Shown here one piece after another: positions 1 through 64,000 of a stretch of DNA of 64,000 nucleotides; the first letter of the stretch is position 1, and each line of letters starts with the position of its first letter. Source of the DNA: Candidatus Minthosoma caballi. GTDB lineage: Bacteria; Bacteroidota; Bacteroidia; Bacteroidales; Bacteroidaceae. Under the pieces are notes generated by a model. The model did no database searches and had not been told where the DNA came from. It was given only the letters and a program-made list of their open reading frames with translations. A program made the translations under genes and the position numbers. The stretch covers positions 1 to 64,000 of the forward strand of contig JAGHVC010000155.1 of assembly GCA_018064505.1 (NCBI GenBank). Reading direction: 5' to 3'.

Positions 1-609
1 AAGATTTTAATTCCACTCTTCTCCCTTTTCATACTCGTAGCTTGTGGCAACAAAGCAGAAAATGCAGCTAATGCAGGCGAGAATGACTCAGTTGCCGTTG
101 CCGAGAAGACAGAAAAGGCAGGAAGTGCTGACGATGCTGCTGACGGTGTTGCAGCAAGCCAGACAAAAGAAGGGGCAAAGGCCTTCGTTGAGGCTGTTTA
201 CAAGACTTATCTTAACCCTACGGCAGAAGACGAGAATAAGCTTGACAATGCAGAAATCACTCTCTTCGGCATGGCATACATGGATAAGTACATGTCCGAC
301 AACCTTCAGGAAAAGATTGTAGAAGCCAACGATAGGCAGATTGCCATCGACGAAGTGTTCTTGGATTTTGATGTGTGGACAAACTCACAGGACAACACAG
401 GCTTTAAGCTCAAAGAAGTTAACAATGTAGAATTCACTGGCGAAACAGCAACTCTTGAGGTAGTGTTGACAAATGGCACTGACGAGATAAAGGTGTATCC
501 AATCATTGAATACAACAAAGACAAGAGCCGCTGGTTTGTTTGCGACTTCTATGTTTCTGGCAAGAAATTCCTTCGTATCATAGAGGATTATCTCGACGGA
601 GGTATTTAA
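1..609 (+). CDS. Lipoprotein, 5' truncated by window edge
   Basis: Frame 1 open from base 1: KILIPLFSLFILVACGNKAEN (lipobox LVAC) ending RIIEDYLDGGI*; tracked ORF 271..609 is its in-frame tail. Confidence 0.8.
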   Translation, partial: KILIPLFSLFILVACGNKAENAANAGENDSVAVAEKTEKAGSADDAADGVAASQTKEGAKAFVEAVYKTYLNPTAEDENKLDNAEITLFGMAYMDKYMSDNLQEKIVEANDRQIAIDEVFLDFDVWTNSQDNTGFKLKEVNNVEFTGETATLEVVLTNGTDEIKVYPIIEYNKDKSRWFVCDFYVSGKKFLRIIEDYLDGGI

Positions 610-611
610 TA

Positions 612-790
612 GTTTTTAAGTTTTTGAGGTTTTGAGGTTTTGAGGTTTGAGGTTTTGAGGTTTTTGAGTTTGAGATTACCCTCATTCAGCCAAAGGTAAC
701 TACACCTCACCCCCTCACCCCCCTAACAACCTAATAACTTAAAACCTTAAAACCTTAAAACCTTAAAACCTCAAAACCTTAAAACCTCAC
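612..790. repeat. Intergenic inverted-repeat element with low-complexity arms (TTTTGAGG / CCTTAAAA) and a conserved unique core (672-710)
   Basis: Arms complementary by eye; core GAGATTACCCTCATTCAGCCAAAGGTAACTACACCTCAC recurs at 20878-20916 with 4 mismatches. Confidence 0.75.
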
Positions 791-862
791 CCCATCATCA
801 CGATGATGTGAGCTTGTGAGATCTCTTCTTTTATTAACTAAAACTAATACAACGCCGTTGTT

Positions 863-2536
863 TTATTGTAAGCGGAAAGTGATAGGAAGAACGAAGCGTG
901 AGCGGACAGCTTTGCCTCGCTGTTTGCCTGGTTCCCACTTGCCCGAAGTCGCTTTGACCACTCTGACTGCTTCGTCTTCGAGAGCTTTATGAGCTGTGGC
1001 TTGAATCTGCTCGTCTGAGTAGTTCTCGCTCAGCTTTTTGTATGCTGTAACAGTTAACACATTGGTTGAGTCAAGGGCTATGCCTTTAGGCTCTTTCACA
1101 GCCACTTCGCTCAGTGTGCCATCTTTCTCGACAATGAAACCGACCATCTTTCTGCCTGTAGCTCCTGCTTCCTGAGCTAACTGAGGATAGCGTATGTTTC
1201 GTGCAAAGTATAGCATCAATGCTTCGTTTCCTTCTTTGTAAGCAGGCGCTTCTTCGCATATTTCAAACACCTCATCGCCGTCACTCATAGGTTGAGTGTT
1301 CCCCTTTGTAGTAATGATGAGAACGGTATTCTTCACATCGTCACCGTATATTGCCTTGGCAGAAGCGCTGCCCACTACATCCATTGACTCAATGGACTCT
1401 GGAGGCAAATGAAGTAGTTCGTCGTAGGTGATTTCTTTGTCATCAACAAAGATGCTGGTGTTCTCCGCATCTATTCCCATTCCCATAAACTCTTCGCCTT
1501 CAAAATGTATGCGGTCTGTATTGACATAGCATGTGTCAGCAGGGATTTCTGCTTTTTCTTTGCTTTCTGCTTTGACATCCCAGAATTTTGGCGTACCTTT
1601 GTCATCGAGTTTGTTTACTGCCTCTTCGATTGGGGTGATGAACTTAGGAGTGGCGAATGCACATAGTGCAACTGCTGCCACAGGGAGCATGTAGAGGGCT
1701 TTGCCTCGTCTCCACGGATTGGAATTCTTTTTGTACATCATAGTAATTCTTTTTTTGATTAAACTGTGATTAAAGTTGTTGGCAAAAGTGTAGGAGCTGG
1801 CGCCAACAGCTTTTTTTATTAATATCTCTTGATAGCCTCGCAGAGTGATGCCATGCTGGAGCACATAGTCGTCAGCCTCATATTCGTGCACATCACGAAG
1901 ACTCATGCCGAAGATGTAAGCCAATGGATTCCACCATTGCAGCATCTGCACAAAGGTGAGCAGGATGATGTCCACAGAGTGATGGCAGCGTATGTGCCCA
2001 GTCTCGTGAAGGATAATTTCACGACCGTTGTTGTCGTGGTCAGTTTGGCTAATCACGATGTTATTCAACCAACTGAAAGGTGCTACATCGTCAGCATGGC
2101 AATAGATGTTTATTCCATCCTTTGATTCGTTCCACAAACTGCCTCCACGAATCACCATTCCCATTCGACAGAACTGCACTGCACGAACCAGCAACACTAC
2201 CGCCATACCTATTATATATATGATGCTGACAATCGTGAACCACGACATCGTTGTGTCTTCTGCTGGTGTCACAACCATTTCTGGACCAATGGCTTGCTGA
2301 ATCGGAATGCCCACATCTATCATTTGCTGTTGAGCTGCTTTCACCACAGGCTGTTCGTCGAGCGACAAAATGGGGATGTTGCATAGAGGTAAGCAGATAG
2401 CAGATATGAGTATGGTAAGCAACATCATCCTGTTGAATCGGAAAAACTTCTCTTTCCTCAGCATCAGCATGTATGGCATGTAAAGCAATGTAAGCACGAA
2501 TGCCGATTTGATAGCATATAGCAATAATTCTTTCAT
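863..2536 (-). CDS. M56-family (BlaR1/MecR1-like) sensor metallopeptidase with C-terminal TonB-like domain
   Basis: Multiple TM segments, HETGHIRCHHSVD zinc motif, C-terminal TonB-like YPQLAQEAG... Confidence 0.85.
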   Translation of the reverse strand: MKELLLYAIKSAFVLTLLYMPYMLMLRKEKFFRFNRMMLLTILISAICLPLCNIPILSLDEQPVVKAAQQQMIDVGIPIQQAIGPEMVVTPAEDTTMSWFTIVSIIYIIGMAVVLLVRAVQFCRMGMVIRGGSLWNESKDGINIYCHADDVAPFSWLNNIVISQTDHDNNGREIILHETGHIRCHHSVDIILLTFVQMLQWWNPLAYIFGMSLRDVHEYEADDYVLQHGITLRGYQEILIKKAVGASSYTFANNFNHSLIKKRITMMYKKNSNPWRRGKALYMLPVAAVALCAFATPKFITPIEEAVNKLDDKGTPKFWDVKAESKEKAEIPADTCYVNTDRIHFEGEEFMGMGIDAENTSIFVDDKEITYDELLHLPPESIESMDVVGSASAKAIYGDDVKNTVLIITTKGNTQPMSDGDEVFEICEEAPAYKEGNEALMLYFARNIRYPQLAQEAGATGRKMVGFIVEKDGTLSEVAVKEPKGIALDSTNVLTVTAYKKLSENYSDEQIQATAHKALEDEAVRVVKATSGKWEPGKQRGKAVRSRFVLPITFRLQ

Positions 2537-2589
2537 TTCCTTTCTATCCTTTTTTCGTTGAGTTTTATAGATCCTTTTCCGAAAAACGA

Positions 2590-2967
2590 CTATTCTTCAA
2601 TTGTTTGCAGCAATTCCATTATCTCCTCTGTACTCAGCTTCTCTTCCTTTATGAAGTAACTGAACATCGACTTCAAACTGCCATCAAAGAAATTCTTTTT
2701 CACGCTCTGCATAGTCATTCGTGTGTATTCCTGTCGAGTGATCTTTGCTACATACCACTGCGTCTTGCCCTGTCCTTCTTTTTTGAAATAATCTACAAAT
2801 CCTTTCTCATACAGAATTTTCATGTAGGTTGCAATCGTGGTGTAAGTAGGCTTTGGTTCCTCATAGCGGTTGAGAATGTCATGGCCGCAAGCTGCATGGT
2901 TGATGTCCCAGAGTATTGACATAATCTGAAACTCCACTTTTGTTAATGTGTTGTCTTTCCGTTTCAT
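2590..2967 (-). CDS. BlaI/MecI/CopY-family transcriptional repressor
   Basis: KVEFQIMSILWDINHAA...TYTTIATYMKILYEKGFV; adjacent to BlaR1-like gene. Confidence 0.88.
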   Translation of the reverse strand: MKRKDNTLTKVEFQIMSILWDINHAACGHDILNRYEEPKPTYTTIATYMKILYEKGFVDYFKKEGQGKTQWYVAKITRQEYTRMTMQSVKKNFFDGSLKSMFSYFIKEEKLSTEEIMELLQTIEE

Positions 2968-3401
2968 AAAAAGTTCCCTCTCTAACTTTCCCTTTCAAGA
3001 GGAAAGGACACCGTGTGAGGTGGCTGGGCGTCGTTTTCGTTTCTGTTTGCAAAGTAAGTGCATCAAAATCTATTTCGTAATGTTTCAAAATCGAAAACTT
3101 ACGAAAACCATTCGTTTTTAACATTTATTATTCGAAATGCAAGGTTTATTAATCGAAATAGGAATGAATCCGCTATCTCAGTGCCTTTGAAAAGGAATAA
3201 GGCAACAGATGGAGTCCGACTATGGGGGGAGGACATAAGTCCGTCGCTCGTATTGCCCTGCTAAAGTGCTTAAACCTCAGTGATTTATATTCAAAAGGGT
3301 AAGTGGACAAGTATATTTGCGAAAATACAGCATCGTTGCGTGAGATTCGGAACATTGTGTATTTTTTCTGCCTTTTTCTTGCTTATAATAAAATAAACAT
3401 C

Positions 3402-3600
3402 TATATTTGCACACAGATTTGGAAACGAGGCGGCAACCTGCTGCTTTCGTGCAAGGGAATCAGGTGAAAGACCTGGACAGTTCCTGCTGCTGTAACTCCT
3501 AAGTTTTGAAGAGCTGGCACACACAAGTCACTGCGATAAGCGGGAAGACGCCGACTCAAGGAGAAGTCAGAATACCTGCCAAAGTCTGAACAATGGCAAA
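3402..3600 (+). promoter_or_regulatory. Cobalamin riboswitch with own promoter (TATATTTG 3402-3409)
   Basis: AAGGGAATCAGGTGAAAGACCTGGACAG...CACTGCGATAAGCGGGAAGACGCCGACTCAAGGAGAAGTCAGAATACCTGCC matches conserved cobalamin riboswitch blocks including the B12-box region. Confidence 0.88.
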
Positions 3601-3892
3601 TGCGCAACACAGGAGATTTGGGCGCGCTGCTGAAATTCTTTTTTATCAAGAATTCTTTTGAAAGGTTAAGGGTTAAAGGTTAAAGACCTCCTCTCTTAGT
3701 ATAGCGTCTCAACGACTCGTGTGCAAAATTGAACACAGAGACACGAAGACACAGAGTTTCTTTTTCTCTGGTGTTCTGCATGTCGAAGTTTTAAAAACTC
3801 TGTGACTCTCGTTTATATACTCGAAGGGGAGAAACTGTACTCGACTCTCGATATTTTTTTCAGTTTATATAATAATTCGTTTAAAGTTGGTG

Positions 3893-3935
3893 AAAATAGG
3901 GCATCCGATAGCGTTCGGTTTTGCCCTATTTTTTA
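3893..3935 (+). terminator. Rho-independent terminator upstream of the GH43 promoter
   Basis: AAAATAGGGCatCCGAtagcgtTCGGttttGCCCTATTTTTT. Confidence 0.8.
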
Positions 3936-3978
3936 TATCTTTGCAACGGAATACTATCAATCTTATTTTTTTCAACCT

Positions 3979-5589
3979 ATGAAGTTATCCAAAATCATGA
4001 AATCGGTGGCTGCTGCGATGATGCTGGCTCCACTGAGTGCTGTGGCACAGAATCCTTACATGCCTATGTGGGAGTATATCCCTGACGGCGAGCCTTATGT
4101 GTTTGAAGACCCTGATCGCCCGGGAGAGTACAGGGTGTATGTGTATGGTTCTCACGACAACCTCATCACTCAGTATTGCGGTCGTGATCAGGTGGCGTGG
4201 TCTGCTCCTGTTAATGACTTGACTAATTGGCGCTATGATGGCATTATTTTCCGCTCGGTTATTGGTGCTGATGGCCGTCCGCTGAAGGCAGATGGGGTGG
4301 CAGATGTATTGTTTGCGCCAGATGTGACTATGAAGATAGGCAAGGACGGAAAGAAGAAATACTATCTCTATCCTAATAATCAGGAGTGGGGGCGCAATGG
4401 ACAGGTGGCTGTGAGCGACCGCCCAGATGGCCCATTCAAGGTGATTAACTGGGACAAGAGTAATCCTACTCGCAATGATGGTGTGCTTCAGTTCGACCCT
4501 GCAGTGTTTGTGGATGATGATGGCAGAGTGTATGGCTACTGGGGTTTTGAGCATTCATACGCTGCTGAGTTTGACCCAGAGACAATGGCAACGGTGAAGC
4601 CTGGCACGCAGATTGTTGATGGCATGGTGTCTCACTGCAAGGAGCCTGGAGAATTCCGCTTCTTTGAGGCTTCGTCTATGCGAAAGATTCAAGACAAGTA
4701 TGTGTTTATCTACAGTCGTATGACAGGCGAGGGCGAGTTTGGTCTTCCTTCTGTCAACTACACTCTTGCTTATGCTTATTCAGATAGTCCTCTTGGCCCT
4801 TGGACATACGGCGGCACGCTGATAGATGGTCGTGCTCGCGATAAGGACGAAAACGGCAACACTATCTGCACAGCTGTTCCATACGGCAACACGCACGGAA
4901 GTCTTTGCGAGATAAACGGCAAGTGGTGGGTGTTCTATCATCGCCAGACAGGCACCGATGAATACTCTCGTCAGGCTATGGTGGCTCCTGTGACTGTGAA
5001 AGTGGAGAAGGGCAAAGGCGGAAAGGTGACTATTTCGGAGGGTGAATACAATTCTGAGGGCTTCTGCACAGAGGGCTTGAATCCTCTCAACCGCTCAATG
5101 GCAGGCTGGGCTTGCTACCTTATCAATCCTAAGGGAGTGGAGCACAATTATCCAAACAATGTGTTCTCTGGCTCGTATGTGAAGGCAACTCGTGTAGGCA
5201 CTGACATGGAGGAGGCACTGGGAAGCTTGAGAGAGCCATATTGCCCTGTAATCAACAACACCAATGGCTCTATTGTTGGCTACAAATATTTCAACTTCGA
5301 CCACACAGCAAAGGCAAATGCCATCGACCTCAATGTGCGCATCAAGCCAGAGGGTACGGACGGCAAAGTCACCGTGATGGTCGGAAATCCAAAGGAAAGT
5401 CTAGGCGGCAAGAAGATTGGTGAGTTCAGCGTCAGCAAGGATGCTAAGAAGGAGATGACCGAGGTAAGCATATCTGTCAATGCTCTCAAGGACATCAAGG
5501 GCAAGCAAGCACTCTTCTTCGTCTTTGCTTCAAGCATAGAAGACAAGTCAATCTGCGAACTCTATGATTTCCAGTTTGTGAAGAAATAA
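3979..5589 (+). CDS. Secreted glycoside hydrolase family 43-like protein
   Basis: Signal peptide MKLSKIMKSVAAAMMLAPLSAVAQ; GH43-like YVFEDPDRPGEYRVYVYGSHD...LFAPDV...FDPAVFVDDDGRVYGYWG; TATCTTTG -7 box at 3936 supports start at 3979 rather than 3802. Confidence 0.82.
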   Translation: MKLSKIMKSVAAAMMLAPLSAVAQNPYMPMWEYIPDGEPYVFEDPDRPGEYRVYVYGSHDNLITQYCGRDQVAWSAPVNDLTNWRYDGIIFRSVIGADGRPLKADGVADVLFAPDVTMKIGKDGKKKYYLYPNNQEWGRNGQVAVSDRPDGPFKVINWDKSNPTRNDGVLQFDPAVFVDDDGRVYGYWGFEHSYAAEFDPETMATVKPGTQIVDGMVSHCKEPGEFRFFEASSMRKIQDKYVFIYSRMTGEGEFGLPSVNYTLAYAYSDSPLGPWTYGGTLIDGRARDKDENGNTICTAVPYGNTHGSLCEINGKWWVFYHRQTGTDEYSRQAMVAPVTVKVEKGKGGKVTISEGEYNSEGFCTEGLNPLNRSMAGWACYLINPKGVEHNYPNNVFSGSYVKATRVGTDMEEALGSLREPYCPVINNTNGSIVGYKYFNFDHTAKANAIDLNVRIKPEGTDGKVTVMVGNPKESLGGKKIGEFSVSKDAKKEMTEVSISVNALKDIKGKQALFFVFASSIEDKSICELYDFQFVKK

Positions 5590-5756
5590 GAATAGCGTTA
5601 TTTATTGTGTACAAAGAAAGATTCCAAACAATTGCTTGGAATCTTTCTTTGTGCTTATTTGAATTTTTTTGTGTGTTCTGCTTGAATTGATGCCATTGAA
5701 GTTAAAGGCTAGTTAAAAATGCAGATGTGCTTTTGAGTCATCTCCAATAATTCAGA

Positions 5757-6881
5757 TTAGAATAGACGGCCGATGGTGAAATTGAGCGAATTCAACCCGG
5801 ATGGGCATTGCTTGCCAGTGAAGAATTGATGCTCGTAGCCGACGCCAAAAAGATAGCCCCCTCGCATGGAATATTGAATGTCAATGCCTGCGCCAACGAG
5901 ATTGTAGTGATGCTTCTGAATAGCACTGCTGCGTGGGTGGAGCTTGCCATGCTGCTGAAGGTGCATGAGTGAGGAAACTCCATAAGCTGAGAATGTCCAT
6001 GTGTCGTATCTGTTTTGAATTGGCAGGCTGTAGCCAAGTCTGCCAGTGAGCGACCATTGATGAATACTGCCCATGACATTGTTGAAAGGAGGATAGTCTT
6101 CGTCCCAATGCAAATAAAGTAGCTCGTGGCAAGGAGTGTATCCGATGCCTGTAAAGAGGTGCTTGTAAATGACATTCGCCATGAAGCTGTGACTCTGGGA
6201 GATGTGTTTCCAGTTGTTGCCGTTGTACCAGCCAATACCGCTTCCGACTCTTATGGATGTAAGCGCATCTGTCCATGAGACAGCTTTGACAGCAGGGAAG
6301 TCCGTCCATTGGTTGTCATTTTCATTGTCACTTATGACCATTGTGCGCCAAGGCATGGTGTAATCCTCTGTGAATGTGCCAAGAATGGCAATTGGCTTTT
6401 CGTGAGGGAAGGCATTGCACACTTCTAGAATCTTGTAGTCGGAAGGAAAGCCATAGAGAGTGAATCGGTATGCAACGCCGTTGTTGTATGCTCTCACTTC
6501 AAGCAGCATTCCCTCTTTTGTTTCCAGATGCATGCAGTTGTACGAACCGAGCATTTGATCGAGCCGTTCGTCTTTGCTCTCTGGCAGGTCAACCAGATTT
6601 TCGCCTTCTTCGAACAAAACGATGTCTGTTTTGCCAAACGAACATCTGCGGCCTTGGCATTTTGATGTCAATCCTATCTCTCGATTCATCAGGATTTGCC
6701 TTTTGCCTTTGGTCACATCCATCGTCATTTTTGTGGGAACGAAGAAACGGCTAGCTCCTTTCCTCGCTCGGTTGGTACGAAGAGTCACCTGGATATTCCC
6801 GTCTGGAGAAGTCAGCTCATACTGTGCATGTGCTGCTAATGCTATTATGAGGGTGAGTAAAATACTAATGAATCTTTTCAT
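5757..6881 (-). CDS. GH97 N-terminal-like domain fused to a C-terminal outer-membrane beta-barrel-like region
   Basis: N-term QYELTSPDGNIQVTLR...NNGVAYRFTLYG resembles GH97_N; C-term alternating aromatic/hydrophobic strands ending NFTIGRLF. Confidence 0.6.
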   Translation of the reverse strand: MKRFISILLTLIIALAAHAQYELTSPDGNIQVTLRTNRARKGASRFFVPTKMTMDVTKGKRQILMNREIGLTSKCQGRRCSFGKTDIVLFEEGENLVDLPESKDERLDQMLGSYNCMHLETKEGMLLEVRAYNNGVAYRFTLYGFPSDYKILEVCNAFPHEKPIAILGTFTEDYTMPWRTMVISDNENDNQWTDFPAVKAVSWTDALTSIRVGSGIGWYNGNNWKHISQSHSFMANVIYKHLFTGIGYTPCHELLYLHWDEDYPPFNNVMGSIHQWSLTGRLGYSLPIQNRYDTWTFSAYGVSSLMHLQQHGKLHPRSSAIQKHHYNLVGAGIDIQYSMRGGYLFGVGYEHQFFTGKQCPSGLNSLNFTIGRLF

Positions 6882-7094
6882 ATCGATGCAGTTTTTGATA
6901 CAGGTATGTACCTCTGTTTTCGTTTGCAAAAATAAAGTATTTGTTTTTATTAAACAAACGAAATGCTAATAATAATATGTATAATGTCATTTTTTCGCAG
7001 AAAAGTTTGTAAAGTACGCAGAGAAATATTTATATTTGCATAACTTATTAACTGTAAGTCTAAAAATAACTAATCAAACAAAAATACAAAATCA

Positions 7095-8018
7095 ATGAAA
7101 CCAACACTTTTCCTCCTTGCTGCAGGTATGGGAAGCCGCTATGGCGGTTTGAAGCAGCTTGATGGTCTTGGACCAAATGGTGAAACAATCATGGACTACT
7201 CAATCTACGATGCTGTTCAGGCAGGATTCGGCAAGATTGTGTGGGTTATCCGTAAGGACTTCGAAGAGCAGTTCCGCACTCAGATTCTTTCAAAGTATGA
7301 CGGTGTAGTGCCTTGCGAGCTTTGCTTCCAGAGCATCGACGCTCTTCCAGAAGGTTTCTCATGCCCAGAAGGTCGCGTTAAGCCATGGGGGACAAATCAC
7401 GCTGTGCTCATGGGTAAGGATGTCATCAAAGAGCCATTCTGCGTAATCAACTGCGACGATTTCTACAACCGCGACGCTTTCATGGTAATCGGCAAATTCC
7501 TCTCAGAGCTTCCTGACGACGCTAAGGGCCAGTACGCAATGGTTGGTTTCCGTGTAGGCAACACTCTCTCAGAGAATGGCACTGTGTCTCGTGGCATTTG
7601 CGGTCGTGATGACAAAGGCAACCTCACTACATGTGTAGAGCGCACTAAGATTGCTCGCCTCGAAGATGGCTCTGTTGCATTCCGTGCAGACAACAAGGAC
7701 GATGGCGAATGGGTTCCTGTAGCAGAAGAGGCACCATGCTCAATGAACATGTGGGGTTTCACTCCTGATTATTTCAACTACTCTGAAGAATACTTCAAGG
7801 AGTTCCTTTCTGATCCTGCTAACATGGAGAATCTCAAGTCTGAGTTCTTCATTCCTCTCATGGTGAACAAGCTCATCAACGAGGGCACTGCTACTTGCAA
7901 GGTGCTTGACACAACTTCTAAGTGGTTTGGCGTGACTTATTCTGAGGATCGCCCTGACACAGTGGCTCGCATAGCTAAGCTGGTTGAGGATGGAGTTTAT
8001 CCAAACAAGCTTTTCTAA
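7095..8018 (+). CDS. Sugar nucleotidyltransferase family protein
   Basis: FLLAAGMGSRYGGLKQLDGLGPNGETIMDYSIYDA nucleotide-binding motif. Confidence 0.85.
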   Translation: MKPTLFLLAAGMGSRYGGLKQLDGLGPNGETIMDYSIYDAVQAGFGKIVWVIRKDFEEQFRTQILSKYDGVVPCELCFQSIDALPEGFSCPEGRVKPWGTNHAVLMGKDVIKEPFCVINCDDFYNRDAFMVIGKFLSELPDDAKGQYAMVGFRVGNTLSENGTVSRGICGRDDKGNLTTCVERTKIARLEDGSVAFRADNKDDGEWVPVAEEAPCSMNMWGFTPDYFNYSEEYFKEFLSDPANMENLKSEFFIPLMVNKLINEGTATCKVLDTTSKWFGVTYSEDRPDTVARIAKLVEDGVYPNKLF

Positions 8019-8098
8019 TAAAAGAATGAGAATAGAGTGTGAGGAATAAGTCTTAAAGATAAAAACAAGAACATCTCATGCACTCGTAAAAAATAATA

Positions 8099-8140
8099 AC
8101 CGCCTGTAGCTTTCTCGATGAAGGCCGCAGGCGGTATTTT
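8099..8140 (+). terminator. Rho-independent terminator
   Basis: ACCGCCTG...CAGGCGGTATTTT. Confidence 0.7.
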
Positions 8141-8215
8141 ATTAATAGTTTTCTCCTTACTTATTACCGTATTTTGCGTATATTGTTGTAGATATTGTAC
8201 AAAATGCTATTTTGG

Positions 8216-8270
8216 TTGCAAAAAGATAGCAAAACATTTGTTTAGATTGCAAAAAGATAGCTAACTTTGC
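8216..8270 (+). promoter_or_regulatory. Promoter region with duplicated 15-mer
   Basis: TTGCAAAAAGATAGC at 8216-8230 and 8247-8261 followed by TAACTTTGC (-7-like). Confidence 0.65.
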
Positions 8271-8362
8271 ATCGGCAATTACAAAATGACACACCAAACA
8301 ACACAAACACGTTAAGTAATTAAGGTTTTTTGATTAACGAATTATAAAACAATTTGGGTATT

Positions 8363-9088
8363 ATGAAAAGATTGATGAAAGTAGCAGCACTTGCAGCTGC
8401 AGTTGCAATGCCTTTGATGGCAAATGCTCAGGATAAAGTGGAGGCTTCAATTGGGGCTGATGTAGTCAGCAGTTACATCTGGCGCGGTCAGGATCTCGGC
8501 GGAGCAGCTATTCAGCCAACAATAGGTCTCGAATACAAAGGCTTGAGCCTTGAAGCATGGGGCTCATACGGAATTCAGGACAAAGATGACACAAAGGAGT
8601 TTGACCTCACGCTTTCATACACAACAGGAGGCTTAACTGTAGGTTTGATAGACTACTTCTGTGTAGGAGGCCCTGAAAATTGCCCAGCAAAGTATTTTCT
8701 CTATGATGCTCACAAGACTGCTCACACATTTGAAGCAAATGTAGGTTATGATTTCGGATGCTTGTCTGTGAACTGGTTCACAAACATTGGAGGTGTTGAT
8801 GCATATACTGAAAAAGGTAAGCGAGCATATACTTCTTATATTGAGTTAGCAGCTCCATTCAAGCTTGGAGGCTTGGATTGGGAAGCTCAGCTTGGAGCTA
8901 TTCCATATAGTGCTAATACAGGATATTACGAAGATGTGAATGCGACTGATTTTGCTGTGACAAATGTGACATTGAAGGCTTCAAAGGACATTAAGATTAC
9001 TGATTCATTCTCAGTGCCATTGTTCGGAGCAATCACTGCAAATCCAAGCACACAGAAGCTGTTCTTCACAGCGGGGATCACTTTCTAA
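8363..9088 (+). CDS. TorF-family putative porin
   Basis: Signal peptide then DKVEASIGADVVSSYIWRGQDLGGAAIQPTIGLEYKGLSLEAWGSY, typical of TorF; upstream of P-II/amt. Confidence 0.8.
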   Translation: MKRLMKVAALAAAVAMPLMANAQDKVEASIGADVVSSYIWRGQDLGGAAIQPTIGLEYKGLSLEAWGSYGIQDKDDTKEFDLTLSYTTGGLTVGLIDYFCVGGPENCPAKYFLYDAHKTAHTFEANVGYDFGCLSVNWFTNIGGVDAYTEKGKRAYTSYIELAAPFKLGGLDWEAQLGAIPYSANTGYYEDVNATDFAVTNVTLKASKDIKITDSFSVPLFGAITANPSTQKLFFTAGITF

Positions 9089-9280
9089 AAGTCCCCTAAC
9101 CCCCGAAGGGGGAAGCCATGCGGAATGCAGGTAATTAAATTTGTGCTATGTTGGTGTTATCTATAGGCGACACCAAAGAATGGCTTTTCAAGGGGAATTA
9201 TAACACAATACACAAACACAAAATAATGTCATCCGCCCCCACAATCCGGATGGCACGCCCCCTTCGGGGGACGGGGGGCT
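9089..9280. repeat. Nested palindromic intergenic element, copy 1
   Basis: Left arm AAGTCCCCTAACCCCCGAAGGGGGAAGCCATGCGGA, right arm TCCGGATGGCACGCCCCCTTCGGGGGACGGGGGGCT. Confidence 0.88.
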
Positions 9281-9285
9281 AAACT

Positions 9286-9642
9286 ATGAAGAAAATTGAG
9301 GCTATTATTCGTGCCACTAAGTTTGACGATGTCAAGGATGCCCTTCAGGAGGCAGACATTGAGTGGTTTAGCTATTATGATGTTCGAGGCGTAGGCAAGA
9401 TGCGCCAGTCACGCGTCTATCGTGGCGTAAAGTATGACACAAGTTTCATTGAGCGTATTCTCATCAGCATCGTTGTGCGCGATGTGAATGTAGAAAAGAC
9501 AATACAGGCAGTGGTGAAGGCTGCTCAGACAGGCGAAGTAGGCGATGGCCGTGTGTTCGTAATTCCTGTTGAGGATAGCATACGCATTCGTACTGGAGAA
9601 AGAGGCGACATTGCTCTCTACAACGCAGAAAACGCTAAGTAA
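9286..9642 (+). CDS. P-II family nitrogen regulatory protein
   Basis: MKKIEAIIRATKFDDVKDAL...VYRGVKYD...GEVGDGRVFVIPVEDSIRIRTGERG. Confidence 0.93.
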   Translation: MKKIEAIIRATKFDDVKDALQEADIEWFSYYDVRGVGKMRQSRVYRGVKYDTSFIERILISIVVRDVNVEKTIQAVVKAAQTGEVGDGRVFVIPVEDSIRIRTGERGDIALYNAENAK

Positions 9643-9834
9643 AAGCCCCCTAACCCCCGAAGGGGGAAGCCATGCGGAATGCAGGTAATTAAATATGTGC
9701 TATGTTGGTGTTATCTATAGGCGACACCAAAGAATGACTTTTCAAGGGGATAATAACACAATTCACAAACACAAAATAATGTCATCCGCCCCCACAATCC
9801 GGATGGCACGCCCCCTTCGGGGGACGGGGGGCTT
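9643..9834. repeat. Nested palindromic intergenic element, copy 2 (near-identical to copy 1)
   Basis: Same arms and nearly identical interior as 9089-9280. Confidence 0.9.
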
Positions 9835-9838
9835 CATT

Positions 9839-11152
9839 ATGAAAAAATCATATTATGCCAAAATTGCTTTGGCTACGATTGCTTTATGCACACCATTAAT
9901 CGCTCATGCGGTGGAATCTGCACAGCCGATGGTTGAGGCTCCTGTGGATACAGTTAACGGTCTTGATACTCTTTGGGTATTGCTCGGCGCAATGCTCGTG
10001 TTCTGGATGCAGCCAGGTTTTGCCCTCGTAGAGGCAGGCATGACTCGTCGCAAGAATACTTCTAACATCTTGATGAAGAACTTCTGCGACTTCATGATTG
10101 GAACAGTTCTATTCTGGCTTGTAGGTTTCGGCATCATGTATGGCACAGGAAATGATTTTATTGCATGGGAGGGTTTCTGCTGGATCGGTGAAGACAGCAA
10201 TGTTCCTGCCGAGGCTACTTTCATCTTCCAGACAGTATTCTGTGCCACAACAGCAACAATTGTTTCTGGTGCAATGGCAGAGCGCACAAAGTTCTCAATG
10301 TATGTAATTTACTCCCTCCTCATCTCGCTCTTCATTTATCCAATTGAAGGACACTGGAGCTGGGGTGGTGGCTGGCTTTCAGAGATGGGATTCCATGACT
10401 TTGCAGGATCAACAGTGGTACATGCTTGCGGTGGTGCACTTGCTCTTGCTGGTGCAATGATTCTTGGCCCTCGTCGCGGAAAGTACGATAAGAATGGCAA
10501 CAGCAAGGCTATTCCTGGACACTCTCTCACTCTTGCTGCTCTTGGTGTATTCATCCTTTGGTTGGGATGGTTTGGTTTCAACCCTTGCTCAACCGTAGCT
10601 GCTACAGGTTATGCAAATGCTGTAAGCATGTCTCATGTATTTGTGACAACAAACATGGCGGCTGCAACAGGTGGCATAGGAGCTCTCGTCTATACATGGA
10701 TTATAGACGGAAAGCCTTCTCTGTCAATGGTTTGCAATGGCGTGCTTGCAGGTTTAGTTGGTATCACTGCTGGTTGTGACTGTGTTGACATTTGGGCAGC
10801 AGCTCTCATCGGATTTGTTGTTTCAATTGTGATGTGTCTCTCAGTTAACTTCATTGATAAGGTGCTCAAGATTGACGATCCTGTTGGTGCTGTCAGTGTT
10901 CACGGCGTGGGCGGTATTCTCGGCACTCTTGCCACAGGCATTTTCTGCAACCCAGAAGTGAATGGGGTAGAGGATTGCACATTCGGTGTTCAGGCTCTCG
11001 GCACATTTGCAGTTGTTGGTTACGCATTCGTAGTAGGTTACGCAATGTTCTGGATAATCAAGAAAGTGCATGGACTTCGTGTTCCTGCTCGTATCGAGGA
11101 TGAAGGTCTTGATATTTACGAGCATGGTGAGGCATGCTACAATAATCAGTAA
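9839..11152 (+). CDS. amt: Ammonium transporter
   Basis: Start MKKSYYAKIALATIAL; VLLGAMLVFWMQPGFALVEAGMTRRKNTSNILMKN and GGWLSEMGFHDFAGSTVVHACGGALALAGA. Confidence 0.93.
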   Translation: MKKSYYAKIALATIALCTPLIAHAVESAQPMVEAPVDTVNGLDTLWVLLGAMLVFWMQPGFALVEAGMTRRKNTSNILMKNFCDFMIGTVLFWLVGFGIMYGTGNDFIAWEGFCWIGEDSNVPAEATFIFQTVFCATTATIVSGAMAERTKFSMYVIYSLLISLFIYPIEGHWSWGGGWLSEMGFHDFAGSTVVHACGGALALAGAMILGPRRGKYDKNGNSKAIPGHSLTLAALGVFILWLGWFGFNPCSTVAATGYANAVSMSHVFVTTNMAAATGGIGALVYTWIIDGKPSLSMVCNGVLAGLVGITAGCDCVDIWAAALIGFVVSIVMCLSVNFIDKVLKIDDPVGAVSVHGVGGILGTLATGIFCNPEVNGVEDCTFGVQALGTFAVVGYAFVVGYAMFWIIKKVHGLRVPARIEDEGLDIYEHGEACYNNQ

Positions 11153-11405
11153 TTTTTATTGGCTACAAATATTATTATTGTTGATTTTGTGGCAACCTGT
11201 CGTGATGATGGGTTGTCACTTTTGTTTTAATGATGGTGATGCAGACATTATGATAGAAAAAGGGAGGCAATGATGCACAAAAGAGAACGATTATAATGCT
11301 AAAATAGCTTACTTTGCATTATTATAATAATTTTGTTTGCTAACTTATTTGCTTATATAAAAATAATGTACGATATTTGTCGGTGATTTTGACAAAAACA
11401 GAAAA

Positions 11406-12299
11406 ATGAAAGGAATAGTATTAGCAGGCGGCAGCGGCACACGCCTCTACCCAATTACAAAAGGAGTGAGCAAACAGCTTATTCCGATTTATGACAAACC
11501 GATGGTGTACTACCCAATAAGCGTGCTTATGCTTGCGGGTATTCGTGACATCCTCATTATCTCAACTCCTCACGACTTGCCGGGCTTCAAGCGTTTGCTC
11601 GGCGACGGCAGTGACTACGGAGTGCATTTTGAGTATGCAGAGCAGCCTTCGCCAGACGGATTGGCTCAGGCTTTCATCATTGGCGAGAAGTTTGTGGGTA
11701 ACGACGATGTTTGTCTCGTGCTTGGTGACAATATTTTCCACGGCCGAGGATTCACAGGAATGCTGAAGCAGTGTGTGGAGGATGCTAAGAACGGCAAGGC
11801 AAGCGTGTTTGGCTACTGGGTGAATGACCCAGAACGCTACGGAGTGGCTGAGTTCGACAAGGAAGGCAACTGTCTTTCTATCGAGGAAAAGCCAAAGGAG
11901 CCAAAGAGCAATTATGCTGTAGTGGGTCTTTATTTCTATCCAAATAAGGTGGTGGAAGTGGCTAAGAACATCAAGCCATCCCCACGAGGAGAATTGGAGA
12001 TTACTACTGTCAACCAGGAGTTCTTGCAGGAAAAGAACCTGAAGGTGCAGTTGCTTGGACGAGGCTTTGCATGGCTTGATACAGGCACTCACGACTCAAT
12101 GTCTGAGGCTTCTACTTTCATTGAAGTACTTGAGAAGCGTACAGGATTGAAGATTGCTTGTCTCGAAGGTATTGCGTACCATCAGGGATGGATCACTACT
12201 GAAAAGCTTCGCGAGTTGGCTCAGCCAATGATTAAGAATCAGTATGGCCAGTATCTGCAGAAGCTTGCCGACACAAAGTATTTTGGTGAAGTTAAATAA
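11406..12299 (+). CDS. rfbA: Glucose-1-phosphate thymidylyltransferase
   Basis: [54 protein letters not shown]. Confidence 0.95.
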
Positions 12300-12315
12300 A
12301 TTAATAAACAGAAAA

Positions 12316-12924
12316 ATGAAAAAGATTTGTACTTGGATTGTTTGCCTTTTGGCAACAATGACAACTATGACTTTCAGCTCTTGCACCGTGGATGAAGATA
12401 CACACGAGGCAATGATGCTCTCTGGTCAGTGGACAGGAGATTTCGGTATGTTCTATGAAATTCAGGACAGATGGGGAAACTGGCATCGTTTTGATTCTTA
12501 CGATACTGACCTCGTTTTCTATCCAGATTATGACTATGCGACTCATGGAACAGGTAAGCAGGTTGACTACTATCGCGAAGGTCCTTATGCTTATCAGTAT
12601 TACTACTTTGATTGGTCAGTGCGCAATGGTGTAGTGTACCTTACTTACCCATACGACCCAGAGCTCAACACTGCAATCTACAACTATTCAATGAACCACG
12701 ATTATTTCTCTGGTCGCTTTGATGGTTCGTCGAGCACTTTCCGTCTGAGGAAGTTGGTTGATTACTACAACTGGGATTACTACCATGGTAACTACATGTA
12801 CGACCCATGTTACGATTACTACTATGACTATTATGACTTCTATGCTAAGCAGCGTGATGGAGGCAATACAGAAAATGCTCCAGCTCCAGAGATTAGACGC
12901 GGAAATCGCTTCAGCAACAAGTAA
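12316..12924 (+). CDS. Tyrosine-rich lipoprotein of unknown function
   Basis: Lipobox MTFSSC; tail DYYNWDYYHGNYMYDPCYDYYYDYYDFY. Confidence 0.75.
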   Translation: MKKICTWIVCLLATMTTMTFSSCTVDEDTHEAMMLSGQWTGDFGMFYEIQDRWGNWHRFDSYDTDLVFYPDYDYATHGTGKQVDYYREGPYAYQYYYFDWSVRNGVVYLTYPYDPELNTAIYNYSMNHDYFSGRFDGSSSTFRLRKLVDYYNWDYYHGNYMYDPCYDYYYDYYDFYAKQRDGGNTENAPAPEIRRGNRFSNK

Positions 12925-12969
12925 TGCATGATAATATAAGGAAGAAATCCATTCGAGTAGAATAATATG

Positions 12970-13002
12970 AACCCCGAAAGTTAGAAAACTTTCGGGGTTT
13001 TA
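12970..13002 (+). terminator. Rho-independent terminator
   Basis: AACCCCGAAAGTTagaAAACTTTCGGGGTTTT. Confidence 0.85.
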
Positions 13003-13026
13003 TTATGTTGCCATCAGAAGCGTAGG

Positions 13027-13128
13027 TGTCAACTTTTTTTGTGCTAACTGCGGAGCGCTGTCAACTAAATCAAGACGCATTCAAGGCAAGTGTCAACCTG
13101 AGCAGTATTAACTAACGAATGTGTCAAC
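13027..13128. repeat. Phased TGTCAAC repeat cluster
   Basis: TGTCAAC at 13027, 13059, 13091, 13122 (spacings 32, 32, 31). Confidence 0.75.
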
Positions 13129-13309
13129 TAAAATCAGTACTATTCCACTCTTTATCCACTCTTCATCCTTGTAATGGAGTGAATATCAGCACATTTGCCC
13201 CTGTCGATGAAGAGTGAAGAGTGTTTTTAAATTCGCTACGGTTCACTCATGCTTTGTTGTACGGACCACGGGTTCCAGCATGAGTTTCTAAAGCTTCGCC
13301 TTATGTTGC

Positions 13310-14065
13310 CTATTTCTGGAACTCAAGACCAAGATACATGCCCTTGTAGTTGCTGAGAAGAGATGAGACAGTAGCCATCTGGCTTGAATAAGCGCTTGCT
13401 TTTGTGGCAATTGTGCTGACTACATCAAGAAGCTTGTCTGCTTTCATTGCCAATTGAATCTTTTTGTTAAGTGCGTCGTACTTAACATTTGCGCGTGCAG
13501 TTTTTCCGTTTTTGAAAGTGAAGACCACATCTGTGCCATCTATAGCGTATGTTCCTCCCTGTGATTTGTTGCCAATGTTGAAGGCAAAAGTCTTGTCTTC
13601 GTTGAATGTGATAGTCATCTTTCCAGGCTTGATGCCAGCTTTTGTGAGAGCTGTGTTAAGCTTTTTCTGTATTTTTTCTGAAGCAGCAGCTCCTCCCACT
13701 TTGCTGAGAATATCCTCGCTTTCAAATGCTACGCAAGGCTGAGTGTAGTTCCAGGTACCAATAAGTGTGGATTCTTTTATTTTGCTGGTACCCAAAAGGT
13801 TGCCTACTATATTCGTGATTTCGTTAACTTTGTCTGACTTTCCAGTGAGCCCGCCGAGCACTCCTGATAATATTGAGCCCGCCGAGGCAGTTGCTGCCGA
13901 GCTATTCGCAGGTTTTGAAACGGTGCTGTCTGCTGCTGTTGTTCCAGATGTTTTTGTTAGAATATTTTTAAGTCCGCCGAGGATGTCGGCCTGTGCATTT
14001 GCTGCCATTGGAGCAGTTGCCATTGCGATTGCCATGAATGCAATCTTGATGAAATTCTTTGTCAT
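13310..14065 (-). CDS. DUF4923-like secreted protein
   Basis: Signal peptide, GSILSGVLGGLTGKSD...LIGTWNYTQPCVAFESEDILSKVGGAAASEKI. Confidence 0.7.
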   Translation of the reverse strand: MTKNFIKIAFMAIAMATAPMAANAQADILGGLKNILTKTSGTTAADSTVSKPANSSAATASAGSILSGVLGGLTGKSDKVNEITNIVGNLLGTSKIKESTLIGTWNYTQPCVAFESEDILSKVGGAAASEKIQKKLNTALTKAGIKPGKMTITFNEDKTFAFNIGNKSQGGTYAIDGTDVVFTFKNGKTARANVKYDALNKKIQLAMKADKLLDVVSTIATKASAYSSQMATVSSLLSNYKGMYLGLEFQK

Positions 14066-14277
14066 TATTGTTTGTCTTTTTATGTTTATTAGCTTTGAAA
14101 AATATACTTAGAATATTGTGTTTTATGATTCTCGCGGCAAAAGTACTCAACATTGCTGACAATGGCAATTATTTTTATTAAATATGTTTGTGTTTTCACT
14201 ATTTTTAATCTATCTTTGCAAAGAAATTATAAAGAATGTACATTTAATAAAGCATTGGAGGGCTTAAAGGAAAAAAG

Positions 14278-14580
14278 ATGAAGCATAGTATTTTTCATTG
14301 GATTTTCAAGCTGAAGTATGTGTTTGCGTTGGCAGTATTTGTCGGCGTTATTGGCTTTGTGGGCGAGAGCAGCATAGTCAATCGCATTGGTCAGCAGCAG
14401 GAAATCAGCAGATTAAAGGGTGAAATAGCTGCACAGGATCGCAGGTTTAAAAGCGATCGAGAAAAGCTGAATAGTTTGAAGCACGATCATGAAGCTGTGA
14501 AAGAAGTGGCTCGTGAGCGTTATTACATGAAGACCGTAAACGAGGATATTTTCATTATTGAAGACGACGAAGATGAATAA
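14278..14580 (+). CDS. FtsB/DivIC-family septum formation initiator
   Basis: One TM plus coiled-coil QQEISRLKGEIAAQDRRFKSDREKLNSLKHDHEAVKEVARERYYMKTVNEDIF. Confidence 0.85.
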   Translation: MKHSIFHWIFKLKYVFALAVFVGVIGFVGESSIVNRIGQQQEISRLKGEIAAQDRRFKSDREKLNSLKHDHEAVKEVARERYYMKTVNEDIFIIEDDEDE

Positions 14581-14965
14581 CAAAGAGAAGCTGCTAGGTG
14601 TAATTGAAATGGTCGGAGAGACGCTCGTGGTGATTGCAGCTGCTGCATGGATTGTTGCGAAAGACATTGCGGCAATTGTATTTGCCGTTGGCACTGTTGT
14701 GTTTGTAGTTGGTAGGTTTTTCCAGACACCATCCTACGCAAAATATTCTACAACAGATCCAAAAGAATTGACTCTTCGCCGACTTCATCACCAGAGAGTT
14801 TTCGGCGCGGTTGCTTTGGTGCTTACTGCTGCCATCATGAACATGCCTGCAGGTTTTTATTTCGGAGTGTGGATGGGCGGTTCAAGCTGGCTGTTGCTCT
14901 TTGTGATGTTTGTGGTGATAGAGGTGTACACCGTGTTTCGCATTTCTTCTGTCGATAAGGGTTAA
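14573..14965 (+). CDS. Small membrane protein, overlaps preceding stop
   Basis: MNNKEKLLGVIEMVGETLVVIAAAAWIVAKD..., several TM segments. Confidence 0.65.
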   Translation: MNNKEKLLGVIEMVGETLVVIAAAAWIVAKDIAAIVFAVGTVVFVVGRFFQTPSYAKYSTTDPKELTLRRLHHQRVFGAVALVLTAAIMNMPAGFYFGVWMGGSSWLLLFVMFVVIEVYTVFRISSVDKG

Positions 14966-15133
14966 AAAAGCATAATAATCAGTGGCATGTTGCTTTTTTT
15001 CTCTTTATATTTCAGTTATTTGCAATAAATAGCTAACTTTGTGGCGAAAATAAAATCAGATAGTTTAATAAATCAGAATATAATAAGAATGTGAATGCGT
15101 CTGGGTGACGCAGAATTATACTAAAATTATTTT

Positions 15134-16480
15134 ATGGAACTGGATGCACTTACGGCTGTGTCTCCTATCGACGGCCGTTACAGAAGCAAGACTCAGGACT
15201 TGGCTTCGTATTTTTCAGAGTATGCACTTATTAAGTATCGTGTCAGAGTGGAAATTGAGTATTTCATCACTCTTTGCGAACTTCCCCTCCCACAGTTGAA
15301 GAGTTTTGACAAGAACCTCTTCGAGCAGTTGCGTGATATCTATCGCAATTTCTCAGAGAAGGATGCACAGCGTGTGAAGGACATCGAGAAGGTTACTAAC
15401 CACGATGTTAAGGCTGTGGAGTACTTCATTAAGGAAGAGCTTGACAAAATTGGCAATTTCGACGAATACAAGGAATTCATTCATTTTGGTCTCACAAGCC
15501 AGGATATCAACAATACAAGCGTGCCGCTTTCAGTGAAGGACGCACTCAGTGAAGTGTTCTACCCACAGGTGGAAGAGCTCATTGCACAGTTGAAAGAGTA
15601 TGCTGATGAGTGGGCTAACATCCCAATGCTTGCTAAGACTCATGGCCAGCCAGCATCGCCAACTCGCCTCGGAAAGGAGGTTATGGTGTATGTGTACCGT
15701 CTCACAGAGCAGCTTGAGCAGCTTAAGGCTTGCAAGATTACAGCTAAGTTTGGCGGCGCTACAGGCAACTACAATGCTCATCATATTGCATACCCAGAGT
15801 ATGACTGGAAAGCATTTGGAAACAAGTTCGTGAGCGAGAAACTTGGTCTTGAGCGCGAGCAGTGGACAACTCAGATTAGCAACTATGACAATCTTGGTGC
15901 AATCTTCGATGCAATGAAGCGCATCAATACAATCATCATCGACCTTGACCGCGACTTCTGGATGTATGTTTCAATGGAATACTTCAAGCAGAAGATCAAG
16001 GCAGGAGAGGTTGGGTCATCTGCAATGCCTCATAAGGTAAACCCAATCGACTTCGAGAACTCAGAGGGCAACCTCGGAATGGCAAATGCTATTCTTGCAT
16101 TCCTCAGTCAGAAGCTTCCTGTTAGCCGCTTGCAGCGTGACCTTACAGACTCAACAGTGCTTCGCAATGTAGGCGTTCCAATGGGTCACATGGTAATATC
16201 AATCCAGAGCACACTGAAGGGACTTCGCAAGCTTCTCCTCAATGAGGCTGCTATCAATCGCGACCTTGACAACTGCTGGGCAGTATGTGCAGAAGGTATT
16301 CAGACAATCCTTCGCCGTGAAGCTTACCCACACCCATACGAGGCTCTAAAGGCGCTTACTCGCACAAATGCAGCAATCACTGCAGAAAGCATCAGCAATT
16401 TCATCGACGGCCTCGAAGTGAGCGACAGTGTTAAAGCAGAGCTTCGTGCCATCACTCCACACACTTATACTGGTGTGTAA
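15134..16480 (+). CDS. purB: Adenylosuccinate lyase
   Basis: MELDALTAVSPIDGRYRSKTQDLASYFSEYALIKYRVRVEIEYFI; GSSAMPHKVNPIDFENSEGNLGMANA. Confidence 0.96.
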   Translation: MELDALTAVSPIDGRYRSKTQDLASYFSEYALIKYRVRVEIEYFITLCELPLPQLKSFDKNLFEQLRDIYRNFSEKDAQRVKDIEKVTNHDVKAVEYFIKEELDKIGNFDEYKEFIHFGLTSQDINNTSVPLSVKDALSEVFYPQVEELIAQLKEYADEWANIPMLAKTHGQPASPTRLGKEVMVYVYRLTEQLEQLKACKITAKFGGATGNYNAHHIAYPEYDWKAFGNKFVSEKLGLEREQWTTQISNYDNLGAIFDAMKRINTIIIDLDRDFWMYVSMEYFKQKIKAGEVGSSAMPHKVNPIDFENSEGNLGMANAILAFLSQKLPVSRLQRDLTDSTVLRNVGVPMGHMVISIQSTLKGLRKLLLNEAAINRDLDNCWAVCAEGIQTILRREAYPHPYEALKALTRTNAAITAESISNFIDGLEVSDSVKAELRAITPHTYTGV

Positions 16481-16634
16481 TTCAGAAAAAGAAACAAAAA
16501 ACAGTGATAAAAATATAAGTGTATATAGTAAAATATTAAGAACAAAAGAGACTAACATATTAGACCATTTTTCTTAACATATTTATTTATATCAACTTTT
16601 TAGGATTAACTTATAAATAGCATTAAATTAGATT

Positions 16635-18062
16635 ATGTCTGAACTTGACGAATGGCAGGGCAGTGCTCCTGCATCAGAAAACACATCTGACAATGGTGGT
16701 AGCCGCGAGGGTTATCGCTCATCTTACAACCGTGAAAATAGCTTTGGCAGTCGTCCATCATACAATCGTGGCGACCGTCCGCAGCGCCCACGCTTTAATC
16801 GCAATGATCGCGCTGCATACAGTTCTAATGGCACACAGAATGAACGCGGCTTCCGCCCATCTGGCTTTGGTGCATCTTCTGATGAAGGCACACAGCAGCG
16901 TCAGGGCGGCTACCAGCAGCGTCCTTCTTACAATAACAACCGTCAGGGCGGCTACCAGCGGCGTGGTGGCTACCAGCAGGGCGGTTACCAGCAGCGTGGT
17001 GGCTATCAGCAGGGTGGTTACCAGCAGCGTGGCGGCTATCAGCAGCGTGGTGAGCAGCAGGAAAATGGTGAGTTCGAACAGCGTGGTGGCTATCAGCAGC
17101 GTGGCGGTTACCAGCAGCGCGGTGGCTATCAGCAGCGCGGTGGCTATCAGCAGCGTGGCGGCTATCAGCAGCGCGGTGGCTACCAGCAGCGTGGCGGCTA
17201 TCAGCAGGGCGGTTACCAGCAGCGTGGTGGCTATAACAACAATCGCGGTGGCGGCTTCCGTCCTCGCACAGCTGACTACAATCCAAATGCTAAGTATAGC
17301 ATGAAGAAGCAGATTGAGTATAAGGAGTACCTTGAGGATCCAGATGCACCAATCCGCTTGAACAAGTTCCTTGCTAATGCTGGTGTTTGCTCTCGTCGTG
17401 AGGCAGATCAGTTCATTCAGGCAGGCGTTGTTTCTGTAAATGGTGAGATTGTTAGCGAACTTGGCACAAAGGTGCAGCGTACAGACACTGTTCACTTCCA
17501 CGATCAGCTTGTAAGCATCGAGAAGAAAGTGTATGTAATTCTTAATAAACCAAAGGATTATGTAACAACTTCGGATGATCCACAGCAGCGCAAGACTGTT
17601 ATGGATCTCGTGAAGAACTGCTGTCGTGAGCGCATCTACCCAGTAGGTCGTCTTGACCGTAACACTACAGGTGTTCTTCTCTTCACTAATGATGGTGATC
17701 TTGCTTCAAAGCTCACTCATCCTAAGTTCTTGAAGAAGAAGATTTACCATGTTTACCTCGACAAGAACTGCACTGCAGCTGATATGAATCAGATTGCAGA
17801 AGGCATCACTCTCGAGGATGGCGACATCAAGGCTGACGCTATCAGCTATGCAAGCGACACAGACCGCAAGCAGGTTGGCATTGAGATTCACTCTGGAAAG
17901 AACCGCATCGTTCGTCGTATCTTCGAGAGCCTTGGCTACAAGGTTTGCAAGCTCGATCGCGTAATGTTTGCAGGCCTCACAAAGAAGGGCCTCAAGCGTG
18001 GTGACTGGCGATTCCTCACAGAACAGGAAGTTGCAATGCTTCACATGGGTTCGTTTGAATAA
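16635..18062 (+). CDS. RsuA/RluB-family 23S rRNA pseudouridine synthase with long GGYQQR-repeat N-terminus
   Basis: S4 domain RLNKFLANAGVCSRREADQFIQAG; VGRLDRNTTGVLLFTNDG; 18-nt repeats encoding GGYQQR at about 16905-17240. Confidence 0.92.
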   Translation: MSELDEWQGSAPASENTSDNGGSREGYRSSYNRENSFGSRPSYNRGDRPQRPRFNRNDRAAYSSNGTQNERGFRPSGFGASSDEGTQQRQGGYQQRPSYNNNRQGGYQRRGGYQQGGYQQRGGYQQGGYQQRGGYQQRGEQQENGEFEQRGGYQQRGGYQQRGGYQQRGGYQQRGGYQQRGGYQQRGGYQQGGYQQRGGYNNNRGGGFRPRTADYNPNAKYSMKKQIEYKEYLEDPDAPIRLNKFLANAGVCSRREADQFIQAGVVSVNGEIVSELGTKVQRTDTVHFHDQLVSIEKKVYVILNKPKDYVTTSDDPQQRKTVMDLVKNCCRERIYPVGRLDRNTTGVLLFTNDGDLASKLTHPKFLKKKIYHVYLDKNCTAADMNQIAEGITLEDGDIKADAISYASDTDRKQVGIEIHSGKNRIVRRIFESLGYKVCKLDRVMFAGLTKKGLKRGDWRFLTEQEVAMLHMGSFE

Positions 18063-18195
18063 AGCCCCCTAACCCCCGAAGGGGGCATCCATCCGGACAT
18101 AAAGGATGTGAGTTGCAAGTCGGGGCAAACACAAACTGAAATTAGCGCCATTTCCCCCATCCGAATGGCACGCCCCCTTCGGGGGACGGGGGGCT
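18063..18195. repeat. Nested palindromic intergenic element, copy 3 (shorter, diverged interior)
   Basis: AAGCCCCCTAACCCCCGAAGGGGG...ATGGCACGCCCCCTTCGGGGGACGGGGGGCTT between stop (18062) and ATG (18200). Confidence 0.88.
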
Positions 18196-18199
18196 TATT

Positions 18200-19621
18200 A
18201 TGAAAAGAACAAAGATTATTGATGCTCTTGCTTCTACAGAATATGGCAAAGAGATTACCGTCATGGGCTGGTGTCGCAGTCACCGTGGTAACAAGAATGT
18301 TGACTTCATTGCCCTCAACGACGGTTCAACAATCAAGAACATCCAGATTGTCGTTGACGCTGGTGTTGTGGACGAGGCTACACTGAAGCAGATTACCACC
18401 GGTTCTTGTATCGGTGTTGACGGTGTTCTCGTAGAAAGCCCAGCACAGGGTCAGGCTTCTGAGATTCAGGCAAAGAATATCACTGTCTTCGGCGGTTGCG
18501 GCAACGACTACCCAATGCAGAAGAAGGGACAGAGCTTTGAGTACATGCGTCAGCACGCTCACATGCGTCTCCGTACAAATACATTCGGTGCTGTGATGCG
18601 CATTCGCCACAACATGGCAATGGCTATCCACACTTACTTCCACGAGCACGGATACTTCTATTTCCACACTCCACTCATCACAGCTTCTGACCGTGAGGGT
18701 GCTGGTCAGATGTTCCAGGTGACAACAAAGAACCTCTACGACCTCAAGAAGGACGAGAACGGTTCTATCATCTACGACGATGACTTCTTCGGCAAGCAGA
18801 CTTCGCTCACAGTGTCTGGTCAGCTCGAAGGTGAGCTTGGTGCTACTGCTCTTGGTCAGATCTACACATTCGGTCCTACTTTCCGTGCTGAGAACTCTAA
18901 CACTCCACGCCACTTGGCAGAGTTCTGGATGGTTGAGCCAGAGGTTTGCTTCATCGAGCTTGACGACCTCATGGATCTCGAAGAGGACTTCATCAAGTAT
19001 TGCGTGCGCTGGGCACTTAAGAATTGCAAGGACGATCTCGAGTTCCTTAACAAGATGATTGACAAGGGTCTCATCGAGCGCCTTGAGTCAGTTGTCAACA
19101 CAGAGTTCGTTCGTCTTCCTTACACTAAGGGCATCGAAATTCTTCAGCAGGCAATCAAAGACGGCAAGAAGTTTGAGTTCCCATGCAACTGGGGCGACGA
19201 CCTTGCTTCTGAGCACGAGCGCTTCCTCGTTGAGGAATACTTCAAGAAGCCAGTCATCATGACCAACTACCCTAAGGCAATCAAGGCATTCTACATGAAG
19301 ATTGATGCTGAGAAGCCAATGTTTGATGGCAAGGAAATGGAAGAGACAGTACAGGGCACAGATGTGCTTTTCCCACAGATTGGCGAAATCATCGGCGGTT
19401 CTGTTCGTGAGGAAAGCTACGAGAAGCTCGTTGGAGAGATTGAGAGCCGCAACATCCCAATGAAGGATATGTGGTGGTATCTCGACACTCGCAAGTTCGG
19501 CACATGTCCTCACGGTGGTTTCGGTCTTGGATTCGAGCGCCTCATCCTCTTCGTGACAGGCATGCAGAATATTCGCGATGTGATTCCATTCCCACGCACT
19601 CCAAAGACTGCAGAATTCTAA
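18200..19621 (+). CDS. asnS: Asparaginyl-tRNA synthetase
   Basis: [32 protein letters not shown]-term [34 protein letters not shown]. Confidence 0.95.
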
Positions 19622-19687
19622 AAATAAATTGCTAAATGCTTTGCAAGTTGCGAAATTATCCGTACCTTTGCAACGCATTTAGCAAAA

Positions 19688-19762
19688 GGGCGTTTAGCTC
19701 AGCTGGTTCAGAGCATCTGCCTTACAAGCAGAGGGTCGGCGGTTCGAATCCGTCAACGCCCA
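19688..19762 (+). tRNA. tRNA-Val (anticodon TAC)
   Basis: Cloverleaf GGGCGTT..GCTCAGCTGGTTCAGAGC..TCTGC-CTTACAA-GCAGA..GGCGG-TTCGAAT-CCGTC-AACGCCC-A. Confidence 0.95.
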
Positions 19763-19823
19763 CAATAAAGTGGGTTGCGGAAAGACGCAATGAAATAAGT
19801 CAATCCGTCAACGCCCACAATAA
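19747..19823 (+). repeat. 22-bp exact direct repeat duplicating the tRNA-Val 3' end
   Basis: AATCCGTCAACGCCCACAATAA at 19747-19768 and 19802-19823. Confidence 0.9.
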
Positions 19824-19828
19824 TAAAT

Positions 19829-19860
19829 AAAAAGAGCACTCATTTCGAGTGCTCTTTTTT
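19829..19860 (+). terminator. Rho-independent terminator
   Basis: AAAAAGAGCACTCatttcGAGTGCTCTTTTTT. Confidence 0.88.
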
Positions 19861-20101
19861 GTTTTCTCACCTCTTCATCTACGAAACATTAAAAAATCTT
19901 TAATTAATGATTAAGAAGTATTAAATATTTTGTTAGTTGGAAAATGAATTGTACATTTGCATAATTTTATAAGAAAACCAAGTGAACAGAATTAGCTTTC
20001 TAATTGAATCGTTCTATTCATTGTAAAGATAATTTTGTTTACTTGCAGAAAAGTACAAGACACGAGTTTAGTACGAAACAACCTATCGAAACACGCGATA
20101 C

Positions 20102-20803
20102 ATGAAAAAACTAATACAATCGCTGGCGTTCATAATCATAGCAGTTACAATGCTGTCTTCATGCGCAGGCAATTACAATATCACAGGCACATCGCTCCAG
20201 TCCATCTACGACGGAAACATGGTGTATTTGCGTCCTCTGGATGATGACAAATCTGTTGATTCTTGCAAGATACTTCACGGTAAGTTCTCCATGAGTGGTC
20301 CTGTAGATTCAATAATGTGCGTTCGCCTTTTCATTGGAAACGACATCGACAACATCCCGATTGTGCTTGAACAAGGAGACATCAAAGTTAGCACTCAGGA
20401 AGCTTCTATCAAGGTTGAAGGAACACCTCTCAACGACAAGTTCTATTCCTTCATGATAGAACGAGATTCCCTCAATTATCTGTTGCGCGAACTTCCTCGT
20501 CGCCAGGCAACAATGATTCTTGAAGGTTATGACGAAGACGAAATCCTCCGTCAGCTTGGCGAGGAAGAAGCAGATATCCGTATCAAGATTGACAAGATGG
20601 AGACAGAGTTCGTGACAGACAATTTCGACAATGTGCTCGGAGTCACCTACTTCCTTGTTCTTTGCCAGAATGCATTAAACCAATATGGGTTCCCAACCAC
20701 AACACCTCAGATTGACGAACTCTACGGCCGTGCTCCTGACACATTCCGAAACAATAAGAAAGTGATTGATTTCATGGAACTTTGCAAAGGCAATAATCAG
20801 TAA
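20102..20803 (+). CDS. DUF4369-like lipoprotein
   Basis: Lipobox MLSSCAG; YNITGTS..DGNMVYLRPLDDDKSVDSCKILHGKFSMSGPVD. Confidence 0.75.
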   Translation: MKKLIQSLAFIIIAVTMLSSCAGNYNITGTSLQSIYDGNMVYLRPLDDDKSVDSCKILHGKFSMSGPVDSIMCVRLFIGNDIDNIPIVLEQGDIKVSTQEASIKVEGTPLNDKFYSFMIERDSLNYLLRELPRRQATMILEGYDEDEILRQLGEEEADIRIKIDKMETEFVTDNFDNVLGVTYFLVLCQNALNQYGFPTTTPQIDELYGRAPDTFRNNKKVIDFMELCKGNNQ

Positions 20804-20839
20804 AAACATAAATCAAGTTGGAACAAGCTCAACTTGGTT

Positions 20840-20945
20840 GAGTTTTTAAGTTCTTAAGTTTTTGAGTTTTTAAGGTTGAGATTATCCACATTCAGTCAAA
20901 GGTAACTAAACCTCACAACTAACAACCTCAAAACCTGAAACTTGA
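20840..20945. repeat. Second copy of the low-complexity-armed element (core 20878-20916)
   Basis: GAGATTATCCACATTCAGTCAAAGGTAACTAAACCTCAC vs 672-710; flanked by TTTTTAAG / CCTCAAAACC arms. Confidence 0.7.
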
Positions 20946-20983
20946 CCACATGCGAAAGTTGAATGCATAATAAGAAACAAAAC

Positions 20984-21021
20984 AAAAAAGGCAAGACGAT
21001 TATTTTCGCCTTGCCTTTTTT
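20984..21021. terminator. Bidirectional terminator between convergent genes
   Basis: AAAAAAGGCAAGacgattattttcgCCTTGCCTTTTTT. Confidence 0.85.
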
Positions 21022-21040
21022 GTGTCTATCTTACCATTCG

Positions 21041-23041
21041 TCATCCATTCATGCTTATCAGCAGTTCCTCATTGTTCTTAGTGTTCTTAAGCTGCTTTGT
21101 GAGGAACTCCATCGCTTCGATAGGAGTCATGTCTGCCAAGTGATTGCGCATCACCCACATGCGGTTGAGAGTAGTCTGATCCTGCAGCAAGTCGTCGCGA
21201 CGAGTAGAAGAAGCAGTAAGGTTGACTGCAGGGAAAACGCGCTTGTTGGCAAGAGCTCTGTCAAGCTGCAGTTCCATGTTGCCCGTTCCCTTAAATTCCT
21301 CAAAAATAACTTCGTCCATCTTCGAGCCAGTGTCGATGAGGGCAGTAGCGATGATAGTGAGTGAGCCGCCATTCTCAATGTTGCGCGCAGCACCAAAGAA
21401 ACGCTTTGGCTTGTGCAGTGCATTAGCATCCACACCACCCGAAAGCACCTTGCCGCTTGCAGGGCTGACAGTATTGTATGCACGAGCCAAACGAGTGATA
21501 GAGTCGAGGAAAATAACAACATCGTGTCCGCTTTCCACCATTCTCTTTGCCTTCTCAAGCACGATGCCAGCAATCTTAACATGATTCTCTGCAGGCGCAT
21601 CGAATGTAGAAGCAATCACCTCTGCATTCACCGTGCGAGCCATGTCTGTGACTTCCTCAGGTCGCTCGTCGATGAGCAGCATCATGAGGTAAGCCTCAGG
21701 GTGATTAGCAGCAATGCTGTTGGCAATATCCTTCATCAGCATTGTCTTACCAGTCTTTGGCTGAGCCACGATGAGCGCACGCTGTCCCTTGCCGATAGGG
21801 GAGAAGAGATCAACAACTCTTGATGACCAGCTGTCGTTGAATCCCTTGCACAGCTTAAACTTCTCATCAGGGAAGAGTGGGGTGAGGAACTCAAAGCCCA
21901 CGCGATCACGCACTCTTGAAGGCTCGCAGCCATTTATTCTTTCCACGCTTGTGAGAGGGAAGAACTTTTCGCCATCCTTTGGAGGGCGCACGAAGCCATC
22001 CACAACATCGCCAGTCTTCAAGCCGTAGTGCTTGATTTGCTGCAAGCTAACATACACATCGTCAGGAGAAGGCAAATAGTTATAGTCAGAACTGCGCAAG
22101 AAACCGTAGTTGTCCACAGTTTCCAGCACACCGCTCACTTTGATAATATTGTCAAAGTCATAAGGCTTCTCCTTCACAGCTTTCTCCTTCTTCTGCATCA
22201 TCACCTCAGGCTCATAATCCGATTGAGGCATTGACACCCTCTCGTAATACTCAGCCGCTCTTTCCTTGCTCTCCATTTCCAGTTTTCCGAAGAAATCCAT
22301 CGGACTAGTCACTTCTTCCAGAGCAGGAATATCCTCAATGATGATGAAGTCAGCCTCGCCCGACACAGCCTCAGCCTTCTTGTTAATGATGATCTCTTTA
22401 TGCTCAGCATTATCAGCAAAAGCTTCCTCAGGCACAACAAAGTCATTGCTCTTCACTTCCGTCTCCTCCGCAACCTCAGCCTTAGGCATCTCCTCCTCAG
22501 CTGCAGCAGCATTTTCAGCCACATTGCCAGCAGCCGCCTCCTCAGCCTTCTCAGCCTTAGACTTTCTTCCACGCTTCTTAGGCTCCTCAGCAACCGTTGT
22601 TTCAGCCACATTGCCAGCAGCCGCCTCCTCAGCCTTCTCAGCCTTAGACTTTCTTCCGCGCTTCTTAGGCTCCTCAGCAACCGCCTTATCAGCCTCAGCC
22701 TTAGCCTCTTCAGCAGCCATTATAGTCATTCTGTTTTTCTCCTCATCCGACAAATCAGCATACAGCGAATCATCCTTCGTCACCATCACCGTCTTGTCCA
22801 CTTTCTTAGCCTTAGTTTGGCTGGCAGTATATACTCTGTCCACGCTCTTCACTCTTGCGCGCTTGCGAGGAGCCGCCTTTTCAGTCGAAGAATTGGAAGC
22901 AAAGCTGGTAGCCTGCTCATCTATAATCTTAAACCAAAGCTCCTCCTCGCTCATGCTGGCAGCCTTCTGCACGCCAAGCTCAGTAGCGATTCCAGCAAGC
23001 TCCTCTTTAGATTTTGCCTTCAGTTCGTCTAATTTATACAT
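21041..23041 (-). CDS. rho: Transcription termination factor Rho with large N-terminal low-complexity insertion
   Basis: Start [47 protein letters not shown]; insertion with 2 x [23 protein letters not shown]. Confidence 0.95.
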
Positions 23042-23283
23042 ATTAATATTGTGTAGGAAAAATAGTATATGCCAATATACTTTCAGCACACTTCACCGCC
23101 TCCATCCAGGCACAGTAAATGCTGTTTTATAAAAAATAAATGAATTTGATTTTGAGAAATATATGAGACAAATACTGTTTTTCAGCTAAAAAATGAATGT
23201 TGTCCCATAAAAACTGATGCAAAAGTAGTGATTTTTCTGCAAATCACAAATACTTTTGCATCTTTTTTTAGTTTTTCCGTCGA

Positions 23284-23883
23284 TTATTGTATTGAAGCAT
23301 TAATGCTATCAATATAATTCAGCACATCCTCTCGTCCCAATTTATTAGCAGAACTTGTGATGAAATAAGGAGGCAGCTCCTCCCATTGCTCCTTCAGCAC
23401 ATTCAGATACTTCTCCGCAAACGGCTTCACTTGTGCCGGTTTCAGCTTATCAGCCTTAGTGAAGATGATGCCAAACGGCACGCCATTCTCTCCCAGAAAC
23501 TCCAGAAACTCCAAATCCTTAGCTTGAGGGTCATGTCGGATATCAATCAGCACAAACAAGCAAGTCAGCTGCTCACGATCCAGCACATAACGCTCAATCA
23601 TGTTCTTCAGCTTTTCCATCGCCTTCTTGCCCCTCTGCGCATACCCATAGCCAGGCAAATCAACAATATACCATGATTCATTAATCAGGAAGTGATTTAT
23701 GCACATAGTCTTGCCCGGAGTGGAAGAAGTCAGAGCCAAACTCTTCCTTTCCGTCAGCGCATTAATCAGCGACGACTTGCCCACATTGCTTCGTCCAATA
23801 AACGCATACTCAGGCAGCCCCGTCTGCGGACACATATCCTGTCTCGGGCAGCTGCCAATATACTTAGCCGATGTAATCTTCAT
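23284..23883 (-). CDS. engB: Ribosome biogenesis GTPase EngB/YihA
   Basis: [24 protein letters not shown]...[18 protein letters not shown]; start [10 protein letters not shown]. Confidence 0.93.
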
Positions 23884-24047
23884 AAACCTAAACCTATCTT
23901 TCTGAAATTCTGTGCAAAGGTAATGATTTTTCTCCAATCCACCGCCATTTCCCTCCCTAATATTCATCATTTTCATCGGTTCGTAGGTCAGTCACTCCGC
24001 AAATGAACCATGCCAAATGCACCTCTTTAGCCCCCTCAAAACCCTCT

Positions 24048-24350
24048 GCCTTTCACGCTTTATCGCTTACGCCTTGTAAGCCATATTGCTTACGCCCGAT
24101 AAGCGATCAAGCTTGACGGGCGCAAGCTTTTCACCCTCCGCTTTGTACCTCTCAAGAGGTGTGACTCACACCGGTATAGATGATGTGACTCACATCGGCA
24201 TAGGTGGTGTGAGTCATAACACTTAAGGCGTACAAGGCATACGCCTGCAATGGTGCGCCTTGCAATCTCACGGAGGCGAAAGGCATACGCCCAAAGATGT
24301 GCAAGGCATGCGCTTGTGACAGCGTCCTAGGACGATGTCTTTCCCTCAAA
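24048..24350. repeat. Intergenic heptamer array in a 23 (locally 24) bp register
   Basis: Unit starts 24048 GCCTTTC, 24071 GCCTTGT, 24094 GCCCGAT, 24140 GCTTTGT, 24163 GACTCAC, 24187 GACTCAC, 24211 GAGTCAT, 24234 AAGGCAT, 24257 GCCTTGC, 24280 AAGGCAT, 24303 AAGGCAT. Confidence 0.75.
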
Positions 24351-24558
24351 AGAAGCGCTAAGCCTCCGCCAAACCATACACCCCTCTATATTGACGAAAT
24401 ACAATTACTTATCCAGTTCTTACTCTTCCTTATAATGCGTGATGCGGTGAAAAATATGTATATTCTCCGCAAAAGTTGCGGTGAAAACGCAAATTCTCAT
24501 TGCAAAATTTGTTCTTTCACATTTGCTTCGTTATTTTTGCAACCAGATTATTATTACT

Positions 24559-24645
24559 ATGGCAAAAAGAACAATATATGCTTTAGACGCTTTCCTAAGA
24601 AAGAACGCGCTTCGCGATAACGCAAGTATTTTTTTGTGTCAATAA
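24559..24645 (+). CDS. Possible 28-aa small ORF with own promoter
   Basis: MAKRTIYALDAFLRKNALRDNASIFLCQ*; TATTTTTG at 24532-24539, 20 nt upstream of ATG. Confidence 0.35.
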   Translation: MAKRTIYALDAFLRKNALRDNASIFLCQ

Positions 24646-24826
24646 TTAGCGCCCCTTTAGCTGGGGGAAGTCAATTAATGAACATCTAAGAGCAGGGTGT
24701 AGCCAATTGCCATGCGGGGTGTGGAGTGATTTTATAGGAATTATAAGCTTCGGATAATTTTTTTGAAAAAAGTTGCACCTATGGTTAGTTTTTTGAGCGT
24801 CTGAAAGGTATAGTGATAAAAGAGTG

Positions 24827-25309
24827 ATGGGAAGAAGTGAAATCCGACAGCTATTTATGCAGCATTATGCCAAGATGTACAGGGTGGCGCGCACCATTCT
24901 GTATGATGAACAAGAAAGCAAGGATGTGGTCAGCGACATCTTTGAAAGATTGCTTCATGGGCAAATCGTGCTGCAGCCTGACACTGTAGAACACTATCTG
25001 CTGACAAGTGTTCGCAACCAGTGTATCAAGCGCATCCACCATGAGACGCTTAAACGCCAGCTGCAACTTCATCATTCATCGGAACAACTTTGTGAGGAAT
25101 CGGAAGATGAGAGACTTGCAGATGTCATGGAGTTTGCCTTAACGCATCTTGATGAACGCGACCAACGCATCTTCAACCTTCGTTTCACGGAAGGTTTTAG
25201 CTATGAAGAAATTGCCCAAATGGAAGGCATCAGCAAGGTTGCCGTATGGAAACATCTGTCACGCCTGATCAACAGAATTAAAGAACATTTTAATCCTACG
25301 GAGAAATGA
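24827..25309 (+). CDS. ECF-type RNA polymerase sigma factor
   Basis: RQLFMQHYAKMYRVARTILYDEQESKDVVSDIFERLL...NLRFTEGFSYEEIAQMEGISKVAVWKHLSRLI. Confidence 0.9.
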   Translation: MGRSEIRQLFMQHYAKMYRVARTILYDEQESKDVVSDIFERLLHGQIVLQPDTVEHYLLTSVRNQCIKRIHHETLKRQLQLHHSSEQLCEESEDERLADVMEFALTHLDERDQRIFNLRFTEGFSYEEIAQMEGISKVAVWKHLSRLINRIKEHFNPTEK

Positions 25310-25884
25310 AACCTACAGACGACAAGAATAGTTTGTTCCGCGATATGCAGAACAATCCCGACGGCTATTCCGACGAGCAAATTGAGGCTATGATGGAAGA
25401 GCTTGACCATGCTCCCAACACTGAAGCGGAGTGGGAAACATTTGCGGCTAATCACTTTGCAAAAGAAAGGCGAATCGTCCCATTCTGGCTTAGCAAAGCT
25501 GCTGCAGTCATTGCAATTATCATCGTATCAGGAATTGTGTATGCAGCAACGGTTGCCGTTGGCATTGTACCGTCCCCTTTTGCTGAGACTGATTCTAGCA
25601 ATGAAACAATTTCAAATACAACAACTTCTGTGGCTGATACAATCGTAACTAACACAAAAGTAGAAGAATCTGTTGTGTTCGACAACGCTCCTCTGTCCCA
25701 GATTCTTGCTGAGTTTTCTGCATATTATCATGTCAAGATTGAGTATGTAAATGTCAATTCCAAGTCTCTTCGACTTTTCTTCAAATGGAACAAAGGCAGA
25801 GACCTCAGCTCCAACATAGAAGCCCTCAATGCATTTGAGCGAATCTGTATTTCCCAAAACGACAGCATATTGACTATTGAATAA
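25306..25884 (+). CDS. Anti-sigma-like membrane protein: TM plus C-terminal DUF4974/STN-like domain
   Basis: Overlaps sigma stop; TM AVIAIIIVSGIVYAATVAVGIV; VVFDNAPLSQILAEFSAYYHVKIEYVN...SNIEALNAFERICIS. Confidence 0.7.
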   Translation: MKPTDDKNSLFRDMQNNPDGYSDEQIEAMMEELDHAPNTEAEWETFAANHFAKERRIVPFWLSKAAAVIAIIIVSGIVYAATVAVGIVPSPFAETDSSNETISNTTTSVADTIVTNTKVEESVVFDNAPLSQILAEFSAYYHVKIEYVNVNSKSLRLFFKWNKGRDLSSNIEALNAFERICISQNDSILTIE

Positions 25885-25903
25885 TTAACACCACAATAAC
25901 ATA

Positions 25904-28426
25904 ATGAGAAGATTGATCATTTCATTTGTGGTGCTAATGCTCACCACAACTATGTCTGTTGCTCAGCACATCAATCATACTTTTGAAGATGTGTCTATGC
26001 CTGAAGCATTGAAGACCCTCGCAACGATGTCAGACAAATACACTATCAACTTTGTGTTCGATGACCTTGAAGACTATCGTGTAACAGCAAATGTGAAAAG
26101 CAAGAACATGCAAGAGGCGATAGAGCAAGTGATTGGTTTCTACCCCATACGCTTCTCTACCGATGAGAGAAACGCAATTATCACGGTAGAGTGTATTCAG
26201 AAGTCGTCAACAAAAATCACTGGCAGAATAAGTGACCACGACGGCTCGCCAATGGGCTTTGCCAACATCGTGTTGCTACATCCCGCTGACAGCACATACA
26301 TTAATGGAGGTGTGAGTAATCCGAATGGCGATTTCGTTATTCCATGCAGTGAGATGCCAGTGTTGGCAAAGATTTCTTTTGTTGGTTACAGGACGATGTA
26401 TAAGCACTGCAACACAACCGATATAGGCACAATCAAGATGCAGGAGGAGGCGGTGAAACTGAAACAAGTGAAGGTGAAGGGAGAGCTGCCAATAGTCAAA
26501 GCTGAGAACGGCAAACTGGAATATAACATGCCGTTGCTTCTTCAGCAGATTCCTGCCGACAATGCCTTCGATGCCTTGACTTGCATACCAGGCGTGTATG
26601 AGAACAACGGAAGCATTAGCTTTGCCGGACAAAGTGCAACACTCATCATCGATGGCAAGCCGACCACCTTATCAGCAGAACAAATCGTGGAGCGACTGAA
26701 GAGCATGCCTGCTGACCAAGTGGAAAAGGCAGAGGTTATGATGTCAGCTCCAGCGCGTTACCATGTGCGAGGGCTTGTTATAAATGTCGTGACAAAGGAT
26801 TATGTTGGCATGAAGCATCTGGCAGGTCAAGTACAAACTAGTTGGACTCAGAGCAAGTATGGGCTCGGAAATGTGAAAGGCAGCATGCTCTATCAGAATG
26901 GAAAGTTTGGATTGGATGCGACATACGGTTTTATGGGAGGCTCACAATACGGACAGGTGGAACATGAAGCCCATCATTCATTGGGCGACAAGCGTGTGGA
27001 TTATGCTAACAAAACAAAGCATAAGGCAAATGCCGTGGAGCATGATTATCGTATAGGTGTTGAATATGCTTTTGCCGAAGATAACCGTCTTGATATTGCA
27101 TATACTGGCAACTTGACTTTCAATGATGGTACAAATACCTCAACGGGCATGGAGACCTCTATACAGAAATCATTCATTGATGAATATATGCACAATGTAG
27201 ATGCAAACTATACAGCACCGTTTGGTTTACAGCTTGGAGTATCATACACAGGCTTTAAGAATCCCCAAACGCAGGAACTTGATGGTGAAATGTATGATGA
27301 AGTGCGCCAATATTCTGTTGAGAGCAACCAACGCATAGGCAAATGGCAGTTTACTGTCAATCAGACACATAAACTGAAAAATAACATTGAACTGAACTAT
27401 GGATCTAAGACGCAGTTCACTTCCAACGAAAGCTACCAGACAACGATTGATAAAACTACAGGCATTCTTATCCCTGATGCTTCAAGTTATGTTAATTACG
27501 ATGAACGAATACTCAATGCATACGCTGGATTCAGCAAGCAATTCTCTCAAGATATTAGTTTGGACGCTTCGGTTGCGGCTGAACAATACAAGGCGCCCAA
27601 GTGGAATCAGTGGCGCATTTACCCTACATTCAATCTGATGTGGAATGTCAACAAGCAGAATTTGCTCAATCTCTCGTTTGCAAGCGATGCTGTTTATCCA
27701 AGCTACTGGAGCACCATGAGTGACATTTATTACACATCTGCCTATAGTGAGATATGGGGAAATCCAGAACTGAAGCCATATTCCATATATGACACCAATC
27801 TAACTTGGCAATTCAAGCAACGCTATACCTTTAGTGCTATTTCATGTATTCAGCCAGGCTATGCTGTGCAGTTATCTTATCAGCCTTCCGACCGCATGGC
27901 CGTCATCATGAAGGAGACAAATTTTGACTATTCAAATTATGCAGGTATATCAGCTTCGGCGCGATTCAATGTTGGGCAATGGCTTACAGGAAACATCAAT
28001 GCAACAGGGCTTTACCGTCAGGACAAAAGCGACCAGTTTTTTGATTTGCCATTCTATCGTAAGCATGTCTCATTTATCCTCTCAGGCAATGTTTCTGCAA
28101 AACTACTGAGACATCAGGATTTGCGACTCATTTTCAAACCTTTCTTCCAATCAAAAGCCATGCAAGGAGTATATGACATTGACCCTATGTTTAATATGAG
28201 TGCTCAACTTAGGTGGGCTTCCAACAATGGCAAGTGGAGCATTATAGCAAATGGACAGAACATATTCAACAATCATATAAGCACAAAATCCATTCAAGGA
28301 AATCAAAACTTCACCATGCGAATGTGGATGAACTATGCCAGTGCATCCTTAACTGCAATCTATCGCATAGAAGGTTTCAAGGAGAAAAAGCACAAAGAGG
28401 TGGATAATTCACGCATGGGACATTGA
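25904..28426 (+). CDS. TonB-dependent receptor / outer-membrane beta-barrel protein with N-terminal STN domain
   Basis: HTFEDVSMPEALKTLATMSDKYTINFVFDD (STN); CarboxypepD_reg-like GRISDHDGSPMGFANIVLL; plug and barrel. Confidence 0.88.
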   Translation: MRRLIISFVVLMLTTTMSVAQHINHTFEDVSMPEALKTLATMSDKYTINFVFDDLEDYRVTANVKSKNMQEAIEQVIGFYPIRFSTDERNAIITVECIQKSSTKITGRISDHDGSPMGFANIVLLHPADSTYINGGVSNPNGDFVIPCSEMPVLAKISFVGYRTMYKHCNTTDIGTIKMQEEAVKLKQVKVKGELPIVKAENGKLEYNMPLLLQQIPADNAFDALTCIPGVYENNGSISFAGQSATLIIDGKPTTLSAEQIVERLKSMPADQVEKAEVMMSAPARYHVRGLVINVVTKDYVGMKHLAGQVQTSWTQSKYGLGNVKGSMLYQNGKFGLDATYGFMGGSQYGQVEHEAHHSLGDKRVDYANKTKHKANAVEHDYRIGVEYAFAEDNRLDIAYTGNLTFNDGTNTSTGMETSIQKSFIDEYMHNVDANYTAPFGLQLGVSYTGFKNPQTQELDGEMYDEVRQYSVESNQRIGKWQFTVNQTHKLKNNIELNYGSKTQFTSNESYQTTIDKTTGILIPDASSYVNYDERILNAYAGFSKQFSQDISLDASVAAEQYKAPKWNQWRIYPTFNLMWNVNKQNLLNLSFASDAVYPSYWSTMSDIYYTSAYSEIWGNPELKPYSIYDTNLTWQFKQRYTFSAISCIQPGYAVQLSYQPSDRMAVIMKETNFDYSNYAGISASARFNVGQWLTGNINATGLYRQDKSDQFFDLPFYRKHVSFILSGNVSAKLLRHQDLRLIFKPFFQSKAMQGVYDIDPMFNMSAQLRWASNNGKWSIIANGQNIFNNHISTKSIQGNQNFTMRMWMNYASASLTAIYRIEGFKEKKHKEVDNSRMGH

Positions 28427-28459
28427 CAAACAATGTGTATGAGAAAAAGTTGAACTTTA

Positions 28460-28557
28460 TCGCATCGAATCGCATCGAAACGCACCGAATCGCATTTTGA
28501 CAAAATAAGAATGCTTACCTTTGCAGCGAAAAATTGCAAAAGCAAGCGTTCTTTGAC
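28460..28557 (+). promoter_or_regulatory. 10-bp tandem repeats, strong promoter-like element and boxA-like GTTCTTTGAC leader
   Basis: TCGCATCGAA x2, ACGCACCGAA; TTTTGAC (28495-28501); TTACCTTTG; GTTCTTTGAC at 28548. Confidence 0.5.
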
Positions 28558-28600
28558 TTATTGATACATTATATTACTGCACGCAAGTGCTAAGTGGCAT

Positions 28601-28843
28601 TCATTTGGCATCTTCTTCAGGTTCTTCCTCGTTCACATCGTTCAGAACAGCGAGGGCACGGTCGTAGTCGGCTTCGAATACGAGAATGTCAACTCCTGTG
28701 AATGTGGAAACGATGCCTCCGTATAGATCGGAGATGTTTTCGTTCTGAAGCATGGATTCGATGCCTTCTGCTTGAAGCTTGCCTTTGAGGATGTGGGCTT
28801 CGAAGCTGCTGGTGCAAGTGGTTAGTTTTACTGTTTTATCCAT
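28601..28843 (-). CDS. DUF2007-like protein
   Basis: VKLTTCTSSFEAHILKGKLQAEGIESMLQNEN...DILVFEADYDRALAVLND. Confidence 0.8.
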   Translation of the reverse strand: MDKTVKLTTCTSSFEAHILKGKLQAEGIESMLQNENISDLYGGIVSTFTGVDILVFEADYDRALAVLNDVNEEEPEEDAK

Positions 28844-28928
28844 AAGATGACATTTTTTAGGTTGGGGGCAAATATAGAAACTTTTTGAAAGATAGCTGCT
28901 CTTTTACTATTATTTTTTCTTATGGCAT

Positions 28929-30713
<1,785 letters not shown>

Positions 30714-30723
30714 AGATAAAAAA

Positions 30724-30771
30724 AGACCCTCTCCCCATGCTCTCTCCCTCTATGGCGAGGGTGACTGATGG
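30724..30771. repeat. 48-bp repeat, intergenic copy
   Basis: AGACCCTCTCCCCATGCTCTCTCCCTCTATGGCGAGGGTGACTGATGG. Confidence 0.85.
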
Positions 30772-30792
30772 GAATGTGGGTGAATTGTTGGG

Positions 30793-31593
30793 TTAGATAG
30801 AAATGAGTGATAGCGTGATGAGTGCCGTGAAGTGGAACACCAGTTCACTTATGATGAATGTGGCACCGCAGCAGTCGCCTGTGTAGCCTTGGATGCGCTT
30901 TTTCATTGTGAGGAAGAGGATGAGGCAGGTGATGACTGATGCAACCATAGAGGGAAGGAACACTAATGCTTTCTCTCTCAGCAAAATGATGGGCAGAGTG
31001 CCGAGGATGATGCTGATGGCTTTTTCTGCAAAAGTGACGGAGGCATAGACGAGCTTGTTCTTTGCCTCCTCGGCTTTGCGGGCGTAGGGCAGCGTGTAGA
31101 TGATGGTGGAGCTTGTCCATTTGCAGAATGTGTCGCCGCACATCAGCAAGGCTCCCATAGCAATCGGACGGATGCCTGGCGCAAAGAGCGGTGCTGCCGT
31201 ATGGAGCGTGGCGATGATGAGGGTGAAGTAGAGTATCAGCCCCAGCACTCCGTAGGTGCCTATGTGGCTGTCTTTCATTATCTCAAGCGTGCGCTCGCGT
31301 GTTGTTCCTCCACCGAATCCATCGCAGAAATCGGCAAAGCCGTCTTCGTGCAGTGCGCCTGTGAGCAGCACTCTTGCCACCAATGCGAGGATGATGGCAA
31401 TGAAGGATGGCAGAATCATTGATGCAATGATATACACGCACGCCATAATTCCTCCCGTCAGCCATCCCACCAATGGCCACAGCGGCACCACCTTCTTGAA
31501 GTGCTCGGCTGGCACATTGGCTATCTTCCACAGCGGCAGGCGCGTGAAGAACATGAATGTGGCTAATGTTCTGTAAAAGATTTGTTTCATCAA
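30793..31593 (-). CDS. cobS: Adenosylcobinamide-GDP ribazoletransferase
   Basis: [51 protein letters not shown]. Confidence 0.93.
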
Positions 31594-32666
31594 AAATACT
31601 TTGTTATCTCTGCATGAGCAAAGTTGTCCATCTCGTTTATCATATTTACAGCTGACTGCAGAATAGGGTAGGCGCAGATGGCTCCTGTGCCCTCGCCGAG
31701 TCGCATGCCGAGAGACAGAAGGGGCTCTGCACCTATGCTGTCGAGCATGAGTTTGTGTCCTGACTCATCGCCGCAATGACCAAAGACTGCATAGTCGAGA
31801 ACGGCACTGTCGAGCTTTGACGCTGCGAGCATGCAGGCTGACATGATGAAGCCATCGACAAGGATGACCATGCCGAGTTCGGCAGCACGGAGCATACCGC
31901 CAATGGCTGCAACCATCTCAAAGCCACCGAAATAGCGTATGATGTAGTTGGACATTGCTAAAGGAGGGTTGAGCGAAGAAGCTACTTCGTTGGATGCTCT
32001 GAGCTGCTGTTTGAAATTGTCAATGCTCTGAGCCAGCACTTTATATTTGTGGCGCACTCCGCTGCTGCTGAGTCCTGAACCTGCGCCAACGCAACGGTCG
32101 AGCGGAAGATCAAGGAAAAGACTCATGAAAACACTGGAAGGACTTGTGTTTGCAATGCCCATCTCGCCAAAGCTGATGATGTTGCATCCTTCTGCATGAC
32201 AGGCATCTACTTGCTCGGCTCCGACAGAAAGGGCGCGCTGATACTCTGCTTCGCTCATTGCAGCTTCATGAAGGAAGTTGCGAGTGCCGTGTGCAATCTT
32301 GCGGTCGATGATGTGGGGCTCTTCTGCTGAGTCGAAGTCGTAATCCACTCCGACATCCACCACTCGGAGCTTGAATCCATGCTGGCGGCAGAACATGTTC
32401 ACGCCACCGCCACCTTTGCCGTAGTTCTTCATCTGCTGCCAAGTCACTTCACGAGGGCTGAAGCTTACGCCCTCACGCTCGATGCCATGGTCGGCTCCGA
32501 AGAGAATGTGGCAAGGATGGTCAAGATGTGGGCTGAGGCTCTGCTGTATGAGCCCGATTTGAAGGGCTAACGACTCCAATCTGCCTAACGAACCTTTTGG
32601 CTTGTTGAGGTTGTCTATCTTGTCTTGCAGTGTTGCTGCTAATGTCTTGTCTGTAGGTTTTATCAT
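31590..32666 (-). CDS. cobT: Nicotinate-nucleotide--dimethylbenzimidazole phosphoribosyltransferase
   Basis: [36 protein letters not shown]; 4-nt overlap with cobS. Confidence 0.95.
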
Positions 32667-32671
32667 TGTAG

Positions 32672-33181
32672 TTATTTTATCTTTACTTTTATGCCACTCA
32701 CCATAAGATACACTTCATCGGCTTGCTGTGCAGCAAACTGATTCATCCAGCCCAGCATGTCTGTGAATTTGCGCTGCAGTTCGTTGTCGCTCACTCCTCC
32801 GAGCCCAATCTCGTTGGTGACAAAGATGAAAGTTGCATCTTGTGATGTGAAGCGTGTGAACTCAGCCTTCATGGCATCGAGGGCAGGGTGGGTGTGTGAA
32901 TCGAGGTCGAAGAAGAAATTAGTTGCCCACAGTGTGAGGCAATCGATAAGTATCACACGGCCGCTTACATCGTGCTTGCTCAGCTCTTTTTCTTCTTCGA
33001 TGTTTGTCCACTGCGGACCGCGGCGTTCCTGATGCTTCTGCACTCGCTGGCGGAACTCGTCGTCCCAGATGCGAGCGGTGGCAATGTAGATTGGGGTGTC
33101 GGAGAGCGATAAGGCTAACTGTTCTGCAGCTTCGCTCTTGCCACTTCGCTGACCGCCAGTGAAGAGTATAATCTTTTTCAT
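32672..33181 (-). CDS. cobU: Adenosylcobinamide kinase/adenosylcobinamide-phosphate guanylyltransferase
   Basis: [23 protein letters not shown]...[10 protein letters not shown]. Confidence 0.93.
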
Positions 33182-33214
33182 AAATACACTGTTTGCAAAT
33201 TTATTATCAGTATA

Positions 33215-34120
33215 TTACATTCTTTGCAGTTTTCTTTCTTTTGCGTTGTAGGTACGAAACTGCTCTGCATGCTTGATGTGAGAAATGAAGATACTCATTA
33301 TTTCGTCAAGATCGCCAAGGGACTTGAGGGTAGCTGCAGTTTTGTAGCCTGCTTTCTCGAAACGCTGAGTCCACTCTCCTGAAATTGAATTCATCACATT
33401 TTCACCAGCGATGAAAATGAATGGAATGAGATTCACACTCTTGAGTTTCTGCGATTTAAGTTGCCTGAGCACACTGTCGCATGAAGGAAATCCTTCGATA
33501 GTTGCAGCATACCATCCTGTGAGTCCTTTGTCGCGAAGGAGGTAGTCAAGCATAGTGAAGTGCGGCGTTGCATTGCTCTCCGAATTATGGCATACGAAAA
33601 TGTTTACGGCTTTTTGTTGTCCGTAAGCATTGGTTGCTGCTGCGACAGCTTGTTCAAAATCGGCATTTGTGGCAAGCAAAGGCTCTCCAATGCGGATTTG
33701 CTTGAAGTTGCTTCGCGCACTTTCAACCACATAGCGAAGGTACTGCATCTCTTGGCCTTCAATCATGTTTGAAGACTGAATGAGGATGTGAGTGTAGCCA
33801 TCCTTGTGCAGTTGATTGAGCAGTTCGTCAGGAGTGTCAATGCGAGTCACTCCATCCTGAGAGACTTGGTTGATTATGCTTCGTGATGTCCATGCCTCGC
33901 GGAATGCATATTCAGGGTATTCCATGCGGAGGCGAGTGTTGAATCTGTCAATAGTGCGTCTGCCTTCTGCCTCTGCCGAACCAAAATGCACTGCCACGAT
34001 GGCAGCTTTGTCTGTGGTGCGCATATCTGCAAATATGTTTTGTTCAATCTCGTCGGATTGTGCAGTGCATGGAATGGCTGCGGTAAGTGTGATGAGAATG
34101 CAGAGTAGGAATCTTTTCAT
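33215..34120 (-). CDS. Exported CbiK-like (sirohydrochlorin cobaltochelatase family) protein
   Basis: Signal peptide MKRFLLCILITLTAAIPCTAQ; AIVAVHFGSAEAEGRRTIDRFN, YTHILIQSSNMIEGQEM, GWYAATIEGFPS. Confidence 0.75.
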   Translation of the reverse strand: MKRFLLCILITLTAAIPCTAQSDEIEQNIFADMRTTDKAAIVAVHFGSAEAEGRRTIDRFNTRLRMEYPEYAFREAWTSRSIINQVSQDGVTRIDTPDELLNQLHKDGYTHILIQSSNMIEGQEMQYLRYVVESARSNFKQIRIGEPLLATNADFEQAVAAATNAYGQQKAVNIFVCHNSESNATPHFTMLDYLLRDKGLTGWYAATIEGFPSCDSVLRQLKSQKLKSVNLIPFIFIAGENVMNSISGEWTQRFEKAGYKTAATLKSLGDLDEIMSIFISHIKHAEQFRTYNAKERKLQRM

Positions 34121-34135
34121 TGCTTTTTCAGTGTG

Positions 34136-35908
34136 TTATTTTATGATCTTCTTAGTAATGTTGTTTTGACGCATTATGTATATTCCTCTTTGTTGAGGCT
34201 TGTCAATCTTCTCTCCGCTTAGAGTGAAGTATTCAGGGGCAGATGCTTCATTGTGAACATTAGTGCTGATTTCTTCGATGGCTGTATCTGTGCCTCCGCC
34301 CATGAACTTGAAAGATATGAATCCAGAGCTCTCTGCAATGGAAGATATGGGCTTGTTCATGTAGTAAGTGCCATCGGTATTCTTGTTGAAAAGCTTGCCG
34401 CCAGTGCTTAGGTGAGAGGTGTTGTTGAGCGTAGTGATGTTCTTTGAGCCTGGGAAGATGTCACCGCTAAGCTGAGAAATGGTTGGCTGATAAATGCCAT
34501 AGGCAGAATAGTAGGTGCCGTAATTACCGTCGGCAGGTATGATGCTCATTCTTTGATGCTTAGAGTCATTGTTTGGCTCATTTTCTTTCCATGCGAATGG
34601 ATCGTAATCTACATGGTAGATGAGCATGCCGTGAATGTTGGTCGAGGTTTTGTCTGTGCCAGAAATATACTTGAACCATCGGTTGTTCTGACGGTTTTCA
34701 AGAATGAAATACTCATTGCGGTTGCCGTCATTGTAGATAGCATAAGCAATTGGCTCGTCTTGCAATGCTGGCATGTCAGTGATAGTGCAAGGCTTGGAAA
34801 GTTCTGTGAAATTCAGCCATCCAGCAAAATAACGCTCGTAAGCGGTGAATCCTGCTGGCACTTCTCCGTAGCCATTAGGACCATTGTAGCTGCCTTGATC
34901 CATAATGTCCCATTGCACCATTCCAAAGCCGCCTTCGTAGCTGGTGTCATAGAAGTCAGGAATGCCAAGGCAATGGCTGAACTCGTGGCAAGCAGTGCCG
35001 ATTCCGTTGATGTTGGAACCACTTGCACCGCGCAGCTCACAACTCATGGCATAAGTGTCTATTTTCACGCCATCAATGGTAATTGGGCCTGCTCCGTCTC
35101 CATAGTAGTCGTGCTCATCCTTCAGTGTGAATTCGTGTGGCCAAAGGTCATTTTTAACGCCACTCCAATGCTCACCATATCCAGCATAGATGATGAATAC
35201 TTGCTCAACTTCGAGGTCTCCATCCCAATCGTAGTCTTTGAAGTTAATGCCTTTCTTATCAGCAAGTTTGCAAGCCTCTGCCACTAATTCACCAGGGTAC
35301 TTGTCATCGCCGTCTTTGTTGTTCTGCCCGTAATATGAAGCTTCCTTGCTCATGGTTACAGGGCCGATAATGTCAAACTCAATGTCAAGTTTTCCATAGC
35401 TCTGGTCATAAAAGTAGTCGCGAACAGAGCCAATATGCCCATTGTTAGAATAGCCCTTTTTGTTGAACTGATTGCTAAACTCTGTAAGATTATTTGCAGC
35501 TTTGAATGTTTTATCTTTGAAATCTACAAGAATAACTAATCCCTTCTTCTTTCCAATGATGATTGAAGGCTCGCCGAAGGCTTTTCTTGCTTTTGAATTT
35601 GCGTTTCTTTTATTTGCTGCTAAGCGTTCAATACGGCGAGAGTTGCGAATCTGGAGTTTCTTTGTCCAAAGAGTTTTAACAGAATCAACTTCGGAGTCAA
35701 GAGCTTTGCGGTAGAATCCATTTTCGTCTTGAATCAGCATATCTCCCTCTTCAGTGATGTAGAAATGACAATTCTCATCGCCGCACAGGAATGCAGTGAT
35801 GGTGGTTCCATCAGGTTGCGGAAGCTGTACGGCTACTCGCTTTGCTGGAACAGCAGTCGCAGCAAGGTTGATGAGGAATAGGAAGAATGCTAAACAGAAA
35901 TATCTCAT
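34136..35908 (-). CDS. Secreted M6-family metalloprotease with C-terminal sorting-like domain
   Basis: VILVDFKDKTFKA...CHEFSHCLGIPDFYDTSY (HExxH); tail EYFTLSGEKIDKPQQRGIYIMRQNNITKKIIK. Confidence 0.85.
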   Translation of the reverse strand: MRYFCLAFFLFLINLAATAVPAKRVAVQLPQPDGTTITAFLCGDENCHFYITEEGDMLIQDENGFYRKALDSEVDSVKTLWTKKLQIRNSRRIERLAANKRNANSKARKAFGEPSIIIGKKKGLVILVDFKDKTFKAANNLTEFSNQFNKKGYSNNGHIGSVRDYFYDQSYGKLDIEFDIIGPVTMSKEASYYGQNNKDGDDKYPGELVAEACKLADKKGINFKDYDWDGDLEVEQVFIIYAGYGEHWSGVKNDLWPHEFTLKDEHDYYGDGAGPITIDGVKIDTYAMSCELRGASGSNINGIGTACHEFSHCLGIPDFYDTSYEGGFGMVQWDIMDQGSYNGPNGYGEVPAGFTAYERYFAGWLNFTELSKPCTITDMPALQDEPIAYAIYNDGNRNEYFILENRQNNRWFKYISGTDKTSTNIHGMLIYHVDYDPFAWKENEPNNDSKHQRMSIIPADGNYGTYYSAYGIYQPTISQLSGDIFPGSKNITTLNNTSHLSTGGKLFNKNTDGTYYMNKPISSIAESSGFISFKFMGGGTDTAIEEISTNVHNEASAPEYFTLSGEKIDKPQQRGIYIMRQNNITKKIIK

Positions 35909-35921
35909 GATCTCTATAATA

Positions 35922-36998
35922 TTATTCGTATTGATTCATGTCTGCAGCTTCACGGATGGCAGAAATCTGATATTTTGTGATGGTAGGTACAATCATGTGG
36001 AGCAAGTGAGCAATCTTTTCTACTTTGATAGTCTCTTGGCCATTCTCATACAGACGGTAAGTGCCATCTCCTGGAACTTTTATCTTTACAATGTCATTTG
36101 TGTGTTCGCCATCAAGAGCAACTGGCTTAATGCCATATCTGGTAAGAGCCTTGCAACAGAGCTTATATTCAAGCGTGTCTTCTTTGCCTACCACAACAAC
36201 CTCTCTTGCTGTTTCATGCTCAATGCTGAATACGCATGTCTCTCGGTCGAATCCGATGCCGTTGCGAGTGAAGTATGACTCAATGCTGCCATCGATGCTG
36301 AGATCTTCGGGAAGTCCTGTAGTGAGACCTCGCTCTTGGTCGAGTAGCCACACTTGGTCAGCCACTTGCAATGCGTGCTCAAGATCGTGAGTGCTTAAGA
36401 AAATGGTCTTTTTCAGAGCCTTAGCCAATCGGTGCAGAAGCAACATCATTGAGATTTTGCTTGGGTAGTCGAGGAATGCTGTTGGCTCGTCGAGGAAAAT
36501 GATTGGTGTTTCCTGTGCAATAGCTTTTGCAATCATCACTTTCTGTCTTTCGCCATCGGAGAGAGTTTGCATCTTGCGTTGAGCAAGCTCTTCGATGCCT
36601 ACCCAGTTAAGGCATTTCTCCACCACCTTCTTGTCTTTCTCGTTCAGTTTGCCCCAGAAGCCAGTGTAGGGGCTGCGGCCCATAGCCACCACTTCCCAAG
36701 CAGTCATGTTCTTGATGCCAGAGTTGTCGGTGAGAACTACGCTGATGAGTCTTGCGAGGTCAGAGCTTTTGTATGATTTTATGTCCTGTGCCATTACCTC
36801 AATGCTGCCACCCATTGCAGGCTGAAAAGCGGAGAGGGTGCGCAAGAGTGTTGACTTTCCTGCTCCGTTAGGGCCAAGCAGGCATGTGAGTTCGCCTCGG
36901 TTGAGGGAAGCATTTAAGTTTGAAGCAACGATTTTGTTGCCTCCTTTTATTTTGTAACCTGTAGAAAGGTCCTTTATCTCTATTGATACATTATCCAT
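35922..36998 (-). CDS. ABC transporter ATP-binding protein (FepC/BtuD-like) with about 100-aa C-terminal extension
   Basis: Start MDNVSIEIKDLSTGYK; LGPNGAGKSTLLRTLSA; LSDGERQKVMIAKAIAQETPIIFLDEPTAFLD. Confidence 0.85.
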   Translation of the reverse strand: MDNVSIEIKDLSTGYKIKGGNKIVASNLNASLNRGELTCLLGPNGAGKSTLLRTLSAFQPAMGGSIEVMAQDIKSYKSSDLARLISVVLTDNSGIKNMTAWEVVAMGRSPYTGFWGKLNEKDKKVVEKCLNWVGIEELAQRKMQTLSDGERQKVMIAKAIAQETPIIFLDEPTAFLDYPSKISMMLLLHRLAKALKKTIFLSTHDLEHALQVADQVWLLDQERGLTTGLPEDLSIDGSIESYFTRNGIGFDRETCVFSIEHETAREVVVVGKEDTLEYKLCCKALTRYGIKPVALDGEHTNDIVKIKVPGDGTYRLYENGQETIKVEKIAHLLHMIVPTITKYQISAIREAADMNQYE

Positions 36999-37158
36999 AA
37001 TAATGCAAAGGTACACATTATTTATATAACAAAGATTAAAAACGCTGCAAAAACTATTTTTTCCAGTGGATTTGTGCGCGTTTAGCGAAATGATTTTGTA
37101 ATTTTGCAGCAGTAATCGCATAGCGTTTCGTACGCAAAGACATAAAAAATAAAGAAAA

Positions 37159-37515
37159 ATGAAGAAAATTATCACTCTTTTTGCAGCAGCAATGCTTTGC
37201 TGCGCAACAACATTCGCTAAGGATCTTAAGGTATTGGTTGTGAAGACTGCTCCTGAAATGCACTGCAACAACTGCGAGAACAAAATAAAGGGCAATATCC
37301 GTTTCACACCAGGAGTGAAGAAAATTGACACAAGCCTCGAGGCAAAGACTGTCACAATCACTTACGATGCTGAAAAGACAGATTCGAAGAAGATTATCGC
37401 AGCATTCAAGAAGATTGGTTATGATGCAACTGTGGTGAGCGACAACAAGCAGGAGAACAAGAAGCAACCTGTTGATGGTCAAACAGGTGCAACACAGCAG
37501 GCAAAGAAAAAGTAG
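37159..37515 (+). CDS. Secreted heavy-metal-associated (HMA) domain protein
   Basis: Signal peptide; MHCNNCENKIKGNIRFTPGVKKIDTSLEAKTVTITYD. Confidence 0.85.
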   Translation: MKKIITLFAAAMLCCATTFAKDLKVLVVKTAPEMHCNNCENKIKGNIRFTPGVKKIDTSLEAKTVTITYDAEKTDSKKIIAAFKKIGYDATVVSDNKQENKKQPVDGQTGATQQAKKK

Positions 37516-37517
37516 GA

Positions 37518-38990
37518 ATGTACGAAATCAAGGGTGATATTCACGACCGTTACACTTTAGAGTTCAAAATTGGCTATTCGCATGATAGCAAAGAGAAAGA
37601 GGTGAGCGATTTTAAGATGGACACTTGGGTGTTCATCCCTGACACTCTTGGTATCAGTCAAGGCACATACTCAAAGGAGAGTTTCTATCGTGATTTCCGT
37701 ACTATGGTGCGTCTCATCACGCCAGTATTCTCGCTTGAGGAAATAGCCAATCCCAATAAGCTGCCGCTTTCTCGTCTTGAGAAGTGGTGCATCATAATAG
37801 GAAAGCCTTCCGCTCCTCAGAAACAAGCGCGACACGAGAAGATGTACGAACATCAGATTAAGATGTTTTGCAGCATCGTGCGCAGCGCAGTTCGTGATGA
37901 GTCTTTTCGTATCTATAAGTTGACAGATGCTGCTGCCTGCAAGGAGGCAGTGGCAAAGCTCGTGAGCAATGTGAGCAGTATAGTAGCTTCTTACAGAGCT
38001 ATGCAGAGCTCAACAAATATCAATAAAATATCGCCTATATTGCGCAGCTACTTCTTCCATGGTGATGAGTATCTTTGCGACAATATAGGCAATTCTTTTT
38101 TCAAGATACTTTTCCATCTGAAAAGCGAGTTCCCTAATGATTTTCAGGAGATTGCAGAACCGTTACTGGCATACCTTGATCGTGACAAGCAGTATGAACT
38201 TAAGCAAGGCTATATTGCTCCAAAGGATAATGACGAGGTACAAAATCGCAACTTTATCTCTCGATTCAGTCAACTGAAAAAATATGTGGAAAGCGATCTG
38301 TGGATTTTGGCAAAGCCACGCAGCAATACTTTTCTTTTACAGCAGTTCGGTTTTATGATTGCTGCTGGCGTCAGCATGGTTTTTGCCACCGTTGTTTCTT
38401 TCTCTTTCCAGCAAACATACGGCAACTTCACACTTCCGCTATTTATTGCTTTGGTAATAAGCTACATGTTTAAGGATAGGACAAAGGAGTTGCTGCGCAT
38501 TTGGTTTGCGACGAAACTCGGTAGCTACATGTACGAGTTCAAGACTAAGCTGGGTTTCTCAGGAGAACATATTGGATGGATGAAGTATGGCATGGACTTT
38601 GTGAGTTTCAGTAAGTTGCCAAAAGAGGTGTTGTCGCAGCGAGGACGCATTTCTGGGCTTGAAACTGGTAATGTAGCAATCAAGGAAAATGTGATTATTT
38701 ATCGTCAGCGACTTTCGCTCTTTGGGCAGAAACTTGCTCATCTCAGTCATTATCCTCTGCATGGCGTTAATGCTATTCAACGCATCAACTTGCGTGAGTT
38801 TTTGCGTCGAATGGATAGCAGCTATGTGTCTGCCTACATCAAAGATGAGGATTCCTTCCACACAGTGCAAGCAGAGAAAGTCTATTATGTGCACTTCATT
38901 ATGCGCATTCGCTATCAGGACAAAACAGAGTTCAAGCGATTCCGTGTCTGCATGCATCGTCGTGGTGCTGTTGGCATAGAGGAGTTTTAG
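37518..38990 (+). CDS. Unknown 490-aa protein with two TM segments
   Basis: Single long ORF 2 nt after HMA stop; TM-like FGFMIAAGVSMVFATVVSF and LPLFIALVISYMF. Confidence 0.75.
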   Translation: MYEIKGDIHDRYTLEFKIGYSHDSKEKEVSDFKMDTWVFIPDTLGISQGTYSKESFYRDFRTMVRLITPVFSLEEIANPNKLPLSRLEKWCIIIGKPSAPQKQARHEKMYEHQIKMFCSIVRSAVRDESFRIYKLTDAAACKEAVAKLVSNVSSIVASYRAMQSSTNINKISPILRSYFFHGDEYLCDNIGNSFFKILFHLKSEFPNDFQEIAEPLLAYLDRDKQYELKQGYIAPKDNDEVQNRNFISRFSQLKKYVESDLWILAKPRSNTFLLQQFGFMIAAGVSMVFATVVSFSFQQTYGNFTLPLFIALVISYMFKDRTKELLRIWFATKLGSYMYEFKTKLGFSGEHIGWMKYGMDFVSFSKLPKEVLSQRGRISGLETGNVAIKENVIIYRQRLSLFGQKLAHLSHYPLHGVNAIQRINLREFLRRMDSSYVSAYIKDEDSFHTVQAEKVYYVHFIMRIRYQDKTEFKRFRVCMHRRGAVGIEEF

Positions 38991-39014
38991 AATTCCCAGC
39001 TTTCTATCTGTATA

Positions 39015-39635
39015 TTATAGCTCCGTCACGATGTCGCCCATTGGCTTGCGAGTTTTCTCTGGAATGTCTTCTGTGGAAGGAATGCCAAGCGGAATGAGCA
39101 CCGCAGGTTCTTGGTTGTCAGGAAGATTAAAGAGCTGATGGCAGAGGGCTGTATCAAAGTTGCACACCCAGCATGATCCGAGCCCGCACTCAGTAGCAGC
39201 GAGGCAGATATGCTCGGCAGCGATAGATATGTCAACAATGCCATGTGTGTGTCCGTCGCTTGGACGCACCCATTCTTCGTTGTGGTTGATGCAGCACACG
39301 ATGACAAGCGGAGCGGTGGCAAACCACTCTCGATTGTAGCATTGACGCACCTTTGAAAGAGCATCTTCCGTGCGGCATATATAGAAATGCCATGGCTGCT
39401 TGTTCACTGCTGATGGAGCTAAGCGTGTGCAGTCGAGGATGTATTGAAGCGCTTCTTCTGGCACTGCATCCTGCTTGTAGCCTCGCACACTGTAACGCGT
39501 CTGAGCTAATTCTAGAAGATTCATTGCCTTACGCTTTGGAAATATAATCTTGCCATGAGATGTTTCTTCTTCCCATGGTTTGACGGTACGGAGTTCTTCT
39601 GACTCGTCGTCTTTTCTTGTCCAATAACTTGCCAT
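39015..39635 (-). CDS. Nitroreductase family protein
   Basis: MNLLELAQTRYSVRGYKQDAVPEEALQYILDCTRLAPSAVNKQPWHFYI. Confidence 0.9.
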   Translation of the reverse strand: MASYWTRKDDESEELRTVKPWEEETSHGKIIFPKRKAMNLLELAQTRYSVRGYKQDAVPEEALQYILDCTRLAPSAVNKQPWHFYICRTEDALSKVRQCYNREWFATAPLVIVCCINHNEEWVRPSDGHTHGIVDISIAAEHICLAATECGLGSCWVCNFDTALCHQLFNLPDNQEPAVLIPLGIPSTEDIPEKTRKPMGDIVTEL

Positions 39636-39636
39636 A

Positions 39637-41640
39637 TTACTTATACATTATAATTGCGCTTTGCGCTGGAACATTAATAGATTTCCCATTTACGGTTGTG
39701 ATGCCTGAAGCATCAATCTTGCCATCCTGGCACACCACTGTGTAATTTCCATGAGGAACAGTAACTCTCGACACCTTAGTGCGGCTGTTAAGAATAACGA
39801 TGATGTCCGACCATGAGTCGCCCACTGCCGCGCCATTCAGCTGATAAGCAATTACATTCGCACCCTTGTAAGGAAGGAAAGTCAGGTTTGCCCGAACAGC
39901 ATCGGCGCTGCCCATGTGGAAGGCAGGATGCGTCTTGCGTATAGCGATCAGAGACCTCACATAGTCATAAAGGCCCTTATACTTTGATTTGTTAGCCCAT
40001 GGTATGGTGTTGATGGAATCAGGCGAATTGTATGAGTTATGCACCCCCTTCTTGTCACGAAGAATCTCATCGCCACACCAAATGAGAGGTACGCCTTGAG
40101 ATGTGAGAACTGCAGTCTCTGCTAGTTTCTGCAAGCGAATAAGCGTTGCTTCGTCTGTGCCCGAAACTTTTGATTTATGCGCAAGAGTGGTTTTGAGTCG
40201 GTCAGCAATGCATAGGTCATCATGACAAGAGACATATGAAATCATCTGGGTTGGTTGTGAAGCCCAAGGAGATTTGCTGTAGTTAACCTTTTCCATGTTG
40301 ACCTGCGGATGCTCGATAGCGCCTACTATGCCGAACTTCACACTCTCTTCGTGGTTAGGATTGCCAATAAGGAATGCTCCTTCCTTGTCATCGCTGCATC
40401 CGCCACGAAGACCATCGCGCATCTCATCGCCAAAAGCAGCGATGCCAGGCATCTGGGTGGCGTTTGCTTTCATTGCCAACTGGCACTCAGGAAGCGCAGG
40501 AGATGATGCTGCCCAGCCTTCGCCATATATAAATATTGTGGGATCGATGGCATTGACTGCTTGACGAATAGCGTTCATCGTTTCGATGTCATGAACCCCC
40601 ATAAGGTCGAAGCGGAAACCGTCGATGTGGTATTCCTTTATCCAATAGAGCACGGATTCAACCATGTACTTGCGCATCATTGGCATGTCGGATGCTGTCT
40701 CGTTGCCGCAGCCAGATCCATTGGAGAGCGTGCCATTAGGACGATGGCGGAAGAAATAGCCAGGAACGGTTTTGTCAAACTGAGAGGAAACAGCGTCGAA
40801 GACATGGTTGTAAACCACATCGAGCACCACACGAATGCCAGCCTTGTGCAAAGCCTGCACCATTTGCTTGAACTCTCGGATTCTCACGGCAGGGTCATAA
40901 GGGTTGGTGCTGTAGCTGCCTTCTGGCACATTGTAATTCACGGGATCATATCCCCAGTTGTACTGAGCAGGAACACGGGAATCCGAATCTGCCAGATATG
41001 ATTCAGCCTCGTTCACAGAGCCATAATCGAAGGATGGAAGAATGTGGAGATGGTTGATGCCAAGATCCTTGAGATGGTCAATGCCTGTTGGAAGTCCTTG
41101 TGCATTCTTTGTCCCCGTCTCTGTGAGAGCGAGGAACTTACCACGATTCTTTATGCCTGATTCAGGATCGATGGAGAAATCGCGGTGATGCATCTCATAG
41201 AGTATTACATCGGAAAAACTGGCGAGCGCAGGGCGATGGTCGTTCTCCCATCTTTCGGGATTTGTAGATTGCATGTCAATGACTTGCGCACGATTGCCAT
41301 TCACGCCTACTGCTTTTGCGAAGATGCCTGGAGTCTCTGGCAGGGGGGTCCCATTCACTGTGACTTGAAATGTGAAAAACTTGCCTTTGAGATTGCCATG
41401 GATAGTGGCAGACCATGTGCCATCAAAATTGTGAGTGAGGCTATGAGCAGATTCCATCTCTCCGCCCTCTCCTTGCTTGTATATGTTGACCTTCACTTGG
41501 TCGGCAACTGGCGACCAAAGTGAGAAATGTGTGCACGATGGAGAGTAGGACATCTCGGTGAGAGGTCCTACGGGCACAGGCAAAGAACTAAGGTTCAGTG
41601 CTGATGAGGTGTGCATAGATGTTACAAGCATTGTAGCCAT
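39637..41640 (-). CDS. pulA: Type I pullulanase / GH13 alpha-glucan debranching enzyme
   Basis: FSLWSPVADQVKVNIYKQG (CBM48-like), YNWGYDPVNYNVPEGSYSTNP, GFRFDLMGVHD. Confidence 0.9.
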   Translation of the reverse strand: MATMLVTSMHTSSALNLSSLPVPVGPLTEMSYSPSCTHFSLWSPVADQVKVNIYKQGEGGEMESAHSLTHNFDGTWSATIHGNLKGKFFTFQVTVNGTPLPETPGIFAKAVGVNGNRAQVIDMQSTNPERWENDHRPALASFSDVILYEMHHRDFSIDPESGIKNRGKFLALTETGTKNAQGLPTGIDHLKDLGINHLHILPSFDYGSVNEAESYLADSDSRVPAQYNWGYDPVNYNVPEGSYSTNPYDPAVRIREFKQMVQALHKAGIRVVLDVVYNHVFDAVSSQFDKTVPGYFFRHRPNGTLSNGSGCGNETASDMPMMRKYMVESVLYWIKEYHIDGFRFDLMGVHDIETMNAIRQAVNAIDPTIFIYGEGWAASSPALPECQLAMKANATQMPGIAAFGDEMRDGLRGGCSDDKEGAFLIGNPNHEESVKFGIVGAIEHPQVNMEKVNYSKSPWASQPTQMISYVSCHDDLCIADRLKTTLAHKSKVSGTDEATLIRLQKLAETAVLTSQGVPLIWCGDEILRDKKGVHNSYNSPDSINTIPWANKSKYKGLYDYVRSLIAIRKTHPAFHMGSADAVRANLTFLPYKGANVIAYQLNGAAVGDSWSDIIVILNSRTKVSRVTVPHGNYTVVCQDGKIDASGITTVNGKSINVPAQSAIIMYK

Positions 41641-41794
41641 TGCTTAGTAATGTGTGACAAAGGTAGCGTTTTTTTTCGTTTCTTTAATAAATAAAGCGGA
41701 TAATTGAATGATGTGCTGTAAATGTTTCTGCTTTTTTGTAAAAAGAAGTATCTTTGCATTTGATTTGAAAAAACGATTTCCATACAGCCAACCA

Positions 41795-43168
41795 ATGAAA
41801 CTTACGAAAGACGAACTCTTGTCCCTCGTGCGTGAGGGCGCTCGTGCAATGACGCTTCAGGAGAAGTTGCGTCTGATTGTGCTGTTGAGTTTGCCTGCTA
41901 TCATTGCCCAGATTTCATCGGTGGCAATGCAGATCATAGATGCCGCAATGCTTGGGCACTTGGGAACAAAGGAGTCAGCATCGGTGGGATTGGTGAGCAC
42001 TACGATTTGGTTGCTGGGTGGATTGTGCTCTGCATGCGCTGCGGGTTTTTCGGTGCAAGTGGCACATCATGTTGGCGCCAATGACTATGCCGGAGCAAGA
42101 AATGTGGTGAGGCAAGGCATGGTGGCAGGATTGGTGTTCAGCGTTGTGCTGGGGATAGCAGGTATGTGTATCGCTCCATTCTTGCCGCACTGGTTGGGGG
42201 CGAGCGATGATATTTGCAGAGATGCTGGCGAATATCTCATGATTGTGTCAAGCGCACTGCCTATATTGCTCATGAACAATCTGGCAGCAGGCAGTTTGCG
42301 ATGCAGCGGCAACATAAAATTGCCAAGCATGCTTGGGGTGATGATGTGCACGCTCGATGTCCTGTTCAACTATCTTTTCATCTTTGTATTCAACATGGGA
42401 ACGAGTGGTGCTGCATGGGGTACATTCGTTGCCTACACTATCACCATGGTGTGCATGGTGGGCGCTCTGGTGTGGAAGGATAAGGTGCTTAATTTCAAGC
42501 AAGATCTGCAAGGCATTTATAGACCAACGAAGATGACGCTGAGAAAAGCGCTGGTGATTGGATCGCCTATCTCGCTGGAGAGGGGTGTAATGTGCGGTGC
42601 ACAGATTGCCATTTCTGGCATCATAGCGCCATTGGGTAGCGTGGCTATTGCAGCAAATACTTTCGGCATAAATATTGAAAGCCTGTGCTACATGCCAGGA
42701 TATGGCGTGGGCGAGGCTGCAACTACGCTTGTGGGGCAGAGTATGGGCGCAAAGCGTTCTGACTTGATGAGAAGTTTCGCATGGATATCAATGATACTGG
42801 GCATGCTGACTATGTCGCTCATGGGTGTGGTGATGTGGGTGTTTGCGCCTGAGATGATGGGGCTAGTCACAGAGGATACTGAGGTGATATTGTTAGGAAC
42901 AGAGGTGCTGAGAATAGAGGCATGGGCAGAGCCAATGTTTGCAGCAAGCATCGTGGCATACAGCATCTTTGTCGGTGCAGGCAAGACGCTGGTTCCAAGC
43001 ATCATGAACTTAGGCAGCATCTGGATTGTCCGCCTTTCATTGGCACTGATTCTTGCTCCAAGCATGGGGCTGAAAGGCGTGTGGATAGCAATGTGCGTGG
43101 AGCTCTGCTGGCGTGGTGCAGCATTTATAGTGAAGCTCAGTCGCAAGGGATGGAGCAAGATAGGATAA
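41795..43168 (+). CDS. MATE family efflux transporter
   Basis: LPAIIAQISSVAMQIIDAAMLGHLGTKESASVGLVST; TATCTTTGC -7 box near 41749 supports the internal ATG. Confidence 0.92.
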   Translation: MKLTKDELLSLVREGARAMTLQEKLRLIVLLSLPAIIAQISSVAMQIIDAAMLGHLGTKESASVGLVSTTIWLLGGLCSACAAGFSVQVAHHVGANDYAGARNVVRQGMVAGLVFSVVLGIAGMCIAPFLPHWLGASDDICRDAGEYLMIVSSALPILLMNNLAAGSLRCSGNIKLPSMLGVMMCTLDVLFNYLFIFVFNMGTSGAAWGTFVAYTITMVCMVGALVWKDKVLNFKQDLQGIYRPTKMTLRKALVIGSPISLERGVMCGAQIAISGIIAPLGSVAIAANTFGINIESLCYMPGYGVGEAATTLVGQSMGAKRSDLMRSFAWISMILGMLTMSLMGVVMWVFAPEMMGLVTEDTEVILLGTEVLRIEAWAEPMFAASIVAYSIFVGAGKTLVPSIMNLGSIWIVRLSLALILAPSMGLKGVWIAMCVELCWRGAAFIVKLSRKGWSKIG

Positions 43169-43179
43169 AACGACAACCT

Positions 43180-43212
43180 GCATCATCAAGGGGTCAGCCC
43201 CCTTGATGATGC
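43180..43212. terminator. Perfect 14-bp intergenic hairpin lacking a U-tract
   Basis: GCATCATCAAGGGGtcagcCCCCTTGATGATGC. Confidence 0.6.
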
Positions 43213-43242
43213 AATTTATGGAATAACTAACAACAAAAATAT

Positions 43243-44091
43243 ATGAAAATTATTAAAAATCAAGAGTTTGGAGGCGAACGCCCGTTGTATGCAAGTCATG
43301 GATTGAGACTTGAGAATGTGACGATTCATGTGGGTGAGTCAAGCATTAAGGAGAGTTCGGATATTGAGGCTGAGGATTGTACTTTCGAGGGAAAGTATGT
43401 GTTTTGGGAGGTTGATAACTTCAATGTGAACAATTGCTATTTTGCAGAGAGTGCAAGATCAAGCTTGTGGTATTCTCGCAACTGTCGCATGACTAATTGC
43501 AAAGTGGATGCACCTAAGCTTTTCCGAAGAATGGATGGCATTTATGTGGAGAACACAGATTTCCCAAATGGGGAGCAGTTCTTATGGGATTGCAAGAATA
43601 TTCAGTTGAAGAATGTAAAGATCGCTAATTGTGATTATCTTTTTATGCATTCTGAAAATATCCTGATTGAGAATTATAAACAGGAGGGTAACTATGGCTT
43701 CCAATATGCTAAGAATGTGGAGATTAGAAATGCAGTGATTGACTCTAAGGATGCATTTTGGGAGGCAGAGAATGTGACTATTTATGATTCTGTGCTGAAT
43801 GGCGAGTACTTGGCTTGGTATGGTAAGAATATCAAGTTAGTGAGATGCCATTTGACTGGAGAGCAGTTGCTTTGCTATGTGGATGGCTTGGTACTTGAAG
43901 ATTGCACTTTTGGTGATGATGCAAATTTGCTGTTTGAGTATTCTACTGTGAATGGCAACATCAAGGGCGATGTTGTGAGCATTAAGAATCCTTCAAGCGG
44001 GGAGATTATCGTGGAGGGTAAGATAGGTGAGTTGATTTGGGATGAGAATCAGAAGGCTCCAAAGGATGCTAAAGTGGTATGTGAAAATTAA
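43243..44091 (+). CDS. DUF3737 family (beta-helix-like) protein
   Basis: MKIIKNQEFGGERPLYASHGLRLENVTIHVGESSIKESSDIEAEDCTFEGKYVFWEVDNF. Confidence 0.85.
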   Translation: MKIIKNQEFGGERPLYASHGLRLENVTIHVGESSIKESSDIEAEDCTFEGKYVFWEVDNFNVNNCYFAESARSSLWYSRNCRMTNCKVDAPKLFRRMDGIYVENTDFPNGEQFLWDCKNIQLKNVKIANCDYLFMHSENILIENYKQEGNYGFQYAKNVEIRNAVIDSKDAFWEAENVTIYDSVLNGEYLAWYGKNIKLVRCHLTGEQLLCYVDGLVLEDCTFGDDANLLFEYSTVNGNIKGDVVSIKNPSSGEIIVEGKIGELIWDENQKAPKDAKVVCEN

Positions 44092-44106
44092 AATTTAGAT
44101 TTTGTG

Positions 44107-45348
44107 ATGAAGTACGACTTTGATAAAGTGGTGGATAGGCGCGGCACCAACTGCGTGAAATGGGATGAAATGGAGAGCGATGACATTATCCCAATGTGGG
44201 TAGCAGACATGGACTTTGAGACTGCACCTTGTGTGATTGAAGCTTTGAAAGCGAGAATGGAACATGGCTGCTTTGGCTACACTTTTGTGCCGGAGAGTTA
44301 TTATGAAGCTACTATTTCTTGGTTTAAGAGAAGGCATCATTGGGAGATAGCTCGAGATTCTTTCATCTATACGAGCGGTGTTGTACCTGCTATCAGTGCT
44401 ATTATCAAGGCGATGACAGTGCCTGGGGACAAGGTGCTGGTGCAGACACCAGTGTATAACTGTTTCTTTTCTAGCATAAGGAATAATGGCTGCATGATTG
44501 AGGAATCTCCATTAGTGATGGCGACATCAGAGTCGGGTAATGGGGATGAAATGTATAAAACGGAGCATTACTACATTGTGGATTGGGAGGACTTTGAGAA
44601 GAAGTGCAGCGATCCTGCGGTGAAGGTGTTCTTGCTTTGCAATCCTCATAATCCAGCAGGGCGCGTGTGGACTCGATGGGAATTGGAGAAGATGGGTGAG
44701 ATATGTATGAAGAATGGGGTGTTTGTGATTAGTGATGAGATTCATTGCGAATTTGTGATGCCTGCAGAAAGAGATGCGATAATGGAGAGTTGCTTTGGAG
44801 AGAAGAAGATTAAGTACACTCCGTATGCTTCTATAAAAGAGGAATTTGCTGATAATTGCGCAGTGTGCATTTCGCCAAGCAAAGCGTTCAATATTGCGGG
44901 TTTGCAGATTGCAAACATCATTGTTAAGAACGACGAACTAAGACGGAAAGTTGATAAGGCAATCAATATCAATGAGGTGTGCGATGTGAATCCTTTTGGA
45001 GTAATTGCTTTGCAAGCGGCTTACAACGAAGGCGAGGAATGGCTGAAAGAATTGAACGAGTACATTTATGAGAATTATAAAGCAGCAAGAGCTTTTCTCT
45101 CAGATAATTGCCCAGAATTGAAAGTTACTACTTTAGAAGGCACCTACCTCATGTGGGTAGATATTCGAGCAACAAGAATGACCACAAAAGAAGTTTTCGA
45201 AAAACTGCTTAAGGAAGGAAGAATCTATGTGAATGAGGGAACGATGTATGGAGAAAGTGCTGGCGAGGGATATATACGAATAAATTTGGCTACAAGAAGA
45301 GAGAGAGTAATGGAGGGAATGAAGAGAATAGCGAAATCGTTGAAATAA
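44107..45348 (+). CDS. MalY/PatB-type PLP-dependent aminotransferase (C-S lyase)
   Basis: YDFDKVVDRRGTNCVKWD...IPMWVADMDFETAPCVIEAL; LCNPHNPAGRVWT; SPSKAFNIAGLQ. Confidence 0.9.
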   Translation: MKYDFDKVVDRRGTNCVKWDEMESDDIIPMWVADMDFETAPCVIEALKARMEHGCFGYTFVPESYYEATISWFKRRHHWEIARDSFIYTSGVVPAISAIIKAMTVPGDKVLVQTPVYNCFFSSIRNNGCMIEESPLVMATSESGNGDEMYKTEHYYIVDWEDFEKKCSDPAVKVFLLCNPHNPAGRVWTRWELEKMGEICMKNGVFVISDEIHCEFVMPAERDAIMESCFGEKKIKYTPYASIKEEFADNCAVCISPSKAFNIAGLQIANIIVKNDELRRKVDKAININEVCDVNPFGVIALQAAYNEGEEWLKELNEYIYENYKAARAFLSDNCPELKVTTLEGTYLMWVDIRATRMTTKEVFEKLLKEGRIYVNEGTMYGESAGEGYIRINLATRRERVMEGMKRIAKSLK

Positions 45349-45397
45349 ACGAAATCGCTGAAATATAAAAGAAGAAGGGAGGCACCGTTATTGCATA

Positions 45398-46762
45398 CTA
45401 TTCCCCCTCAAACGCTTCGTCCATCCTGATGCAAGTGAGGAAGAACTTGTTGTATAGGCTTGGCGACCACTTCTTCTTGTTGTGCATCTCGCAATAGGCA
45501 TTGAACTGCGCACCGTTCCAGCGTGTATAGTCATACATAGTGAAATAGCCAGTGTAGTCGCGAAGGGTGTCACCCTTGATGCGCTTCTCTTCGCTAATAT
45601 CTCCAAACCAATCCTTGTGCATCATCTGGCGCGCGAATGGTTCGAGCATTGTGGTGCTGAGCAAGTTGTGATGCTTCAACACACACCACACGCACATCCA
45701 GTGATTCTTTCTGGTCACTTCGGCCAGCATTCGTGCGATGCGCTCTTTCAGGTCGCTCATACTGATGGATTTACCATTCATTTCGGTGTGGAAAACTTCG
45801 TTAAATAACATGTCCTTCTCCACTTGCGGATGCAGCACACGCTCTATCTGCTGTTCCAGCATTTGCCACTTTGCCATTACGCTGACCAATGCCGCAATTT
45901 CTTCATTGCTGACATGCTCCTGACTGATTGCACGCCCCAGTTCATCTATGTCGTGCACATGGTTTATATAGCTGAGTTGCAGCGAATGAGGCACTTCTCG
46001 GAGCAACGCTTTCTGTGCTGTCTGCATCTCGTCTACAGTGAGTTGGCGGCCATCGTTGTTGTATGCCAGTTTTGCAAAGTACAATTCCAATTCTTTGCTT
46101 CCATCTTGCGAACTTGCATAACTTTGAATCGCTGCCGTCAGCAATCGTCCTATCTCTTTTGGCTCTACCTCCTGACTGCACAATTTGCATACTCTTCGGA
46201 AGTGATACATCAAATAGCACATCTGCAGGTAGAACTGAAACAATCGCCAGATTCTCTCTGCAGGATTCATGCCTGGGAAATGGGTAATCTTCATCTTCTT
46301 GGCAAACAAGTCATACTTTTCCGACATGGAATCCAAAGTGGCAAGCCACCCTTCTTCGTTGTCGGCAAGCACAAGCTCCTTGAAGCGTGGCAAGAAAGAA
46401 GACATATTGGTTGATAATGAAGGATATTTGTAAAGCGACACCGCATTTCCATTGATGTCTTCATTCAAAATCCTCATTGCCATAGGCGAAACATACTGCC
46501 CCATGAGCACTTCAAATTGTTCATGAAACTCCATGTCCTTCTCTGCACGCGCATGAGCTATCTCCGTTTGTTCCAGGGCATAGTCAATGTCTGCCATATA
46601 GCACAGGCGAGCCGACTTCGCTTGCAGCGACATGATATCGAATGTCAGTTCCTGCACACCGCAGTCATCCACCTCAGTAGCCAGCACACGGCTCATAGCC
46701 ATCAGGTTCTCCACCTGGCGGTCAAACGCTTCATAGTTCAGTTCCAATCTTTCTTCTGCCAT
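45398..46762 (-). CDS. Uncharacterised protein (DUF6043-like by recollection)
   Basis: Long ORF from MAEERLELNYEAFDRQVENLMAMSRVLA; a TATCTTTG -7 box overlaps the upstream ATG, favouring this start. Confidence 0.6.
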   Translation of the reverse strand: MAEERLELNYEAFDRQVENLMAMSRVLATEVDDCGVQELTFDIMSLQAKSARLCYMADIDYALEQTEIAHARAEKDMEFHEQFEVLMGQYVSPMAMRILNEDINGNAVSLYKYPSLSTNMSSFLPRFKELVLADNEEGWLATLDSMSEKYDLFAKKMKITHFPGMNPAERIWRLFQFYLQMCYLMYHFRRVCKLCSQEVEPKEIGRLLTAAIQSYASSQDGSKELELYFAKLAYNNDGRQLTVDEMQTAQKALLREVPHSLQLSYINHVHDIDELGRAISQEHVSNEEIAALVSVMAKWQMLEQQIERVLHPQVEKDMLFNEVFHTEMNGKSISMSDLKERIARMLAEVTRKNHWMCVWCVLKHHNLLSTTMLEPFARQMMHKDWFGDISEEKRIKGDTLRDYTGYFTMYDYTRWNGAQFNAYCEMHNKKKWSPSLYNKFFLTCIRMDEAFEGE

Positions 46763-46905
46763 TGTCTTTTCAAAAATTGTCATGCAAAGATAACGAAACA
46801 AAACGGGAAAAGCATCCCGAAGGACGCTTTTTCTTGTCAGACAATGTGTAACTTTGATTATTGACTGCGTTGAGTCATACGGAGCATACCATTCGATAAT
46901 GGTTT

Positions 46906-47010
46906 GAAACACAGAGGATGCGGAGGACGCAGAGGTATAAATATAAAACATCTGTTTTTCTTTGATACTCAGAGTCCCCTCTGAGTCCTCAGAGAACTCT
47001 GTGTTAAAAC
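46906..47010. repeat. Imperfect inverted repeat with ACACAGAG / CTCTGTGT arms
   Basis: AACACAGAGGATGCGGAGGACGCAGAGG vs complement of CCCCTCTGAGTCCTCAGAGAACTCTGTGTT; related to 3735-3805. Confidence 0.65.
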
Positions 47011-47019
47011 TATGAATAA

Positions 47020-47430
47020 TTATGGTTTGCTAACTACAACCACATCCTTGTATCGGTCGAATCCCAAGGACACATCTGCACCGTATCGCTGGAACATCTC
47101 CAGCAGCACTTCCTGCTCTTCTGGTGTAATTGCACGAATGCCATTTTTCGCACGGGAGTATGTTGGCTGGCTGCCGAAGAACCCATAGCCATTGAAAGCT
47201 CTGGCTTTGCCTATTGGCATGGTGTCAAGCATCTTCACAAATCCGTATGCCCAGCGTTCTGTCTTTTCCACTATCAGGTGAGGACAGCCGTCGGCGGTTG
47301 GAGTGATGAAACGGGTGTTGAGCACTTCGAAGGACTCATCTTCCTGAGCTTTCACATTGTTAGCGTAATGTACGCAAATGCCACTCTTTGGGCACGCTGT
47401 CAATGGACAGCAAGCATTGTTTGTAATCAT
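47020..47430 (-). CDS. Cysteine-containing uncharacterised protein (DUF6078-like by recollection)
   Basis: MITNNACCPLTACPKSGICVHYANNVKA...NGYGFFGSQPTYSRAKNGIRAITPEEQ. Confidence 0.6.
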   Translation of the reverse strand: MITNNACCPLTACPKSGICVHYANNVKAQEDESFEVLNTRFITPTADGCPHLIVEKTERWAYGFVKMLDTMPIGKARAFNGYGFFGSQPTYSRAKNGIRAITPEEQEVLLEMFQRYGADVSLGFDRYKDVVVVSKP

Positions 47431-47676
47431 TGTTTCGGTGTTTATTGTTTTGATTGTTAGTATATTCGCTTTATTCGCTTTAAGAGAATACGCTTATTCG
47501 CACGGTGTGAATAACAGTAGTCATAGAGGTTGAATGAAGGTATCCATACGGCAAGAATAACCGCATTCACTGGAAGAGTGTTTTGTGAATACTCCTGCGA
47601 TTGTGTGGAGTGGGGGAGAGTGATTGTTTTGAGGCATCTTTAGGTGGTGTTGGTGGAAATGAATTTAGTAAGAAAG

Positions 47677-47824
47677 TCGTCACTCATCACAAAATGTCTT
47701 TAATGATGTGAAAATCAGTAATGTATAGGTGTGATGAGTGATATTTGACTCGTCACACACTCGTCACACTTGTATCATATAGATAATCAAATGATTAAGA
47801 GGTGTGTGTGACGAGTGATGAGTG
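47677..47824. repeat. Iteron-like cluster of (C)GTCACTC / GAGTGA(TG) motifs in both orientations
   Basis: GTCGTCACTCATCAC; GTGATGAGTGATATTTGACTCGTCACACACTCGTCACAC; GTGTGTGTGACGAGTGATGAGTG. Confidence 0.7.
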
Positions 47825-47842
47825 TTTTTAATTCTATCCAGT

Positions 47843-49099
47843 TTAAGCAGCAATGCCTACAAGATGATAAAGAACTCCATTCCTTGTGTGTTTTGACACG
47901 CACCCCAGACACTTCAGAGTCTGTCCCACACGAATGTTAGTTGCATTACCAGTTTTCATCGAAGGATAAGCCTTGCTCAGTGTCTTGCACACCTCCTTGC
48001 AGCTCAGCCATTCGCCATCCTCTCCTTCCTCTGGCAGACGATAGCAATGGAGGAGTATCCTCTCCATGTCGTCAGTGCGGAAGAAAGGAAGGTTTGCCTG
48101 CTGCATGCGCTCAACTTGGTCATTGCCAAACCAATATGGAGTGTTCTCCACATTGAGCTCGTGCAAGAGCTGGGCATAGAGCTGAGGGTAGTTGATAGGC
48201 GAAGCATTGTCGATGAATTGTCCTTTCTTCACGCGAATGCAGATGTAGCGGCGACTGCCTGTAGGGTCGCAAAGCGGATGCTCATCGTTCGTGGTAGCAA
48301 GGAAACTTGCATAGCGACGACGATCCTCTTGCGCCCTTCCGAAGATAGGACGACCATTCACCTTCACCTTCGAGAGAGTTTGCTTCAGCTTGCCCTGCTG
48401 AGCCACACCCATGTTGGCAAACTCGTCGATGTTGACAAGCAAGTTGTGGGTAAGCGCCATCTCGCTGTCAAACTTATTGCCGAAGTTGATGTGATCCATG
48501 AAATAGCAGCGCAGATGCTCGGGCAGAAGACGCACAGCGAAGGTGCTCTTTCCGCATCCCTGCTCTCCAATCAGGATAGGCACGCACTCATTGCCATGCA
48601 GCATGTCCATGCCCAGCCAGTGTGCCACAGCAGAGCGCATCCATGTGGCGCACCACGAGAGCTGTTCGCTGGTGATGCCTGGAATGCGACCAAAAAGGTC
48701 TGCCACATGATTCTTGCCATCCCACTCAGGCAGGTAGCCAAGAAACTCATTCACAGGGTCGTAAGTCACCACAGCATCAGAGTTGATGTACTCCTCAATG
48801 TTCTGTCGTGGCGACTTTTCGCCACCCACGCCAGCTTTCTTGGCATGGCGCACAATGGAGTTTACCACCTCTGCTGTCACTGCCTTCCATTCGGGCTTCA
48901 TGCCTTCTGCCGCATCCGCATCTTTAATATGTGAAGCACTTGCCAGACACATGGTCACTTCCACCTTGCTGTTCAGCACATTGCGACGAAACATGTAATT
49001 CTCATCAAGGAAAGCCTCTACCTCGTAGATAGCTTCCTGCATCTCGGTCATCTTCATCAAAGACACCTCGATGTCTGTGTTCTGATTGTTCTCTGTCAT
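47843..49099 (-). CDS. VapE-family (virulence-associated E) P-loop protein
   Basis: YLPEWDGKNHVADLFGRIPG; PILIGEQGCGKSTFAVRLLPEHLRCYFMDHI; DEFANMGVAQQGKLKQTLSKVKVNGRPIFGR. Confidence 0.87.
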   Translation of the reverse strand: MTENNQNTDIEVSLMKMTEMQEAIYEVEAFLDENYMFRRNVLNSKVEVTMCLASASHIKDADAAEGMKPEWKAVTAEVVNSIVRHAKKAGVGGEKSPRQNIEEYINSDAVVTYDPVNEFLGYLPEWDGKNHVADLFGRIPGITSEQLSWCATWMRSAVAHWLGMDMLHGNECVPILIGEQGCGKSTFAVRLLPEHLRCYFMDHINFGNKFDSEMALTHNLLVNIDEFANMGVAQQGKLKQTLSKVKVNGRPIFGRAQEDRRRYASFLATTNDEHPLCDPTGSRRYICIRVKKGQFIDNASPINYPQLYAQLLHELNVENTPYWFGNDQVERMQQANLPFFRTDDMERILLHCYRLPEEGEDGEWLSCKEVCKTLSKAYPSMKTGNATNIRVGQTLKCLGCVSKHTRNGVLYHLVGIAA

Positions 49100-49358
49100 A
49101 AGAATAAAATTTAGATGTTTGAAAATTTCGATGCCGCAAAGTTACTGCCTCCTGGTGCCATAGACCTACTTTTCCCCGCAGTTGACATGGAGAAAGAAAT
49201 GAAACGGGGAAAAGAAAACAAGGAACGGGGAAACGGAAAGGGAAGAACAGCGCTATTTCCGTTCTCTCTAATACAAAACAGACTTATTATTTGGAACAAA
49301 AGGAATAATCACTTAACTTTGCACTACAAAGATTGCAACCAAACAAATTCTATTGGTC

Positions 49359-50915
49359 ATGAAGTCATTCAATACAGCTGGCACTTGTCGCCCTAATGAG
49401 CATTATATGGTGGACATCACCGAGCGTCTGGAAATCATCAGAAAGATGATAGCCAAGGGTGATTATTTCTGTATAAATAGAGGAAGACAGTATGGCAAGA
49501 CAACTACACTCGAAGCTATAAGCAAGCAGCTTTCTGATGAGTATTGTGTATATAAAATCAGTTTTGAAGGCATTGACGATAGTGCTTTCGACAATGCGAG
49601 AACAGCATGTGCAATATTCTTGAAACTGTTGAAGAGAAGGGCTCGTACTGCAACATCAAGTGAAGAAGTAAAACGTTTTTTTGACGAAGTGGCTCCAAGA
49701 AACCTTGAAACAATAACAGAAATAGACTTTGCTGATATTATTGCAGAATTGTGCTCATTATCGCCAAAGCCTATTGTCATATTAATTGACGAGGTTGACC
49801 AAGCTGGTAATAATGACGGATTCATCAGATTCCTTGGAGTCTTGAGAAATATGTATCTTAACAAAGAAGATGATCCAACTATCCAATCCGTCATCCTTGC
49901 CGGTGTCTATGACATCAAGAATCTCAAACTAAAGATGCGTCCTGAGGAGCAGCACCAGTACAATTCTCCTTGGAACATCGCCGTACCTTTCGATGTTGAC
50001 ATGAGTCTGTCGGCTGTGGGTATTGCAGATATGCTTGCAGAATACAAGGCTGACCACAACCTGACGTTTGATGAAACAGTTGTTGCCCAGATGATACGCG
50101 ACTACACCTCAGGCTATCCGTATCTTGTCAGTCGAATCTGCCAGATTGTCGATGCAGAACAATACACATGGGATAAGGAAGGAGTGCAGAAAGCTATCAA
50201 TAAAATCCTGACAGAAGGCAGCACACTTTTTGATGACATTGCAAAGAAATTGGACGAGTTCCCTGAATTAGAGCGCACCATCAAAGGAGTTCTTTTCAAC
50301 GGTTACCGCTACTCATTCAACTACTACGACAAGGCAACGAACCTTGCCCTGATGTTCAATTTCGTCAAGCAGCAGGATGGCGCGTTTGCAGTTGCATGTC
50401 GTATGTTTGAAACTTGGTTCTACGAATACTTTATCTCGCAGGACAAGAACTCTGCAGACTTCATACAGGGCATGACCGACAAGAGTCAGTTCATTCACGA
50501 CGGCATCATTGACATCCCACGTCTTTTCGCTCGCTTCATTGACCACATGAACAAAACATATAAAATGGATCATGAAAACGAGTTTATTGAGGATGATGCT
50601 CGCAAAGTGTTCCTCACCTATCTGCGCCCCGTCATCAACGGCATTGGCAGCTATCACATTGAGGAACAGACGCGCGACCATGACCGCATGGACATCGTCA
50701 TCGACTATCTTGGCAAGCAGTATGTCATCGAACTCAAGATTTGGCGAGGCAATGCCTACAATGAAAGAGGTGAGGAGCAACTACTCCGCTATCTCGAATA
50801 CTTTGACCTCCAGCAAGGATATTTGCTCAGCTTCTGTTTCAACAAGAAAAAGACCTCTGGATTGCTACCACCTGTAGAAATCGGAGGACGCATGTTGATT
50901 GAGGCAATTGTGTAA
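49359..50915 (+). CDS. AAA-ATPase-like protein with C-terminal PD-(D/E)XK nuclease-like (DUF1703-type) domain
   Basis: YFCINRGRQYGKTTTLEAISKQL; VILIDEVDQ; C-term DRMDIVIDYLGKQYVIELKIWRGNAYNERGEEQLLRYLEYFDLQQGYLLSFCF. Confidence 0.85.
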   Translation: MKSFNTAGTCRPNEHYMVDITERLEIIRKMIAKGDYFCINRGRQYGKTTTLEAISKQLSDEYCVYKISFEGIDDSAFDNARTACAIFLKLLKRRARTATSSEEVKRFFDEVAPRNLETITEIDFADIIAELCSLSPKPIVILIDEVDQAGNNDGFIRFLGVLRNMYLNKEDDPTIQSVILAGVYDIKNLKLKMRPEEQHQYNSPWNIAVPFDVDMSLSAVGIADMLAEYKADHNLTFDETVVAQMIRDYTSGYPYLVSRICQIVDAEQYTWDKEGVQKAINKILTEGSTLFDDIAKKLDEFPELERTIKGVLFNGYRYSFNYYDKATNLALMFNFVKQQDGAFAVACRMFETWFYEYFISQDKNSADFIQGMTDKSQFIHDGIIDIPRLFARFIDHMNKTYKMDHENEFIEDDARKVFLTYLRPVINGIGSYHIEEQTRDHDRMDIVIDYLGKQYVIELKIWRGNAYNERGEEQLLRYLEYFDLQQGYLLSFCFNKKKTSGLLPPVEIGGRMLIEAIV

Positions 50916-50996
50916 AAAATGAACATCCTACAAACCAATGAAACTATTTTGAGCTTTGTAGTTGGATGATATAGAAAACAAAAACTCAAATTTACC

Positions 50997-51121
50997 CCTT
51001 GAAAGGATTTAGGGCAGCCGCCCTTGTTGGTGAGTTTACCCAAATTTCCAGACAAGCAAGCTTTTCTGATAAATTTGTGCAAACTTACCAACAACCCTTC
51101 GGGTAATAAACCCTTTCAAGG
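50997..51121. repeat. 125-bp long imperfect palindrome with a nested hairpin in each arm
   Basis: CCTTGAAAGGATTTAGGGCAGCCGCCCTTGTTGGTGAGTTT...CAAATTT vs CCTTGAAAGGGTTTATTACCCGAAGGGTTGTTGGTAAGTTT...CAAATTT; both strands encode related MLVSL.KF...KLTN peptides. Confidence 0.88.
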
Positions 51122-51166
51122 CGATAAAACAGAATTAAACCACCATCCGGATAAAGACCGTAATAT

Positions 51167-51370
51167 ATTGTGTATGCAACGCGTACATTTTTTCGGAAGA
51201 TTAAATTATGTACGCAGCGAGTACACAATTAACTTGGACACATCATCGTTTTAGTCTCTACATCATGTGATACTTATTTGAATACAAGTGTTGACATTCT
51301 CTCTTGCAAATGAGAGAAACATCCTTACTTGTATCTTAAAACACAGAAAACCATCAAGAAATTTGGTGGT
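51167..51370. repeat. Run of three further dyads
   Basis: 51167-51188/51208-51229 (ATTGTGTA...GCGTACAT arms), 51278-51289/51327-51339, 51350-51370. Confidence 0.65.
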
Positions 51371-51466
51371 AATAATCGTTTTGTTTAATTTTGCAAAGTC
51401 ACAAACTGAATCGAAACGATAAACAAACTGTACATTCAGTCAATCTAGCCTTCCTTATTTGTCATT

Positions 51467-51997
51467 ATGATGAAAATCGGATTACAACAAAAACAAACAC
51501 TGAGACGAATACTTTACCCGTTATTTTTCGTATTTTCCATCTTGCTAATATCATGTGAGAAGAATGATGAAGGAAACAGCAGCGAACAGCCATCCAATGA
51601 TTTCTTCATAGGGAAAACTTACAAATACGAAGAGAAGAACACAATCTGTGAAATCGGCGATGAAGACTATCTGAGGGAATCGACTTTTACTTATAGCTTA
51701 AAATTCCTATCCACTTCATCAATAGTACGAGAGGTGAAGAAAGAGCATCCGAGCAGAGTTGTGTTCTATGAATCGGACACCTTGAATCATTCTGACAAAT
51801 ATTCAGATGATTACTACTACAATGTGGAAAACAATCTATCATGCATAAAATACTATCCAGATGACAAATCATTCATCGTAAGGGCAGCCAATATAGGGCT
51901 CAACGCAAAGTTTGATTCTGATAGCACGTTGTTCGTTGTTGATTTTGGCACTATCACCTCCGCATTGTCAAGCGGAATGGTTCTAAAAGTGCAATAA
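51467..51997 (+). CDS. Lipoprotein of unknown function
   Basis: LISCEKNDEGN lipobox; TAATTTTG -7-like box about 75 nt upstream. Confidence 0.65.
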   Translation: MMKIGLQQKQTLRRILYPLFFVFSILLISCEKNDEGNSSEQPSNDFFIGKTYKYEEKNTICEIGDEDYLRESTFTYSLKFLSTSSIVREVKKEHPSRVVFYESDTLNHSDKYSDDYYYNVENNLSCIKYYPDDKSFIVRAANIGLNAKFDSDSTLFVVDFGTITSALSSGMVLKVQ

Positions 51998-52037
51998 CCC
52001 TTCAAGTGCCACCTTAAAAAATCTAAGAGTTTTTGTC

Positions 52038-52487
52038 ATGCAAAAGTTAATCACAGCCATAATACTTGCAATATCAATCATCTCTTGTTCTCAAGATGAA
52101 GAAGCTGCCATGTCAGCAAAAGACGGGCAATACTTATTCCAGAATGACACATGCACCGTTAATATAAATTTGGAGTCAGGGAAAATGGTGCATATCTGGA
52201 TTTTCAAAAACAATAAATTTGTCCTGCAGCAGCTTTATCAGAATGGTATCTCCACACAAGGCGAATATCCTAATTACATATATGAAGTTAGTCCTATTGA
52301 TGGAGATCCTAACAAAGCTATTATTCGTGCTTCATTCTCTTCACCTACCACATTCGAAGCAACTGTAGAAGGCTCATTTGGTTGTTCATCAAAGAAAATC
52401 GCCGTACCTTTACACATGACTTTCGGGAGGTCGGATAAAGTCCTTGACGAAAACGGAGATGGCATTTTGGACGAAGCGCAACCATAG
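52038..52487 (+). CDS. Lipoprotein of unknown function
   Basis: MQKLITAIILAISIISCSQDEEA lipobox. Confidence 0.65.
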   Translation: MQKLITAIILAISIISCSQDEEAAMSAKDGQYLFQNDTCTVNINLESGKMVHIWIFKNNKFVLQQLYQNGISTQGEYPNYIYEVSPIDGDPNKAIIRASFSSPTTFEATVEGSFGCSSKKIAVPLHMTFGRSDKVLDENGDGILDEAQP

Positions 52488-52689
52488 ATTTATATTATTG
52501 TGTACCCTTTAGGGATGCTACAAGGATAATTATACCCAAATTACACCTTTTCGGGATTATTATTTGGCAGCATCGGTAAAACGCCTTACATTTATACCCG
52601 AAAGGGATTATTTACGTGAATTCAGCTCTGCCAGATTGTTTAGGCAACCACTGCAATGTTTGTCAAGAAGTTTCGTATCCATTAAAAAT

Positions 52690-52736
52690 GTGTAATATTA
52701 CACAAAAAGTCGTGCCAAAAATGTGTATTTTTACAC
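52690..52736. promoter_or_regulatory. Paired operator-like dyads upstream of DUF4143 ATPase
   Basis: GTGTAATATTACAC (52690-52703) and GTGTATTTTTACAC (52723-52736), 33 bp apart, then TATATTTGC promoter-like box. Confidence 0.6.
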
Positions 52737-52816
52737 TTTTTTGATAGATACATCGTTTTCTGATTTGTTTTTTGTATATTTGCAGCCGTAACGACAAGCA
52801 ATAGAAACAAACGGTT

Positions 52817-54136
52817 ATGGAAGAAATAATTGAACTTAAGCGTGATTTGCTTAATGAAATGGTTAGGTGGAAGACGAAGCGCAAACGCAAACCTCTAATG
52901 TTGCAGGGAGCTCGTCAGGTCGGCAAATCGTGGCTGCTAAAAAAGTTTGGCGCAACATGTTTTGACAACTATGTCGTAGTCAACATAGACAAGGATGTAG
53001 CCATCCGGGAACAGTTTGAAAAGACCAAAGAACCTCACAGGTTGGTAGAACAGATTAGCCTTATCAAAGGACAGCCGATATTGCCAGAGAGATCGCTCTT
53101 GATAATTGATGAGATACAAGACTCGGATGAAGCGCTGAACAGCCTCAAATACTTCAAGGAAGATGCTCCAGAATATGCTGTGGCTTGCGCTGGGTCACTC
53201 TTGGGTGTGGCTATGAAAAAGAAAGGTAGGTCTTTTCCTGTTGGCATGGTCGATTTCATGACGCTCTATCCACTAAGCTTCTGTGAGTTTCTTGATTCGT
53301 ATGACCAACGACTTGCACACATTGTGAGAGAGTGGAAATTGGAAGAATCTCTGCCAGAGATTGTGCGACAGGAATTGAACGAGAAACTGAAACTTTACAT
53401 GATTGTAGGCGGGATGCCGGAAGCTGTTGTGGATTGGATAGAGACACGAGACCTGCACGAGGTTGATGAGACTTTGAGCAACATACTACGAGCATATCCT
53501 CTTGATTTTTCAAAGTATGCCACCCCTGCAGAGATGATTCGCATTCAGCAAGTCTGGGACAGCATGCAACGGCAATTGGCTAAGGACAATAAAAAGTTCA
53601 AGTACTCAGAAGTGCAGAAGGGTGCAAGGGCTCGTGAGTATGAGGTGGCTGTTGACTGGCTTTGCAGAGCTGGATTGTTGCACAAAGTGAACAATACGGA
53701 GACTGCACGCTTTCCTTTGAATGCATATAAAGATGATTCGACATTCAAGCTCTATCTTAATGATGTGGGACTACTAAGAAGTATGTTTCACCTTGATCCA
53801 GCCACAATCTCTCAGGAGAACGGTTTGTTCACAGAGTTTAAAGGTGTCATGTCAGAAAACTATGCTCTCTTGAGCCTTCTTCGCCAAGGTCACAGCCCTT
53901 TATATTGGTCATCTGGCAACCAGGCAGAAATAGAATTCTTGCTAGAACATGAGAATAATATCGTGCCTGTTGAAGTCAAGTCAAAAGAGAGCGTGCAAGC
54001 AAAGAGTTTAAGTGAGTACAGAAAAAAGAATAATCCAGCCATTGCTGTACGCATGTCACTGCGCAACATACAAAAGCGAGATGGGCTGCTTGATCTTCCT
54101 CTTACATTGGCTGATAGAATGACAGAATTCCTATAA
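52817..54136 (+). CDS. AAA ATPase with DUF4143 C-terminal domain
   Basis: RKPLMLQGARQVGKSWLLKKFG; LLIIDEIQDSDEALNSLKYF; C-term YWSSGNQAEIEFLLEHENNIVPVEVKSKE. Confidence 0.88.
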   Translation: MEEIIELKRDLLNEMVRWKTKRKRKPLMLQGARQVGKSWLLKKFGATCFDNYVVVNIDKDVAIREQFEKTKEPHRLVEQISLIKGQPILPERSLLIIDEIQDSDEALNSLKYFKEDAPEYAVACAGSLLGVAMKKKGRSFPVGMVDFMTLYPLSFCEFLDSYDQRLAHIVREWKLEESLPEIVRQELNEKLKLYMIVGGMPEAVVDWIETRDLHEVDETLSNILRAYPLDFSKYATPAEMIRIQQVWDSMQRQLAKDNKKFKYSEVQKGARAREYEVAVDWLCRAGLLHKVNNTETARFPLNAYKDDSTFKLYLNDVGLLRSMFHLDPATISQENGLFTEFKGVMSENYALLSLLRQGHSPLYWSSGNQAEIEFLLEHENNIVPVEVKSKESVQAKSLSEYRKKNNPAIAVRMSLRNIQKRDGLLDLPLTLADRMTEFL

Positions 54137-54279
54137 TAAGAGAGAGCCAACTGACACACCCTTCGGTTGGTTCTTGTTCTCTTGTCATTTGATTAATTCC
54201 CCTCTGTCCCTATTGATATTTCCGAATAACAAGTATATTACTATTGTTTTTGCCTTGAAGGCAATTGCACTTAAATAGA

Positions 54280-54314
54280 AAAAGGGAGGCACCAATAACG
54301 GATGCCTCCCTTTC
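54280..54314. terminator. Terminator between convergent DUF4143 and pnp
   Basis: AAAGGGAGGCAccaataacggaTGCCTCCCTTT. Confidence 0.75.
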
Positions 54315-54336
54315 CATATTATGTCCTAAAAGGGAT

Positions 54337-56646
54337 TTACTTGATAAGATCGTCGAGAGCTGACTTGAAACCCTCATTTGCTGGCGCATCGTTTGCTGGT
54401 GCTTCGTTGTGGAAGTCACGACGCTCGCCACGATCACGACGGTCACGACGATCGTTGCGATCACCACGCTCAGGGCGTGGACGGCGCTCGCGCTGTGGAC
54501 GCTCTACATAGTCAGCAGGCTTTTCGATGAGTACACGACGAGAGAGCTTGAACTTGCCAGTCTTCTGGTCAATGTCGATAAGCTTAACCTCAAGCTCGTC
54601 GCCTTCTGCAATGCCAGCCTCTTCAACTGTCTCAAGACGCTTCCAATCGATCTCTGAGATGTGGAGAAGACCGTCCTTGCCAGGAAGGAACTCAACGAAG
54701 CAGCCGTATGGCATTACGCTGCGTACCTTACCCTTATAGATCTCACCAACCTCAGGAATAGCAACGATTGCTTTGATCTTAGCCATTGCAGCTTCGATAG
54801 CCTCCTTGCCAGGAGCCGAAATCTGCACTTTGCCTACGCCGTCTTCCTCATCGATGGTGATAGTTGTCTTTGTGTCCTCCTGCATCTGCTGGATAATCTT
54901 ACCACCAGGACCGATAACAGCACCGATGAACTCCTTAGGGATGATGATTTGCTCGATGCGTGGTACATGTGGCTTGAGCTCTGCACGAGGTTCGCTGATA
55001 GTCTTCATCATCTCGCCCATGATGTGCTCACGACCTGCCTTTGCCTGCATGAGAGCCTTCTCGAGAATCTCATAAGAAAGACCGTCGCACTTGATATCCA
55101 TCTGAGTTGCTGTGATACCGTTCTTTGTACCTGTTGTCTTGAAGTCCATATCACCAAGGTGATCCTCATCGCCAAGGATGTCGGAGAGGATAGCGTACTT
55201 GTCCTCGCCAGGGTTTTTGATAAGACCCATTGCGATGCCCGATACTGGGTTCTTGATTGGCACACCTGCGTCCATGAGGGCGAGAGTACCAGCACAAGTT
55301 GTAGCCATTGATGAAGAGCCGTTTGACTCAAGCACATCGCTGACAACACGAACAGTGTATGGATAATCGTCAGGAAGCTGTCCCTTGATACCGCGCCATG
55401 CGAGGTGACCGTGACCAATCTCACGACGACCAACGCCACGCTGTGCCTTAGCCTCGCCTGTTGAGAATGGAGGGAAGTTATAGTGGAGAAGGAACTTCAT
55501 GTAGTACTTCTCGAGAGCACCGTCAACAAGCTTCTCGTCGAGCTTAGTGCCGAGAGTTGCAGTTGCGAGTGCCTGAGTTTCACCACGAGTGAAGATTGCT
55601 GAACCGTGAGGTCCAGGGAGTGGAGATGTCTCGCACCAGATTGGGCGGATGTCAGTAGTCTTACGACCATCGAGACGAATACCCTCGTCGAGGATGCAAC
55701 GACGCATAGCATCGCGCTCTACATCGTGGTAGTAGCGGTCGATAAGTGCATACTTCTCAGCAAGTTCATCTTCAGAAAGCTCAGTGTGAGCAGCAGCGTA
55801 TGCCTCCTTATAGTCTTCGCGAATCTTCTCGAATGCCTCTGCACGAGCGTGCTTCTCAAGAGCCTGCTTTGTTACATCGTAAGCTGGCTGGTAGCACTTA
55901 GCTGTGAGGTCTGCCTTCAACTCCTCGTCATTCACCTCGTGGCAGTATTCACGCTTAACATCAGTGCCAAGCTCCTTCATCAACTCCTTCTGTACGCGGC
56001 ACATTGGCTTGATTGCCTCGTGAGCAGCCTTGAGAGCGTTGAGGAGGTCAATCTCTTGAACTTCCTTCATCTCACCCTCAACCATCATGATGTTCTCCTC
56101 AGTGGCACCGACCATAAGATCCATATCTGCCTCCTTGAGTTGCTCGAATGTTGGGTTGATTACGAACTCGCCGTTGATGCGAGCTACGCGAACCTCAGAG
56201 ATAGGTCCCTCGAATGGGATATCAGATGCTGCGAGAGCTGCAGAAGCAGCGAAGCCTGCGAGTGCATCTGGCATATCTATTCCGTCAGCCGAGAAAAGGT
56301 TGACATTGACATAAACCTCTGCATGATAATTGCTTGGGAACAATGGACGGAGAGCGCGGTCAACGAGACGGCAAGTAAGGATTTCCTCGTCAGAAGCCTT
56401 ACCTTCGCGCTTTGTGAAACCTCCAGGGAAACGGCCTGCAGCCGCATACTTCTCGCGATACTCTACCTGGAGTGGCATGAAATCTGTTCCTGGTACTGCA
56501 TCTTTAGCTGCACAAACAGTGGCGAGGAGCATTGTGTTGCCCATGCGGAGCATCACAGCACCATCCGCTTGCTTTGCGAGCTTGCCTGTCTCAATGCTAA
56601 TCTGACGACCATCAGGCAATGAGACTGTCTTTGTAATTACATTCAT
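54337..56646 (-). CDS. pnp: Polyribonucleotide nucleotidyltransferase
   Basis: [52 protein letters not shown]1 domains; RGD/R-rich tail. Confidence 0.96.
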
Positions 56647-56647
56647 C

Positions 56648-56731
56648 TTAAAAAATTGTGTATATATAAAACATCAGAAGCGCTCCTAATGCACCTTTGA
56701 GAACACAACCGATAATGATGGCGAAAACCAT
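56648..56731 (-). CDS. 27-aa hydrophobic upstream ORF ending one nt before the pnp ATG
   Basis: [27 protein letters not shown]; sequence ...TTTTTTAAGATG. Confidence 0.45.
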
Positions 56732-56794
56732 AGCTTTGTGCCAACACTAACGAAGAACATTCTTTCCGGCGTCTTCCCGGAGCGCATAAAAACG

Positions 56795-56837
56795 CACAAA
56801 GGTAGTGATTTCTTTTCAGTGCGTCACTACCTTTGTG
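56795..56837. promoter_or_regulatory. Back-to-back divergent promoter dyad
   Basis: CACAAAGGTAGTGA (56795-56808) / TCACTACCTTTGTG (56824-56837), perfect 14-bp inverted repeat with TACCTTTG on each strand. Confidence 0.6.
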
Positions 56838-56854
56838 GTAAAAAATACTATAAT

Positions 56855-58204
56855 TTATTGTTTTTTTAGAGATTGCAATCTCTTTTGACGATTTTTGCGG
56901 CGACGATAGCGCTTAACCTTGCGATAAATAATGCTGTAAATAATGATAGAAAGCACTGCAATGACGAAAGTGAGCATCTTCCAGTTAAGGTTATTTCCTT
57001 TCACTCGGCTCCACATTTCAAGCATTGCTTCATTGCGATCAGCAGTGTCGTGCATAAGCACACATCTGTTGATGACGCTAATGTCTGGATAGTAAACATG
57101 ATTTAGACGAACATGCTTTGCATCTTCTCCGAAGAAATAGCTGGCGTCGAGGTAATCACATTCCTCATCTTCCATTTCTTCAAGCACATAAGGAGTTGCA
57201 ATGACAGAAACATAGCCTGTTTCGTCCATGTTACGGACAGCATTTTCTTCCATGCAAAGGAAATTTATCCAATAGCTTGCTGCTTTCGGATTCTTAGCAT
57301 AGATAGGGATAACCCATCCGTCAAACCATGCATTTGAACCTTCTTTAGGAACTACATAAGCAAGATCAACTCCGTCTTCTTCTTCGTCGATTGCCCATTG
57401 GGCATCTCCGCTCCATGTAGCATTAAGCCAAACTTTGCCTTGGCACATGCGCTCTTTTCCGAAGTCTGCTTCCCAACCAGCAATCTGAGGTTTAGCCTGA
57501 ATCAGTACATCTTCAACAGCAAGTATGTTTTCATCAGTAAGGTTGACGGCTAAATCCTGACGATTCACCGTGCCTTTTTCTATTTCGTCTGCTTTTGCAA
57601 ACTGAATCAAAACAGAATATACATCACGGAAAGCATCCTTCATGTATAGCTGGTTTTTGAAGCGAGGGTTGAGCAAAGCAGCCCATGACTGTACTTCTCC
57701 ATCTTTCACATACTTGCGGTTGTAAAGGAATCCTGTAGTTCCCCACATGTAGCCAACTGTGTATTCTTTCACATTTTGTTTCGCATCAGCAGCCATCTCC
57801 TGAAACATTGCTTCTGCCCAAGGGGATACATTGTCAAGATAGTTAGGAGTGTTTGTTTTTGCAAAATATGAAATGTTGATTTTCTGAAGAAGATTACGCT
57901 TCAGCATTCGCTCAATGATGTACTCTGAAGGGCAAACAACATCATAATCTTCATGACCAACCTCAATCTCGGTAAGCATGTTTTCATTGATGTCAAATGT
58001 TTGATAAACAACCTTTACTTCTTCTCCTGTCTGTTCTTTGTACCAATCCTGAAACTCTTCGATAAGGTCGAGGTCGAGGTAGTCTGCCCAGTTATACACC
58101 TTCAAAATGTTTGCGCGATTCTGAGCACTGATGGTGAACAGTAAAGAACTGAAAATAAAGGCGGTGAGCAGCATTGCTACTCTGATTGTCATTTGTCTAA
58201 TCAT
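56855..58204 (-). CDS. potD: Spermidine/putrescine-binding protein with C-terminal TM anchor
   Basis: ANILKVYNWADYLDLDLIEEFQDWYKEQTGEEVKVVYQTFDINENMLTEIE; C-term MLTFVIAVLSIIIYSIIYRKVKRYRRRKNRQKR. Confidence 0.88.
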   Translation of the reverse strand: MIRQMTIRVAMLLTAFIFSSLLFTISAQNRANILKVYNWADYLDLDLIEEFQDWYKEQTGEEVKVVYQTFDINENMLTEIEVGHEDYDVVCPSEYIIERMLKRNLLQKINISYFAKTNTPNYLDNVSPWAEAMFQEMAADAKQNVKEYTVGYMWGTTGFLYNRKYVKDGEVQSWAALLNPRFKNQLYMKDAFRDVYSVLIQFAKADEIEKGTVNRQDLAVNLTDENILAVEDVLIQAKPQIAGWEADFGKERMCQGKVWLNATWSGDAQWAIDEEEDGVDLAYVVPKEGSNAWFDGWVIPIYAKNPKAASYWINFLCMEENAVRNMDETGYVSVIATPYVLEEMEDEECDYLDASYFFGEDAKHVRLNHVYYPDISVINRCVLMHDTADRNEAMLEMWSRVKGNNLNWKMLTFVIAVLSIIIYSIIYRKVKRYRRRKNRQKRLQSLKKQ

Positions 58205-59016
58205 TTATCGCCTCCTTTCTTTGCTTCTATCGCTGCAGCTTGCTTTGCGGTTCTCATGTTGAAGATGACTAGAAGGACAAGAATCACAATGAAAATGATG
58301 CTGAACAAAGGACGAAGTTCTGGTGTGAGACCACCTTTTCGAGCATCAGCATAGATATAAGTGGAAAGAGTGTCGATGCCTCCGGAACCCTTTGTGAAGA
58401 GAGTTACCGCAAAGTCATCAATGCTAAGCGTGAGGGCAAGAATGAATCCAGAGAGCATGCCAGGACGAAGCTCTGGGAACATTACTTTGCGCAATGCGTA
58501 AAAAGGGGTTGCTCCTAAATCCAATGCGGCTTCATAGAGGTTAGGATTCATCTTGATGAGGCGTGGCATTACACTCAGCACAACATAAGGAGTGCAGAAT
58601 GCAATGTGTGCACAGATGATTGTACCAATGCCACGAGTGACTCCCATAAACACGAACAGCAAGAAAATGCTAATACCTGTAATGATGTCGGGATTAATCA
58701 TTGGGATGCTGTTGACAAAAGTAAGCAGTCGTCGCTCTCTGCGGCTCATGTTATAGATGCCAATTGCTGCAATAGAACCGAGCATTGTACTTACGGTTGC
58801 ACTGACAACAGCAATAAGCAATGTGTTGATTATCGCAGAGTTGAGAGAAGGGCCTGCTTCACCCTTGAAGAGGTTTGCATATAGGTCGAATGAGAATCCA
58901 TTCCACGACCCAAGCACTTTTGCGTCTGTGAACGAGAATATGAGGATGATAAGTATTGGCGCGTATAGTATAGCAATGACGAGCCAAAGATATGCGTTTG
59001 CTAAAAACTTTTTCAT
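58201..59016 (-). CDS. potC: Spermidine/putrescine ABC transporter permease
   Basis: WLVIAILYAPILIILIFSFTDAKVLGSWNGFSFDLYANLF. Confidence 0.9.
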   Translation of the reverse strand: MKKFLANAYLWLVIAILYAPILIILIFSFTDAKVLGSWNGFSFDLYANLFKGEAGPSLNSAIINTLLIAVVSATVSTMLGSIAAIGIYNMSRRERRLLTFVNSIPMINPDIITGISIFLLFVFMGVTRGIGTIICAHIAFCTPYVVLSVMPRLIKMNPNLYEAALDLGATPFYALRKVMFPELRPGMLSGFILALTLSIDDFAVTLFTKGSGGIDTLSTYIYADARKGGLTPELRPLFSIIFIVILVLLVIFNMRTAKQAAAIEAKKGGDK

Positions 59017-59026
59017 GTCCTATCTG

Positions 59027-59797
59027 TTAGTTTTTCGTGTCGTCATTGCCAAAGAATGATGTCAATCCGATAATTATCAAAAGAATGAGAGACAAAGCAG
59101 AACCGTAATTAAGCAAGCCGGCATTGATGTTTTCTTGAATCACGGTACCGAAAAGTTTCACATTGTTCATAGTGAGCAATTCTGCCACTGCGAAGGTGGA
59201 AATTGTAGGCATGAACACCATCACGATTCCGCTGTACACACCTGGCATAGAGAGAGGGAGTACAACATCCTTAAACACTCGGAAGTCATTGGCGCCTAAG
59301 TCCTTAGCTGCTTCTGTTAAGCTTGGATCCATCTTCTGCAAGGTGTTGTAGATAGGGTAGATCATGAATGGGAGAAAGTTATACACCATGCCAAATACGA
59401 GCGCTCCCTCGTCGAGTTCCAAATGCATGAAATCGAAAAGGGCAACCGTGGCAAGAGTGCGCAACAGTACATTAATCCACATTGGCAGAATGAAAAGCAT
59501 GGCCATAACTTTTGGAGTGGCAAAGGACTTGTTTGCCATGAAGTATGCGCAAGGGTAACCAACAAGCAGACACACTAATGTTGTTACCATTGCTATGCCT
59601 ATACTATAAATAAATGTATTAATGCTGTCTGTGGCGAGGAAGAATTTCTGGAAATACCTTATTGTGAAACCTCCTTCGTCAACAAACGAGAAATATACAA
59701 CAAGCAACAACGGCAGAATGACAAAGATTGCCATGAATACAGCATACGGATATGCCCAAACGCGGCGATTGCCTAAAAGATTCTTGAGCCAATTCAT
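59027..59797 (-). CDS. potB: Spermidine/putrescine ABC transporter permease
   Basis: YFSFVDEGGFTIRYFQKFF; LTEAAKDLGANDFRVFKDVVLPLSMPGVYSG. Confidence 0.9.
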   Translation of the reverse strand: MNWLKNLLGNRRVWAYPYAVFMAIFVILPLLLVVYFSFVDEGGFTIRYFQKFFLATDSINTFIYSIGIAMVTTLVCLLVGYPCAYFMANKSFATPKVMAMLFILPMWINVLLRTLATVALFDFMHLELDEGALVFGMVYNFLPFMIYPIYNTLQKMDPSLTEAAKDLGANDFRVFKDVVLPLSMPGVYSGIVMVFMPTISTFAVAELLTMNNVKLFGTVIQENINAGLLNYGSALSLILLIIIGLTSFFGNDDTKN

Positions 59798-59799
59798 TT

Positions 59800-60849
59800 T
59801 TATTTCTCAATCACATGAATGTCAAATGGGTCGATTGAAGCATACACTTCTTGTCCAATTTCTTGCGAATGGTAATCCTGAACTTGAAGCATATACCCTT
59901 CCTTTGTTTCTACATACATTTCATAATGCACGCCCTTAAAATTGCATGAACGCACAATGCCTGTGCAGAAATTATTGTCTGACGGTTCAATGCTAAGTTT
60001 CACATCTTCAGGGCGAATCACAACATGCACCTCTGCATTTTTTGCAAATCCTTTATCAACGCATTTCACATTGTTCCCAAAGAATTTCACTAAGCAATCC
60101 TCCAGCATGATGCCATCTATGATGTTGCTTTCACCAATGAAATCAGCTACGAAAGTGTTGACTGGCTCGTCGTAAATATGCTTTGGCGTGCCCATTTGCT
60201 GAATCACGCCACCATTCATAACAACCACAGTATCGGACATAGTGAGAGCCTCTTCCTGGTCGTGAGTGACGAATATGAAAGTGATGCCAAGCTCTTTGTG
60301 CATTCGCATCAACTCAAGCTGCATTTCCTTGCGAAGCTTCATGTCGAGAGCAGAGAGAGGCTCGTCGAGAAGAAGCACTTTTGGTTCATTGACAATGGCG
60401 CGGGCAATAGCTACTCGCTGTTGCTGACCTCCAGAAAGCTGGTTTATGTTGCGTTCCTCAAAATCTTGCAATCCCACCAAATTGAGAGCATTGACAATCT
60501 TCTCATCCATCTCCTTTTCTTTCATTCCCTTTATTTGCAATCCGAATGCAACATTCTCATATACATTGAGATGAGGGAAAAGCGCATATCTCTGGAACAC
60601 GGTGTTCATTGGGCGCTTGTATGGTGGAATCTTTGTTATATCGTTTCCTTCCAGTTTGATAACTCCTTCGGTTGGAGTTTCAAAACCTGCTATCATTCGG
60701 AGCAAAGTTGTTTTTCCGCAACCTGAAGGGCCAAGGATTGTAACAAACTCTCCTCGTTTGATATTTAGGCTAACCTTGCTGAGCACAACCTTTTGGTCAA
60801 ATGCTTTGGTTACTTGCTCAACCTGAATTATGTATTCGTTTTCTTCCAT
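59800..60849 (-). CDS. potA: Spermidine/putrescine ABC transporter ATPase
   Basis: [66 protein letters not shown]. Confidence 0.93.
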
Positions 60850-60876
60850 CTGATTTTGTGAAAATCCTATAATCTG

Positions 60877-61479
60877 TTATCTTCTTTTGAATATCAAAAA
60901 GTTTTCTTTACAGTCTTTAAGCACCATAGAAGAGTTTGTCATACTGACAACAATAATCTCACTTTCAAATGTTTGTGACATGCTGTCTAATCCTCCCTTT
61001 TTCATTCCGTCTAAAAGCATGCTCTTGAATTTGTCTTCATTCATTCCTGCTTCGTTTAAAGCATTTCTCACCTCATCCGAGCAATTCAAATTGAACTTTG
61101 TTACTTCCACTTTAGGAGCTGTCACAAAAGAATTTGGTGTTATCACTCGATCTGCCAATGTGTATTTGCCAATGCAAGACATTCTTATCCCCATATCCAT
61201 AGACATCTGCACGCTTTCTTCTGCAAAATGCATATCCATTTCAATTACAATGGATAGTGCTTCGCCATCAAAATTGAAGATCATGCTTGCTTCTTGAATG
61301 TTCTTTTGATCTTCAGCACCTACAAACTTTTTAGCGTCTGCTACCCAAGAACCTTTTAGTGTTTTCTGTGATACTTGAACAGCCTTTTCGGTTTTGTCAT
61401 GATTAGCAGCATCATTATTGTGTGCCGCGCAGCCAAGTGTGAACATGCACATCAAGGCAATAAAGTATAATTTCTTCAT
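60877..61479 (-). CDS. Lipoprotein, unknown function
   Basis: MKKLYFIALMCMFTLGCAAHNN lipobox. Confidence 0.65.
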   Translation of the reverse strand: MKKLYFIALMCMFTLGCAAHNNDAANHDKTEKAVQVSQKTLKGSWVADAKKFVGAEDQKNIQEASMIFNFDGEALSIVIEMDMHFAEESVQMSMDMGIRMSCIGKYTLADRVITPNSFVTAPKVEVTKFNLNCSDEVRNALNEAGMNEDKFKSMLLDGMKKGGLDSMSQTFESEIIVVSMTNSSMVLKDCKENFLIFKRR

Positions 61480-61675
61480 AAATATTTTTTCTTTTGTGTT
61501 ATTACACATTATTATATTTTATGCAAAGTTATGCAAAATACATAAAACTCACCAACCCTCATCCTTTTTTTTTATTTTTGTATAGTGATTTTAGCAACTT
61601 TTGTTTGTTTTTCTCCTTTCAAGGAGGCTCTATACGCCAAAAATCACTATCTTTGCACCAAAATAATAATTTGCA

Positions 61676-62830
61676 ATGAAAAAAATACTCCCATTAATAG
61701 CATTATTCGCATTTGTCTTAGCATCCTGCGACAATAAGCCAAAGTTTCATGTAGAAGGCAATATTACTGAGGCTGCAGATTCTATGCTTTATCTTGAGCA
61801 AGCAACTCTTGATGGTATTCAGAAGATTGATTCTGTGAAACTTGGAACTGATGGCTCATTTTCGTTCAAGGCGGCAGCTCCTGTTGGATGCCCAGAGTTT
61901 TATGACCTTCGCGTTGGAAATCATGTGATTAACTTCTCGGTTGACAGTACTGAGACCATCACATTTGTGGCAAAGCTTCCTGTGATGGAGAGCGATTATA
62001 CTGTGGAAGGCAGCGAGAATAGCTCTAAGATTAAGGAAATCAGCCTTATGCAGCAGAGTGTTCAGGCAAAGCTTATTGCTATTGAGAAAAGTGAGAATCT
62101 ATTGCCTGGCGATTTGATTGATAGCCTTAACAATGTGGTTGATGAATATAAGGAGCGCATTAAGCGTGATTACATTTTCCAAGAGCCTAAGTCTGCTTAT
62201 GCTTACTATGCTGTTTGCCAAAGCCTTACAGACCTTCGTGGTACATTCATGCTTTTCAATCCGGTGAGCAATCGCGACGATGTGAAGTGCTATGCGACTG
62301 TAGCTACTGCATGGGATGGCTTCTATCCAGATGCTCCTCGCACCCAGCAGCTTTGCAACATGGCTATTAAGGGTATGGACAACACTGCAACTCCACAGCA
62401 AAAGGTTGTGCAAGTGGATGAAAGCAAGATTAGCGAATCGGGAATCATCGATATTACCTTACCTGATGTGAATAGTAAATTGCACAGTATTCGTGATTTG
62501 AAAGGTAAGGTTGTGCTTCTCGACTTCACTATCTATGGCGCAAAGGAGTCGCTTGAGCGTACTCGCATGCTGCGTTCTCTCTATGAGAGATATCATGCAC
62601 AAGGATTTGAAATCTACCAGATTTCTCTTGATGATGATGTTCACTTCTGGAAGTATTCTTGCGAAAACCTTCCTTGGATTTGTGTTCACGAGACAGATGG
62701 TACTGCAACAAATGTTTATGGCATTGTAAACATTCCTACTTTCTTCTTGGTGAATCGCAGTAATGAAATTGTAGTTCGTAGCGATTTCATGACTGGCTCT
62801 CTTGAAGATGAACTCTTAAAGCTTTTGTAA
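61676..62830 (+). CDS. DUF4369 + thioredoxin-fold (TlpA-like) lipoprotein lacking CxxC
   Basis: Lipobox VLASCDN; DLKGKVVLLDFTIYGAKESLERTRMLRSLYERYHAQGFEIYQISLDDD; GIVNIPTFFLVNRSNEIV. Confidence 0.82.
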   Translation: MKKILPLIALFAFVLASCDNKPKFHVEGNITEAADSMLYLEQATLDGIQKIDSVKLGTDGSFSFKAAAPVGCPEFYDLRVGNHVINFSVDSTETITFVAKLPVMESDYTVEGSENSSKIKEISLMQQSVQAKLIAIEKSENLLPGDLIDSLNNVVDEYKERIKRDYIFQEPKSAYAYYAVCQSLTDLRGTFMLFNPVSNRDDVKCYATVATAWDGFYPDAPRTQQLCNMAIKGMDNTATPQQKVVQVDESKISESGIIDITLPDVNSKLHSIRDLKGKVVLLDFTIYGAKESLERTRMLRSLYERYHAQGFEIYQISLDDDVHFWKYSCENLPWICVHETDGTATNVYGIVNIPTFFLVNRSNEIVVRSDFMTGSLEDELLKLL

Positions 62831-62894
62831 TTCAGTTTTTTAGCTTATCCACTTGCCCTATTGAAAATAGAGAAGGGCAGAAGCAAAAGATTAC

Positions 62895-63055
62895 ACCTTA
62901 TAAAGCATGCACTTTACGCCTTGTATTGTGCGTGCTTTTTGCCTTGTGAGTTTCTAGACACATGCCTTGTGAGTTCCTGTACGCGTGCCTTGTGCGATGC
63001 GAGTGACACTCCTTATGCGACGAGAAAGCTATGCCTTGTGTGTTGAGAGTTTTTT
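62895..63055. repeat. Seven-unit 23-bp periodic heptamer array (consensus GCCTTGT)
   Basis: ACCTTAT 62895; GCCTTGT 62918, 62941, 62964, 62987; TCCTTAT 63010; GCCTTGT 63033. Confidence 0.88.
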
Positions 63056-63255
63056 GATATGCGTTTAGAGAAGAAAAAACTATAGGCGTAACAATAGCCA
63101 TGGTTTGTCGTATGGGTATTGCTAATCAATCATAAAAATGTCGGAAATGAGTTAAAAAATGTTCTTTTCTCTTAAATGAACAGAAAAATGTTTGGAGAGT
63201 TCGACAATTGTTTGTATATTCGCTATTGAAACCTAATACAAACACCTAATTGACT

Positions 63256-64000
63256 ATGGAGAGAAAGAACTACTGTATAATTTTGGCAGGCGGAATTGGT
63301 TCCCGACTCTGGCCTTTGAGCAGAGAGAGTAAGCCAAAGCAGTTTATTGATGTGCTTGGTACAGGAAAGACACTATTGCAAATGACATACGAGAGATTTG
63401 CAAGTTTTATCGATGCTGAAAATATTATAATTGTCACTAATGAGAACTATCGTTCTCTTGTGATGGATCAGATCCCAGGACTTCGATATGAAAATATGCT
63501 TATGGAGCCTATGCGCCGAAACACGGTGCCTGCTGTGACTTGGGCAGCAATGGAGGTTAAGCGCAGATGTCCTGACGGAAGATTCATCGTTAGCCCTTCC
63601 GATCAGAATATCACAGGTCTTGAGCAATTCCAAACGGATGTGCTTCGTGGTTTAGAGTATGTTGGAGAGCATAATGCTTTGCTCACTCTTGGTGCTAAGC
63701 CAAGCAGGGCAGAAATTTCTTATGGCTATATTCAGATGGCAGAAGAGGTTGATTCTGATATTTTTAAGGTACAGAGCTTTACGGAGAAACCGGCAAATGA
63801 ATTTGCGAAGCTTTTCTATGAAAGCGGAGAATTCCTTTGGAACACAGGTTTGTTCATTTGGAGCGCAGACACATTCCTTAGTGCAGTAGCCGATGCAAAT
63901 CCTGCTTTCAGTGGTATTGTTGACGCTGTTCGTTGCCGTTATGATAATGGATTTGATGCAAGCGAACAACTAATGGAGCTCTTCTGCAAGTGCCCTAATC
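63256..64000 (+). CDS. Mannose-1-phosphate guanylyltransferase, 3' truncated by window edge
   Basis: MERKNYCIILAGGIGSRLWPLSRESKPKQFIDVLGTGKTLLQMTYERF; open to window end, hence absent from ORF track. Confidence 0.9.
   Translation, partial: MERKNYCIILAGGIGSRLWPLSRESKPKQFIDVLGTGKTLLQMTYERFASFIDAENIIIVTNENYRSLVMDQIPGLRYENMLMEPMRRNTVPAVTWAAMEVKRRCPDGRFIVSPSDQNITGLEQFQTDVLRGLEYVGEHNALLTLGAKPSRAEISYGYIQMAEEVDSDIFKVQSFTEKPANEFAKLFYESGEFLWNTGLFIWSADTFLSAVADANPAFSGIVDAVRCRYDNGFDASEQLMELFCKCPN

Follow-up and report, generated by a model that had tools for sequence, protein, structure and literature searches.

The array at 24048-24350 of the window, by which the whole stretch of 64,000 nucleotides that was analysed is meant, consists of three cassettes placed end to end, each with three modules on a 23-24 bp grid. 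The lattice, the palindromes and the cassette structure are established; so are the spread of such repeats over dozens of intergenic sites, a wording specific to each species, and a conservation that is stronger in modules than in linkers. We give an even chance to the reading that the array is a composite of dispersed intergenic cassettes whose modules are phased dimer-binding sites, spread by copying and then maintained. The source assembly (3.21 Mb in 245 contigs) is 88% complete. Its Rho protein is nearest to the Rho of Phocaeicola, Parabacteroides, Bacteroides and Prevotella, which makes it a genome of the Bacteroidales.

A preliminary description of the array placed unit starts in 23-bp steps at 24048 (GCCTTTC), 24071 (GCCTTGT) and 24094 (GCCCGAT), followed by 24140 (GCTTTGT), in 24-bp steps at 24163 (GACTCAC), 24187 (GACTCAC) and 24211 (GAGTCAT), and again in 23-bp steps at 24234 (AAGGCAT), 24257 (GCCTTGC), 24280 (AAGGCAT) and 24303 (AAGGCAT). 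All of these words are present at these positions, base for base. Among lags 15-60 the best lag for 24048-24325 is 23, with 38% matches, and none of 2000 shuffles scores as high.

The first cassette (A, 24048-24121, no strand assigned) has a pitch of 23 bp and consists of four 5-bp linkers (GCCTT at 24048, GCCTT at 24071, GCCCG at 24094 and CGGGC at 24117) around three modules of 18 nt each (24053-24070, 24076-24093 and 24099-24116). The unit at 24117 had been called degenerate. In fact it reads as GCCCG, the linker at 24094, in reverse complement, and these linkers are able to pair around the intervening module. This last module and its two opposed linkers make up an extended hairpin, CGCCCG-A-TAAGC-loop-GCTT..-CGGGCG (24093-24122, no strand assigned), in the single-stranded DNA fold of the stretch (z -3.7). 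Sequence related to cassette A occurs at other loci of the same genome (L083, L074, L195, L190 and L098).

The second cassette (B, 24148-24228, no strand assigned) contains three GGTGTGASTCACACC-type palindromes at a 24-bp pitch and belongs to a family dispersed throughout the genus. Its TGASTCA cores lie at 24162, 24186 and 24210, and its inverted ends are CCTCTCAAG...CTTAAGG. The third (C, 24234-24307, no strand assigned) again has a 23-bp pitch, with four linkers (AAGGC at 24234, GCCTT at 24257, AAGGC at 24280 and AAGGC at 24303) around three 18-nt modules. The 24-bp steps are explained by cassette B being a separate family with its own pitch; both periods of what had been described as one 23/24-bp array are correct, but its 24-bp portion belongs to another family, placed between two 23-bp cassettes. 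At locus L083 (348 bp, 70% identity) cassettes A and C stand around another three-module middle cassette, which indicates that the cassettes combine in mosaic fashion.

Two further lattices lie in the window. A sister array (62895-63037, plus strand) carries GCCTT-type linkers, all in the same orientation, at 62895, 62918, 62941, 62964, 62987, 63010 and 63033. Its anchor and period are those of the array at 24048, as had been proposed: lag 23 is again best (57% matches in 62895-63060; 0/2000 shuffles as high). The other lattice (47463-47590, no strand assigned) is spelled with other words, GAATAAC and TATTCGC, and has 46% matches at lag 23, a level reached in 0/2000 shuffles.

In this genome the unit consists of TTAYGCCTTRTA and a variable part. 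The pattern GCCTTGT-N(14-18)-GCCTTGT has 28 matches genome-wide, all of them at 23 bp where 21-25 was permitted, and the backward control has 0; with two mismatches allowed, the same pair gives 132 matches in this genome versus 19 in the control. Each of 44 other genomes of the genus has 0-3 matches, with mixed spacing and little above control. Chance or base composition as the source of the arrays is ruled out by the backward-pattern controls and the shuffles. The suspicion that the two arrays first seen belong to a family proved sound, with at least 30 more arrays elsewhere in this genome and intergenic lattices of 21-24 bp in related genomes; an isolated pair of arrays whose period is lost in relatives was not what was found. 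Whole arrays of 100-110 bp are 75-90% alike among loci of this genome, and were therefore copied and did not arise independently. In other genomes, 30 stretches contain exact GCCTTGT triples; most of these are unrelated 23-mers in tandem that the query picks out. Such array-selecting queries also returned tandem 23-bp GCCTTGT arrays, often with palindromic spacers, from phyla that are not related, namely from Treponema/Spirochaetaceae (L049, L061, L062, L065 and L067) and from Ruminococcus (L042/L044/L060).

Across 38 genomic stretches, 89/100 neighbours in the same orientation are separated by multiples of 23 bp, and 23/24 neighbours in opposite orientation by 27, 50 or 19 bp, i.e. on the lattice, so that the motif does flip on register. 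Given these flip distances, the arrays are most simply read as near-palindromic modules of ~18 nt alternating with 5-nt GCCTT/AAGGC linkers on a lattice fixed at 23 bp, and this description replaces that of a simple heptamer array with free spacers. The shared anchor, the period and the on-register flips of the preliminary description are retained, but the repeating unit, instead of a heptamer, is a near-palindromic module with a short linker. In GCCTT-family modules, position pairs 4/13 and 5/12 are the top two among 153 and covary (p 0.0002 each; 0.0002 and 0.0012 after clustering of related modules).

The B family, searched for as GTGWSTCACACC-N(6-9)-GGTNTGASTCA, occurs in 17/45 genomes of the genus with up to 83 matches (controls 0), and in 0/234 genomes sampled from 29 further genera of the same taxonomic family. 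All 20 copies retrieved from a sister species consist of exactly three modules, spaced 24/24. These copies, all from one species, have the inverted ends GCCTCAAAACAGG...CCTGTTTTGAGGC, i.e. terminal inverted repeats of the kind that define a MITE, and no consistent target-site duplication is evident among them by eye. The TGASTCA core is invariant in 96/96 modules (part of it fixed by the retrieval pattern in two of every three) except at the centre, where G and C are about equally frequent. No compensatory pairing is seen at ±4 in B modules. The linkers are variable, with a limited vocabulary used in both orientations, and the elements fold as one long hairpin (z -9 to -10). The presence of B follows the EngB tree, with 4 changes versus 10.3 when shuffled, so the family is mostly inherited. 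Many B elements of one genome (G006, L215-L234) lie between GTACAAAWTGACCAA direct repeats ~125 bp apart, and related outer sequence is found in another (G015).

Eight orthologous pairs of B elements are alignable between two sister species. The 24/24 spacing is kept in all, with 0 linker indels and no linker inversion. Counted by eye, the modules changed at 3/336 non-centre sites (0.9%) and the linkers at ~10/144 (~7%); linkers and flanks thus drift while modules remain nearly unchanged. The centre shows a G/C exchange in 5/24 orthologous modules, also counted by eye. An assembly artefact is ruled out by the occurrence of these elements in corresponding locations of two different assemblies.

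The window array is flanked by divergent genes, an EngB/YsxC-type ribosome-binding GTPase (23287-23883, minus strand), which starts 165 bp to its left, and an ECF-type sigma factor (24824-25309, plus strand). Retention of the array at the engB locus in relatives is ruled out: no lattice was seen beside engB in 29 genomes of the genus, the closest EngB being 81% identical. The GCCTT arrays of this genome are intergenic and occur in tandem, convergent and divergent gene pairs, several besides the window array being divergent. Convergent gene ends account for 11/20 B elements and, more weakly, 7/23 GCCTT arrays, compared with a background of 14%. Arrays from Prevotella show no such bias (5/19 versus 21%).

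The closest known system is BrickBuilt of Porphyromonas gingivalis, the only close relative turned up in the literature searched. It is a strictly intergenic, species-restricted minisatellite/MITE with a 23-nt unit, AGAYCATARTATCCTCTCRTRTG, at 19 loci; its direct repeats, without flips, number up to 22.8 units between a leader and a tail, are predicted to form long stem-loops, and end in IS5-like terminal inverted repeats, GAGACCTTTGCA (Klein et al. 2015, PMC4596501). The present arrays share with it the order (Bacteroidales), the 23-nt unit, the intergenic position at many loci, the restriction to a species and the prediction of long stem-loops. The two best dyads computed for the published unit lie at 9.0 and 20.5, and their separation of 11.5 is that of the two-dyad lattice described here. 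As regards the unit sequence, this dyad geometry is all that agrees; the unit itself is unrelated to TTAYGCCTTRTA plus a variable part, and the present cassettes mostly have 3-4 modules, with flips, whereas BrickBuilt can run to more direct units. Within 295 kb around the arrays the BrickBuilt terminal repeat has 2 near-matches where 1.3 are expected, which is no enrichment.

REP elements and BIMEs (bacterial interspersed mosaic elements) are interspersed extragenic palindromes with regular spacing, alternating orientation and a mosaic of modules and linkers. BIMEs are the closest functional analogue of the present arrays, which are likewise many-copy extragenic palindromes in both orientations and a mosaic of module and linker types. 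However, the present modules are shorter (15-18 bp) and their copies per genome number in the tens. The REP tags GTAG and CGTC are not found in the consensus sequences, as read by eye. The only match to a RAYT (Y1 transposase) in this genome, 88% complete as assembled, is a sub-cutoff one of 21.3 bits, and G015 is the sole B-positive genome with a strong match. RAYT does not track the B family or the arrays, and RAYT mobilisation was rejected on that ground. The elements resemble MITEs in being short, intergenic, multicopy and non-coding with inverted ends, but differ in that no parent transposase was found. A known RNA family is ruled out, Rfam matches in the window being limited to one tRNA and one cobalamin riboswitch, and so is phage or plasmid carriage, the array having no match in phage or plasmid sequences.

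The constant pitch, the free linker sequence, the invariant core and the tolerance of flips fit recognition of duplex palindromes by a dimer, and the lack of compensation at ±4 in B modules is expected if sequence and not structure is recognised. On this view each module would be a putative duplex target of a dimeric protein, and the spacing of about two helical turns would put neighbouring modules on nearly the same face of the DNA. Some mobilising activity may have copied the cassettes to new sites, where they would then have been passed on by descent and kept in position, in the manner of enterobacterial BIMEs. Neither a binding protein nor a transposase was found for the arrays, and no empty site came to light. 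The covariation at 4/13 and 5/12 and the long B hairpins count against the dimer-site model and fit a structural role, and the convergent bias of B elements and, less markedly, GCCTT arrays fits a role at transcript ends, the Prevotella arrays being without it. These features would suit REP-like elements whose hairpins, in RNA or in single-stranded DNA, slow exonucleases or mark transcript ends, chiefly at the ends of genes, with the lattice a by-product of tandem stems. This seems somewhat unlikely: independent hairpins would not predict linkers of fixed length whose sequence is free, B modules keep an invariant core without compensation, and neither the divergent setting of the window array and several others of the same genome nor the Prevotella arrays conform to it.

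It is unlikely, to a greater degree, that the arrays are functionless debris of MITEs or minisatellites that a transposase moved in trans, with recent copying as the only source of constraint. The description of BrickBuilt as a MITE with IS5-like ends (PMC4596501), the species-specific amplification and the recurrence of the composite at L083 with a different middle cassette are consistent with such debris, but between orthologues the divergence lies in linkers and flanks and hardly touches the modules, the 20 B copies show no consistent target duplication, the BrickBuilt ends are not concentrated near the arrays, and the RAYT/Y1 transposase does not follow the B family. Linkers in both orientations on register, together with the exchange of G and C at module centres, could suggest invertible sites, where site-specific recombination would turn linkers around between the palindromic modules. 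The centre exchange is also open to explanation by tolerated substitution or hairpin-templated repair, however, and with 0 inversions among the alignable orthologous pairs this reading is very improbable. A guide-RNA array of the CRISPR or TIGR type, called to mind by the short constant word, variable spacers and fixed period, is scarcely credible: a 23-bp unit, spacer included, is too short, and there are dozens of small scattered arrays and not one locus. CRISPR arrays, by comparison, lie next to cas genes and have repeats of ~24-48 bp and unique spacers, and TIGR units yield 36-nt guides with box C/D motifs (PMC12045711). No Nop-domain (Tas) protein was found in this genome, the controls being positive.

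Lattices of similar pitch extend beyond the genus and are found between genes in many Bacteroidales of gut and mouth, with a different spelling in each species. In an any-period search of sampled Bacteroidales, which is a survey of small samples with genes called by a simple longest-ORF rule and no census, 66/109 periodic intergenic segments have a period of 21-24 bp, while there are 0 in E. coli (~20 kb of intergenic sequence) and 0 in a small sample from Shinella. Genomes of the genus that are negative for B carry lattices spelled with other words. A module resembling AAAAGCAATGCTTTT has 101 matches in 200 kb of Prevotella sp. oral taxon 299 F0039; 38/45 close module neighbours lie at 22 bp, and the 21 arrays most commonly have three modules. 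(NC_022111.1, 1.77 Mb and labelled a plasmid, carries rho and looks like the Prevotella chromosome.) Parabacteroides distasonis has three 22-bp lattices in 50 kb, and Bacteroides finegoldii and Phocaeicola together have one segment only of period 21-24. In this survey the 21-24 bp arrays do not exceed other periodic segments in best-dyad score, and palindromy is therefore not established for every such array; a detector for strong-palindrome triples was too strict, giving 2 matches.

That a 22-24 bp geometry of palindromes is retained while its spelling differs from species to species points to a single mode of recognition whose specificity changes quickly. Tentatively, and with rather less than even confidence, phased palindrome triplets may form a widespread intergenic class in Bacteroidales, recognised by related dimeric proteins that differ in specificity from species to species; the system would organise the chromosome or mark transcript boundaries, with BrickBuilt as its only member so far described. 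Bacteroidales intergenic DNA is so far poorly explained, and BrickBuilt, hitherto described only from Porphyromonas, would find its place in a wider class.

Other features of the window include arrays of 8-bp words (AGTTTTTG and AACCTTAA) at 611-787, with similar ones at intergenic sites in other genomes of the genus (L148 and L176) and elsewhere in this genome (L191). The cobalamin riboswitch given by Rfam lies at 3411-3597 (60.7 bits). An 87-bp tandem duplication with 98% identity is found at 22513-22683, in the N-terminal part of rho.

What the first reader, a model, noticed from the sequence alone, without database searches (positions are those of the whole stretch)
62895..63055. Heptamer array in a strict 23-bp register with variable 16-nt spacers
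Directly seen: GCCTTGT (or one/two-base variants ACCTTAT, TCCTTAT) starts at 62895, 62918, 62941, 62964, 62987, 63010 and 63033, seven units with identical 23-bp spacing, while the 16 nt between heptamers are essentially different from unit to unit. 23 is not a multiple of 3 and no plausible ORF fits, so the register is not explained by coding. A conserved short anchor with diverged spacers argues for selection or a replication mechanism acting on the anchor and spacing rather than a recent tandem duplication. I know of no named Bacteroidales element of this form.
Basis: seen in the sequence. Interest (0 to 1): 0.72.

Follow-up and report, generated by a model that had tools for sequence, protein, structure and literature searches.

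The report
Spaced-repeat arrays with a 23-bp ruler
The seven evenly spaced heptamers are real and are one copy of a scattered non-coding repeat built from 23-bp modules; related rumen bacteria carry different repeats on the same 23-bp lattice while other genera of the family use 22 bp, which points to an unexplained, lineage-specific length rule.

Summary
It is not unique. The same GCCTTRT-N16 module occurs at 23 bp on 23 contigs of this uncultured rumen Prevotellaceae-type genome (49 exact pairs) and is almost absent from 120 other family genomes. Arrays are intergenic, biased to gene 3' ends, and often run forward then inverted. Other species of the genus carry different module families on the same lattice: every copy pair tested lies at 23 bp, or a multiple for one module. 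Intergenic tandem repeats in other genera of the family peak at 22 bp instead; E. coli shows none. Between two close species, orthologous arrays differ by exactly 23, 23, 46 and 69 bp, so they change by whole modules. Purifying selection on the anchor is not shown: spacers evolve fast, but anchors change no slower than flanks. The closest published element is BrickBuilt, a 23-nt intergenic minisatellite/MITE of Porphyromonas gingivalis. Its repeat sequence is absent here. I read the array as a diverged member of a BrickBuilt-like class of modular intergenic repeats. What fixes 22 versus 23 bp is unknown.

The parts
62895..62917 (+). module 1: ACCTTAT + 16-nt spacer
62918..62940 (+). module 2: GCCTTGT + 16-nt spacer; spacer 2 (62928-62938) is an inverted match to spacer 1 (62902-62912)
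62941..62963 (+). module 3: GCCTTGT + spacer
62964..62986 (+). module 4: GCCTTGT + spacer (spacers 3 and 4 alike)
62987..63009 (+). module 5: GCCTTGT + spacer
63010..63032 (+). module 6: TCCTTAT + spacer
63033..63055 (+). module 7: GCCTTGT + spacer; last module, no inverted arm found here
62855..62878 (+). short GCCCT/AGGGC hairpin between the upstream stop codon and the array
   Evidence: sequence and fold
61676..62830 (+). upstream gene: DUF4369/thioredoxin-like protein; array begins 65 bp after its stop
63250..63999 (+). downstream gene (runs past the window end): nucleotidyl transferase, mannose-1-phosphate guanylyltransferase-like; convergent with the upstream gene in most relatives

Best explanation
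The array is a diverged member of a dispersed, non-coding intergenic repeat family built from 23-bp modules (7-bp conserved part, 16-bp variable part). It belongs to a wider class of BrickBuilt-like modular intergenic elements in this bacterial family. Shown: many copies per genome; strict 23-bp lattice in this genus and 22-bp in sister genera; location mainly behind stop codons; copy number changing by whole modules between close species; leader and tail segments and a forward-then-inverted layout in sister copies. Inferred: copies spread as non-autonomous elements or by gene conversion, then lengthen and shorten by slippage or unequal exchange between modules, while variable parts drift. Also inferred, less surely: the lattice is kept because a host protein or transposase engages successive modules about two helical turns apart, and a change in that factor moved the lattice from 22 to 23 bp in this genus.
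For: Same module on 23 contigs, 49 exact pairs at 23 bp, with five other scattered spacings plus two artefacts of a motif inside a spacer. Forward-then-inverted layout and local module duplications in sister arrays. Two other module families: 30/30 and 19/19 pairs at 23 bp. A fourth module: spacings only 23, 46 and 69. Period spectrum: 23 in the genus, 22 in other genera, none in E. coli or shuffles. Whole-module indels between orthologues. 3'-end bias. Diverse housekeeping neighbours and no transposase next to the arrays examined.
Against: No parent transposase, insertion boundary, target duplication or clean empty site was found; the one truncated orthologue examined is a deletion inside the element. 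No binding protein is identified, and modules share no sequence across families, which argues against one sequence-specific binder. The window copy lacks the inverted arm and strong hairpin of its sister copies (fold z -1.1). No close relative of the host exists (at most 71% nt identity for long matches covering the upstream gene), so the window copy's own history cannot be read.
Confidence: 0.62

Rival explanations
1. Neutral minisatellite: the register is only inherited. All modules descend from old arrays, and because slippage works between homologous modules, length changes come in whole modules and 23 is copied on without any protein or selection.
For: Indels of 23, 23, 46 and 69 bp; anchors evolve no slower than flanks in indel-free arrays; one leader module, TCGTCATCWC, recurs in genus sequences on the same lattice.
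Against: Many families with unrelated sequence share one exact period within the genus while sister genera share another; single-base indels should create 21/24-bp lineages over time, and only a few 24-bp cases were seen.
Confidence: 0.3
2. Transcribed 3'-end structure: arrays act as hairpin terminators or mRNA 3' protectors, spaced by about two turns of A-form RNA (22 nt).
For: Position behind stop codons and scarcity in divergent intergenic regions; about half of the sister arrays fold far better than shuffles; dyad symmetry in half of the 22-bp arrays.
Against: The window array does not fold well (z -1.1), nor do several others; most 23-bp arrays have no significant dyad symmetry; no Rfam family.
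Confidence: 0.1
3. Operator array: tandem sites for one sequence-specific regulator of the downstream gene.
For: Conserved anchors at about two-turn spacing upstream of manC.
Against: The same module lies beside unrelated genes in many loci, mostly at 3' ends and often between convergent genes; anchors differ between species and even within one array, as in L160 and L278.
Confidence: 0.05
4. CRISPR-like array with 16-nt spacers.
For: Short repeat, regular spacing, variable spacers.
Against: Spacers recur across loci, modules duplicate with their spacers, the repeat is only 7 bp, and arrays occur at more than 20 places.
Confidence: 0.01

Closest known systems
BrickBuilt minisatellite/MITE of Porphyromonas gingivalis (PMC4596501)
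   Same: 23-nt repeat unit with a conserved and a variable half, intergenic, about 20 loci, 1-23 units, leader and tail with inverted ends, same order.
   Different: Repeat sequence unrelated and absent from this genome; its terminal repeat GAGACCTTTGCA is not at the array; described for one species and a close relative only, with no general 22/23 rule.
STAR elements of Staphylococcus (PMC3532100)
   Same: Interspersed intergenic direct repeats, conserved core with spacers, species-specific locations, expand and contract.
   Different: 14-bp GC-rich core, spacers of at least 40 bp.
REP/BIME elements with RAYT transposases
   Same: Short intergenic repeats at gene 3' ends, many per genome, often inverted.
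   Different: The window module is not palindromic; no RAYT above cut-off in this genome; strict tandem 23-bp lattice.
TAACTGA and other heptamer simple repeats (PMC4679880)
   Same: Conserved heptamer, intergenic, found in some Bacteroidetes.
   Different: Direct repeats of the heptamer itself; here heptamers are separated by 16 variable bases.

Membership tests
BrickBuilt | 23-nt tandem unit with conserved and variable part | tested here: met
BrickBuilt | repeat sequence AGAYCATARTATCCTCTCRTRTG | tested here: not met
   no match with up to 3 mismatches in the whole genome
BrickBuilt | terminal inverted repeats of IS5 type (GAGACCTTTGCA) | tested here: not met
   no site at the array; one chance-level site inside manC
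BrickBuilt | leader and tail segments | tested here: inconclusive
   inverted outer arms in sister arrays of this genome and leader/tail in the GGCTTGAATACA family; none seen at the window array
MITE (general) | target-site duplication or empty site | tested here: inconclusive
   no close relative; one orthologue pair in sister species shows an internal deletion, not an empty site
STAR element | 14-bp core T(G/A/T)TGTTG(G/T)GGCCC(C/A) | tested here: not met
   modules read directly
REP/RAYT | RAYT (Y1 transposase) gene in the genome | tested here: not met
   one sub-threshold hit only
CRISPR | unique spacers between identical repeats at one or few loci | tested here: not met
   spacers recur at many loci
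Known structured RNA (Rfam) | match to a covariance model | tested here: not met
   no credible match in 58000-64000

The most novel reading that the evidence does not exclude
Bacteria of this family carry a dedicated machinery (transposase-like or nucleoid protein) with a fixed molecular ruler. It builds or maintains intergenic arrays of arbitrary sequence on a 22-bp lattice in most genera and on a 23-bp lattice in this genus. The lattice, not the sequence, is the conserved trait.
Probability: 0.3. Interest if true: 0.85.

Novelty: new variant of a known kind. Interest (0 to 1): 0.6.

Why it matters
It turns an isolated oddity, and the single-species BrickBuilt element, into a family-wide class with a measurable rule (22 or 23 bp by lineage, sequence free to vary). 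Such a rule can be traced on the tree and tied to a gene, giving a way to find the machinery behind short intergenic repeats, whose origin is unknown for most bacteria. The arrays also change quickly between close species and could serve as strain markers.

Tried and rejected
Coding repeats: 23 and 22 are not multiples of 3 and only tiny ORFs overlap. Operator for manC: sister arrays sit by unrelated genes, often between convergent ones. CRISPR: spacers recur. REP/RAYT: no RAYT. BrickBuilt by sequence: absent. Hairpin as the essential feature: the window array and several others do not fold. Dyad symmetry as a universal feature: 9 of 36 arrays at 23 bp and 13 of 26 at 22 bp. An 11-bp half-period: none. 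Anchor under purifying selection: a pooled test looked strong (3.2% vs 13.5% in spacers and 6.8% in flanks), but after removing arrays with indels, where non-orthologous modules may be aligned, the anchor equals the flanks. Inversion of manC caused by arrays: the gene order differs from relatives, but no second array is seen beyond manC, so this is left open.

Full report
Observation. The seven heptamers are present at the stated coordinates with an exact 23-bp step. Lag-23 autocorrelation is 0.56 over the interval. No other period from 10 to 40 gives more than three units, and 1000 shuffles gave at most four. Five of seven anchor columns are invariant and no spacer column is. Only two small ORFs overlap. 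The array lies 65 bp behind the stop of a DUF4369/thioredoxin-like gene and 195 bp before a mannose-1-phosphate guanylyltransferase-like gene.

The array is one of many in its genome. The host is an uncultured bacterium. Its nearest named relatives are rumen and gut MAGs labelled Prevotellaceae, Bacteroidaceae or Bacteroidales. The closest genomes align at no more than about 71% nt identity over long matches covering the upstream gene. In the host genome, GCCTTRT pairs at 23 bp occur 49 times, on 23 contigs. When the gap may vary from 3 to 32, almost all pairs stay at 23; five scattered exceptions remain, plus two artefacts of the motif inside a spacer. In 120 other genomes of the family the count is 0 to 6. 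The consensus module is about GCCTTRT-ATCGACCGTGCGTTAY. Many arrays run forward and then turn into inverted modules (AAGGC...), and some show recent copies of one module, for example L116, L118 and L124. Neighbouring genes are diverse and mostly housekeeping; no transposase was found among those examined.

The lattice is shared by sequences that are not. I scanned intergenic DNA between ORFs of at least 150 aa for ungapped repeats at every lag from 9 to 60. The window plus 400 kb of the host gave ten arrays at 23 and none at 22. Six other species of the genus gave fourteen at 23 and two at 22. Other genera of the family (40 stretches from about twenty genera, 696 kb) gave fourteen at 22 and none at 23. 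Twenty families of the same order gave one at 22 and none at 23, and 147 kb of E. coli gave no array at any lag. Shuffles gave nothing. Bias note: several stretches in the genus were picked because a 23-bp CCTTRT pair had been seen there. Removing those arrays by hand leaves about 13 at 23 and 2 at 22, against 0 and 14 (Fisher p about 1e-6, my arithmetic; with all arrays 5e-9). Loci fetched without that bias agree: 11 at 23 and 6 at 22 in closer relatives, four of the six from L059, L069 and L072; 1 at 23 and 8 at 22 in farther ones.

Direct tests of the lattice with motifs gave the same answer. GGCTTGAATACA pairs: 30 of 30 at 23 bp. GTGAGACACC pairs: 19 of 19. TCGTCATCWC: spacings of 23, 46 and 69 only. 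Within one array the register continues across different module sequences, as in L160 and L162, L278, and with 22 bp in L072.

How arrays change. G017 and G025 are close (orthologous segments about 95% identical). Four orthologous arrays differ by 69, 23, 23 and 46 bp. Another orthologue has lost most of its array by an internal deletion. That element has a leader, two module types on one lattice, inverted modules and a tail, an anatomy like BrickBuilt. In arrays without indels, substitutions are 3.0% in anchors, 8.0% in spacers and 2.5% in flanks. So spacers are fast, but the anchors are not shown to be under purifying selection. The same test cannot be made for the window's own family because no close relative exists.

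Where arrays sit. Across the genus data, arrays are rare between divergent genes (5 of 112 such regions against 40 of 362 others, p = 0.04). Between co-directional genes, 20 of 27 lie nearer the upstream stop codon. About half of the sister arrays in the host fold as long hairpins, but the window array does not.

Homologous locus. In most relatives the two flanking genes face each other across a short gap (mostly 11-190 bp) without a 22/23-bp array. A few have an independent array there (L059 and L072 at 22; L061 weak at 23). In the window the downstream gene is flipped, so the array lies at a gene-order breakpoint. I cannot say whether it caused the change.

Interpretation. The best-supported reading is a diverged member of a class of modular, dispersed intergenic repeats, BrickBuilt-like in form (PMC4596501) but unrelated in sequence. 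Copy number changes by whole modules; this is shown in sister families. Spread through the genome and the reason for the fixed lattice are inferred. A factor that spans successive modules about two helical turns apart would explain the lattice. Plain inheritance of module length is the main rival. I found no paper in the searched library that describes a 22/23-bp rule; the library holds open-licence papers only.

Noticed in passing
window 24049-24220: Further degenerate 23-24-bp repeats with palindromic content (GCTTACGCCC.. and TGTGACTCACACCGG..) in one intergenic region.
   Followed up: partly
window 47463-47600: Weak 23-bp register of GAATA-starting units (autocorrelation 0.49).
   Followed up: no
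window 611-790: 8-bp simple repeats (AGTTTTTG and AACCTTAA) near the window start.
   Followed up: no
window 61676-63999 and L040-L074: The tlp-like and manC-like genes are convergent neighbours in most relatives but co-directional here: a gene-order breakpoint at the array.
   Followed up: partly
host genome contigs C2, C5, C50, C51, C79, C101, C120, C218: Several contigs begin within about 1.3 kb of an array, and arrays are strongly biased to the + strand of contigs (45:4 pairs), which is unexplained and may be an assembly effect.
   Followed up: no
G167 (another genus of the family): Six copies of GCCTTGTARACTTGTTGACTGAAGCCTTGT, a 23-bp GCCTTGT pair in a genus outside this one.
   Followed up: no
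L273 right flank; L285 right flank: More 23-bp arrays (GTATTTGTGTTGGCGAAAGCCAT; TCGTCATCTCCAAGCTCTGACGC) next to arrays of other families.
   Followed up: partly
L049 11162-11304, L057 4897-5045: 14-bp arrays of the heptamer types TTGACAG and GAGTTAG/GAGTGAG, a second repeat class in these genomes.
   Followed up: no
window 16944-17233: Long coding-type repeat (18/33/36-bp units), probably ordinary protein repeats.
   Followed up: no
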